The position numbers were made by a program, and so were the translations under genes. DNA of 64,000 bases from Owenia fusiformis (Eukaryota; Annelida; Polychaeta; Sabellida; Oweniidae): assembly GCA_903813345.2 (NCBI GenBank), contig CAIIXF020000003.1, positions 27,667,248-27,731,247 on the forward strand, read 5' to 3'. Position 1 is the first letter of the stretch. Each line of letters begins with the position of its first letter. A model generated the notes under the pieces. That model was given only the letters and a program-made list of their open reading frames with translations, was not told where the DNA came from and searched no databases. This document shows positions 1 to 64,000 of this stretch, piece after piece.

Positions 1-2690
1 TTCTTGCATCACGTAGATAAGTAGTCACGTTCATTTTCGATTCTTAAGGACATTGGTTTTAAAGGAAGGTCTGAGTTAAAATATTACAAATCCAATAGTA
101 CAAGTACGTAGAGATGTTTTGTTATTTCCTATTTTATTTATACAGGTTGTAACTTTTCAATAGGTATAGTAATATATACAGCCAACTAGGAATTGGAATT
201 ACAGGAAAATCCATATCTGACGTCACTGCCGCTGTGAATCAGATCGATTCTTATTACAGTGTGAATATTGGCTCAAACGTAAAAAGCTAGGGCAAACAAG
301 GCCAGTACTTAACAACATAACGCAGAATATAAGAACACATCCGGTTTATACAAGTGGATAGTTTTGGCCATTTGAAATATGCGAAGTATGTAAAACTGTA
401 GTGACTTTTACAAGGATGTAAGACTATCGATCTCGCGTGGAATGAGGAATACAGGATAGGGTATAGTCCATGAACATATTCGTTCCAGGGAGAACGATAT
501 CATGAAGTGTACATCAAATGCTCGTCTACAGTTATACTATAAGCCAATATTATAAATACAAGTATAACCTGCTAATTTACACCCCACGAAAAGAGCTTTA
601 AGTTTACATGCACAACTGAACATAATTGTATAACCTATATTAATCTCTGATAGGACTACCAGATAAAGCATTGGAATATAATCGCGAAGAACTGTTCGGT
701 CTTACTGCGTATACAATGGTACATGAGCTAGAGATACGTATTTAGGTAGGTACATCAGAACTTTTCATAGAATGGGTAAGTCAGTTGAGCTGTAATAATC
801 AGTGATTAATTGCTATGCGCCAAGATATGAGTGATGAGGCTCACTATCTATAAGGTCACATTCACCAGCAATCGCGAACAAGTGCATTCCTCGTTCTGCT
901 TGGAGAATGACAAGGTCAATGTGTGTAGCTTTATAACCAATCAAATTTCATTGTATCTCCCTATCATTACATTAGATGTCATGTATGGTTGAAAATTCAT
1001 GATGTAATACGAACATAGGACTTTTTTGCTTGAACTAATGGAAATAAAATATCGACCATGTTGACTTGACCTTATTACATGTATTGAAGTACGTCAGACT
1101 CTTGGTGTATTGTATTACTACAATGAATAACAATAAAAACCACAGACGGGGTTATAATGACCCCATTAACATTGTGTTAACATGTAGGAAGTTTTGACAG
1201 CATAATTACCGAGTCATAATAATTAAAGTACACAACTCACAGCTGAAAAAACAAACAATAACATGTTATACAAACGAGGCCCTATGACCTGTAGCCGCTT
1301 AAAGCCGTTCATATTTACATAATTTATTTTACAGTATAAAGTTTTCAGAGAACGATAATCTTGTAGGAGGCCCCCAAGGGTGTTGCTATTCCTGGTCATA
1401 TTTTACAATTTCAGTTTTCGCTACTTTGGAATATCAAGAAAACTCCATTCTGGTACATAAGAGTAACGTTTTATCAAATGCCTGTGTATGTTAGAATCTA
1501 GAGGGTGTTGATCCTACAATGAGTAAACCATGTAGTACTTGTTTGCATTATTTCTAAATGGGAAGTTCAGGTTTAGAAGGTATGACCTTGAAGTGGCTTT
1601 TTAAGTGGCTATAAAAGAGATATTTATACGATCATTAAGCGGATCAACGATGTCGCTGGTAAATCTTTAAGAACTCCACGGACACGTCGCTGATCTTTTT
1701 ATAACTTCACATAAGCTATAATATGTCGCTATAAATCTTCTTTAGCAAGAAAATTATGTCGCTGAAACTTCAAAAACTGTTGTGAGTTTAAAACCAGGTA
1801 ACATTTTCATATTATAGAAAAGAACCGTCCTTGATTTTCCTTAAGTCACTTCGTAAATTAAATATTTTGATATTAATAAACATTAAACTATAGATATAAA
1901 TACACTTAAATGTTTTAAAAGATATCAGGCTAAATATAGTAGGATAATGGTATTGACATACATTAAGGCAATCTTACTAAAAATTCCATTCTGATACCGA
2001 TCCAAGGTGGGTCCTTAGTCTATTAGTCTTTAGTGTTAGTGTCACGCGTTGAGGAATGAGACGAGCATATTTACAGTAGTAGTTTCTTATCAAAAATGGT
2101 AACACTTTCTAATACGATGAGGTCCTTACAGTTTGGTGACAGACTGAAGAAAATCACGGTCTCGTATCATCTTTATCATTTGTTGTTTTATTTGAAAACT
2201 AAACTTACCGCCATCTATGTCATAAAAACTTAACAATGGCGTTCTTGTGGAATCTGGGCTTATAATTTCTGGTAGATGCCATAATATTAGACTTGATGGA
2301 ATCCTGACAAAATTTGTTGAAGTACATCAAATTGGAAACATTTTTGAATACAAATATATTTCAAGAAAAAAAGAATTCAAAATGGCTCTTATTGCTTCTC
2401 CCAGCTTCTCAACAAATCCAAAGGAAATGCCGGCCCCATGTTTCATTACTTTATTTTTTTGGTACGGTCAGCCATAGCAAAAATACCTCCAATTAATTAC
2501 CTATCTAGCTAGAATATATCCTACTTTCTGGTCAGTAGCAGACAAGTAAACCATATTTCTGTCAGTCTCATACGAAGATGCTTTGTAATTGACTTTAGTA
2601 AGAAGTCGTACTATGTATTGACAATCAATAGCTATAGACGAATGGGCTAAGATGCGCTCCGAGAAGCACACTAGCTAGTGGCCGATTATC
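1..2690. other. AT-rich intergenic sequence, no gene seen
   Basis: I see no convincing exon or RNA gene here. Open frames are all under 80 codons and show no recognisable motif. Around 1648-1765 a short ATGTCGCT-like word recurs about four times at intervals of roughly 35-40 bases, perhaps a decayed tandem repeat. Confidence 0.5.
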
Positions 2691-2732
2691 GCTCGATCGA
2701 CCTGACTTATGCCTTGATCACATTTATGCCGG

Positions 2733-3056
2733 GGTCACATTTGCTCCGATTCATCGGCCGGCGCCCTGCCGATTGAGTATTCTGTTCAAAATGGAATACA
2801 ATTGTGAACAGGATACTCAATCGGCCGGACGCCGGCCGATGAATCGGAGCAAATGTGACCCAGGCATTCTTGCGATTCATTGGCCGGCGCCCAGCCGATT
2901 GAGTATTTTGTTCAGAATTTCATTCATTTTCGAACAAAATACTCAATCGCCCGAGTGCCGGTTGATGATGGGCCGGCGCCCGGCCGATTGAGTATTTTGT
3001 TCAAAATTGAATACAATATTGAACAAAACACTCAATCGGCCGGGCGCCGGCCGATG
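2733..3056. repeat. Cluster of three GC-rich long hairpins
   Basis: Three successive palindromic units lie at about 2733-2860, 2874-2966 and 2971-3056. Each has arms built from a CGGCCGGCGCC-type block followed by GATTGAGTAT and TTGTTC, closed by a short AT-rich loop around GAATACAA. The first unit extends outward into GGTCACATTTGCTCC and its complement. The GC-rich arms contrast sharply with the AT-rich surroundings. Such arrays are typical of foldback or MITE-derived sequence; I assign no family. Confidence 0.8.
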
Positions 3057-3654
3057 GATCGGAGCATATGTGACCAAGGTAAAAATTGGAGCAAATGTGA
3101 CCAAGGCATAACTTGGATTAAAAACCCATTGAATGGTATTTTCATTGAAGCAGGCTAGTTATTGAAGCGTAACTATACACTACTTTCAACCCTCAGTTCG
3201 TCAAGGCTTAAAATCCATTGATCAGTCATGCTTTAAATAGATTGACCAATCAGGAGTATTGATACCACTCTAATGTCATATATATGGTTGGTTGATCAGT
3301 TAACATCTTCAAGAACGAGGATTTCTTGTATCTGTGCGAGGCACTGTGCCCTTTGCAAGGTCAAGTTGGCTAAGAAGCTAAGGTCAATAAGACTCAATAT
3401 AATGTTTGTCAGAGGGTGATAATCATTGATTCATCAACCAATTGCAAGGAAACAGACATAACATAACAACATACTGTTATAGTTGTCCGATATTATCAGT
3501 TTGGTCGGTCTTGTAAATTGCTCGTGGGGGTAAGTTTTATTTCTGTTTTATTTCTATAATGTCTAGAATAACTTCTTTTTCAACGTTTAGGTTTTCAAGA
3601 CAGCGTGTAAATGATCGTGTGGGGATTTGGCATACAGTTCCAAAATTAGAGGAA

Positions 3655-5045
3655 TATTTTCAAGGTCAAAAAAAGGTCAAAAAGGTCTTTTCAACTTGCT
3701 TCAAATCGACCGATTTTTTTCGAAATCATCCATAAGTAATCAGAAGTTCAAATCTGACTTAAGGTGCTATGGAACTTAACAGGAAATGACAAAACAGGAA
3801 GTGACAATTTTTTTTGCATTTTTAGATATTTTTTGAATAAAGATAATAGAGTTCTGGTTTGACCTCCAGTCAATTTAACTATTTCCACATATCATTTACA
3901 TGACCAGGATCACAATGTGCATGGTCAGAATGACCCGAAACATGATGAAATAACCTTTTTAGCCCTTTGAAAGTGTGACTGAAAAAAAGCAAAAAGTAGG
4001 AGCGTAGGGAAGGTCAATGAACAGAATCTTTTGAATTTTTCAGAAAATGTGCCCAATTTATTGCTCTTAATGATACAATCTTTGAAAATTTGATATCATT
4101 CATAGAAAAAGAAAAAAAATGAAAAAACTGATTTGAAAAGCGATCTATTTTCCTTTTTATGACCGCCATTTTTGTTTAAGACAATTTTCTAAAATTTCAA
4201 AGATTGTACTAGTTAGAGCATTATATTGGGCACATTTTCTGAAAAATTCAAAAGATTCTGTTCAGTGACTATCCCTACGCTCCTACTTATAGCTTTTTTT
4301 CAGTCACACTTTCAAAGGGCTAAAAAGGTTATTTCATCATGTTTAGGGTCATTCTGACCATGCACATTGTGATCCTGGTCATGTAAATGATATGTGGAAA
4401 TAGTTAAATTGACTGGAGGTCAAACCAGAACTCTGTTATCTTTATTCAAAAAATATCTAAAAATGCAAAAAAATTGTCACTTCCTGTTTTGTCATTTCCT
4501 GTTAACTTCCATAGCACCTTAAGATTTGAGATTTGACCTTCAATGACCTTCTTAAGGTCAAAAAATGTCAAAAAGCTCTTTTTACAACTTGCTTTAAACT
4601 GACCATTTTTTTCTAAATCATCTACAAGTTCTCAAGATTTCAAATCTGACTATAAATTTGACCTTCAATGACATTCTCAATCTGACTTTATAATTAAGAT
4701 TTGACCTTCAATTACCTTTTCAAGGTAAAAAAATGTCAAAAAGGTATTTTTCAACTTGTTTCAAATTGACCGATTTCTTTTTCAAAATAATCTATAATTT
4801 ATTGGAAGTTCAAATCTGAATTAAGATTTGAGATTTTACCTTCAATGGCCTTCTTAGGTCAAAGAAAGTCAAAATGGTATTTTTTTAACTTGCTTCAAAT
4901 TGACCAATTCTTTTTCAAAATAATCTACAAGTTCTCAACATTTTAAATCTGACTATAGATTTGACCTTCAATGACATTTTAAAGGTCAAAATAGATTTGA
5001 CCTTAAATGACCTCAAGGTCAAATCGGTCTTTTTTATCTTAAACA
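3655..5045. repeat. Degenerate tandem repeat (AAGGTCAAAAA / CAACTTGCTTCAAATTGACC units)
   Basis: Four diverged units of roughly 135-165 bases begin near 3675, 4567, 4734 and 4867. Each contains AAGGTCAAAAAATGTCAAAA, then CAACTTGCTTCAAATTGACC, then AAATCTGACTTAAGATTTG and TTGACCTTCAATGACCTT. The first unit is split by the palindromic element at 3763-4518. A related single copy lies at about 25530-25850, and both end near a GTGACATTTTGTCATG motif. Confidence 0.8.
3763..4518. mobile_element. 756-bp near-perfect palindromic element flanked by TTAA
   Basis: The left arm starts GGTGCTATGG and the right arm ends CCATAGCACC. The two arms are complementary almost to the centre near 4140; for example GTGTGACTGAAAAAAAGC is mirrored by GCTTTTTTTCAGTCACAC. 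TTAA occurs directly outside both ends (3759-3762 and 4519-4522). The surrounding tandem repeat has an uninterrupted copy of the same junction at about 4815-4835, which serves as an empty site. TTAA targets are typical of piggyBac or Kolobok superfamilies. There is no coding capacity, so this is non-autonomous. Confidence 0.88.
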
Positions 5046-6240
5046 AATTAGGTGGTGACATTTTGTCATGTTAATGCCTTGTTAGGTTTTACTGACGAAA
5101 TAAAGCAATGAAATGGGCTGTACTTCTCTAACTTTTGCACAACGAGTGCACTAATGTACCCAGAAAAGAATGTAGAGAAGAATGTATAACAAACAAGAAA
5201 ATTCAGAAATTCAGAAATTGGAAAATGGGAAAATAAAATGACATACTTATTTTGTAATTTTCTCTTTTTTCATACATTTTATTAACAAATTTTCTATAAG
5301 ATTCAATTTTTCATCTATTTCAATAGATTTGTTGGATAGAAATGAATTTAATCAAAGATCAAGTTTGTATAGAAACGATTCAATAGGTTCTTTCTAATTT
5401 ATATAAGGCCTGAAGCCACATGTCATTGGCTGAATCCAGGGGCTCCAGACTGTTTTTGAAAGCGCAAGTCTTTATTAGGTGTAAAGTCAGACTGTTCTGA
5501 TCTGTCTTGCATGCCAAGCTATATAAACAAGAAGCATACTTTGCTGCTCAGTTGGCTCGTCTGGTTTGGTACAAATAGGAAGTACTGTGTCTAAGTATTT
5601 ATATAAGATAAATCATACAGGTAATAAAAATATATATATTTTGCATTTGCATTTCTGAGGGAAAAATCATAAGTGGAAATTTGCGAATTCAAAGTTGTTT
5701 CATTTAATATTTACGCGCCATATGCGCTCAAATGTGCGTTTATAATCACACTGAAAGGAGTTATTGGACGATATCGAAAATCTTGATAATGACATAACGT
5801 TACGGTTGATAATTACAGCATAGTTAACTTTAATAACGTAAAAAGGATTCGTAAAATCACCGATGTTCAACGGTTGAAGTGATCTCACAAAAAAACGAAG
5901 TTGCGAGTTGGAGACGCGTGTACTCCTTGTGTTTATTCATCTATAAGGCTTTAAAAGACCCTTGCAGTACACCTTCAGTACAGATCGACTTTATACCAGT
6001 CTAAGCTATGAACTGACAACATTTCAAAATAATTCGGCTCGTATGAAGGACTTAAAATCTTTGCATGTAACAATTTACAACGACCATTCTCATACCATTT
6101 TGATTAATCGATTCCAATAAATGAATAAATCAGAATAAAAATAGAATGATTATAAATAACAATAGTATATTATCTACGTTCCTTCGTATAGGCTACCGAG
6201 CGTTGATTTATATTCGTGGCAATATAACTTTTACACTCTT
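5046..6240. other. Intergenic AT-rich sequence, nothing recognised
   Basis: No exon, RNA or clear repeat is recognised. Open frames are short and lack family motifs. Confidence 0.4.
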
Positions 6241-6489
6241 AAAACGAGTTTTGTTATGTTAACGTCAATAACGTGTTAATGTGTTTTTTTGGTATTTTAA
6301 CACGTTGGTGCGAAATTAAGCCTACAGGAGCTTTTTTAACACGAGGCGTTTGCGTTTTAACACTTTAATTTTTAAATACGTTTTTGACAAGCGTTTTTCC
6401 TGTGTTAAGCGTTAAATAACTGTTTTGGATTTTCTTCGAAACACTTTTATTAACACTGTAACACTTGAAAAACGCATTTAAATTATCAA

Positions 6490-7500
6490 CGCTTCAAAAA
6501 CGCCTCACGTTTATAACGAGATGCACATGCGCAGTCTTTTCTACCGATATCCGGTCACAAGGGTGCAGACAAAATTGGTAAGTTCTGTTTCTTCGTGTTT
6601 TCTTTAATCGTACAAGGTCAAAAGCATAGATCGTTCGTTGACTACTTATGTACATAATACCAAGGAACACGATGGACATGTATATTAAATGATACACTAA
6701 ATGTGTGTCTTATAATGCCCACATGAAAAATGTCAAGATGCTTAGTTGATATTTCAAAATGGCGGATGTCCAACCCGAATAAACACATGGCGTAGAATAA
6801 TGGAAATAGCCGTGAATCCCGGGACACTGAATCTCGGATCCAAGTACGTCATTAATGGTCGAAAATCAAAATATTGACAAATTTATAACCTAAAAGGCCG
6901 AAAGATTATGCGGTAAATGCTGAAACGGGGGTTGTCAACATATTGTATTAGCTTTGATCTCTTAGAATCCGTTGAATCCTAAGCGATTGGAGTTGTTTAG
7001 ATCACTTAATGAATGATATGAAATGATGAGGATTTGAGTTTTTTCAAAGTTTATAATGGCGGCCAATGGGGGATTTTAGCAAAATATCCCGAAAACTAAA
7101 TCATTAAAAGGCCGAAAGATTTATGGATGGATTTTGCTGATTTATATATCAAAACGAACACTTCGTTGGGTGTAACAAGGATCCGTTGAATCCTAAGAAA
7201 ATAAATGATTTGCTAAAAAGTTATCATTAAGATTTTAAATTTTGATGAAGACTGCTCACCATTGAAATCTTTGGACCATGAAATGTCGGTTTACGCGCAT
7301 GCGTTGTGACGTTATTTCCATTATTCTACCCATGCAAAGCGTTGAAAATGAAATACGTTGTCGATCGCATTTCTTGGTATTACGGATATTTCTAGGAGAA
7401 CACAAGTGAACCATTGAATAAAACATGAAAAAATGAAGAAACAGAGATTGTACCAATTTCGTCTGCACCCTTATGACAGGATATTCCTAAGTGTTTCAGA
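6490..7500. repeat. About 1-kb inverted repeat
   Basis: The stretch CACAAGGGTGCAGACAAAAT with GTTCTGTTTCTTC at 6555-6595 is mirrored by the complement of 7435-7480. Weaker arm similarity extends inward on both sides. The interior carries two direct copies of AAAAGGCCGAAAGATT (near 6891 and 7105) and of ATCCGTTGAATCCTAAG. Words of the type TTAACAC/GTGTTAA are concentrated just outside both arms (6240-6480, 7490-7600). This looks like a decayed foldback element with no coding capacity. Confidence 0.6.
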
Positions 7501-7619
7501 AGTGTTTAACAATAACACTTTTTTAACACATTCTTGGAGATAAACACGTTTTCGTATTAATTATCTGTTGCAAGCCCTGAAACACGTTTTTGTGTTAAAA
7601 ATAAAAACTATAGTTTCGA

Positions 7620-8361
7620 CTTTCAACTCGTCGTCTACTACATTTGTTCGTGCGATCGTGCAATGAATAAGTGCCGACTAATTTAGTCAGACACATCAAA
7701 AGTTTAAGGGTAGACAGTCGATTTTTCAAACAAGAATTTTATAATTTTTAACTAACATATTATAAATGGTTACATATACCGATGATAGTCCGGTAAAAAC
7801 CGGTAATAGTCCCCTAGCATCCAGTTATCCAGACTGTTTTCTCATGTTTTTCAAAATAAACAACTGTTTGACGTAAAAAACCAGGAACAACTAAGTGAAT
7901 CGACAGTGTAACACTGACTAGAATATTAAATATGGTTATGTTTACTTCATGCGCAAGTGTAGTAATTGTACATTAAGATGATACCATGCTCATATGTTTA
8001 TGTCACATCTAGTTATATATCAAGCTGCAAGCTTACATGTAATATTGACATCAACATACGCCAACAACTCATCTGGGGCCAACCGGAGATATTCATTTAC
8101 CGGGTCATCCGAAATCCAAAGAAGAAATAAAAATCGGCTGTGAGTGCTGTTCAGATTCAGATATTTATTACTATTTTGAAAAACATACATGACATTTATT
8201 ACAACATGACGCTCCCGGGACCATATATGGGCACGAGACCGGGTAATTGCTGCTAAGTTTATGATATGTATACTAGTACTAATGGTATATATAAGTTGAT
8301 AAGACAAATAAAAGAAAACAGACGATAAACATATAACAGCTGAAATTATTTTTGATGATTT
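7620..8361. other. Upstream region of the carbonic anhydrase gene
   Basis: No coding exon is seen. A pyrimidine stretch and TTTCAG at about 8364-8369 could be a 3' splice site for an upstream 5'-UTR exon of the carbonic anhydrase gene, but no partner exon can be identified from the sequence. Confidence 0.3.
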
Positions 8362-8517
8362 GTGCATTTCAGTGCTGGAACTAGTAGAACTATTGGGATT
8401 GATCAGAAAAATATCTTAGTGAAGTCAACTATCGACCTTAATTGGACGGAAGATCGTGTTGGAGAGAGAAAGCAACGTAACCACCCTACACCCGATAATA
8501 CAAAGAAACCTGCAAGA

Positions 8518-11500
8518 ATGAGTCATTGGGGCTATGGAAAAGATGATGGTAAGGAAATGAATATTCGTTTGGAAATTTTTCGCAATGATTGGACGTGTCG
8601 TTTATTTTAAGTATACATCAAAATAAATGATAAATGTTAAATTTGATAAATGTTAAAAAGAAATGAATCCGTTGATAAACGGACATTTTAATTACTTATC
8701 ATAGGCCTAGAGACGAAATAACTTTTATCACTTGTCCCAGGGATAATACCATTTCCTATGATCATATTCCTTATAGCTCCCAACTTATATTGGCTTTCTC
8801 AACGATTATTGAAATATCATTGAACTGAATATCATTTGACTTTGACAATTGATTATGCTGAAAACTTTGGGTATTGAGTCGATGGGGATATTGATTTCAT
8901 GTTTACTTGGCCTATGACATTGTATGACATAATGTAGTCAATATGGAAAGCAGGCCCGTAGCCAGGATTTGCCAAGGGGGTTCAGTTTTCAAAAATTTCC
9001 AGGGGGGTTCACATTTAACAATTGATATAAATCATTTGGGTTATAAAATTAATATTTAGATGTTTCCCCTGGGATTTTCCCGTGTTATATAACAAAAAGA
9101 AGGCTTATTTCATATCTTGTTTCAGGTCCAAGCAAGTGGGCACAGGACTACGAAGCCGCTGGCGGCAATAGACAGTCACCTATAAATATAGTTAGGAGTC
9201 AAGCAAAGTTCGACCAGAAGCTAGCAGATGCACCTCTCGTCACCAAGTATTCTGCGGACAACGCCAAGTCACTTAGCAACAGTGGTCATTCATTTATGGT
9301 GGACACATCAGCATCGAAGACCGGTGAGTAACACTTGGTAAAATATATCCGTTATAGTCAGTTTGGTTGAGCTATGATACGTCAGAATACAAGAGCTCTT
9401 AACTAATTAATAGAGAGTTTAAGCTTGCAATGTTTTCAACGTGAACGGACATTTAAGCGATGCATTTGTATGGGCGATTGGTCATACTTATAGGTTCAAT
9501 AGGTTGGCGTTTCGATTTTATATGCAAGCTTAAACTCCCTATTATATCGTATACGTATCCTGTAATCGAACTCTAAAATAAAGTTAACAGTAGTGGAGCA
9601 GTGAGGTGTACATCAATAGATGGGGGGATGCGAGTAATATTTATAACATAACCCCCCCCCCCCTATCAAACCAAACTTGTTCTTACCCGTTCTTGCCAGT
9701 CCTACGAAAACGTCGTAAAACGGGCTGGCTCAATCTGGCTGTGGTCGGGAAATATGTCTAAAATAATTAGCTACTTCGTTTATAAACAGTCTTCAATACG
9801 TCCATCTCATTCACACGGTTCGTTCAGGTCGCACCACGTCGGTGTGCAACGTCGTATAACGCGTCCCTTAGTCTAGAAGGTCATCATGACCTGATTACAG
9901 AACGGTATGGTCGCCATCGAATTTTGAATCGATTCAAAATCCTAAATCACATTCCCCGTCCGGGAAAGTCCATGAAGTTCGTAAACAGACCGTCAGTAGA
10001 ACGTTGTAGCTACGTTCATTCCGTTCGCACACAGTTTAAAACCAGTTTTGAAGAACGCAGTGGCAACTTGCTTGGTGTGATTGCTATATCGTTTGCAATT
10101 AGTTCTACCTCTTTCTCAATACGTCCCCAGACAGTTCAACTCGTTGTAAAAACGTCCCTAGTAGGATTGAAGAACGACTGTTCCGTTCGTAGTACTTCTA
10201 GCTCGTCATTAGTAGGTTGTCACTCGGCGTTCTAATTGCAGAACGTGACGACCAAGAGAACATTTTGAGCATGTTCTAAGTTCTAGAGGACCTACCCGTT
10301 CGAGTACGTTCGATGAAGCTTGTAAATAGACCCCACGGTTCTACGTAAGTACGTCCAGTCCGTTCGTACACAGTTATAAAGCCCGTTTTCGAGAACGTAG
10401 TGCGAACTAGTTTGGGGCGATAGTAAGGTAAACAATATCGGGATATGCCACTCTAAATATTTTAGCTTATGAAAAGCCATACACCCCCTGGGATGTCTCA
10501 ATCACTATTGTGTAAATATGTTTATACCATTTTAAGAAAAGAAATATGAAAACAAAATAAAAATATGAATTTCATACCTTAACGATATAAAAATTTAAAT
10601 ACAAAATTAAACTATAAACTAATATCCTGATAAAATTCCGGGCCAAAAGTCGCGGAGTGAATGTTAAACTTAAAATGGATGAATATTTACCAATATTAAA
10701 CAACAAAATACACTTATTTTCACTTTAGCTTTTGCTCTATGACCCATTGTTTTTTCCAAATGAAAGCTTTATTAATCATCAAACAAAAAATTCTTTCACA
10801 AGAAAAATTCAATCAAGTTCATTCACCAGTCAATTTTAGAATGTTGCATACATGTATGTCATGTTGTTCGAAATGAATTTATCACGCTCCGAATTGATGA
10901 TTTCTGGAAATAAAAAATGTTCCTTACCGCATCTGAACCAACAGCAGTATGTCAAAGTAACTTTTTTATAACCTCAAGTTACCAAAGTAACCGCGCAGTT
11001 TGAAAACCTATAGATGGAATAATAAGGAATGGCAAGACAGGTGCACATGGAGGTCAAATGGTTAAGTGTTGACCTAGTTTTGACTATTTTTAAAACCTTT
11101 ATAATAACCTTTCAAAAAGTTTCCTTGCAAATATGGTTAGTGTTGACCTAGTTTTATCTATTTAACCCTTATAGTACCCTTGCAAAAAATTAATCTTAAT
11201 TGAATCTGTACAAATATTTTGCAATGTGTGAAACGAATTTGTTATTCCATTAATGTGAGTTTATACTTTCACAAGAAAAATTCAATTAAGTTCATTCACC
11301 AGTCGATTTTAGAATGTTGCATATGTCATGTTGTTCGAAATGAATTTATCATGCTCCGAATTGATGATTTCTGGAAATAAAAAAAATGTTCCTTACTGCA
11401 GCTGAACCAACAGCAGTATCTTAAAGTAACTTTTTATAATCTTTTATTCTATCATGTTATAATCAAAGTCACTCTTCAATAGAGTATTTGAAAACCTATA

Positions 11501-14500
11501 AATAGTACAAAAGGAATAGCAGGTCACTGTGTATCTTTTGCAATGTGTGAAAAGGTTTTAAGAACATGACTCAATGCAATGAATTGTGGGTGATTTAATC
11601 CACTCATGTCTTGTATCCTAGACTTTGATATCGTTCTAAGTTCTACCCCAGTCATTCAAAGTCTGGAACCAAGACATACGATGTTATTAGTATTAAATTA
11701 TATCCTACGATTCAGTCCTGTGCTGAAATCACTGATAAATAATTTCATGATTTGGCCCTACGTCATTACAAGACAAGAATTCGTGTATATATTTATAATG
11801 TCAGATTAATGTGATAAAACATGGTCTAATAATATTTTTCATATTTTTTACCCATCACGTGCAATAGGATTAGCATAACCTTCCATATGCTTAAGTCGAT
11901 CATGTTTTTTTCCAAATTGAAACCCAACCATTCTTCATCTGCTGTTACAGATACATCAGGTTTCAAACCTAGACCAAAGCCAGGTGTGGAACCCAATACC
12001 CTACAAGGAGGGCCCCTGGAGAATTCCTACGAAATGGCGCAGTGGCACGCCCATTGGGGTGCAAATAATTGCAGGGGGTCGGAACACACAGTCGATGGGA
12101 ACTCTTTTGCAGCTGAGGTGAACACATGCATAGTTTAAGTTACAAGTCCCTAATGTTAATATGAAAATGAAATTGTCGTCAATGTAGATGTTTATGTATT
12201 TGAATCGTGTGCAGATTTGAAAAACGAGTTTTGCAGTGAAAATACACAACCGATGATCTTTAACATCCAATTTGCATTACTTATACACGTATCTTCGTTT
12301 CGTGCAGTGCAAGATGCAATATGATGTACAATGCATGGTACCAAAAATAAAAATGTTTCATTTTCTCAACAGATTCACCTGGTACACTGGAACAACATCA
12401 AGTACAAGAGTTTTGGTGAGGCCGCTACAAAAGGAGACGGATTAGCAGTATTAGGTATTTTTGTAAAGGTATGCATTCAATTTAAAAAGAACTTAATATC
12501 TTAGTGCTGTTCAAATTCCAAAGATGTGTATTTTCAAAAAACCTACAATAGAATATCATTAGAACATTGAACCAGACGAAATTTGATTTTTCATATCAGA
12601 GAAAATCAACCTGTAGTATTTTACCTTTTTCAAAAAAGGAACGTTTGCAATTTTAAAAAAAATACTTGTTCAATTACTTGTAAGTGGGTGTAGATATTAA
12701 ACAACATAACATAACATGAATTTTGGTAAGAAAATAGGTTTCGATATTCAGATAAAATTATAACCAGTATAGTAGGTGTGTATAAAACTATAGGGTTTTA
12801 TAATTGACCCGCAAAAAAATTATTGCAACTTCTAACCTCTGAACAAAATTTTGAGTGGTTTTATCATTTGAACCTGAACTTTTTCACCTCATTATTAATT
12901 TTTCAATAAATTACACTTAATATATTATCAAATTTTTATGTTACATTTCTGAATCACATTTGTTCAACTTATCTAGCTTAAACCCAAGGAAACCCCCATT
13001 TTAAGAAAAAACGAACAAACTGTAGTTCATCAAATCTGTTAACCATCATGTAAAACATATTATTGACCATTTCCCCCATGGTCATTTGCCCCAGCAGATT
13101 CCCTAAGTCTGTTTGAGAGTAACATTGTATGTCAAAACATATGTAAACATGAATATAAGAGAACAATTTACTTAAAGAAAAAGTCTGGAATTCGTATTGA
13201 GGGAGGTGAAGTCACACGTTTTAAGAGAACCTGTACGCGAGCATGGAGTATTTCGACCCGCGTGCATTGCTATCCCGCTCTCAATTCACTTTTTCAGTGA
13301 CCCGATTACTCCTGTTTTCCGGATACCTTTATACTCAGCCAGATAGGAGAACTAATTCACATGTTCAGAGGACCATAATTCTACACGTTCCCGTACAAGT
13401 TTTTAAAAACGTGTATCTTAAGCTCACTAAATATTCTTTATTTTTAACCAGATAGGAAAAGAACATGCTGGATTGAAACAAATCACTGATGAAATGAAGA
13501 AAATTCATCACAGTGGCCAAAATGTTGATCTGGCTTCAGGATTTGACCCATCTGTATTACTACCAAGTGAGTATATTCACATTTGTTATATATACAAATA
13601 CTTTTTATTTTTACATTTAGCTGAACACGTATCCATCATTTAATGAAGGACCCTAATATTTGGTTTAATTCTTAAAGTAAATCAATTTACAAATTGCAAA
13701 AATGGACCCGCGACAGTTATATATTTTTCTTATTACTAGTTAAATATCCGATATTTTCTTTGCAGACAACACAGCTAAGTTTTGGACATATTTAGGATCA
13801 CTTACCACCCCACCATGTTTAGAATCTGTCATATGGATTGTACTTGAAGAACCAATAGAGATTTCAGAAGGACAGGTGAGTTATTGCTCAACAAAGTTAG
13901 TGCAAACTTTGCCACTACCATGGACCATTTTAGCCATGGTAATACTAAATTGTTCACTTAAAAAGTTATACATGACCTTAAGTTGATAATAGGTAAACAT
14001 ACTCATATATAAAGGAATATTATCAATGACACAAAACGGTTGCATTTGTTTATTTATTCAATATCATCCTTCATTTATTTGAAATGTCAGAATTAGATGA
14101 TAGAATTAGACAGTATGTTGTATGAGACACATGAACCTACCATGGCAATGTGACAGAATCCTGTTTGATCATAAAAATACTTTGCAATTTATAGTCCTTC
14201 ATGGTGAGGCCATGTTGCATAATCAACTTAAGGAATCAATAGGGGGTTCCTTTTACTTTTGGCCCATACTTATGACACCGGGTAATGACCAATATGAATT
14301 TCAACACAAATTGCATACTTCAAAAGGTCTTATCTATACAGTGAACCTTTGCCAATCAAATGGTATAACAGAAGCCAAAGAAGGTGAATGCTATATGTTC
14401 AAGCATCCTGTATGATTTTTACCAGATTTTTTGTAATAACAGTCTGGAAGTTTAAATGAGAGTACAAAGTCTCAATGTGTTTTCTTGTATTGAAAATGGG

Positions 14501-14835
14501 CATTATTTGAAGATGTTGAAAAATTACAATTTTCCTCAGAATGATCCAATGTGTAGTAAATTATAATGAGAGTCCTTTCGAATTATTATTGCCAATTGGC
14601 AAAATAACAATGGTGTGCCTTATAAGAAAAGGTACATCTTATAAAAGTTGTGCCTTGTATGTAATTGAAAATCAATCAATAAATTATTGGATTTCAGGTG
14701 AAAGCGTTTAGAGATCTTGTTTCTTATGCGGAAGGTCAACAACAACCAAACGATGAGTTCAAAGGGCAGATTGAAGACAATTTTAGGCCTCCACTACCTC
14801 TTGGGGACAGGCTTCTGAGGTCAAGTTTCCAATAG
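8518..14835 (+). CDS. Alpha-carbonic anhydrase, cytosolic CA2-like, 7 exons
   Basis: Reversible hydration of CO2 to bicarbonate by a zinc enzyme. Coding exons: 8518-8548, 9126-9323, 11951-12117, 12373-12468, 13452-13566, 13766-13875, 14698-14835. All junctions are GT/AG with consistent phase, giving 284 residues. The start [11 protein letters not shown] is the typical opening of cytosolic alpha-CAs, and no signal peptide is seen. The zinc ligands are the two His of QWHAHWG (about 109 and 111) and the His of EIHLVHWN (134), with the canonical 25-residue spacing. The proton-shuttle His is in SGHSF (65), and the Thr pair of SLTTPP is at 216-217. An extra Pro-rich stretch (about 77-92) precedes GGPL compared with vertebrate CA2. 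The reading frame stays open upstream to an ATG at 8362, so a 52-residue extension is possible. The start at 8518 was chosen for family fit and an A at -3. Confidence 0.95.
8949..9012. repeat. Fragment resembling a common marine-invertebrate interspersed repeat
   Basis: Contains GCCCGTAGCCAGGATTTGCC followed by G-rich tracts, inside intron 1 of the carbonic anhydrase gene. The wording resembles repeat fragments I recall from marine invertebrate genomes, but I cannot verify this here. Confidence 0.35.
9411..9542. mobile_element. Short MITE, copy 1 (GAGTTTAAGCTTGC termini)
   Basis: The element of about 132 bases is bounded by GAGTTTAAGCTTGC and its complement GCAAGCTTAAACTCCC. The interior contains GCGATGCATTTGTATGGGCG and ATTGGTCATAC. 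A second copy with the same termini and interior lies at 20391-20513. It sits in intron 2 of the carbonic anhydrase gene. Confidence 0.85.
9770..10425. repeat. CG-enriched imperfect direct repeat (about 340-bp period)
   Basis: Segments starting near 9971 and 10312 share ATGAAG.TCGTAAA.AGACC, then CCGTTCG.ACACAGTT, then GAACG.AGTG. The region is unusually rich in CG dinucleotides (ACGT, CGTTCG) for this window. It lies in intron 2 of the carbonic anhydrase gene and has no coding signal. Confidence 0.55.
10775..11440. repeat. Pair of about 170-bp direct repeats
   Basis: Two highly similar copies lie at about 10795-10965 and 11270-11435. Both run from CACAAGAAAAATTCAAT through GTTCGAAATGAATTTATCA and GAATTGATGATTTCTGG to ACCAACAGCAGTAT. 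They lie within carbonic anhydrase intron 2 and look like a local segmental duplication. Confidence 0.8.
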
Positions 14836-15282
14836 ACAGTTGATACATACAATACCTTAAAAGGACTACTGAGATATCAACTTGTGATGGTTATTTTGCT
14901 TCTAGTGCCTGAATGGGAGTAGTTCCGACAGCGTAAGGTTATGTCGTAAATGACATACAGAAGATATGGCTTTTAGTGTGTGATCAACGAATAAGTAATT
15001 TCAATATTGTAAATAGTACCATAGCAAGCATGTTTTACTTGAGTAAGCAATGTTCAGGCATCAGATTAAAAGATGGCAGTAATGGTTTGTTTAGTCTACT
15101 TAGACCAGTGCTGCCATCTTTCAATAACTGAAATGTTCCATGACATTTTTTTACAAATATTTTGTTGATACCTACATGTAAGTGTTAAGATTGTTTATTT
15201 CTGATAACTGATAAGTAAATGAATGAATGCTCATGTACCAAATGGTGTACATGTTTGGTATACAATCAATTGACATACTGTT

Positions 15283-15288
15283 AATAAA
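15283..15288 (+). terminator. Candidate poly(A) signal of the carbonic anhydrase gene
   Basis: AATAAA lies about 450 bases after the stop codon. Another AATAAA occurs at about 15691, so the true 3' end is uncertain. Confidence 0.4.
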
Positions 15289-15698
15289 CACATGCGTCAC
15301 CTGCAGTTCAATTCCTATTCAGTATTGATATATTTATACCAGGTATGGCTGATTGAAGAGGAAATGAATACATAAGTTGTCACTAAATCATATATTTGGA
15401 ATAATCTTAACCATATTCAATACACTGTATAGAAACCACACACAATAGACATCTATAAAACAAAAGTTATATCTACATGTAATTATGAGTGAGAAAGGCT
15501 AAGATGGTGCCAAAATATGGACACTAGAAAAACAAATATCAAGACAGAAATTATATAATTGAGTTTTCTATTCATGTTTTGTATTTAAGGGCATGTCATT
15601 TGTAACCTATAGCCAAATAAACTAGTATTATAAATATATGTTTGTGAAACAATAATTGTTTTCTTTTTGTTGATTTGAAATATTGATTTCAATAAATA

Positions 15699-15720
15699 CA
15701 GGGTGTTTCATAATGACCAA
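15699..15720 (+). repeat. Solo TA-CAGGGTGTTTCATAATGA transposon-terminus motif
   Basis: TA followed by CAGGGTGTTTCATAATGA. The same word recurs in the 30-bp tandem array at 59823-60002. Its first eight bases match the terminus of the TA-flanked element at 26394-27006. It is probably an isolated element end. Confidence 0.45.
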
Positions 15721-16703
15721 GCCCTATCCTCATTGATAGGTTTCCCTCATTTCAGTCATGTTATGAATTATTATATTTAATATGAAAGTTTGTTCAATTC
15801 CTGATTTCTTGAAAAAAAACTTCACGCTCAATTTTTACAAAGTACTCCATATGTCTTCAAATGCTACCTCTGACATTGCATACAAATATGCACAGCTAAA
15901 ATACCCATATATCAGAACTAGTATCTATCACGACGTTCAAATTATTATTGTATCACATAATTAACCATGATATTAATTTCATTTTTCATTAACATTATAT
16001 TAATGTTTATACCAAAGACCATGGATGGGCTCACATCACTAAGACACGTAAGTTATAAAATGAATCGGATAACTTTATCTGGACTCTGTAACAACCTGGG
16101 TGAAGTAATAGGCTAAAATCTAGCTGAATTGAGTTAGGAAAAGATTATACTCCCAAAAATAAATATATTCAGTTATGAGGACTGAGATTGTATGTGCAGT
16201 GATAGTAACGATAGGAGAGCATGTAGGATATTCTTTTCCTTACTCGATTCTGCAAGATTTTGGCTTATCCCTTCGCCTAGGATAATTATATTCGAAAATC
16301 ATGTCACAAAATGTATCAGTCCTTTGAAAATGTAAAACGATACTTCCATCAAACCTGTTACAGCTGTCCAGAGAACTGGTACTCAAGCATAATATACCTA
16401 TCATGGCAAATCTTGAGAGTCAATGGAAAAGTGAGCAGGCGAATTAGTCTAGAAAAGCCCGCTTTCATTTACATGTACTACAATAACAACAGTATGACAT
16501 CATGATTCATTTGAATTGAATTCTAATTGCACACGGATAAGTGACATCATTAATACAAAGTGTCCATTGGAATAAAGGTTTTATATGTAATACATCAATT
16601 ATGTTACTATTATTTGAAAATATGCCTTCGTTCTTGCCTAAATATAAGGCCTCCCCAGGTTGAGCCATATCTCACACATATTTGACCTCATAAGCTCTAA
16701 AAA

Positions 16704-17610
16704 CAGTAGAACCTGTGTAAGTGGAACACCCTCCGTTCTGCCAAAAAGCGTTCCACTTAGGAGGTGTTCCATTTACAGAGGTTTTGGGTTCGCGGGGATT
16801 TAAGAACATACAAGATAAATATAGGGTTTATATGTATCACTGGAAATATGATTCTCTGTTCATTGCAGGGCAGCTATATACCATTAATTATCCATTTGTT
16901 TTACTCAAAAAGGTATCTGACATTTTTAATCCTCCTCATTTTGCCAAAAATGTTTTCTGACATTCTTAATCCTCCTCATTCTGCCAAAAATGTTTTCTGA
17001 CATTCTTACTCCTCCTCATTCTGTCAGTGTCAGGCACAGAGATTTAGCAATTAGTTTTGAAGACTAGTTCCTCCTGCTTATAATTCATTTGTTTTTAACC
17101 TGGCAACATTCTTAATCTTACTTATCAAGTCAATAAACAGCAAGGGGTATTAATTAGTAGTAGAATGACATGTCCATCTCTACAGGAGGTTAATACAATT
17201 TGATGAATGATAATCTTATGAAATGCTAATTTACTGATTATCAGATTAATTAGTGGTAGCATCACATGTTTATCTCTACAGGAGGTTAATCCAATTTGCT
17301 ATATGGTTATCCGTTAAAATTCCAATTTGCCAATTATCATGTTATTACCTGTTTTCATACCCAGATATCACTGTAGGAGGTTAATTCTGTTAATATAAGT
17401 ATCAATATTGAAATTTATGGAAAATTGACTGTTCCACTTAGCAGGTTAAATTTTCAATATGGGGTGTTCACTGTTCAAGTTTGGAGGTGTTCCACTTACA
17501 GAGGTCTATTTAACATTAAGTCAATGGGTTTCTAAAATGGGACTTTGAATAAGTGTTCCACTTGCGAGGTGTTCCACTTATAGAGGTGTTCCACTTAGCA
17601 GGTTCTACTG
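16704..17610. mobile_element. 907-bp inverted-repeat element (CAGTAGAACCTG termini)
   Basis: The left end is CAGTAGAACCTG followed by AAGTGGAACACC. The right end is GGTGTTCCACTT followed by CAGGTTCTACTG, its complement. Further copies of GGTGTTCCACTTA occur inside near both ends. The interior holds a 40-bp tandem repeat (16917-17032) and a duplicated CTCTACAGGAGGTTAAT segment of about 110 bases. CAGTAGAACC termini recall pogo/Tigger-type elements, but flanking TA is clear only on the right. There is no transposase frame. Confidence 0.75.
16917..17032. repeat. 40-bp tandem repeat, about 2.8 copies
   Basis: Unit GACATTCTTAATCCTCCTCA followed by TTCTGCCAAAAATGTTTTCT. It creates two overlapping open frames that have no coding meaning. 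Confidence 0.85.
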
Positions 17611-17863
17611 TATATCCATCTATTTAAATATAATTCAAATACATTCATTTTTCCTAAATTACAATAATCAGCATTTAGACAGGGAGTCTTAATTTAAAAA
17701 TATGCATTTCAGCTGTCTTAAATGTGCTATTTGTACATGTATATAATTTATTTACACATAGACTATATCATTCAAATATTTACATTGAATGCAACAATGC
17801 AAATTAAAATCTGCGTAACAATGAGCAAATTAATTTCATAATCTCATTTTATACCCCTTTATC

Positions 17864-17957
17864 TAGCCTTGCCCAAGTCAGTCTCTTTTACTTATCTTGA
17901 TTTCTATTAATAATTCAAGATCATATAAGTAAAAATATACCGACTTGGGCAAGGCTA
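17864..17957. repeat. 94-bp palindrome with TAGCCTTGCCCAAGTC arms
   Basis: The left arm TAGCCTTGCCCAAGTC is matched by GACTTGGGCAAGGCTA on the right. Inner arms (TTTTACTTAT, TTGA) are also complementary. It lies between the convergent carbonic anhydrase and BTB zinc-finger genes and is a MITE-like hairpin. Confidence 0.8.
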
Positions 17958-18298
17958 CCCTTTAGCCTATGATTACATTTTACAATGAAAGGGGTTCTTT
18001 ATAATAGATACAGAACTGCTATGTATCGTCAATTGTTCCAGCTCTAACAATCACCATTCAAATCTCAAACTTGGTATTGGATCCATAGAACTGTTAAATC
18101 GCCATTCAAAAATAATGGCAGGATCAGGATGTCTAATTTCTGTTGATATCATTCAATATTATTACAAATAACAATATTTCAATCATTGTTTCCATGACAT
18201 CAATCAGTATTATTGTCTGTTGATCTCAGTGTGCATATCCAATCTGGCATAAGTGTATTCATTATTTGTTGTTTTAAACTGTCTCCATGACAACAATA

Positions 18299-21200
18299 TC
18301 AGGATGCAATGTCTGTTGATACACTTCCTTGACTAGTTTGTCCCGTTGCCTGGAGCAAACTGGTGATGTGAACAACACTCTGGGTGTCTGACTGCATACG
18401 CTGAAGGCTCTCAGGGTCTGTCTCCATGGCAACTCCCAATTCATCTCTGTATACAAACTCTATCTGTAAACAAATCCATTTTATACCCAGTAACTGTTAA
18501 TATTGAGTAAATGTATTTACTAAATGTAAAGGACATCTAGGCTTTACATAAGATTGTTCAGGATAATTAACATTAGAGCTTTGCACAAAATAGGGGAGAA
18601 ATGGCATTAAAATAAGCATCAAGGAGACACTTAAGGGTTTAACACATACAACAAATAAAATGCAAGGCCTAACAAATGTTACCATATTTTGGGATTATTC
18701 ATTTAGGATTTCTTTGTAAATCTTGCAGATTTTTCAATTTTCTTTCTCAGCCCTCCATGTATTTGTCTGTTCTTAAAGGATGTCACTAATGTAGTAGTCG
18801 TTACCAGTAGTCATACTTACCACATTATCCTGATCTTGATTTTCATGATCTTCAGCCTTGAGCTGTGTTAGTCCCATGGTGTCAACCTTTTCAACTTCAA
18901 CATGTTCCACATTTTCATCAGGACTTTGTAGGATAATCTTCTGTTCTACATCATCTACATTAGATTGAACACTCATAATCCCTTGCTGGCCAGCATACAT
19001 TTTAACCACCAGATGCTCATCTATAGGTACTTGAGATGTCATTTGTGGGGGGTAACCATCTTGTATAACAGGGTGTAAGATTAAATGGTTATCACCCGTG
19101 ACCTCTAGCTGTTGAATTCCTGTCATATTCTCATTCTTAAGTAACTGTTCGACATCGTCTTCTTCAGAGTTTACATTTACGTCAATTTCTCCACGCTCGT
19201 CAATTACCCCAGATGCCTCAGTGCCATCTATATTGTGTTCAACATTCTCATTAGTAGTGATATTTATAATCTGAAGATCTGATTCTTTTTTCTCGATAAC
19301 ATCAACAGCTGATTCGGGAACTCCTGGACCAATAGTTCCAGTCATTATTTGTCGGTCCCCTGTGAATAGAGTAATGGCTTCTAACTGGTTGTTAGACTTG
19401 TTGCCCACTTGTGATGTCACAAGAGAGACAGGTATGATGCGTGTACCATCCACTGTCTGCAATATGTCAACACCAGGTGACTGAATAGACTGTACAGCAA
19501 TCTAAAATAAAGAATTTAATGATACATTTTTTGAATTCATCGTAAGCTGTTTACATACATGTAATGTAAGACAAATATACATATAAAATTTATAAAGGCA
19601 AAATATGCGTAGATTAGATACTAAATCAGAAATCCATATTACAAATATACATGTACAAATATTGATTCATTCTGTGCCAGTCCAAAATCAGAAGATATTT
19701 TGAACACAATTGACAACAATTAAATAGATAAAATTTCAATAATATGGGATTTTTTTTATTTCCAAGCACAAAATCTTTAATTGAAAAAAGTTTATTGATT
19801 TAACTAAAGAGATCTGGCTAATTTTCACATTTGCCAAATCAATGAATGTCATTCAAATACAACAAAATTATCATTTATAAGTAAGACCTACCTGGTGGAC
19901 CATATCCTGTATAGCCTCCTGTGGCAGATCTGATAGTTTATCAGCTTCTTGCTCTATCTGTACTATGATCCTCTCGAGCCTGTCATCAACCATCAGCTCT
20001 GTTGTGTATGGTATTTGCACAGTTGTGCCAGCAGGGCCTCCTACTTGATGCTGCTTTTGTAAGTGGTCACGTAACTTATCCATCCTGGAATTATTCAATT
20101 TCAACATTAATTGTGTTTCGGAAATTTTTTTCAAAAAATGCTATCAGTTTCAGTGCCCTTATTGAGGTATAATTGCTCATTTAAGGATAAATCATGATTC
20201 CAAAGTTGTCACTGTGAAATCAAGGAGGATTGGATCACATGGTTCCAACTCAATATTTCTAATCTCCAAGCAGTTTGTTCAGAGCTGATTTCTAAAGTAA
20301 AGTTTGCACAAATGAACTGCAAGGAGCATGGTCGATATTCCACTGATAGTCATGACAACAATCAATGAAATTGTTGTTATTAGGGAGTTTAAGCTTGCTG
20401 TGTTTTTCACAACCTAAACGTGAATGGAAAATATTTAAGCGATGCATTTGTATGGGCGATTGGTCATACGTATAGGTTTGTGAATCAATTTCATATGCAA
20501 GATTAAACTCCCTATTGTATGACATTTTAACTAACTATTAGTTCATAATCAGTGATCCAAATTTTCGAACCAATATCCTGTATGTGTTGGAAATAAAACC
20601 AAAACTTGCGATTCAAATTCTGAAGTGAAAAAATATCATTTGTTTAATTTTCAATTTTGTAATCATGACATGACTCCATATATGGCAGAATATCAAGTTG
20701 GAACCATGAGAACCAATCCTCCTTGCAGTTGATTTAATTCTTTACTTTATAAGCACACTGACCAGTGATCTCCCAAGGATTTTTTCTCAGGTGGGTGTAA
20801 AATGCTCATTTTCACAATTCAGACCAAAATTGGTCAAAATGTGCCAATTTTTCATGATTTTTCTCATTTTCAGGTTGATATAAATGGATTTTCAGGTGGG
20901 CGCAAGCCTATTTTCAAGATCTCAGGTGGGTGCTGCACCCACTTGCTTAAATGCTGGGGAGACAACTGCTGACTGTGAACTCCTCCTAGCACATTTTAGC
21001 CCATTACAATTCTTATACTAGGATGAAAAATTTACCCAACATGCCCCCAAAAAACAGTTTCAGGGGTTTCACTAGAAAGCTAATGGAAATCATAAATGAC
21101 ATGGGGAAGTCCCTAAAAACAACAGGCGATTTTGTGAAAACGATGGGTGAAAATCGCCTGTTGCCTGCTGCTAATGAAACCCCTGAGTTTGAAATTGTCA

Positions 21201-24200
21201 CACCAAAACGCATCCCTGAAAATTTGAAATGAATCCATGAAATTGATTGGTTGAAAAATGCAACAAGCATGCTTAAAACTCATCAGTTATAGAAATTCAC
21301 ATCAACAACATCCCTGGCGATTTCAAACAATCCCTCAAAACCCATCTGCCACTGATCCCCACCTGGTTATGAAGATGTTACGTCTTTATAACAAAATGGA
21401 TGAACTTCCATCAGAGGAATTTTTTTTCGTCATTTTCACCAAAAAGGATGTCGATTTGTATCCAAATATTCTACCCTTATGTTAATAGTAGCATCTGGTT
21501 ACTGCGACCAAGACATTATGAAATTCACCAGATAATGTCCTGGTTGCTGAAGTGAGGAATTCTCACTCAACTATTGGAGCTGATGGATACATTTGCTTGT
21601 GTCTGCCTAGATTTTCAGTAACCAGACGTTACTATTAACAAATCTGTGACATATTTGGATACAAATCGACCTTATTCTTGGTGAAAATGATGAAAATAAA
21701 AATTTCCTCCATCGAAAGTTCATCCATTTTGTTATAAAAATGTAAGGTGTTACCAAGTGGAGACCAGTGAAATCTGTCCTACTAGATTTAAATAAGTACC
21801 TGGTGGTTCCAAAGTCACACTGAGGACATTTACACCGGAGAATCTTTGAATGCATCAATTTGTGTCTCTTCATGTTCTTGAGCAGAGTGAATGATTGGCC
21901 ACATTGCTCACACTGGTGGGGCTTCTCCTTTGTATGAGTCAATTTGTGGTATTTCAGGTTCTGTTTCTTTGTACATCTGGATAAAGAGAAGTAAGTGGTA
22001 TTATGTAAAAGTGTTTGCTTATATTTCAAGATGCACAGGTTTGCTTTGTTAAAATGATAGACATTCATAAGAAATAGAGTCAATATTAATATATGTGAAT
22101 ATCTCAAAAATCATTTGTATTTGAACTCAAATGTTCTTGATCTGTCATATAAATTGATCTGAATGATGCTTCTCATTTTTGCAAGTAGAATTCTACAAAA
22201 AATAAATTTTGTTTAGTAGAAGGTTGATGGTGAAGGTCTTAGGTTGTAGGATTTAACAAAATGGATTCTATGTATTATTTAATGCAAACCTTTTGAAATG
22301 ACCACAAAAATGGCTAAATCTACATTGAGTCCCATACAAACTTACTTGAACTCACATCCTTCCACTTCACATTTGAAGAGATCTCCAGAGTGAATCAACA
22401 TATGAGCTTTCAACTGTTGTTTGTGAGCTGTAGCATATCCACACACAGTGCACAGATGGCCCTTTGTACCTGAATGTACAACTTGGTGATTCTTCAAAGC
22501 ATGTTTCCACTTGAATGTTGCATCACATTTATCACATGCAAATGGACGGTTATCTGAATGTGTCGGGTGGTGCAGTTCTAGTTGGTATCGAGTTTTAAAT
22601 CGAGCCTTACATTCCCAACAGTAGAAAGGTTTGTTAGTGTCTTTGTGATTTTTGTAATGTAAATCAAAGTCTTCCTTCGAGTTGAATAAAAGATCACAAT
22701 AGTCGCATTCATTACGATCACGTTTATGAGCATTTTTGTGTTCAACAATTTCCCGGGGCTTGCGTGTTGCGAATCTGCACTCGTCACATCGATGCATCGT
22801 TCCTATGTTGTGTACTGTCAGATGACGCTTAAAATGATACTTATTAGATGTCTTGTAGGTGCAATGGTCACATTTGTGGATCGCTTCTTCAGCGATTGGT
22901 TCTTTTGGTTCAGTAGTGCCATCTGTCTTTGCTGTCTCTGCCTCAACAGCAGTTGCCGCATCTGCTATCTAAAAATATTAAAACGTGATGAATTACCCAT
23001 GTCACCTCTAAGTAGTAATATATTGTTACAGCTAGCAATGATCAGCATTTTGTTATCAGGGTCATTGTTGCAATCATGGGCTTTCAACTAGAAAGCCCAT
23101 GTTGCAATTAATGACTTAGCCTTATTTTAGTTTTGTGACTACAAATGTATGTAATTACACTCAATACTCAATAAAACACCAGACTTTGTACAGTGCAAAT
23201 TATGACACATCATCATCAGGATACAAAATACACAAAAATAGACATATCATGATGTACATAATAGGACTTTACAAATTTGTTCAAATTCAAATAAGCTAAA
23301 ACATACCAGAGCAAGCCTGTTCTGCTTCCGAGGTGGACTATAATTTGGGTCATCATCTACATCTACTGCTTTCTTTGGAGGACTTTTTAGTGAAACACTT
23401 TCGGTAAAGACTTTCCTTTTAATGGGACGTCCTGCAAATAAACGATCAATACAATCATGGACTTTCAAGAGATACAATGTATGTAAAAAGTTGTAACATT
23501 ATACTGCAACTCTGATAGACGACTGAAGGATTTGTTCTTGTTAGTTTAAACATATTATGAACAAGTTGATAATGATATATAAATTTCAACCATATGTATA
23601 GCGCCAAGTTGCTCCAGTGTTGGAGAGATAACTTATATTTTTGATTGTTTAACAGACAGATTGACCTCAAGTCAATTTTAAACACCACCCGAAACATTCT
23701 CCCAAAAATATGGTTTTGCAACTAGATAACCACAGATTATGACCAGTGTGATCGATAGTCAGTGGCAGGATAACCCAGGGGTTGAACAACAAAGTATGAG
23801 ATTTGAAGAATGACCCTACCCCTCGATGAGCGCAACTCTACATTTCCCTCATCCGTAGTACTTTTGTCTAACTCCATCGTATCTTGCTCACCAGCCTTCG
23901 GATCGGGTGTTTTGATACTGTCAATATCGACAGGCCATGACAGGTCATCTTCCAATTCACCACCATCTTTTTCAACTGATTTTTGAAGTTTTTCGAGATA
24001 CTTTCCACAAATCTTTACCACCGCTTCCATTCTCATAACTTTCGCCATGTCGACAACTTTACCAATGATGGTATCATCCAGACTTATCTTCGATGTGTAT
24101 ATGAAGTCAATCAAAGTCTCTACTGCACGGACGTAGATGGGTTCATCTTGTTGACTCTGATTTGATCCATCGTTGATCAAAATTTCAATAATTTGTGGAG

Positions 24201-24420
24201 ATTTTTGAGAAAATTGTCGAGGCCCTTCCTGACTCAAGATTTCCTGAAAGTAGCTACTAGCGGCCGTCAAAATGTTAGCGTGTGCATATATCTTTTGGTC
24301 GCACACCTTCAGGACAACATCACAAAATGAACCGTCTTTTCTCTGTTCGAATAAACCGCGAAGTAGGGAGCAACTTTGTTTGTTGTCGTGGAAATCAACA
24401 GACTGTTTTCTCCCCGCCAT
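18299..24420 (-). CDS. BTB / AT-hook / C2H2 zinc-finger protein, 7 coding exons
   Basis: Likely nuclear DNA-binding transcription regulator. Exons, transcription order: 24420-23820, 23431-23307, 22968-22346, 21976-21800, 20084-19892, 19501-18821, 18463-18299. Phases agree throughout, giving 854 residues. Residues about 15-135 form a BTB/POZ domain (FCDVVLKV, AHANILTAASSYF, LIDFIYTSKI). An AT-hook-like RGRPIKRK (200-207) is created exactly across the exon 1-2 junction. Nine C2H2 fingers run from 275 to about 521; finger 7 has a longer C-x4-C gap, and fingers 7 and 9 are completed across splice junctions. The C-terminal 330 residues are acidic and Gln/Val-rich without a recognised domain. The BTB, AT-hook, fingers order is that of ZBTB24, but similarity outside the domains is not evident to me, so I give no symbol. 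ATG context is AAGATGG. Confidence 0.93.
20218..20732. mobile_element. Foldback element with GGAGGATTGG termini, containing a nested MITE
   Basis: CAAGGAGGATTGG.TC..ATGG TTCCAACT at 20219-20251 is mirrored by AGTTGGAACCATGAGAACCA and ATCCTCCTTG at 20693-20728. The MITE at 20391-20513 lies inside, so the outer element is the older insertion. It sits in intron 4 of the zinc-finger gene. A related GGATTGGCTCCC / GGGAGTCAATCC pair is at 32913-33044. Confidence 0.7.
20391..20513. mobile_element. Short MITE, copy 2 (GGGAGTTTAAGCTTGC termini)
   Basis: The termini GGGAGTTTAAGCTTGC and GCAAGATTAAACTCCC and the interior GCGATGCATTTGTATGGGCG match copy 1 at 9411-9542. A small indel distinguishes the copies. 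Confidence 0.85.
21058..21188. repeat. Nested hairpin
   Basis: The outer arms CAGGGGTTTCACTA and TAATGAAACCCCTG enclose an inner perfect 13-bp pair, AACAGGCGATTTT and AAAATCGCCTGTT (about 21120-21162). It lies in intron 4 of the zinc-finger gene. Confidence 0.7.
21335..21785. repeat. Inverted repeat with about 170-bp arms beside a zinc-finger exon
   Basis: The left arm (about 21335-21504) and right arm (about 21616-21785) are complementary with scattered mismatches. Examples are ACAAAATGGATGAACTT against AAGTTCATCCATTTTGT, and CATCTGGTTACTG against CAGTAACCAGACG. The spacer is about 111 bases. The right arm stops only 15 bases from the splice donor of the exon at 21800-21976. Confidence 0.8.
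23061..23115. repeat. Palindrome with CATGGGCTTTC / GAAAGCCCATG core
   Basis: GTCATT and GCAAT words continue the arms outward for about 25 bases per side with a few mismatches. A similar pair (GGCTTTCAA..TTGAAAGCC) occurs at 24722-24750 near the start of the same gene. Confidence 0.65.
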
Positions 24421-24662
24421 CTTGATGACGTCGTTGTTTCGTTCTGTGTAATGGACTTCAAGCCTTCAATCACCCGGGGATTTCTATCACTTTGATATGT
24501 CCATGTCAATAATCTGCAATATTTCTTCCTGCTAAGGATAATTAGTAGTGTACTATAGACAGAATTTTTATTATTCAGTCTTGCAATTGATGGGTCAACT
24601 GAGAACTGGGCTGAGAATTCATAAATCCCACCCACAGTGAGCACGGTATAGATTATCTCGTG

Positions 24663-24687
24663 CCAGGACTATAGTCTATAGTCCTGG
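24663..24687. promoter_or_regulatory. Perfect 25-bp palindrome upstream of the BTB gene
   Basis: CCAGGACTATAG, one central base, then CTATAGTCCTGG. It lies 243 bases upstream of the BTB gene start codon. CACGTG (24714-24719) follows. A regulatory role is only a possibility. Confidence 0.45.
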
Positions 24688-24759
24688 TATGGGATAAAGT
24701 ATAGATCATTCATCACGTGGGCTGGCTTTCAACAGATTCTCTTGAAAGCCCATGTTCAT

Positions 24760-26390
24760 AATAAGCTATTAAACTATTCTATGAGATAGATGGTGCCGAC
24801 TGTGATCCCACCCCTCCCAATTCAATATTTCCTCCTAAGGATTTATAGATTAAGAAGTGGATAGCCGTTAGGGAATTTTGATTATTACTTACATGTACTC
24901 TTTGCTCCACATATTTCCAGCTTCACTTGTAATGGCAGTACATGTATATTGATTTCCATACTTTTAGTTTATTGAATTAAAGGTGCAACAAACATTGAGT
25001 GCAAAGGGGCCATTCAACAATCATGGACCAGTGTCAAAATATATTTAAGTTCGTTTTTTTCTTCAAAACTATATATTTTTATTTCCAAAGAAACCCCTTG
25101 GATGAACATTATTTCAGCTGATATTCCTCTTGAAACATGGTGAATCTTAAAAATCTATCAGTGGGACTCCCTCTATAAAACTTTGAACTGAATTTACACT
25201 TCTTAATGCTGAAATTGATAGCTGTATTCATACATTTTAAGAATTTTTTTTTCAAATTTTCTCTCTACAGGCCTTGTTGCCCCTTTAAATCACTTTGCCA
25301 TAGACATTGGGCTTGTTTTAACCATGTCAAGCACTGTAGGATATACATGTGTAATATGATAAAACTATGATGTTGTACATGTACATGTTAGAATACCCTA
25401 AGCTATTGATAGTGTATTGTTGTTACCACCAGACATGACATACTAGAATAGTATTGTTATAGTCTCCAACTAATCTCTGTGGATAGTATTTGGCATATGA
25501 AACAGGCAGGGTTCAACGTCTGTAACAAAGTCTTACAACTTGTTTCAAATTGACCAAACACATTTTTCAAAAACATCTACAGGTTGTGAGAAGTTCAAAT
25601 CTGATTTGACCTTTGGTTCCTTTGAAAGGTAAAAAAGTTGATACATCATATTGATTTTTGGATCAAAATTTAGGTAATTTTGGTCAGCTTACAGGCTTAA
25701 TCACTAATTTCCTACTCAGGTCCCAAAAAGTAAAAAAGCTCATTATTCTTAACTCTGATTTTTTGTTGGCATTAAGGGAAAAACATCTGCAACAATTGTT
25801 ACACCTTTGTAATCATTTGGAAATGGTGACATTTTGTCATGTAATGCCTTGTGGCATCCGCACATGATATATTAGGAACTGTTAATTAGACTGTGCAGTT
25901 TCAAACTTTCTGTAAAATACAAGTTTGATATAGTCAAAATGTGAAGTCAAATAAGTATGAAAAACTGAAGAAAATATTGAAATCAACATGATTTATTAAA
26001 CTTTCTTATTCTGGTTAGTGTAAATTTCGGAACAGCCTAAATAACTCGCACCATCAATAAAGTACTGATTTTATCTATAGAGGTATTTTGGATCAGAAAT
26101 AGAGCACTTTTCACGTCACAAGATGAGAACAAAAATATGAAAAATGTCACCACCTGTCATTTGTTACAGATGCCGACTGCCTTACACTTACCATCTAACA
26201 CCAACCATAAAAAAGTAAGAGACTAAGACCATATGTCACCACTTTCACATAATTTTCTACGAGGCCATCCACCAGTTTGTTTTCCGTTCAATTCGTAGCA
26301 ATGCATCACTGATGTTTATTTGAAAAAAATGTGTCGCCACTTCTGGTGGGTGACATAAAAATTGAAGTGAATTGGAAATGAATTCTGATC
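24760..26390. other. Intergenic region between BTB gene and TA element
   Basis: No gene is recognised. At about 25530-25850 there is one diverged copy of the repeat found at 3655-5045. The rest is unassigned AT-rich DNA. Confidence 0.5.
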
Positions 26391-26393
26391 ATA

Positions 26394-27006
26394 CAGGGTG
26401 TCAAATAAGTTCCGTCCCCCCCTGCTACAGCTAAAACCTTAACAGACGGTACCTAGTGTGATATACCATTGGAAAGATCATCCAAAGTTATGTTAACTCA
26501 CCAACTCTCAAGTATTTTGGATGAAATTTACCTATATTTTTATGATGTCTTTTGTAGTTAGCGTGCCCTCATTTAAGTAGCTTTTTTGCGTCAAAATGAC
26601 CAGGAAATGATCTCAGAAATACATCAAAAAGTCAATCTTTTTCGCATTCCACTTGTTACAAAAAGGTTTTCACCACTTTCCTTGCACCTCTATTTTCTAC
26701 ACATCTAACCCTATCCAGAAATTGGTTAAATTCATCGCCATATACATATTTAGTCATCTTTTGGTCCATTGACCTTTCTTATACCCGATTCTTAAAATCC
26801 TGCCAAATACACCAAATTGCCATGTTTCTAGGCATATGGTCACCTCAATTGATCCAATGTAAAAATTTGTGAGATTGATTGACATGTGTCAGATATATGC
26901 CAATCAACGTAACTTTGGAAGACCTTTCCAGTGATATATCACACTTGGTACCAAATATCTTTGTTTTGGCTGCAGAGGGGGGGGACGAGACTTATTTGAC
27001 ACCCTG
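26394..27006. mobile_element. 613-bp TA-flanked inverted-repeat element
   Basis: The left end is CAGGGTGTCAAATAAGT followed by a C-run; the right end is ACTTATTTGACACCCTG preceded by a G-run. TA is present immediately outside both ends. Inner arms remain similar (GGTACC.AGTGTGATATA against its complement). A TA duplication with short CAGGG termini fits a Tc1/mariner-type non-autonomous element. No transposase frame is present. Confidence 0.85.
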
Positions 27007-27306
27007 TATATGAGAGTATTAAAAGCCATTTACACTTTCTTAATTATTTTACTTGATAATCTGATGGAGAATATTTGAACCACACCATTCACTAAAAACT
27101 TCCACTTTTGGGTGATAGGTTTAATGTGTTACTCTCTCCATTGAACCATGGGACATAACCTCCCTTGGGAGTTGGGACCTTATGACACCTCTCCCATAAG
27201 GCCCATAACATTGAATATGTTACTTCACAAAACACTTCATTTCCATAAATATATGGTAGAGTCTTTTTTATATTTTTTTCACATTATTGATACAGTAAAA
27301 CCAGAG

Positions 27307-27312
27307 TTTATT
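27307..27312 (-). terminator. RPL14 poly(A) signal overlapping the stop codon
   Basis: On the minus strand AATAAA contains the TAA stop of RPL14. If used, the 3' UTR would be only about 20 bases. No closer alternative signal is obvious downstream. Confidence 0.5.
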
Positions 27313-30300
27313 TCTTGCTTGGCTTCTTGTTAACCCTTGGTTTCTTTGGGTCTTTCTTGGCCTTAGCTCGGAGTTTTCCAAACTCAATGTTCACCAAACG
27401 GTTGCGCTGAAAATAAATGAAAACTTTCATTAATATATAACTTAAATGGCAGATCTCAACAAAAAAGAGTTCAACATCATCTTCCACAGATAACAGTGAT
27501 AAGACCAACTGATTTTTTTTCAAATTTTGACCTCGTCTATAAATACAGAAAACATCAGATAATTTTATCTGTTAAACAAAATGTGAAATATGCAAATATG
27601 AAATGGAGCCACATCTCAGAAAGAAGGATATCATCCATGATATTCAGCCGGCAATTCCTATCAAGAATATTGGTTCATCATAAATGTGAGCTCTTCTAAA
27701 TCAATATTAAATTGTGATGAAAAGATCAAAACAACTTGATTCTAAAATCTTCACGAACTTAAAGATAGGTGTTTCAGAGATGGAGACAGGTTTTCTCTGA
27801 AACATCTCTAGTTGGTGAATTTTTTATAATTTATTTTGCAATAGAAAGATGATTAGATGATATTAGTACTTACAGTTTGTTTGGCCTTCATCAGTTTGAA
27901 TCTGTCGAAGTCAGTCATAGCGGCTCGCTTAAAAAATTAGATCGATATTATTAGCATTGTTGCCAGTTTTAGGATTATTCAAAGCAAGGAGAAGTTCCTT
28001 AGTTCACATTCTATAATGGGACAAGGCATTAACATCCAAAATGTCAACTGTCATTTGTTACACTCGATGAGCGCCATCCACAAAAAAAGTTGGAAACTAA
28101 CAATATGACATTTCTGATGGTGAGGTAACGTAAAAAAAATTAATGTCAAATCTCTGAAAAGAAGGATATCAATGAATTTCAATATTGATCTTTCAGCCAT
28201 AAATACAGAAAACATCAGAGAATTTTATAACCAAAATGTGAGAAATACATGTACAAAATACAAAATGGAGCCACATCTCAGAAAGAAAGATATCATCCAT
28301 GATATTCAGCCGGCAATTCCTATCAAGAATGTTGGTTCATCATAAATGTGACAATTAACTTCTGTACAACAAATATTTGTGCTGCAGATTTAGATGTCCT
28401 ATCAATGGGTGTTCACACTGGATTATATGCATTAAAAAGGTATTGAAAACCTACCTTTTCTCTGTTGGCAATCTTTTTAGCCCAAGTGGATTCTTCCCAC
28501 TTCTTTGTGATCTCAGCCTTGTTCCAGGCCTTGGTGACTGTACCAACACGTGCGCCATAACTGATATCTGAAACATAATATTCAGTTATAAAACAAGGCA
28601 TTATATTACAAAACGATACTGTACTGTAGCAGTTACAAAAGTGACTATTTAATGGTATCTATTATCGATGAAGAAGATACCAAACACAAGTCACAAAACT
28701 GCTGGGTGCTTCCATTAGTTCACCATATGATCTAAACATTCTACATTCTAAATGGTATTGGCAGGTCAATCAAACATATCTGGTTGATTTGACAGGGTTT
28801 CCCCTTCAGGTAAGTGTTTGTTGTATTGATTTTCAAAATCCTATTTTATAGGTATGACTGACCTACAATAGTGGCATTTTCTCTATAAAGTAAAGTTGAA
28901 ATTCTACTTCATTTGCTTGTTTTGAACTTTTAGCGACTACTTAATTTGGCGGAAATTATATTCTATAAGTCTAAAATGTTGAATTCATTGCAAAATAGAG
29001 TTATTGTAATGTTGCTCAGTGTAAGGTAACAGTTGTGAAATCATAGAACTCATAAGGTGTCCTAATAGTTTTGTCATCATTGCAACATACACAAAGTCTT
29101 GAATTTGAATACTCTCCTGACAAGGTAAGTTTTAAGATAGATGAGTGACATGCGTTATCCTTCTTACCTATTTTCAATTTGGTGAGGTGGAGCATCTTAA
29201 AGTTCATCTGTTTTCTGCCTACTCCACTGCATGGGCCATCTACAAGTGCCTACAAGTACAGAATAAAGGCTATCAATATTGAGTATTGTATATAGTAAAA
29301 CCTGTTTTAGTGAACACGTCATTCTATACAGTGTCTGGTTGCTATCTAATAACAATGAGGGGCCCTGTTGTGAATATAGATGTCCATGAGTTTTTATTTG
29401 CACACTTTACACCGATATCTGTTTATTTTACTTGGTTGGATTTCTTTTAGTATTAGAAGTGCTTGGATTATGTAAAGTCCATTTCAATCAGTTTGTGTGG
29501 CAATAAAACCTACAAATAAGCAATTATAAGACCCCAATGCAGTATCATATGGAAAAATACATACATGTACATATTTTAGTATATACAAAATGTTAGTTTA
29601 GATCTCTTAGTTTATCATGCAATACACCTGTTGCCTATTTTAATTTAGCGGTGTTAGTGTTTTGAAAAATTAAGTAATGACAAGTAAGGATGCAAGTTGA
29701 TACTGTACTACATGTTTGCAGTTGAAATTCATTATCAATTCTATGCAAGGAATCTCATAGTTCAACAAGTTAAACCCAATACCACGGCTTTCATTTATTA
29801 ATCTGAATGTTATTGTTGCCGTGATTGGGTTTAACTTCCGTGCTATGCTTTCATTTGTTGCAAATTCTCACTATCACTTATTAATTAAACGCGCCTGAAA
29901 TTCTATGCCATCGCATAGACCACCATAAATGTTTTTGCATTAAGGGCTGGATAGGCGCAGAGGTTTAACCTAGGGCGGGCCACAAGATATGTCAGATAAG
30001 AAAGAAGGCCCAGACTAGGTTTAACCTGTTGAACTAGGAATCTCAGTGGCAGTTGACATACTGTACTCCCGATTTACCTTCTTCTAAGGCCACTGTATGG
30101 TGGCCTTCCTCCAAAGATAAATTCCTGCATGAACAACTGGTCATGTCGTAATCATAAAATTTGAAATCATATGTCCGCCATTTTTCCACATCACAATTTG
30201 AATTGCGAGTTTTGGTCTTATTACCTCACCAAAAATTCCAAAACACACACAAAGTGATCAGTACTGTAATAGTTCACATCTTCTGGATCGCTAACTTAGA

Positions 30301-32105
30301 ATTTAAAGCCAGTTACTAATGTCAGACGTTAACGACATTTTTCAGTACCCTGCGTGCAGAGTCTAGTTAAACTACACTCTGCCTAGTAGAGACCACATTA
30401 CAGTTTAGGAGCCCCGCCTCCACGACAGGTACCGGTGACAGTTTGGGTAATAAATCACTTTTGACCTACGCGCTGACCTTTCTTCCACCAATCAGCGAGC
30501 TTGAAGAAACATACGCCAAATGCGTTCTAATTAAATATGCGCATGTCATTGGTCAATTCCGGGCTCAACGATGACGTCTGAAGGAATGACCATATATAGA
30601 ACGTCGGTCAAATTTGGCCGACGAACACTGATTGGCGCGGTGAGTTCACAGATTTATTTTAGTTTGAAAGAGTGAAGACGAAGCTCTCTTTTAAGAAGTG
30701 AAGTCAAACGAATGCAAAGGGTATTTTTTCAGTGGTTTACTTTTCAAAATTGCAAATAAATTAACATGCACCCTGGGCCCTGGACTTAGTCTAGTTTAGT
30801 CATATAAATCCGACCATCGTATGCTTTATTTGTCATTATTTTTTGATAATTTGGATATTAATTTTTTGTTATTTTCTTGCATACTAGGGTCGTACACACT
30901 TCCCGGTTGTAAATTGAGGGAAATGCTTTCCTGGCCTGTTTAGGCAACCAAAATCACACAAATTATGTATTAGAATATGCTCTTCATCGATAATGTATTT
31001 AATCCTACCTTACACACGTCAAACGCTTGATAATTGAAGAAGTATAAGAATTTTTCTGGAAACAATTTTTTTCCCCATGTGTAGATGCATTATGGGTAAT
31101 GATTGTGTAAAAGTAAAACTCTAGGTGAAGCGAAAAACGAAATAACAATAAATAACAGCAGCCATATTGAGATCGAGATTTCACCTCGAAAGTTTATCAT
31201 CGTCTTATGACAATTGAATCGCCTTCTCAGACACCAAGGAGGGTGAAGAAACCGAAAACAGATATGTTGGTAATAAATAATTACGATTTCGTTTTGGTTG
31301 CATGGTTTCACATTTAGACTGTATTCAGTGACCTTGAGTGACCTTGAGAACCATATTGGAAATTGGTTCAAACATATACGAAAATGATTACATTTCTTCA
31401 ATTATCAAGTATTTCCTGTGTTTAAGGTAAGAGTTAATACATTCTAGTTGAAGCATTGGATCCATTATCTTATCTGTGTAACTTTTGTTGAGCATAGAGG
31501 GCAGAAAAGCATTTACCGCAATATACTGGCCTTAATATCCTCGATGCAAATGTTGAAAACAAAAATAAAAAACAAATATTCAAATCGTCAAAAAGAAACG
31601 TGAAACAACAACATTAAGTCGAGTTCACTTGACTAAGTCTAGTTCAGAACCAATTATACATACCCTATTTTGGTCGATGACATCTACAATAGCCACAAGT
31701 TTGCCTTTGTCGGGGCCGTATGCAATGTAGGCAACACGCCCAATCTCAACATAGCGGCTGAAACCCTAGGAAGGAAAAAATAATATTATCATGAATGACT
31801 AGATTAATTAAAAATTTTCAACATAAGTGATATTTGGACTTCTCCTGTACAGCGGTGAATAAAATCCATACACGTTACTTAGTTGAAAGAACTTCCGAGG
31901 TTGAGATGAAATTTTGAGAGAAAAAAATGACCTATTTTTCGAATAATATTTCATAAAACTGGATATACCTGACCACCAAATGACAGTGATAATTGAAAAA
32001 TAGGGGCGGTAGACCGTGTATAATGTCAGGATTGCTTATATAGGTGTTTATATACGTTCGAACTTAACAAAATAAGGAAATATTTAAAATCTAACCACTC
32101 ACCAT
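27308..32105 (-). CDS. RPL14: 60S ribosomal protein L14 (eL14), 6 coding exons
   Basis: Structural protein of the large cytosolic ribosomal subunit. Exons: 32105-32103 (only the ATG), 31765-31664, 29249-29168, 28567-28455, 27927-27874, 27406-27308. Total 150 residues. Family landmarks in order: [39 protein letters not shown], a [20 protein letters not shown] block, and [20 protein letters not shown] short Lys/Arg tail ends PSKK, without the long Ala/Lys extension of vertebrate eL14. The splice directly after the ATG is unusual in appearance but frame-consistent. Introns 3, 4 and 5 each hold a box C/D snoRNA candidate. The gene is head-to-head with LDHD. Confidence 0.96.
27610..27688 (-). ncRNA. 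Box C/D snoRNA candidate, copy A (RPL14 intron 5)
   Basis: Read on the minus strand: terminal stem CACAT; box C ATGATGA (27681-27675); box D' CTGA (27647-27644); box C' GGATGAT (27636-27630); box D CTGA (27619-27616); closing stem ATGTG (27614-27610). Length is 79 bases. Guide-position sequence upstream of D' is TTGATAGGAATTGCCGG and upstream of D is ATATCCTTCTTT. It differs from copy B at two positions only. Intronic location on the host strand in a ribosomal-protein gene is classical for snoRNAs. I could not name the rRNA target. Confidence 0.85.
27768..27813. repeat. Hairpin in RPL14 intron 5
   Basis: AGGTGTTTCAGAG and CTCTGAAACATCT pair over 12-13 bases around a loop of about 15 bases. 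It lies between the intron donor and snoRNA copy A. Function unknown. Confidence 0.5.
28272..28350 (-). ncRNA. Box C/D snoRNA candidate, copy B (RPL14 intron 4)
   Basis: Same architecture as copy A: stem CACAT/ATGTG; box C ATGATGA (28343-28337); D' CTGA (28309-28306); C' GGATGAT (28298-28292); D CTGA (28281-28278); 79 bases. The D' guide stretch is identical to copy A. One of the two differences lies in the D-guide region (ATATC-TTTCTTT versus ATATC-CTTCTTT) and the other between box C and the D' guide. Flanking similarity (ATACAGAAAACATCAGA upstream in forward orientation) shows that a segment of about 150 bases was duplicated between introns 4 and 5. Confidence 0.85.
29019..29088 (-). ncRNA. 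Box C/D snoRNA candidate, different family (RPL14 intron 3)
   Basis: Minus strand: 5' stem ATGTTGC, box C ATGATGA (29080-29074), box D CTGA (29029-29026), 3' stem GCAACAT. The seven stem bases pair perfectly and lie directly beside the boxes. Length is 70 bases. Sequence ahead of box D is AACTGTTACCTTACA. Internal D'/C' boxes are weak (ATGAG and CTATGAT). It is unrelated in sequence to copies A and B. Target not identified. Confidence 0.72.
29749..30045. mobile_element. 279-bp non-autonomous element with 9-bp target duplication
   Basis: The element at 29758-30036 begins TAGTTCAACAAGTTAAACC and ends GGTTTAACCTGTTGAACTA, 19-bp inverted termini with one mismatch. It is flanked on both sides by GGAATCTCA (29749-29757 and 30037-30045), a perfect 9-bp duplication. 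A subterminal hairpin (GTTAAACCCAAT / ATTGGGTTTAAC with an inner GCCGTG pair) lies near the left end. A 9-bp duplication is typical of Mutator-like elements. It sits in RPL14 intron 2. Confidence 0.9.
30455..30660. promoter_or_regulatory. Promoter-like motif cluster inside RPL14 intron 2
   Basis: A short interval holds CCAATCAGCG, ATTGGTCAA, TGACGTC (CRE), CATATATAG, an imperfect palindrome GTCGGTCAAATTTGGCCGAC and TGATTGGCGCGG. It is CG-richer than its surroundings. No exon downstream on either strand could be identified, so this is a suggestion of an internal promoter or enhancer only. Confidence 0.3.
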
Positions 32106-32117
32106 GCTGGAAATTTT

Positions 32118-32126
32118 GTAAAAGGA
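32118..32126 (-). promoter_or_regulatory. RPL14: Candidate 5'-TOP transcription start of RPL14
   Basis: Minus-strand TCCTTTTAC lies about 19 bases before the ATG. Ribosomal-protein mRNAs start at a C followed by pyrimidines (TOP motif), so a start at about 32125 would give a very short 5' UTR. Inference from family knowledge. Confidence 0.45.
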
Positions 32127-32394
32127 CGTTCATCCGAGAAAATACGAGACTTGTAATTTATTTGGTCATTACGACTTCATTCACAGATATATCGATATAA
32201 AATAATTTTTATTTAAAATATTTATAAATTCTCTTGGAAAGATATGTTTGATGCCGATTCTGAAAAAATATATTAAGATAAAAATCACGTGACTTGTTTT
32301 GGTTCAAAATGGCGAATGTTAAAAAAAATGAAGTTGGGACAATTTTGCAATAGTTTAGTCCATTTATTTCATCTTGTATATCATATGACTTAAA
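32127..32394. promoter_or_regulatory. Shared bidirectional promoter of RPL14 and LDHD
   Basis: The two start codons are 289 bases apart and diverge. The interval contains TCACGTGA (E-box, 32285-32292) and AAAATGGCG (YY1-like, 32306-32314). Both motif types are common in promoters of ribosomal and mitochondrial genes. No TATA box is clear. Confidence 0.55.
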
Positions 32395-35300
32395 ATGAAT
32401 ACATTAATTAAACGGAGTCTTGTTAGGTTTACATCTAAGTCCCATATTTTTACTAATCAATGTCGTAGTCGTGCAACAAAGGTAGGTTTCATTCAAAATT
32501 TTAAAGTTCAGTCAGTAAAAATTTACTAAATTTTAAATCATCATCATCATCATCATCATGTTTAGGAGGGTAAGGTTAGTCCTGTGTTTGGAATTACTTT
32601 GCATTTACAAAATAAGCAATCAAACGACTATATTGCAACAGTATATGAAAAAATGGAAACAAAAGTGCTCAACATACAGTGGGGAACATAAAGAATTAAT
32701 TACTTTAGCTATGAAAATGACATGCTGTCGCACATGTAATAAATTCTTACATCAGTGTTTTCAGTGCTCTATTTTCTCCGTCCTAGTAAGTCCAGATATA
32801 GTGGAATTTGTGTCCATAATGATAAATGAGAACTTAAAATTTGAAGTGGATATTCACATGTTAATGCCGACTCTTCAAATGTTGAGGTGATTTTGGAGTC
32901 CGATTACGCTGCAATGCGGATTGGCTCCCAGAATGCAACATGACACGTGCCAGCTTTCAAAATGCTGTTCCGCCATTTTGAAACCTGTCACGAGTAAATA
33001 AGGTTAACTGATGTTGCATTCTGGGAGTCAATCCTCCTTCGATTACAAACATGGGGATTCATGAAAACATTCATTCGATATGGTAGGGATTTATCAATCA
33101 TTTGCAGGTATGAAGCTTTGGATTCATTTATCATGCACTTAAAGTGAACGGGAATTATTTTTCTACCGCTTGAGAGACTTTGAGACACGAAACTTAGAAT
33201 TTAGCTCATTGTGACAACTTTTGATGGTTGAGGTTTATTTTTGTTCCTCACTTTAAATAAATGACACCTGGATTTTCTATCACCATTTCCAGATGGTGAT
33301 TTGAGACTTCATACTTTCCAATAATGTTTAGATACACATCCCTTAAGTTTTGTATATTTTACATTTTGTATACTCTCATCCACTGATGTATAGCCTCTTG
33401 AAAATTCTCTTCTTTTTATCATGGGAAATCCTCACTTCAGCAAATCCAGGTGTCATTTATTTATGGTGAGCACTGTACAAGTCCTAACTTTTGTATATTT
33501 CAGATAGTTACAGTATAATGTGCAGCAAAGCTGTGGCCTTTTGTAATTCAGGGAGCTTCAGCCATGTTAATCTTTTCGAAAATAACATGGCAGAGAAGTA
33601 TCAAAATATAAGAGGCCACAGATATGATAGCTAAACTACAAAACAAACTAAAATATAAAAAAATTAGGACATGTATAAATGTTTCTATTTTACATATTCT
33701 GTTTCAATAGCTTATGAGGGTACATGTGCAGATGGCACGATTCACCATATTCTATAAAAGTAGGGCATATTCATTAAATAGTACCCCCAAAGACCCCTTA
33801 GAAAAAATTAAAAACAAGCAATAATATACCCCTAATTGAAAGATATTATTTAAATATACATGTTATTATCTAATTATTTTTGAAGAATACATGTATACAA
33901 ATCCAACGGCATTTCCTCTTTTTCAGGCATCATTATTGTCCAACCAGTTGGTAGATGAGTTATCAGGAGTGTTGGGTGATGAGAATGTATCTAAGGCAGA
34001 AGTGATTAGAGAACAGCATGGCAAAGATGAGTCATATCATAGGTACATTATAAACATATTCACTATTTTAAGTTAAGTTTGTGTTTGTCAACTACGAGCA
34101 ACTTGTTACTCAGTATCAAGGCAGTAGTTATGCTTAGTAATGTACATGATGTACATTTACATGGGGAAGCTTTCAGAGAAATAGCTGAAGAAAGGGTATA
34201 TGATTTGGTTAATATGAAATTGGCTGACAAAGGTGTTCCACTTATAGGGGTTTATTTGACAATAGTCACTTGTACATGTATTTTGGTCTTTGGACTCTGA
34301 AAAGTTCAATTAACAGGGGTGTATCACTTCTAGACATGAATATTCAATCTTAAAAAATGCTTCAGTTTAGCAATAGTTGAGCTCATTTATATAAAAAATA
34401 CTATGTTTAATGTGAAACATTTTTATTGCCAGTGGCCAGCCAGCAGATGTTGTTGTATTTCCTACCTCTACGGAAGATGTCAGTTTAGTGGCACAGTTTT
34501 GCAATCGCAATAATCTGCCAATCATACCATTTGGCACTGGGACAGGCCTTGAAGCTGGGGTCAGTGCAATTCATGTAAGTTAGAAATTACAACAGAACTT
34601 GTCAGTGTGTACATCTCTCCTTAATTAACACATTTCAGACTCTGTGCAATTTAAGTGCGTTGTACATGTAAGTTGAAAGTTACAATTGTAATGTCAGTTT
34701 GTACTTTCCATGTATTTCATGTTAATGTTGTTTTTGTTACATTTTAATTTTACTTTATACAGTATAATTTATTGTTTCCTTAGTAACTGACTCATTAAAA
34801 AGTAAAAATAGATGATAACAAAATGCTGTACTGGAGGGGGGGACTCAAGTTATTTTGCTATTTTGAAAAATGTTAATATTTTTTTCTACTCTCTCCTCAT
34901 TGTACATTTACTGTACATGTATACATGTACACCCTGTGCTGGATTTTTAGATCTCTCACATGTACATTTAGTACCATCTTTAGATTTGAAAGAGCTTACA
35001 TTAATATTTTTAAACACATCAATTATCCAAAATATATACTAACTAATCCATATATTCATGTGTACATTAGGGAGGAATATATACTAACTAAACAATATAT
35101 TCATGTGTGCATTAGGGAGGTGTGTGTGTAGATCTGTCAAAGATGTGTGAGATTGAAGTTAATGTTGAAGACTTTGATTGCACAGTCCAGCCAGGTGTCA
35201 CAAGGATAGCGCTGAATACATTTTTGAGGGATACAGGTCTTTGGTTCCCTGTTGGTAGGTACATGTACAAATGTACAGTTCTCTTGAAATCATTGTTTTG

Positions 35301-38300
35301 CCCATATTTTCAATTGCTCAAATGCTTATCAGGTTAGATTTTTCAACCTTGCATGCTTTTGAAATGATAATGTTTAATTTGATAGATTTATCAAAATATT
35401 ATTTTGTGGAGTTAATTAAATCAGATTTAAGGCAAAACAAGATCATTCCACAAAGACGACTTTTCTCTGGGAAAAAGTAAATAAAATTGATATTTCAAAA
35501 TCCCATTTTCAATCTAATTTTAATCAAAATACACGTATATTACTTCATTCCATTGCTTATTTCGTTAAGTAGTACATGTATCTAAAAACAAATGGAAAAT
35601 ATTAACATATACAGATTATACAATTACAATGGTCTTATTAAAAGCTAAACACAAACTACTGTATTCTCTACAGATCCTGGAGCAGATGCATCACTTTGTG
35701 GAATGTGTGCTACCAGTGCCTCAGGAACTAATGCTGTACGTTATGGCACCATGAGAGAGAATACCCTGAACCTAAAGGTGGTCCTAGCAGATGGAAGAAT
35801 CATAGAAACAGCTGGGAAAGGAACACGCACAAAGTAAACATATTAATGCATGTTAATCTTCCATGTTTTGCAAGACATTATGCAATTATGATATGCAATG
35901 CAATACAATATGATGCAATAAAAATAGTATGCAATGCAATATTCCATAGAGTTTTAAATCATTTTAAATATGGGCATTCTCTCTGCTTTTATATTTAAAC
36001 ACGCTAGACATGTCACTTTTACATGTAGCTCTATGATAAAACAAATAATCCATTGAATCATTGAGTAACTTAACTTGATTCCTTACAAATTTTAAAATAT
36101 AGGATTTTTAACCATTTAAATGTTTTAGTAGATATCTTCTTATAAATTCTAGGAAGAGCTCTGCAGGGTATAATCTGACAAATCTGTTTGTTGGGAGTGA
36201 GGGCACACTAGGTCTCATCACCAAGGCAACGCTGAAACTCTATGGAATACCAGAGGCAGTAAGACACCTTCTTAAACTTATCTGAAACTACATGAATGTC
36301 ATTCTTTTTTTGTTATATCAAAGTGATGGTTTTACATACTGCAAATGAGTATTATCTGTAGTATAGAATTCAGAATTTTTCATACAAATAACATGAATCC
36401 ACTTACCTGTTTGTTAGATAATAATATAATTTAATGTAATATAACTGATTCTTTTGTAATGATTTTAACCTGTGCCATGGGTCCTCATCTTTAAAATCAT
36501 ACTGGCATTTTGTTTATTGAACCCCCTACCATGTCCATGTTCACAAAGTGCCATTATACAATACATACACAGTACAAATTACAAGACATTATTATTTGAT
36601 TTATCTAGATGGTGTCAGCGGTGTGTCATTTTCCCAGTGTGCAGTCAGCAGTAGATACTACTGTCCAAGTTTTGCAGTGTAATATACCAGTTGCAAGGAT
36701 AGGTAATTTATACATCCATATTGCTTCTTTTAATTCACAAGAACAATGGATACCATGTACGTGTATTTACATTGTACATTGTATATCCCCTGAATTATTA
36801 TGTTATAAAGAAGTTACAAAACATGTATGTCTGTGAGTTTGCAATATACATATATATTTAAATATCAAGCTAACACGTTAACTAACACTGTTTACTATCA
36901 GTATTTTTTCCAACAAAGGTCATTTACTTGACAACACAAGATTAATCTAAATGAAAAATTTGGCCCCCAAAACTGTCTCATAGACAGATTCATTAAAAAT
37001 GTAAACATCTACAATAATTCAGTGTCCCAGAACAAATAAAGCATGCATCTAATCTTTTACATGTATATTCCAGGCTGTAGAGTTGCATTTTGTTTATTCA
37101 GAATTTCTTGATGATGTCATGATGGATGCTGTAAATCGCTATAGCAGCATGGACTATCCAGTGGCGCCATCTTTGTTCCTAGAGTTTCATGGATCTGAGT
37201 CTCATGTCCAAGATCAAGCAAAGGCAGTAGGTTTGTATGTTTTGAATTATTGTTACTTGTCTGCATATAGTTAGCAAATTAAAGAGGTTATACTGTCGCT
37301 ATTTACTAAGTGTGCATTCGTTATATCCAAATAATGATTACCCAATTAGCATTTGAAGAGATTTATTGCCAACTGCTGAGAAGTCCGATAGCCACCAACT
37401 ACCGAGTGGCGGTCGACTTTTGACTTAACTATCTATCTTATCTGTTTACCTAATCTTTCAAATGAGGGTTATCATTCAAAATATCAATAGGCTATCCTGG
37501 ACCCTGTTGCTTTAATAGCTTTATTGCATGATAACTATCTCAAACTAACACCAAATGACAACATGTTCGCTAGAAACCTCATAAAACAGATTGTATTACT
37601 TCATCACTAGTTGCAATATTTTCTAACAAATACACAATAAGTCTTCAAAAACGCTTACAATTCTCCCACTTCAAAATAATTACAAAATAATGTATCTTAA
37701 TTGTCTTGTTATTTTCTAATCATCCAATAGGTTCAAAGGTTATTCATGGGGCATATTATTTAACAGTCCATATTGTTCTCTTTTTTTAAAATAAAAACGT
37801 AATGTTTACTTAATTGAAATTGAATCTTGTTTTGTTTCAGGAGAACTTTGTGAAGCCAATGGAGGCTCAAGTTTCCAATGGGCCAAAGATGCTGATGAAA
37901 GGAATCGTCTCTGGAAGGCACGTCATAATGCTTTCTATGCTTCCCTAGCTCTCAGGCCAGGCTGCAAGGTGGGTAAATATGACCATATAAATATTGTATA
38001 CTACTTTTTTTAAACAAGGATCAATATTTTTCAAAAATATATAAATTAACTCATGACCTAATTAACATTTAATATAATATTAAATGATATATTATAAAAA
38101 GTAGACAGAAACTGGATAACTTTACATTTCTGTAGCTTATTGTCTTTAATTCTGTATAATAAGATGTGAGTCAGGTGCCTGATGATATCTTCAACTGAAG
38201 GACTCTTAACCCGATTCAGCCTAAATGTACCTGACCTAACACAAAGCTCCGACCTTGACACTACCTAGCACATATCTATGTGACATTGACCATATCCAGT

Positions 38301-41300
38301 CCACATTAACCTGACCTTGACCCAACCTAGCAAATATTGATTTGACCTTGACCAATCGAAGCCAATATTGATTTGACCTTGACCCTACCTACAGTAGCAC
38401 ATATTGATCTAACCTTGACCAACCCCAGCCCATATATGGATTTGGCCTTGACTCTATCGAGCACATATCAACCTATCCTTGACCAGATACAGCCCATATT
38501 GATCAGAGCTTGACCCTACCCAGCCTATGTCCACTTAACCTTGACCCAACATAGCACATATTGACCAGACCCTGACCCTACTGACCCGACCCTTTACTGA
38601 TTACAGCTGCCATTGCTTACATTCTGCTGAGCTTGAATTCCACTTAATTTCTGTGTGTGTCTTTTACGATGATCATGCTTACATTTTACTTTCAAATAGG
38701 GATTTGCTACAGACTGCTGTATTGCCATCACACAACTAACAGAACATGTCATTGCAATGAAACAAGACATTAGCAAATCTAATTTATTAGGTAACTTCCA
38801 GCACATTCTGCACTACTGCACTGCACTGAGACCATGATACAAAAATGAACCCAGCCTGTCCAATTTCCAGCTTCTTACATGTTTTTGCTTCCATGTTACA
38901 TACATTTACATTTGTTCTTTACTATTTTGTACAGCTTAGCCTATAATGCCATAAAGGCGATTGACAAGCCATTATGTATGAAGAAATTGTATGATGAAAT
39001 AAAAAAAAACTGCACTGCAATTTTACAAGATAAAATAAAAAATACAGTCGTTAACCCCTCTTTTGAGTTAAAACATATTAAAAGTTATACAATGAATAAA
39101 AATTATTAGGACAAGTTATGCCTCTTTTGACATAACTATCCTTCACAAATCGTCTTGTCATACTGAAAAAGAATTTAGTCTTACTACTTTGGTGGCATAG
39201 TATTTTGAATTAGGGTCAAGATAAGACCTCTCTTTAATTTTATTACAAGAATGGATGAAACAATCAAAGAATATTCCATCTTAACCTTTTTGGACAAGTG
39301 TTTTTATAAAATTCCAAAACTCCTTTGAATTGTTATCACTGGTTTTATCACTAGATTCTGAAAATCTCTGTTTATCAAACAAAATAACTTCATATATAAA
39401 AGCATTTAAGCATTGCAAAGTTTTTTCATACATGCTGTTCCATAATACACTAAATTCACCTGTCCAATAAGGTTTCTTTAAAATGACCTTGCATTTTTCA
39501 AAATAATCCACGCATATTTTATAAATTCCACAGCTTTCCTTTAGAAACACTTATTGCATTTTCCTATAAATATGCTACTGTATTACACAAATTCAGGCAC
39601 ACTATTTTTTCAATGCATCATAGATTCCTTTTTAATGGCTGCAATTTGTAGAATTACTGTAAAACAAGAAATGTATTATGTATCTTCAATGAATGGAAAC
39701 AAATGTACAGAATTTGCTCTTCCAAATTAAACAAAATCGAGCAGTTATGAGATTAAAACTAGAAAGATAAGGATTAGATGCTCAAACTGATCTTGTTTTA
39801 CTGTATATATTCAAATGTTTTCCTTTGTGCTTTTGTTGCAAAAATTAGTTGATCAAATGTTTGCATGTGTTGGAAAATTTAGTTGATCAAATGTTTTCCT
39901 TTGTGCATGTGTTGGAAAATTTAGTTGATCAAATGTTTTCCTTTGCGCTTGTGTTGCAAAAATTAGTTCATCAAATGTTTTCCTTTGCACTCGTGTTGGA
40001 AAATTTAGTAGATCAAATATTTTCCTTTGCGCTTGTGTTGCAAAATTTAGTTGATCAAATGTTTTCCTTTGTGCTTGTGTTGCAAAAATTAGTTGATCAA
40101 ATGTTTTCCTTTGGCTTGTGTTGCAAAATTTAGTTGATCAAATGTTTTCCTTTGGCTTGTGTTGCAAAATTAAGTTAATCAAATGTTTTCCTTTTTGCAT
40201 GTGTTGGAAAATGTAGTTGATCAAATGTTTTCCTTTGTGCTTCTGTTGCAAAATTTAGTTGATCAAATGTTTTCTTTTGCGCTTGTGTTGGAATTCAGCC
40301 CAGCAGTGTGTGATAGAATGTTCTCCATGTTTCAGTCCATAACGACTGATGTTTGTGTTCCAATGACTGAACTGCCAGGCAACATCGTCAGCACAAAGGA
40401 AGACATTTTGGCAAGTGGGCTCAAGGGTATGTGAACTAAAACATTGTGAACAAATTGCGAAAACATTTTGGAAAAACAAATCTATAGTATTAAACATACA
40501 AGTACCCTTTCTAAAATAACCAAATCCTCATCTAAGAACTCAGCAAGAACATATACCAGCTCATAATGAGTCAACTGATGCAATGCATAAAAAGTCATTA
40601 TATTGATTATAAATTTGATTTTTTCATCGATAGAATTTATGTTAACATTCATATAAAACACAAAAAAACATGTAACAGCTTTCCTCATAAATGTAGAATT
40701 AAAATCCACTTGAATAAACCTAATATTTCCAGGGTGAAAAAAAATGTAAAAAAAATCCTTCAAAATCTCTGTTTCAGGCCCTATAGTAGGCCATGTTGGA
40801 GATGGTAACTTCCACTCACTTCTGCTCGTTGACCCCAGCAGTGAGTCAGAGCTGCAAGAAGCAAAACATCTTGCAGATAGAATGGCAAGGTACAGTACAA
40901 CAATACCGTGTAATAACTATATTCTATGAAAAAGTATATTCTAGGTTGGGCACAGCCAAACCCCTTCACTTCCACCATTTTATGCCAGACTTTGTCACAT
41001 ATAGATGCTATTGCACATGTACATACTATTGCACATGTAAATACTATTGCACATGTACATATATACTATTGCACATGTAAATACTATTGCACATGTAAAT
41101 ACTATTGCACATGTACATACTATTGCACATGTAAATACTATTGCACATGTAAATACTATGACAAATATAAATACTTTGTCACTTATAAATGCTCTTGCAC
41201 ATGTAAATACTATGACATATATAAATACACTATCACTTATAAATGCTGACACGTCAGAGCTACAGGGCGCCTATGACATATATAAATACTTTGTCACTTA

Positions 41301-41937
41301 TAAATGCTATTGTACATGTAAATACTATGACAAATATAAATACTTTGTCACTTATAAATGCTATTGTACATGTAAATACTATGACAAATATAAATACTTT
41401 GTCACTTATGAATGCTATTGTACAGTACATGTAAATACTATGACAAATATAAATACTTTGTCACTTATAAATGCTATTGTACATGTAAATACTATGACAA
41501 ATATAAATACTTTGTCACTTATAAATGCTATTGTACATGTAAATACTATGATAAATATAAATACTTTGTCACTTATAAATGCTATTGCACATGTAAATAC
41601 TATGACATATATAAATACTTTGTCACTTATAAATACTGACACACATCGATACTGTGTCACATATAATTCCTTTGTCATATATAAATTATGTATCACATAT
41701 AAAATTTAGTTAGTATGTCACATGTGAATACTATGTCACATGTTAGTATGTTTCTGTTGTAATTTTTCCAGGAGAGCAATAGCTGCAGGTGGCACATGTA
41801 CTGGAGAGCATGGGATAGGAAAAGGCAAGCGCCATCTTTTGAAAGAACAGTTTGGGGATGTTACTATGGATGTAATGGGACAGATCAAACAATCATTGGA
41901 TCCTAAAAACCTTATGAATCCTGGGAAAGTTCTGTAG
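32395..41937 (+). CDS. LDHD: Mitochondrial D-lactate dehydrogenase (FAD-linked), 12 exons
   Basis: Oxidises D-lactate and related D-2-hydroxyacids to 2-oxoacids, passing electrons toward cytochrome c in mitochondria. Exons: 32395-32481, 33927-34042, 34433-34574, 35116-35254, 35674-35833, 36153-36258, 36609-36702, 37102-37230, 37841-37968, 40336-40426, 40778-40889, 41772-41937; 489 residues. The first exon encodes a basic, Ser/Arg-rich presequence of 29 residues typical of mitochondrial import. The FAD-binding domain shows [15 protein letters not shown] (97-111) and [20 protein letters not shown]. The C-terminal cap shows HVGDGNFH (403-410) and [13 protein letters not shown]. Exon 8 needs the donor GTAG|GTTTGT; the stronger-looking GTAGGT three bases earlier would break the frame. 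Introns 1, 9 and 11 carry repeats. Confidence 0.96.
32537..32559. repeat. (ATC)n microsatellite
   Basis: About seven ATC units in LDHD intron 1. Confidence 0.9.
32905..33050. repeat. Short inverted-repeat element in LDHD intron 1
   Basis: GGATTGGCTCCCAGAATGCA at 32918-32937 is mirrored by TGCATTCTGGGAGTCAATCC at 33014-33033. The interior has GCCATTTTG. It resembles the ends of the foldback at 20218-20732. Confidence 0.7.
35031..35120 (+). repeat. 45-bp tandem duplication of the LDHD exon 4 splice acceptor
   Basis: Copies 35031-35075 and 35076-35120 each contain TACTAAC (ideal branch-point word), CATTAG and GGAGG. Only the downstream acceptor keeps the frame open. Using the upstream one would insert GGAGGAATATATACTAACTA.. 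in frame and reach a TAA within seven codons. Confidence 0.85.
38262..38595. repeat. Degenerate tandem repeat (TTGACC-rich) in LDHD intron 9
   Basis: Units of about 35-40 bases contain GACCTTGACC, CTACCTAGC and ACATATTGA, repeated about nine times with drift. Confidence 0.7.
39281..39545 (-). pseudogene. Possible LINE (non-LTR retrotransposon) relic
   Basis: A minus-strand frame of about 85 codons contains [13 protein letters not shown] and, later, [14 protein letters not shown]. The PYW and KEFW words resemble the linker between endonuclease and reverse transcriptase in CR1/Jockey-type ORF2 proteins. No catalytic domain is preserved nearby. It lies antisense in LDHD intron 9. Identification rests on motif resemblance only. 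Confidence 0.3.
39841..40292. repeat. 42-bp minisatellite, about 10-11 copies, LDHD intron 9
   Basis: Unit AAAATTTAGTTGATCAAATG followed by TTTTCCTTTGTGCATGTGTT and GG. It ends 44 bases before LDHD exon 10. Because 42 is divisible by three the array stays open in frame, which explains long but meaningless open frames here. Confidence 0.92.
41003..41705. repeat. 18-bp satellite with 54-bp higher-order units, LDHD intron 11
   Basis: The 5' part is built from 18-bp monomers TATTGCACATGTAAATAC. From about 41150 the array changes to a 54-bp higher-order unit of three diverged monomers: TATGACAAATATAAATAC, TTTGTCACTTATAAATGC, TATTGTACATGTAAATAC. It is interrupted once near 41245-41275 by ACACGTCAGAGCTACAGG. 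Both strands stay open over long stretches because 18 is a multiple of three. Confidence 0.93.
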
Positions 41938-42539
41938 AATGAAGTGTATTCATATGAGGACTGTACCCTCTCTGGGTACATTATACAAGAGATTGAATGT
42001 TATAAGCCTATTTGGCTCTCAAATATTTTTAATACAATATAATAATATTCAATATTCATATAGATAGCTTGATTTATGGTAGATTTAGTGCATTTTAAAT
42101 AGCTGATATAATTAAACGTAATGTTGCAGAAAATATAATAATCATTGTGAATAATGTCTATGTAAAACTGCCAAAGAATTATTGTTGGTGCCATGTAAAT
42201 TTCATATACTATCAATACATGTATGTCACAGTCTGATATTAATGGCTAGAAATGCTTTGGAAAATGTAATGTACTGTTGTTATTGATGCTCTTTATGCTA
42301 AAAAGTGCAATTATTCTTGAACACATATACTTACATAGTGGCATAGCGAGTATTACAATGTTTATATGGAGTATCTACATATGTGATATCTAATCAATTT
42401 AAAGTGCTATCATGTTTGAACTATAGAAGGGAACATGTTCATTTATCTACACTTGGTCATTATACTAAGATTATGTGTTAATTTTAGTTGTTAATTTTAC
42501 TTTTTGAATATCCTGTATGTTATTGACATCTATATCAAT

Positions 42540-43500
42540 TGTTATCCCATCGAACTAAGTTCGGAGGGATATAGGGATCACCTCCATCCATCCGTCCGTC
42601 CGTCCGTCCGGGCAATAACTCAAATACTGTTGGCCCGATTTTGTTCATATTTTGTACACATACATGTATACCCTATGGAAGTAGAAGTTCTGCTCGAAAG
42701 CCGATTTTCAAAATGGCCTCTCATTTAAAAATGGCGGCCATTTTAGTGCCGATTTACCAGTAATTTAAGTGCAATATGTAAAACTGAAATAGCAATATGT
42801 TTTAAATGCAAAAAAATTATATAGGACATTAATAAAGCTAGAAATGTAGATATTAAAGAAGCACATGGCAGCCATCTTGAAAAATGGCCGCCTTTACTCT
42901 TCGTTTTACGATTTTTGCTGTAACTCGGAGCGATTTTGTTCATATTTGGTATGTGAATACTAAAAGCATGGCACACTGTCTAATGACACTTTTGGTAGAA
43001 GGTGGCCATTTTAACGTTTTTTACTATAACTCGAAAAGTAGTGGAGTGATTTTGTTCACATTTGGTATGTGGATACTATAAGCATGGTACACTGTCTAAT
43101 GAAACTTTTGGTAGAACGTATTTTACATTTTAACGTATTTTACTATAACTCGAAAAGTAGTGGAGCGATTTTGTTCATATTTGGTATGTGAATACTATAA
43201 GCATGGCACGCCCTCTAATAACACTTTTGGTAGAAGGTGGCCATTTTTAGAAATGGCCGCCATTTTAACGTATTTTACTAAATCGAAAAGTAGTGGAGCG
43301 ATTTTGTTCATATTTGGTATAGTATGTGAATACTATTAGCATGACACACTGTCTAATGACACTTTTGGCAGAAGGTTGCCGTTTTGAAAAATGGCTGCCA
43401 TTTTTGCTATATTTGTAAATATGGGATGGGATTTGCTACGCTTTGGCGTTGCTGTTGTCTAGTTTTTAAATGTGATATAATACAATACAATACAATACAT
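42540..43500. mobile_element. Composite interspersed repeat with about 120-bp tandem core
   Basis: It starts CCATCGAACTAAGTTCGGAG, followed by a (GTCC)n tract, then four diverged units of about 120 bases containing AAGTAGTGGAGCGATTTTGT, TTTGGTATGTGAATACTA, AAGCATGGCACAC and AATGGC.GCCATTTT. It ends with TTTGCTACGCTTTGGCG and an (ATACA)n tail. It fills the space between the convergent LDHD gene and the unknown secreted-protein gene. Family not assigned. Confidence 0.75.
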
Positions 43501-43644
43501 ATGCAGTTCTATAACCTTTGTGTATAAAAGGGTTAAGCTTGCTCAATTAAATGAATAAATATTTTTTGTACAATTTATGTAAGCATCTGGTTCTTTGAAT
43601 GTACTGGTAACCTTTCAACCCAAAACAAATTATTTTCTTAAATT

Positions 43645-43650
43645 TTTATT
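43645..43650 (-). terminator. Poly(A) signal of the unknown secreted-protein gene
   Basis: Minus-strand AATAAA starts 29 bases after the TAA stop at 43681-43679. Confidence 0.6.
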
Positions 43651-43678
43651 GTCAAAAAATTCACTTTAAATCATAAGT

Positions 43679-46600
43679 TTATAGCTTTTTGACCACCTTC
43701 ATCGCTGAACCATGGGCATCCCAGCATACCTTCTTGCCGTCACATGTCACATAGTAGTACTTTGCACCAGTGGTAACATTGGGGTTAGATTGCCTGAGTA
43801 CCAGATTGTGGGAGTGTCCACTCTCCTCTGTGGTGTCGACAGTTACTGCCTAGCAACACAAAAAAACAGTATCACACATCGATGGACCATAAAACATAAA
43901 TCAACCCTGACATCTGTTGAGACCACTGATCTGTCTGTGTTTTTTTATTTAACCTACCTATACAGAAATATTAAACGCATTCCAGGAAGCTTAATGGATG
44001 TTGAACTACAATGCGAATCTATAAAAAGTACAAAATCTTTTATTTGACTTACTCTCCCTTGATAAAGGCCTATATTACTGTTTTGCTGCCAAAATTTGGA
44101 GTTTTTGCTAGACTTACTTTGCCTGCATTTAGGCTTTTAACCTCTTCCCCTGAGAGGAAGACAGTATGTGTGTGCTCCCCAGGTGGGTTCTTCACTGTGT
44201 AGGCCATGGTGAGAGTGACCCCTTTGGGTGCGGGAGGGCCGGTAGGTTTAGGACCCGTTGATCCACCTAAAGTGGGAAAGCGCAGAATATTGAAATGCAT
44301 GAGTAATACTGTACGTTGTGTGAAGTTTTGCAAATGACTGGAGACATCCCAATAAAACATCAATGAAGTAATAATATCCTGGGTCTAAAATGAAAACTTT
44401 AAACCGGTTCTCCATAAGATACTAGAAACAAGGAATCCCACCACTGCCACCAAAAGTGTAATACAATTCAAATAAGTGAAATAAAGTCCTCAATGCTTTG
44501 CCCACAGCATGCAATCATACCATTTACTGGTGGTGTTCTGTATAGTTTCAAGAATTTCTTCTGCTCCAGGACTACATCCTTCAGCGCGTCCAGCTCCTTC
44601 CAGATGGGGGATCCCTCAACGTGAACGGGCATGATTGGGTAACGTGTACGCATTGTACCGATGCCAGGGATGTTACGTAGATAGATACGAGTTCCAGATG
44701 CAACGACCGACCTATAAAACAAAGAGGAACTTTATACTCACATTGTATTGAACGTCAGTATAACTAACAAAATATTTATCTCGTAACCAGTATTTAGACG
44801 CTTACGTTTTTCCGTTTTCAAACTTTAGATAGTCCAAAGGCATCTATAATCTTAATTTGTTGAAATAATTCTAAACTTGGCCTACATGACTTATCAGCTT
44901 ATAATAATTAATATTGCACCTCATTTACCTGACTTCACCATTCCTGTCTAAGACTCCAGCAACGCCCTTGGCCGTATCAGCGCGATCCTTATTCACTTCG
45001 TTTCCATTGAAGAACTCGGCGGGTGTCTTGTAGTATACCTTTAATGGAGATGCAAGAACGAAAATTACATTGAAATTAATTCCTAAATTGAAACATACAC
45101 GATGAGTCACCATAGTCAATATTTGATTGAGAACCCGGAATTGAGAATGAGAAATCAAAGAAATCCCACCGCTGCCACCATATAATTAAAGTAAGGGTGC
45201 CCTCTCAGTCAGTTACAATAATGGAAAAAGTTTTATATGTCCTTTTATATGGCATGATCATGTGCAAAATGAATACTAGCCTATACAGAAATATTTCATC
45301 TTTGATTATCAGAGAAACACCGTTACTCACTCTGCTGTTGATTCCGTTATATGCAGTTTGTTTGGTGAGTCCACCATTACGCATCTGTCCACCTTTTACG
45401 GCGGGCATGTTTACTGTGCGACCAAGAGGTCTGTTAGCTTCACCCTTGTATTCCAGATCATATGGATTCCAGTTATATAGGGGTGTCAGGTAGATGACCT
45501 CGAGGGGAATAGCGTATGTCCATCTTTGCTCGTATGTCTTGCATGTCCTAAAATACACCATTGGCTTTACATGTAGTATCAACTGGTAGCCTATATTGGT
45601 ATGTCCATGCAAAGCTTTCGGATACATATTTATTCAAACGCTTTTAAAAAAACGGAAATGAAGTCGAAATACAGAAATGTAGCCCTTTAGCGTCATTTTG
45701 GCTTGCCTAATCTTCGATCCTGCATCCACTCCTGAATTAACACTTGCATGGTGACGGTTCTTTCATTCAAAATGGATGTACATGTATGGTGTTGGTGGCT
45801 GGATAAACACACACCCGAGTGTTTACCAAATCAGACTTAACCTTCTTTCACAACATGAGCAAGAAAGGGGGTGCAGTTACCCACCTCCCCAATTAAAAAA
45901 TTCGGCGATGGAACATTAAAATCAGTGGTACTATCGGAAATCTTGAATGTGCATTAATCATATTGTCAGAAGTTGAGGATAAGAGGGGAAAACATCATCA
46001 TACCTTTTCCTTGCTTTGCCTTTGCCAGACATTTTGCAGTCTGTTACTCTCATTGGAGCTACATTGGGTTGGGTAGTCATTGCCATATAGACGTTGTTGT
46101 CGGCATAACCACGTGCTCTTACATTCACACCCATGGCATCTCTACGCATTACCTGAATCAGACAGATACTTGATACAAAAATGCTACAACATCAGCAATA
46201 CCATCGTATGCTATACTAACAAATTTCGAGAGAGCACTGTTTTTTGTGAAGCCTTTACCTCAATCTGCCCCTCGATTGTGTTTTAAACATTTATGTTATG
46301 AATATTTTTGAAGTGTAACAAACATTTATTTGAATTACATGTTTGTTATTTTGAAATTCAACGCGAATGTAAACTGGTCATGTTTTGTTGTACAAAATGG
46401 TATAAATGATAATCGAATTTGAAATAAATTAATTTACACGAAAAAGTAAATGTTATTCACAAAAATATAACCCAAACTGGACAAGTTTATGCGCAATATT
46501 CTTAAACATTAAAAGCTCTAATTCTTACTCTAAACCAACGGTGATAATATGCAGCATTCAGTGGCACGGAGACATTTGTGAACGTTGCACTTGTGAGACC

Positions 46601-49600
46601 GAAGGAGTCATCCACGAGGTTGGCTCCGAAATTGTCTTTACCGGGAATTTCTTCCATGATGGAGTCAACGAAACCACGTTTGATAGGACGGTCTGTTTTA
46701 GGCCAGCTGAAACAGAAATATTCAGACGATGCTACTTCCTGTACTCTGTAAAATCAGAGGTACTGTAGATCTAGCAATGTCCAAAGAATGGTGTCCAATT
46801 CCAAATGTCGTTTGTCTCATAATATCTTTATCAAGGCTGGCTGTAATGACCAAGCTGGTATTCCTCACGAGAAAGAACTGTTTAACTTATGAACAAATAA
46901 AACTAAATTATGTCAAATCCTATTTCCCCAGTGTCATGGACATGTCCACACCCTTCATGTTTGCAGACGGAGCCCGTGGGAAATATTTGGAGCAGTAGAT
47001 ATGAGCGTTTGGTACGGAGGCAACGGTCATTTTTTTATTTGAATTTCGAATATTTCTGAAACTAAGCTGTTCTGGGACTAATACTCATATTTGTGTCGTA
47101 GACATCCAATATCAATAAAATTGTGAACATAGTAATGTTATTCATTCTAAAGCGACGCGGCATGCACTAAACCTATCCACGACCTATATATATTTTGAAA
47201 TTGTTGTTTTAGACAGCCTCCCTAAACGTTGACGTGATCCAAGCCCGGGTCCAAGTACTCTCACAACACAAAAAAATCATAATATCATCAAACGATAAGT
47301 TCTTTGTTTATTGGGCTCTGCCACACCAAATATTTAGAGGGGGCTCATATCTGATGAACATTTCCGAATATATATACAATCACACAGAAACTTGCTTCCA
47401 AGATGCAAAAATAATATTTGTATTGATAGCGGGGACGCTGTATAAAAACGACAATTCCAAATTATATATAGCTCGGGGACAGGTTTAATGCATACTGCTT
47501 CGCTAAATAATGAATTAATCACACAACTATTTTCACAAATTTATTGATATTGGGTGTCAACTACACATAATATATGAGTATGAGTCTTTAACTCCTCTGC
47601 AATGACTTTAAATTCCCATCATAGAGATTTATATACACAGTCTTAGGTAGCATTTGCGAATTCAACTGTAGGCTGATGGTTTAACCTATTTTAATATTTC
47701 ATTATCATGTTTTATTATATCATTTAAATATGAATGGAATAATAATGACAGGTACTTTTCCACTCTAAATGAGTTGGGTATAAGAAAGTAGGTTTATCCG
47801 GCAGTTGAATTTGCGAATTCTACCTTCGTTTTAATATACATACTTAGGATAGGGGAAAGGATTGATTTGGAACCTAGCAGCTCTGGATTCACTGTGTTCC
47901 TTCATCGTTTTCTTGTTGTTGGACACCCTAGCAGCAAGGTCATCGACCACCCTAAGGCGCTTCAGGGGGATATCCTTGTTGACTGGGCTGCACACGATAC
48001 GGTAGTTCCACTGTGCGAATTCTGGAATGGTTCCGTTCATCATGTTCATGATTTTCACAGGCAAGTAAGCGTAGTTCTCAGCGTTGCTTTTTCGTCCAGT
48101 GTAGGAAGTAAATCGGATCTTTTCCTACAATATCATAACAGAGACATATATTAACATTTTCTATATGTCTCGGATTAAAATATTTCATATTCTTAATTTT
48201 TAAATTATTTTTATTTCAATAATGTTCAAATTGTGAGACAAAATCAATGTGTAGTTTATAGTAAGGTCCCTGGAATAAAGAACTTGTGATTTAATTCTAG
48301 CATAACGATGATAAGGAAATATAAACAGACTAATGTTACCTGTTGGCAATAAAATGAACATTCTACTTTGAGTTACATTGTTATGGAGACAACTGCAACA
48401 CTTATGATCAAAGTGGGTGAACCTTGAACAAGACAACCATAAAAAGCAAGACAGTTCGACTCAATTTGTTCATCTTACATATTTGTTCAACTGTTGTTGC
48501 TTAAAGGCCCCATACAAAGTTTGAAAATATGTTTTTTATTATTCATTTACTATTTTTCATGACTTGAAAAGTTAGTTGAGAGGTTTTTGAAAAATTATTG
48601 GGAAAAAGGTTGTGAGCTTGTATTTCTCAAATTGAAATGGCAAACAAAAATTGAAATGTTTTAATCATCAAATATTCCCCTGTACAGTGCAAAACACAAT
48701 TTCTTTTTAAATACCATTGCAAAGATTGAAAAAGGACAAACTATATCAAATAAAGTGTCATATCTAGCGTGCCACTTAAATGTTTTTGGTGTCATTCAGG
48801 TGGCAGAATTTTAAAAAAATTAAAAATTCGATGTCAAACTTTTCTAGATAGGCCAAACTTAAACCTGAACCCATAATATACCAACGTTGATTAAAAAAAA
48901 TATATAATGTTTTAACTATTACTTTACCATTGGTTCTTATGAGAACTGAAATTTTGACATGCATTTTCTTTGACATGCATTTTCTCTGAAACACTTTCAT
49001 GTATTGATGAGTTCATAAAACATGAATGAGGATGAACGCTATGGTGTTAAGTATCGCTTATTAAAAGATGTGATCTCCCAAATTTAGTTTTGAAAAAATT
49101 CACGATTTTTCGCACAAAAAGTCCAGCCCTTTTGCTCCTAGTTTCCCTAATAAAAAGGTCCCTCCCACCAAACGTGGCCATCTAGACCCGAGTTCCCTAG
49201 AAAACCCAGGCCTTTAGTTTACTTTCATACCTGGAGATCAAACCAACTGGAGGCATCAATGAAATGTCTGTCGCTGAAGAAAGGCTCATTGATCGACTTC
49301 GAGCTCTTAGTCCAGGCTCCCTCAAGGTAGCACATAACAGGCTTGAAGAACTTGCGGTAGTCCCTGACCTTAAAGTTCTGGTTCTTCCATGCTTTGAACC
49401 ATTCTCTCATCTCAATCACCTGCTCGTTGACGGTCTTCTTGGCAAGAACCTGAAGGTAGAAATCACAAAATGCAATCGGTACAGACTGCAGATGTCAAAG
49501 CCATTATATTTCTATAAAATGGCAATTATTGAACACGAAGTATTATATCACGATCAGTAAAACTTACGCCAAATGTTTGATTATGAATTCTTCTGATCAA

Positions 49601-51720
49601 GTCTTATTCAATTCGTGAAAAGGATCAGAGAGATAAGATGAAAAGCAAAGATGACGATCTTCTATTATACTGGGGTTTTACAACAGTATGTACATGCATG
49701 CAAATAAATGAGAAACCATATTGTAACTTCCCGCCACCTATAATTAAGGATTTTGGAACGGTTTGAAAACAGTTTCTAAAGATAGATCTGCGATATAATA
49801 GCATCTTACCGCTGGGGGTACGTCTGGAAATGGGATTGGGTCAACAGAGTGGAATGTTTTCTTGGTCTTACTCGGCATGAGTAGTCTGTAGTCATTGTGG
49901 CGTGTACGGAATTCAACACCATTTAGGACAGCTATGAACTCTCCCATACCTGCAAGAACAGACAGCAAGATAGATGACACTGAATAAAGTAAAGGAGCGC
50001 ATGCAGCTAGAATCCCCAAGATCTACGAGTATATATTCGACGTATTCGGCAAGCTTGACGTGCAACGTGAGTGTATATTGGCAATTAACAGCACTATTTA
50101 AGACATGTTTGAGTCAACGAAAATTGTGATATGAAACAGTGTTAACAGAAGGTAGTAGATTTACGCGTAGTTCTTCAAAGATCAACACGTAGATTAGTTT
50201 GTACCTGTATGGGGCAGTTGAGGCCAAATATGAACAATATTCATCAGATATTTAAATAAAAGAGGAAGCGTTACAGAACATTTTGATCTACCATCCATTA
50301 TCATAATTCTGGCGAAATCATACTCTCTCTGATACTAGAATAATGTCAATCTATAGATATCTTCTTCATACCGACAGTTCTGATGTTGTTAGTATGGTCG
50401 TGAATAGCGGCAATCCTGCTGTCAGTGAATGATGTACTGAAGTAACTCTTGGTTCCATCACGACTGTGTCTCGTCTGTTTAATACCAGAGTCACCGTCAG
50501 ATCTTGAACAGAAGCAAAACAATTTAAGGCAGGCGTTCTGGGACGATATTTATACCAGAGTCACATTCAGATCTTAGACATATACAGGTATAAATCATTC
50601 CAAGGCACATCGTCTGTGATTGCTTTTCACATCAAGTTCGGAGGGCGATACTTTAGAGCGCATGACATTGTTTCGTGTTCTGTGGTATGATCTATACCAG
50701 TAATGAGTATAAATGCGTCAGACAGAAGAAAATCAAAATCGCAAGGTGGTGTAGTGACGTAAAAAAAGTACCACTGGCAGTGCAACATTTTCTGATGAAA
50801 CAAATGATCTTGGGACTGTGCTCGTATGGTAAGCGTGTATTGAATCATTGAACACATAGATCTTTACAATTCGCTTGGTCAATTTGATGTTCCTCTGGGC
50901 CTAGTATTTCACCGTGATCGTTATTGTCTGTAATTTGATGCTTAATGTTCAAGTGGAAAACAAGTCCAATACCTGATCCTTTCCTCTACAAATAGCTGCT
51001 GTAGCATCATCTGTCTGGCCAGACTATTGACTGTTTTCTTGAGGCCTTCGACATCTTTGGCCTCTTGAGCCTGGCAGGCACACCATAGTGCTACCAGCAC
51101 CAACACCTTCTGGAAATGGTAAAACAGGATACGTTGATTTGTAAGTTCAGTTGTATTTTTTATTGATGTATGGTTTCCGTGTGAATCTTGTGAATCCTGA
51201 TAGCTTGGGAATCATATGCCGGAGAAACATTGTTAACAGAAATAAAAAGCCAGCGATAGCACCCTTGACTCACGCAAACCATATGAAAAGTGACTCAAAG
51301 ATCGTCCCTTTTCATTCTTCACATTACTCAAAGTTAATGAAAAACACAAACTATAGAAAACAAGAAGAAAGACCTTTCTCAGTGTTGTATTGCATGTCTA
51401 TTAATTTTTTAGAATTAAGTTACGTTTCAGAAAATAGTTCATGTTACGCGTTCGTATTGTATCGTCGGGTAAATATAATGCTTGCATTGAAAGTAAAATG
51501 AAAAGAGGACTCTCGGGCCATGGGTCATTGATCCCAAAACATGTGCAAAACGCCAGTGACATCTATGAACTGAATTGGACAAGAAAAGCATCGTTATATT
51601 TAAAGTAATATACTTTAAACATATCTTTTAAATATCTCTAAATAATTCGATCTGAGTTTCCAATCTGTTGCAAGGAACTTCCACGATTGGTTTGTCTCGA
51701 TCTTCAAAACTTACCAACAT
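43679..51720 (-). CDS. Secreted protein of unrecognised family, 13 exons, C-terminal His-x-His domain
   Basis: Exons: 51720-51715, 51109-50973, 50502-50372, 49949-49810, 49449-49231, 48124-47844, 46706-46529, 46152-46004, 45547-45331, 45038-44929, 44711-44521, 44266-44118, 43849-43679. All phases agree; 692 residues. A signal peptide (MLKVLVLVALWCACQA) is split by the first intron. Next comes an amphipathic segment (about 20-50), then a conserved-looking globular body: NGVEFRTRHNDYRLLMPS, a Trp/Phe-rich helix (EMREWFKAWKNQNF), YRKFFKPVMCYLEGAW, FAQWNYRIVCSP. Six mature cysteines (178, 256, 403, 416, 672, 678) could form three disulfides; NGT and NVT are possible glycosylation sites. A Gly/Pro linker (587-601) leads to a C-terminal module with EHTHTVFL and GHSHNLVL, which may bind metal. 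I do not recognise the family. It is not a hemocyanin or tyrosinase, since no copper-site His pattern is present. Confidence 0.9.
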
Positions 51721-53690
51721 CCTGTCTCAATGTATCCAAGATGTGAATGAAGTCAGATGACAACGTTTACTTTCATATTCAAGATCAAAATATCGTCATC
51801 ATGTCATCTTTACCATGTTCAATTAGGGTAACGCATTGATGAGCAAACCAAATACCACGGATGAACCTCTTATCGTCTGGAAATTGTATCTTGCTATAGT
51901 TATGATTGTCAATGGGAGTGGATTGTTATCATTATCGTTATCTATATCTTTGCCATGACTATATCAGGACCATCAACACTGTGATATACAAGACCCAAAC
52001 GTATCATTTCAATATATTTGTAGCTAAACAATTGCTATAAACAGTTGCTGTACATTCCTTATTAATTTTCGAATTATAGACGTATTACATAATCTAATAT
52101 AATCTCGTTTGTCTTATTCATCATTTTTTAATACAACTTCTTTCAAACTGATCACCTTTCTGATGTATTACACGCGGGAACTATCAATTTAAGATGATAT
52201 AACTCCTCTTACTTAAACGTACTTTATAAATGCTCTAATTGCACTAATGGGATAGAATGTTATGTATTTTCTTGAAGACTTTTAAAGATTTGTAAGTTCT
52301 GTTACTTGTCTACTTATATAATTCTTTGCAATTGATTAATATTGGTCTGGATGACCACTTTAGTTGTCATGGCTTTGAACATTGTGATAAGGGTGTAAAT
52401 ATCAAAAGTTATGAAAAAACAAAAGAATATTGGTTTAATAGTTAGTTTATAGTATTCTTTCTGAGGTCTTTACTGCCCCATCTAACAAAAAATCCTCTTT
52501 ACTATAAGTGAATTCGTTTCCATTACTATCGATTAAACAACTCCTTCTTTTATGATGCATTGTTACCATCTTACAGGGCCTGTTATAAGAATATTAGTTA
52601 AGGTTTTAAGCCTTTGACTCAGTGCAATGTGGAATGACCATTTCTTGAAAGTGTTGCTTTCCAAAATTTGAACGAGAAACTTTGCATCGAGTGTTTATTT
52701 TAAGAAACAACGCCTGAAAGGATTGCTCATTCCACTGGCTTAAATTCTTTTCACACATTGCAAAATATGTTCTTCCATGTCACTTTAAGTGACATGATAT
52801 AAGATACAAAATCACTAAAAGAACATATTTTCGATGAACTTTTTCTCAAGGGTCAAATCGACAAAGCATCAAAATTCACTCGGTGAGTCCAGCTCCCTCA
52901 AAATGTCAACGACATAAAACAAATGCGTTATTGAATATTTCACGCACTGCTATCATGTGAAATACTGTGTTTGGATTGGGTGGAATTGGACACACCTTGC
53001 CTAGCTATGTGTGAATACTAGTTAAATGGCTCATATTTTACTATATTGACCTGAGCTATATGTGACCGTAGTGGCCCAAAATGGATATTTAGCCCGGCAA
53101 TGTTCCCCGGTAGGTATCTTCCAGTGCGTATACTTTTCGTTCAACGTCAGTCCGCTCTTGCTATTTCAACCCCGAACGCGTGATGACATCCCCGAGATGA
53201 CATGGGCAAACCAAATCCAAATGAATGAAAAACTCGTACGTCGCTCACTAAAGTCTACTATTTTTGCCCTTAGCCTTTACGACTGGATACCATTTTCTAA
53301 TTGTCTGAAATGATTTCATTTTCAAAACAAAGCTTCAAGGACACTATCACTCGGGTAGTATGTAACTGATCAAATACCAAATAAGGGAATGACAGGTCGA
53401 GTGTATTGACCAATACGAATCAAAGTTGTTTACAATTAAAACGTCTCTTCTACTTTATTGTATTATGCAACACAATGTATTGTAATTATTAATGAAGTAA
53501 AGTGATTTGATAAACTCAAACTGGAAACTTGTGCCGTGCCAGCTGACCAAAATAATTAAGGCCATCGGTAGTAATTAAAGTTTACTCGCCCAAACACAAT
53601 AATGTAACATCACGTAACTTTTATTAATTTCATATCGAGGTTGTCTAACAATAACTTCACGCCATGTTTTCTTAGACAACATGTGTCGCG
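51721..53690. other. Intergenic region between divergent secreted-protein genes
   Basis: No exon, RNA or clear repeat is seen in this stretch of about 2 kb. It would contain the promoter of the minus-strand secreted-protein gene; no clear TATA box was found there. Confidence 0.45.
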
Positions 53691-53695
53691 AATCA

Positions 53696-53703
53696 TATAA
53701 AAA
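53696..53703 (+). promoter_or_regulatory. TATA box of the Tyr/Gly-rich chitin-binding protein gene
   Basis: TATAAAAA lies 56 bases before the start codon. A transcription start near 53725 and a 5' UTR of about 25-30 bases would follow. Confidence 0.65.
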
Positions 53704-53751
53704 TGGGAATCTTTTCAAATTAAGTTAGTTTGAATCTTTCACTCCGGCAAG

Positions 53752-55926
53752 ATGATGATCAAGGTTGTTACTGCAGTGCTTTTCGGGTGTGTGGCTGTCG
53801 CCCTAGCTGACAGTTACGTAACGTAAGTTGGTTTTACTTTAACCGCATTTAGAGGAACGTACACTAAATCAAATTGATGCTTACTTTCTAATATATTGTC
53901 AGCATTTTACTTTTTTTTGTTTACAAGATTCCATTGCAAGCCTATTTTTATTAGAAGTTTAATTAAATTTGATATCCATTTTATTTGTAATTGAACTAAA
54001 AATTTCTTCATTCCGATTTTTCGATACTTGCTGACCTATAAGGTAGCTAAAGTGTATGATACAATGGAACATAATAAATAATACGGTTTGACCTTTTTCA
54101 ATATAAATGGAAAATAGATGGCATCATGGGTATTGGTAGGGCTAGGGTAGGGCTAGAATGTATTGCCAGAGTCACTTAACTTCTTGATAAAAGAAATAAT
54201 TGGATCAACCTAAAACATCTTTGGAATATAATTCTATGATCTTATTGACATGTGGATTGTGATTTCACATTAAAATTTTGATCCCTGTAAGAGTAAATGA
54301 ACTTTTAAAGGTTTTTCGGCATTGTGTCAATGGGGATTTAGCCCGACCTTTTTTAAACAACCAGAAAATCATAAGAATTTGAATAAAGGTAAATAGCGGA
54401 GCAAATCAAAGTTCTTTTGATTGATAATTACACACAGAATTCAAATAGCCATCAAATAGAATTAAAAACGAGACTTTAACGAGATTTCAAAGCTATATGG
54501 AAAAGGACCATTAAATATGTGTATGTAATCATGTTATTGTTATTGATATGTGATATGATGTGGAGAAATTAGTTTCGGATTCGGCTCATTTACCAAAAAA
54601 ATAAATAGTTCACTTACTAAATGTAAATGATCAACATTTGTCTTTTGAGAAAAAATGCTATCATGTTTACTTTCATATTATTTCTACAGTGAGAGTTACG
54701 AAACTGAGGCATATGCCACACCCACCTACCAGAAAAACGATGGTTACGGTTATGACGCCAGCTACGTCTACGACCGCAGACCATACGGTTACGTTCGCAA
54801 ATACGACAAATACGGTAGACGAGACTACGGTTACGGACGCAAAGATTACGGTTACGGTTATGACCGTAGAGATTATGGATATGGTTATGACCGTAAGGAT
54901 TATGGATACGGTTACGATAGCAAAGACAGCTACGCCCACGAAGATAAGTATGCATACCCTAGCTATGATGCCCCAAGAAGTTACGATGCCCCCAAGGAAA
55001 CTTATGGCTACAAGGACACCAAATACAGCTACTGTGACACCTATGGCTCTGGATCCTATATGTACAACATGTGCAGGAAATGCGCCAGCTATAGCGAAAA
55101 GTGTAAGTTATATAAACTGATAAAGATGGGAGGAACTCTAAACTAATGAAAAATGTATTTTCTACTATATGACAGCCGATAATTGTTAATTGTCACGATA
55201 TTACTTATGTAAAGATATATTTTAGTCTCACATAATTGTATTTACGTAATAACAGTGAAATATGTCGCATTATTTTAATTAGCAGTCAACATGTCCCATA
55301 CCATCCAAAAATCAATTTAGATAAAATTCTGTGACATTTCATTTTACTTTGGTAGTTCTTTATATTCACAATGCAAATTCTAATATGTCACTTTTGGAAA
55401 GATACTTATGAGCACGAACATTTTATATATTCACAATTGCACATTCCATTCTACTTATACGGTACAAGTAGATATAACAACCTACCTTTAAATACATCAA
55501 TATCTATTGAAAGGACGCCCCAATCAATACAATATATATCAAGATTTCGAATGGTATCTCGGGTGATTAATTAATAAAAGGGCGCGTGTCTTCTTCTCGT
55601 CATACATGCCCCGATTTTGATTTCAACCCGTATGCGAGATTTTCTTGAAATAAGATGAGAGTATATATTCAATGGTTTCAGTTACCTGCGAGAAGGCTTA
55701 TTACCCAGCCCAGTCTTACACTGTAAAAACAAAGGTGGGGTACGGCAAAAACGCCAGCTACAAGGAGGAGACCAAATACTACGCCCCTGCCCAGATTTTC
55801 CACTTCAAATCAACTGATCCTAAATGTTTCTACCAATGTGACGCCAATGGAATGGCCGTAGCCCGCCCATGTCCCTATGGCACAATTTTCGATGAGAAAC
55901 TCGGCGTTTGTGTTGCCGGACATTAA
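53752..55926 (+). CDS. Secreted Tyr/Gly-rich protein with peritrophin-A chitin-binding domain
   Basis: Exons: 53752-53822, 54690-55102, 55682-55926; phases agree, giving 242 residues. A signal peptide (MMIKVVTAVLFGCVAVALA) is followed by a low-complexity region of DYGYG and YDRKDYGYG-type repeats, rich in Tyr, Gly, Asp, Arg and Lys (about 40-115). A Cys-containing linker follows (YCDTYG, MCRKCASYSEK). The C-terminal domain has DPKCFYQCDANGMA, RPCPYGTIFDEKLGVC, the spacing of a type-2 chitin-binding (CBM14) domain. This combination suggests an extracellular chitin-associated structural protein such as a shell matrix or cuticle component; the tissue role is inference. A second ATG (53755) follows directly. 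A GTAAGT 11 bases after the stop and an acceptor at 56405 suggest a 3'-UTR intron. Confidence 0.93.
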
Positions 55927-56405
55927 ATTGCTCAAACGTAAGTTTTTGTATAGTCTGTTCAGGGATGGGGGCGTCACAACATTGAGCTTATAAGTAGCAT
56001 TGGGTTAATACCACCATAAGTAGGACTCATTGTTGTAAATCACGCCTTCTCAGTTATCTATGTCAATGGCCTGGGTGAGTATAAGTACAAAGGCGAGAAA
56101 CTGCGATGTGTATCAGAATGATTATAAGGCTTGTACGGAAGTCGTTGTCCACAAGGATATTTCGTTGATTAAATTGAAGATATCAAATTATTGGAATAGG
56201 CCCTATATAGATCTATAGTAAATGTTCAGCAATCTCATTTGAGGTTGGGGAATTGTCTCTTATGTCTTCTCTCGATTGCAACATTTATCACTATTAATCG
56301 AAACGCACTCGAAGACTCACTTCGTACAGTGCTTCATGTCCATCTACAAATAAGAAAACTCCCGGGTGTAAATTACAAAATATGACATACTTCTTTTGTT
56401 TTATA

Positions 56406-56585
56406 GGTGAGAATGCTGCATTTAATAAACTGGTTTTCTCGGGGACGTTGCTACCATTGAACCTTCGAAGTCTAATTCCAAGTATTGTACATGTGTTCAA
56501 CATTGCTGTTTAAAAATCACACCTATATTATCATACTGTTAACATCCCTCGTTATATAGAATAAATCAAATTCTTTAACAAAATG
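56406..56585 (+). other. Probable 3'-UTR exon of the chitin-binding protein gene
   Basis: TTTTGTTTTATAG precedes 56406, pairing with the donor at 55938 just after the stop codon. AATAAA occurs at 56424-56429 and 56560-56565. No coding sequence is needed here; the stop-to-junction distance of about 11 bases would not trigger nonsense-mediated decay. Confidence 0.5.
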
Positions 56586-57535
56586 TAGTTTTCTGCTTAT
56601 GTATTTAATGCACATCTAGACGATTTGTCATGCGTTTACTTTATTTTAAGAGGATAATCTCGAAAACGACGAACACAAAGAGGTGTGTCAATGCTATTAA
56701 TGAAAAATGCCATGACATTCATACTCTTGTCGTAAACATAATGAGGAAACGATGTCTAATGACATAAGAGCTGAAAGCGTTAATTCATCTGTAACCCGTT
56801 CAAAGACGACTGCTTATTCTACATTAATCTAGCTGGGGAACTGGGGGTAAAACGGACATGCAGGTAAAATGGGACCCTTCACCATTTTCAAAATATGACG
56901 GATCCAAAATAAAGTGACGAATATGATTGATTGAGAGTGTTATATATCGAAATATCACCAGAGGATAACGTATTTCACGAGGCGAAGTTAAGTGTGATAT
57001 TTTTGAAATTTCTGTTAAGACAGTCCCGTCAAGACATGTTCACAGGCCAAATCATTCGAAAATGCAATTTGGGAGATCCGTATTTGTCAGTAATTACAAA
57101 TAATAAGTAACTTATAATTAATCATACTTATAATTAATCATTAGTCATAACAAAAATCTGTAAATAGTATATATTATTTAATCTTTTAAATGAGTTCATG
57201 AAAGCGATTCAGAAATGACTCAAATAATAACAAAAACGGAAATCCAAATTTAACGAAAATGCACTTCTGATTGGACGATATAGCACGACATCATACTCAA
57301 GCGGAAACGTGATTTAGATCAATTTCAAAGTCGTAGATGCATTATAAGTACATCACCGTCTGCTCTATGAAACACTTAGACTACAAAACAATACACAATA
57401 GGTTGTTTCAAAATTATAGAATTGAATTTTCGGGGTCACCCTGTAAAACGACACGGTTTATATAGTCTTGCTTAAGACAGTGGATTCTTATCTATACACA
57501 AGGGCTTGTAGCTAGACTACTGTTTAGATTTAGAA
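56586..57535. other. Intergenic sequence, no gene recognised
   Basis: AT-rich with short local duplications such as TATAATTAATCATA at about 57113-57145; no coding signal. Confidence 0.4.
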
Positions 57536-57539
57536 TTAG

Positions 57540-57910
57540 AGGAAGGTCAAAAAAATATTTTACCCCTAGTTCCCCTAAATCTACAGTTTGTGTATAGAGA
57601 CAGGTCTCTCAAAAGTTGGTTGATAAAATCATCGTTTTCTTGTAATAACATTTTAACATGTACAAGGTCAAAAAGAGTCTTTTTTACCCCTAGTTCCCCA
57701 AAGTCTTCAATGTGTGTATAGAGATCAGAGACATGTCTCTCGAAATTTGGTTGATAAAATCATCGTTTCCTTATTACATTTTAACATGTACAAGGTCAAA
57801 ATAAGTCTTTTTACCCCTAGTTTCCCTAAGTCTACAGTGTGTGCATAGAAACAGGTGTCTCGAGAGTGGGTTGATAAAATCATCGTTTCCTTAATTACAT
57901 TTTAACATAT
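57540..57910. repeat. About 125-bp tandem repeat, three copies
   Basis: TACCCCTAGTTCCC recurs at 57561, 57685 and 57812. Each unit also carries AAGGTCAAAA, CTACAGT.TGTGTATAGAGA, and GGTTGATAAAATCATCGTTT. Confidence 0.9.
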
Positions 57911-59820
57911 ATCACAATTAACAAAGACAGGTTTTGTTGTGTAAATGCAGTCATAAAACAGAAACGGAAAGGATTCCTATTAATGTATATAATCTCGATG
58001 TCCAAGGCTACTTGGAACAAAATACTGATCAAATATGCTAACAAACAGTGTAATTAACCCCTGTAACCCCCTCCCTCTACTTGACTACACACCTTCTCAC
58101 ATATCACATTGGATTTGTAGTTTGAGGGAGTCATTATGAAAAATAACGGAAAATGTTGAATATCAAATAATACATGGATCAAGCCCAATATGCATATACA
58201 TTAACAATAGTGTAATTGTTAGATATCCCATGACTGCTTTATGGTTGCTGGATGACCTTCAAAACCAGATCATCTGTGCAATTACCCCCAACCGGTCGTC
58301 TTTCTATCATTAACTATGAAATAACGAACAAACAGTGCATCTCGTAATGCACAGTCAATTTTTCACTGTACACTTTCTGTTTCGAATGGATAACTGAATA
58401 ATCCATAAAGAAATTAATTGAAGATCTGTCACAGAAATAGCGATTCAAAATAGAATTTCTCTTAAGTGGTTCTTCTATGGCGATTATTCATTATAAAAAC
58501 AATTCATGTAATAGTGGGTCTATTAAATGCGTTCAGGTCAGTATTTAAGCACCTGTATCATAGTATGTGATGGAAGGTGATAAAAACAACAATAATAGTA
58601 TGTAGTTCCACTGATTAATCTAACGAATGTTTGTTATCTTTACGTAGCAATATAAAAATCACCCTTATCTAGAATTTATCTAAAAAACGAATGGATCAAA
58701 ATTGAAGTTTCTAGCTCGAGCAAATATCATTGGACTGGAAACCAATTACGAATTACGAATTATGGAATATGAGTAATGGGGAATGTTTATTTGTGATGTA
58801 GATGTAACAGACACAATTCTACATAAGTATACCCTGGAGGTGTCCATTTTAATAAAGAACATCATGCCCTCATCGTCTGAGCAATGAGTTTATGCCATGT
58901 GCGTCCTTTTTATATACCCTAACGTTAAGAAAAATTAGAAAAGTTTATGCTAATTTTAGTTGATAGTGTATTTTTATGTACCCTTGGTTTACGCAGCTAC
59001 CGATAAAGGATCAGACGAGTGTGTGACAGCGTGATCGCGGTGGTCCAAAATATATTTTCAATCCAAAGTATCCATATCTTGCGTTCAAACAACCCAAGAC
59101 ATCAACGATTTCAAACTTGACACGAAAAAGTGGATATAGAACAAGTTATTGGTGTTTCACTTGCCCCCTCCTCCGGTTATGGTGTTATACCAACCCGGAG
59201 ATCGAGCAATTTAAGTGGAATCTCGACTTACGGACGACCATAATATACCAGTCGATAGCGTACAATTAAATTTTTGATATCTTGAAATTCAGCGCCGATC
59301 AAGATCTTGATTCTCAACCCGCGCCAAGGAGGGTATCAATACTCAATAATAGTTATGTTTCTATCGCCACCAAAATTTGAAAATTTAGTTTTTGTACTTT
59401 CAAGGTGATCAAAGAAGTTCGTGATTTTCACTTCAAATTTTGAATCGCGAGTTTTGGTCTTATTCCATAACAAAAATCAAAATACACAAGAAGTGATTAA
59501 GAGCTCAAACTTAAGAATTGCTGATCATGAATTTATAACCAGATTATGAACAATAAATTCATATACAGCAAATACTCATAACATCAAAAATAGCTGTAGT
59601 TACTAACATTCCTACAATACAGTAGGTGTTCATCTTCAAATGATGTGGGATAGACGAAATCTAGTCTAGAAATCTATAAGCGTATCAGGGTCAACATCCA
59701 TCCGCAGAGCCGACGCCATAATTCATAAAACATGTATTTCACATGATCATCAGAAGAAATCTATGTTTGGTTTCGATCCCTATTTTTTTCAACAATTGCC
59801 AAAACCGGGATCCAAAGATG
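57911..59820. other. Intergenic sequence, no gene recognised
   Basis: No exon or RNA gene is recognised. The segment near 59440-59480 (GAATCGCGAGTTTTGGTCTT) resembles 30195-30235 in RPL14 intron 2 and marks a dispersed repeat fragment. Confidence 0.4.
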
Positions 59821-59822
59821 GA

Positions 59823-60002
59823 GTGTTCCAGCTTGTACAGGGTGTTTCATAATTGTTCCAGCTTGTACAGGGTGTTTCATAACTGTTCCAGCTTGTACAG
59901 GGTGTTTCATAATTGTTCCAGCTTGTACAGGGTGTTTCATAATTGTTCCAGCTTGTACATGGTGTTTCATAATTGTTCCAGCTTGTACAGGGTGTTTCAT
60001 AA
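59823..60002. repeat. 30-bp tandem array, six copies, built on a transposon terminus
   Basis: Unit TGTTCCAGCTTGTACAGGGT followed by GTTTCATAAT, six near-identical copies; one has ACATGGTG for ACAGGGTG. The last copy runs into GACACTCCC. The TACAGGGTGTTTCATAAT word matches the isolated terminus at 15697. There are no spacers, so it is not a CRISPR-like structure. Confidence 0.95.
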
Positions 60003-60668
60003 TGACACTCCCTCATCAACAACCAATCCGGAACACAATGCCTCCTAAATATATATAATTCTAAAACGTTTTCCTTCAGTACCTATGGGCTAAATATTGG
60101 CATGATTGAACACTGAGAACATAATTTGTAAACTCATGAATTGTAATCTTTATCACCACAATTTGATAGATTCATTGCCGATTCATTGTATGGATGTAAA
60201 GAGAGGAGCAGATAGTTATACATATATACTATAACCCATTGTATCAATTAGAGATCACTCGGCAGTTCTTTGAAATATATTTAATATACTTTTCTTTCAA
60301 GTATCATTAAGATATATCTCCAGTAAGCATCAAATGCTATAATTGGTGCATTACTCTAGATGATACTGCTCTGGGCTTTGGTCATCCTTTCTAGCTATTT
60401 GTTCGTGTTACACAATGGTACACCTGTGAAATATTACATCCATTGCAGTGTTAGAATGGTAGATATACACGTAATAATTATTTTTTTATCAGCAGTTTCA
60501 ATGTACAGAAGTGTTTCACCCGCTTGGTGTTTATTTGAAACCACTCGAAAAGAAGTGCATTTTAAAAAGAGGCAACTTCTTTTCGATATACCCCTCTTTC
60601 CAAATAAAATAATTTTGGGCCTTTTAGTGAGGAACTCAATTATACCCACCTATTTCTTACGTTACCCT

Positions 60669-60810
60669 ATGCCTGCCTGTCTTGCCCTGCCCTGCCCTGT
60701 CCTGCCCTGCCTGCCTGCCTGCCCGCCTGCCTGCCTGCCTTGCACTGCCCTGCCCTGCCCTGCCTTGCCCTGCCCTGCCCTGCTCTGCCCGCCCGCCCGC
60801 CTGCCTGCAA
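60669..60810. repeat. CCTGC/CCTGCCTG microsatellite
   Basis: Mixed CCTG, CCTGC and CCCG units, strongly strand-asymmetric (C/T on the plus strand). It accounts for Cys/Pro/Ala-rich and Gly/Arg/Gln-rich spurious frames on both strands. Confidence 0.95.
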
Positions 60811-61880
60811 AGTACTGTATTGACTGTCAAGATCAAGGAAACCTTAGAAATATATGTAGTTGATATTTCTGGAAAGACGAAAGGTGAATCCAAGAGTTTT
60901 TAGGTGGCGTTATTATGGCCTCATATATGTGAATTATGGGTTATCTTCTCATTTCCGTAAATGTAAGGACTGGAAAACTACCCGTGCAGAACCTGTTAAG
61001 ATAAGGTTGTAAATAGTAATATGTATAATAGGTATACTTAGTTCTACAAAATGTCCAATTTGACTTGCAAGTAATCAGACTACTGTTGTTGGATTCAACG
61101 TAGTAATCCAGTTTTATCTTAAGTGTCTGCAAAGGGTCAGTGAAAGATATTTACTGAACTTGTAAGAGATCTAGAACAATAAATAATCTTTACATAGCTG
61201 GTAAATGCTCTTGAATAATAAAGATTCATTTGAGAATTTGTGTGAAGAATAAGTTAACAAAAACAAAAAGTAGAGAGAGAGTAAAAGGTTTGAAGCAATC
61301 ATGTCAAGAAGCATGCCAATGTCCTTACAATCCCATTTTTCTGAAATGGGATTAAGATGCCTGATCAAATATGAATATTATCTAATGATATTTACGGCAC
61401 AGAAATCTCCAAATTCATTTAAAATTATAAAGCAGAGAGCGTCCCAACCTTTCAACTTCTGCCAGTTAACTTAAAATCACAAAGATCTTTTAAAATATGA
61501 CATGTCATATCAAAGAAAATATAATAGAATTTTGACAATTTTCGAAATTAACTAAGTTTTCTCTAGTCTATGTTATGTCCTTTAGAGCTATAAATCATGG
61601 GCATAATGGACTCCATCATAGGAAATTTACATAGTTTTAATATATTTTTACATTCTAATCAGAAAAAGCTGCACTAAGAAATACAAATATATTGATTGCC
61701 GCTCACAAAACATACATCACTCAAAGTGTTCATACAGGGAATCTTTTGATCGATATATAGTTCAAGAAATTCCTTGAACCAGTTCCTATTATAAATACGA
61801 AAGCTACTATGTCATTGTGATGGGACTGAAACATAGAAATACGACGAAGGATAAGTTTTGGTAACAAGATGGTTGACAAG

Positions 61881-62212
61881 CCCGGTGTGAAGGAAATTAT
61901 GGTCCACCAGGGATTATGGTCCCCCTTTTTAAAGGCCCTTACTGGCCCTGATTGTGTATAATATAATAAGGGAAAGAGGTCATCATGTAAATCAATGGAG
62001 AGTAGGACCATAAATTAATAGAACCTCTTAACCTTTTACACAGGTGTAAAAGGGTAGGAGGTCCTATCAAATTATGGTCCTACTCTCCATTGATTTATAT
62101 GGTGACCTAAATACAACTCTCCTTCATTATCTTATACGCAATCAGGGCCAGTAAGGGCCGTTAAGAAAGGGGACCATAATCCCTGGGGGACCATCATTTC
62201 TTTCACACCGGG
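61881..62212. mobile_element. 332-bp palindromic foldback element
   Basis: CCCGGTGTGA at the left end and TCACACCGGG at the right end. The arms match nearly throughout: GGGATTATGGTCCCC against GGGGACCATAATCCC, CTTACTGGCCCTGATTG against CAATCAGGGCCAGTAAG (written as complement), and ATCAATGGAGAGTAGGACCA against its complement. The centre is near 62047, where TTTTACACAGGTGTAAAA forms the loop. No clear target duplication is seen. Confidence 0.88.
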
Positions 62213-64000
62213 TGTAATGTTTTGTCCAAATTTTCTTTCCTCAAAATTAACCAAAGCATAATTCGAATCGTAAAGTTTTTCTGCACAAGTACACACGTGG
62301 AAAAATATGGAGTCATGCCCTGCATCTGAAAATCCAGGATTTGGCTACGTGATAATCTTCAATATAATTGATTGATCGGTGTTGTTATACATAAACAAAA
62401 TTGCTGAAAGCGAAAATGACATCCATCATATATTCTGGTATTTGTTGACACATAGAAAATGAAGCTTAAAATTATAAACTATAAGACTATCACACGAGCT
62501 ACACAAACCGCAAAAGCTCGACTCTTTATACAGGATATTCTTCAGCAAATGTTTGTATTTCAATTGGGATAAAAGTTTGGTCAATCATCAAGAAAGTAGA
62601 TTTCTAAGTATTACGAATACTCATTTCAGGCCTGTCGCCATTTTGTTAGCGAAGTGGGTCTGTTGTCTTAACTCTCAGTTTGAGTTCCTCTACAATGTAA
62701 ATATTGTACTCTTTTTGTTTCCGATGTAGGCACACAGCCACATCCTATTCCATTCTTCAGTCATATTAATTTTCTTATAGTTCCTACAGGCCGAGGCGCA
62801 ATTTATTGACATATTCACACATATTTCGACATTATATATTGTCTATAAATATTTTGTTACTCTTGTCTAGCTCTGCGGTTGTAAATCGGTCAAAATAATA
62901 CAGTTTTGTGTATCATGTACTAGATATTATCAGTTATATTTTATTGGATTCACAATTAGTTAAATGTATAAAAAAACTAGTAATTTGCGGTATATCAAAC
63001 AACGTCAAATCGCTAATTGTTCATAACAGAATATTCTCTTTAAGATTTTAACTTTTTATTGTAAATTATCATAGATGAACGTATGTTACATCAATTTAGT
63101 TTTGTTTATAATTGTTCGTTTTATTGGACTTTTTTCGATTGAACTTAATTGTTTCAAGAGACCAATTAACTATTGTTATTAGACAATACACCGACATTAA
63201 CACACAGCATATAAACAATTTACAATTGTTAACACTGTTTCTGATCGGATGTTTGTTTGGTATCATGCATAGATACGGGTAGAGTACATTACGTCACTTT
63301 GCATACAAATTGTATAAAACATATGGATATTTTCAAACTAAAGAAAACTTAAACTGTTTTCGATAAAACTTGTTTTGAATGATATCATGAAGCTTTTGAA
63401 TTTAGAGCCTCTGGTCATTATAGAACCACTATCAATATTAAAAGGGAATCGCTGTAATGGGAATTCTTGAAATAATAACTCATTAGCAGGACAAAGAAAG
63501 CTAAAATAAAAACTGTGTTGCCCAAGGTTAAACCACTAGAATTGGAGGAGGCTTAAACGGGTACAGATGAAAAAACAAATGACATCAATAAACTCATAAA
63601 CTGATGAAATATCGTTATTTTGAAAATGGGCAGTTCGAAAATGTATATTAAACTCTAAAGTCTAATAATAAAAATGTAGATACAACACTATAACTGTAAC
63701 TCAGATATAGATAATATACTAAGTAATATATAAAATGAGTTAAATGCGACATTGAATAGGTAATGAACCCTAAATACTTGACAATATGATTCTTTTACAT
63801 TAAATAACTAACTCATTTCTTTTCCTAACAGCTTTATGCTACAATCTGTAAATTAGATTAATAAAAAGTAAGAATAATATACGAGGCGAATCAAATCAAC
63901 AGTTTGAAAGATATTACCGTATTAATGTTACATAAATAAAATTCTTCAAACCACCCATTATTGAATTCGTTGCTTTTACGGATTATCAGGAATGCTTTAG
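62213..64000. other. AT-rich intergenic sequence, nothing recognised
   Basis: No gene, RNA or structured repeat is identified to the end of the window. Confidence 0.45.

Follow-up and report, generated by a model that had tools for sequence, protein, structure and literature searches.

Two 79-nt box C/D snoRNAs lie in adjacent introns of RPL14 in Owenia fusiformis, within a stretch of 64,000 nucleotides analysed here as a whole (the window), and differ by a base just upstream of box D. The locus raises the question of what these RNAs guide, and whether that base gives them different targets. An earlier note on this DNA had described the pair as a duplicated snoRNA with a change in one guide and had suggested that the RNA may be an orphan. 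The analysis presented here points to a conserved multi-copy snoRNA of the box C/D class, with U49 as its most likely functional counterpart. Neither the duplication nor the base change is out of the ordinary, and the notable part is the hybrid guide upstream of box D'.

The earlier description of the pair itself stands. Both copies are on the minus strand, as is RPL14, and occupy neighbouring introns of that gene (Table 1); boxes C, D', C' and D and the CACAT/ATGTG stem are the same in the two. Each has a box C (RUGAUGA) and a box D (CUGA) adjoining the terminal stem, the defining features of box C/D RNAs, together with internal C' and D' boxes. RNAs of this class are stable and are bound by fibrillarin and other C/D core proteins, and they recognise rRNA or snRNA through about 10 nt or more of guide sequence upstream of box D or D', with the target base lying opposite position 5 of the guide. 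The copies differ at exactly two positions. One, 27626 (G/A), lies in the spacer that separates boxes C' and D, referred to as the D spacer; the other, 27669 (A/G), falls in the interval from box C to the D' guide. The homology of the two copies begins where the snoRNA does, at its 5' edge, and extends into the downstream intron for about 90 nt, with 77 of 79 positions identical in the RNA and 77 of 101 alignment columns (15 of which are gap columns) in the downstream flank; this difference in identity, together with four further copies in the genome, places the likeness of the two RNAs beyond chance.

The identity of the host gene follows from its spliced peptide, which matches Pfam Ribosomal_L14e (E 2.6e-31), the starts of exons 3 and 4 having been set by the reading frame. 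RpL14 is also named as a snoRNA host gene in Drosophila (PMC13228274).

Table 1. Features of the RPL14 locus, in window coordinates.
Feature	Position	Strand	Details
RPL14 host gene	27308-32105	-	Pfam PF01929, E 2.6e-31
RPL14 coding exons	32103-32105, 31664-31765, 29168-29249, 28455-28567, 27874-27927, 27308-27406	-	
RPL14 intron with copy A	27407-27873	-	donor GTAAGT, acceptor CAG
RPL14 intron with copy B	27928-28454	-	donor GTAGGT, acceptor AAG
snoRNA copy A	27610-27688	-	box C/D, 79 nt
Copy A box C	27675-27681	-	ATGATGA
Copy A D' guide	27648-27664	-	TTGATAGGAATTGCCGG, same in all six copies found
Copy A box D'	27644-27647	-	CTGA
Copy A box C'	27629-27635	-	GATGATA
Copy A D spacer	27620-27628	-	9 nt, variable stretch; mismatch with copy B at 27626
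Copy A box D	27616-27619	-	CTGA
snoRNA copy B	28272-28350	-	box C/D, 79 nt
Copy B box C	28337-28343	-	ATGATGA
Copy B D' guide	28310-28326	-	same as copy A D' guide
Copy B box D'	28306-28309	-	CTGA
Copy B box C'	28291-28297	-	GATGATA
Copy B D spacer	28282-28290	-	9 nt
Copy B box D	28278-28281	-	CTGA
A/B homology, copy A side	27518-27689	-	snoRNA and some 90 nt of the intron downstream; matching stretch in copy B 28177-28351; local alignment
Third box C/D snoRNA candidate, SNORD58-like	29011-29086	-	in the next RPL14 intron, 28568-29167

The third snoRNA candidate of RPL14 scores 27.2 bits against a SNORD58 gathering score of 42 (E 2.8e-4 for 121 bases), has a terminal stem of 7 and has UUAGGACACCUU in common with the SNORD58 consensus; it is a neighbour of the pair and not a copy of the same family. 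Just downstream of RPL14, at 26391-27009, lie inverted repeats of 104 nt, 81% complementary and 411 nt apart, whose ends resemble CAGGGTGTCAAATAAGT, and the element that they bound is a probable short DNA transposon.

Copies of the RPL14 snoRNA occur elsewhere in the genome. A DNA search of the species' own genome returned six matches from six candidates: the window pair, a single copy on contig C9 and a group of three on contig C3 at about 14.47 Mb. The six intact copies are distributed over three host genes, RPL14 (two), RPS24 (one) and SF3B3 (three). The copy on C9 lies between two exons of RPS24 (Pfam Ribosomal_S24e, E 2.9e-34). Those on C3 share their strand with a gene identified as SF3B3 by a match of its N-terminal exon (best E 4.6e-39); its further exons were read by eye, two short exon pieces of this region giving no Pfam match. 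In fly, zebrafish, chicken and macaque, SF3B3 is described as hosting snoRNAs recurrently (PMC12309372). Read by eye, the SF3B3 region apparently carries one snoRNA per intron, and nine snR61-like snoRNAs, all above gathering score, are interspersed with the three family copies between 14462304 and about 14474860 of contig C3.

Two further searches bear on the extent of the family. The genome-wide pattern TGATGA-gap-TAGGAANNGCCG was found in six places, all belonging to the six-copy family, against one place for the backward control. A covariance model built from the six copies and run on the fetched loci, at E up to 10, gave ten matches, namely the six copies, one decayed copy and three weak matches (E 0.3, 2.6 and 5.2) that were set aside. 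The decayed copy (contig C9, L010:4766-4839, plus strand; 25.7 bits, E 0.0005) lies in an intron upstream of the intact RPS24 copy, and has ATGACGA as its C box, an altered guide and no CTGA after the guide.

Comparison of the six copies shows where the RNA is free to vary. In the 9-nt D spacer 6 of 9 columns are variable as against 2 of 70 elsewhere (Fisher p 8e-6, a guide only, because the copies are related by descent, perhaps recent), leaving 3 invariant columns inside the spacer and 68 outside it. The D' guide, described earlier as identical in copies A and B, shows no variation in all six copies and three host genes. The base difference just before box D is confirmed, but the proposal that it alters a guide, and so directs the two RPL14 copies to different targets, is very improbable and was rejected, as the change sits in the one clearly variable part of the RNA. 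The spacer probably carries no working guide, since it offers only 9 nt, of which two thirds vary. Moreover, the C of copy A and the U of copy B can both pair with G, and on 18S, the one rRNA compared, the best runs of the two spacers have 9 pairs with at least three G-U pairs, or 8 pairs with one or two. With a D spacer that guides nothing, copies A and B would be redundant.

Assignment to a known family was approached through Rfam, a check that the earlier note had proposed: at gathering score there was no match in the whole window, and at relaxed scores there were weak ones. Over 27590-28370 the lowest E-values belong to snoR77Y (33.1 and 31.6 bits; gathering score 52), followed by SNORD49 (RF00277; 22.1 and 21.7 bits; gathering score 37). 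Weak matches extend to several other C/D families, among them snoR38 with more bits than SNORD49, and the other families of the snoR77Y clan, CL00057, are hidden behind snoR77Y or gave no entry. Because copies A and B fall below the gathering scores of both SNORD49 and snoR77Y, the RNA is assigned to the box C/D class, with a probable mode of action like that of U49, and not to SNORD49 itself. A genome-wide search with RF00277 gave three weak matches, none of which is one of the six copies (60 of 85,632 candidates were scored), and since it also matched in 8 of 14 control genomes, it says nothing about absence. Between the core of the D' guide, AUAGGAAUUGCCG, and the Rfam consensus for SNORD49, AUAGGAAGUGCCG, there is a single difference in 13 positions.

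Alignment of the guides to rRNA, likewise proposed earlier, yielded for the D' guide 10 pairs with the species' own 18S and 14 of 16 with a published 28S, on which positions 6-7 are mismatched. The proposed 28S target, GUCGGCUCUUCCUAUCA, is a published sequence supported by mammalian and avian primers and not the species' own (PMC6822507, PMC10864109). On it, positions 1-5 and 8-16 of the D' guide pair and positions 6-7 do not, giving five and nine pairs separated by a two-base mismatch, with position 5 opposite the C of GUCGGCUCUUCC (also written as the C of GUCGGCUC). In this register at least 14 of 16 positions paired in 5 of 1,000,000 composition-shuffled guides. The 20-nt guide gives a duplex energy of -21.4 kcal/mol; the SNORD49 consensus guide, itself mismatched at positions 1, 6 and 15, gives -21.5. 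The 14-nt core alone, however, forms a weaker duplex than that of the consensus (-16.2 against -18.6). The mismatches at positions 6-7 adjoin the target base, and two adjacent mismatches in that place break the usual C/D pairing rule. Positions 17-20 pair with neither rRNA site, save for one or two chance pairs, yet are invariant, and part of the invariance of the guide may therefore reflect recent copying. The 28S C opposite position 5 is presumably Cm4426 in the older human numbering, going by the SNORD49 register. U49 is listed with Cm4426 in human and Cm2869 in Arabidopsis (PMC3511168), and silencing of a lncRNA containing SNORD49A/B is described as producing no change at C4426 (PMC9622897).

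At the SNORD65/snR77 site of 18S, CGCGGUAAUUCC, positions 2-11 of the D' guide all pair in one continuous run of 10, with a G-U pair at position 5 that involves the U of CGGUAAUUCC. The energy of this duplex is -16.6 kcal/mol (also -16.6 with the species' own 18S), between those of the snoR77Y (-18.9) and SNORD49 (-13.6) consensus guides, and the site is the best-scoring continuous run of the guide in the species' own 18S. In the fixed register, full pairing at positions 2-11 was reached by 78 of 1,000,000 shuffled guides, whereas such a run somewhere in 18S was reached by 549 of 2,000, which weakens the claim that the run is significant by itself. The guide forms slightly more stable duplexes with two other parts of 18S (-17.1 and -16.9). 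The U opposite position 5 we take to be human Um627, from the guide register. HBII-135, snR77 and snoR77Y are listed with Um627, Um578 and Um580 respectively (PMC3511168).

Searches for the rDNA of the species gave the following picture. A separate contig of only 54,981 bases carries the 18S, which for that reason may not belong to the host. On contig C501 (stretches L029, L030 and L031) the 18S core pattern occurs in four places, and the fetched stretches contain long N runs; the usual 18S 3'-end word was found in none of these three. Two rDNA stretches have one run of 5,000 Ns each, beginning in L030 about 260 bases beyond the 18S match and in L031 inside 18S. The 28S pattern was found at no place in the species' own genome, and eukaryotic rRNA patterns at none in the viral and genome contig collections. 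A shorter 18-base rRNA pattern was found in ten places of the genome contig collection, all in records with bacterial titles and in a number that is, by estimate, of the order expected by chance.

The fit to rRNA makes it improbable that the RNA is an orphan, or that its target lies outside rRNA. Such a reading agrees with the lack of a family at Rfam gathering score, and the rRNA scan covered the species' own 18S and the published 28S site. However, the D' guide is similar to the SNORD49 consensus and can pair at two known rRNA sites, that of U49 in 28S and that of SNORD65/snR77 in 18S, the former in the fixed register of a similar guide and far beyond what shuffled guides achieve. A family that now serves the 18S site only, having lost the 28S site, is equally improbable. 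By the canonical rules, ten continuous pairs with 18S beat a 28S duplex with two core mismatches, and the best Rfam score is that of snoR77Y, an 18S guide. Nevertheless, positions 12-16 form five Watson-Crick pairs with 28S and only two G-U pairs with 18S, and these positions are invariant in the six copies, a point weakened by the equal invariance of positions 17-20.

Less easily set aside, though still rather unlikely, is that one D' guide directs 2'-O-methylation at both the 28S U49 and the 18S SNORD65/snR77 sites, which have CGGNNNUUCC in common. The ideal target of the guide, CGG-CAA-UUCC, combines the C of 28S (CGG-CUC-UUCC) with the AA of 18S (CGG-UAA-UUCC), and the fixed-register pairing with 18S is complete at positions 2-11 and rarely matched by shuffled guides. 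When the SNORD49 14-nt core is altered at one position at a time (42 variants), the position-7 change present in the family gives the best 18S energy, but weakens the core 28S duplex from -18.6 to -15.4; among single-change neighbours of the present guide, 2 of 42 have a small advantage at whichever target is bound less strongly. The ease with which an equal run arises elsewhere in 18S, the two stretches of lower energy and the G-U pair at the very base to be methylated all argue against a double function. Patterns for a dedicated 18S guide (GGAAUUACCG-type) that demanded box CTGA and little or no deviation in the core found none in the species' own genome beyond the six known copies, returning either no places or three places devoid of C/D anatomy. 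This absence is weak evidence because of those very requirements, which a degenerate D' box would escape, and the three places are fewer than the seven of the backward control, so that pattern had little to find. In chicken, U49 and HBII-135 (SNORD65) are reported from one host transcript, both using the 5' guide (PMC2653536). A 28S of the species' own that reads CGGCAAUUCC, the sequence that would pair perfectly with the D' guide, would weaken the case for two targets. Among the open-access titles and abstract openings listed, none names a guide common to the SNORD49 and SNORD65 sites, although one may still be in print.

The reading somewhat favoured here is that of a multi-copy intronic box C/D snoRNA whose D' guide would direct methylation of 28S at the U49 site, the identity of the site being taken from the pairing register. 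The anatomy, the six copies, their host genes and the near-invariance of all but the D spacer are observed; the steps that follow are inferred. The RNA would be released from the spliced RPL14 intron and bound by the C/D proteins, after which the D' guide would pair with 28S rRNA at GUCGGCUCUUCCUAUCA and fibrillarin would add a 2'-O-methyl group to the C of CGGC, which faces position 5 of the guide. An ordinary intronic guide of this kind, with mismatches beside its target base, bears on how strictly fibrillarin guides must pair with their targets. Were both subunits served, the RNA would provide a natural case of a single guide element acting on each of them, and would point to a way in which two guides as alike as those of SNORD49 and SNORD65 could have arisen from, or merged into, one RNA; it would be a generalist doing the work of two guide families that are separate RNAs in one chicken host transcript.

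Among the known systems close to the family is SNORD49/U49 (Rfam RF00277, plant RF00337, clan CL00062), with which it has 12 of 13 consensus positions of the D' guide core and the C/D architecture in common, and guide position 5 would fall on the same C of the published 28S. The two differ in their 28S mismatches (positions 6 and 7 in the family; 1, 6 and also 15 in the SNORD49 consensus) and in their hosts, which are RPL14, RPS24 and SF3B3 here, whereas a figure legend places human SNORD49A/B with SNHG29 and shows SNORD65 together with them (PMC9622897). In plant and human alike, U49 has a second LSU site listed (PMC3511168), in contrast to the short, unconstrained D spacer of the family. The snR61/Z1/Z11 RNAs (RF00476; the SNORD38 counterpart), present in nine copies among the three family copies of the SF3B3 region, have a different guide and target and are neighbours, not relatives. 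With SNORD65/HBII-135 (RF00571), yeast snR77 (RF01181) and plant snoR77Y (RF01178), of clan CL00057, the family has in common the guide GGAAUU-CCG adjoining box D' and 10 continuous pairs at the same 18S site, and snoR77Y provides its best Rfam score, at 33.1 bits against a gathering score of 52. In contrast to these RNAs, however, the family has G and not A opposite the target U, and its continuous pairing stops at position 11.
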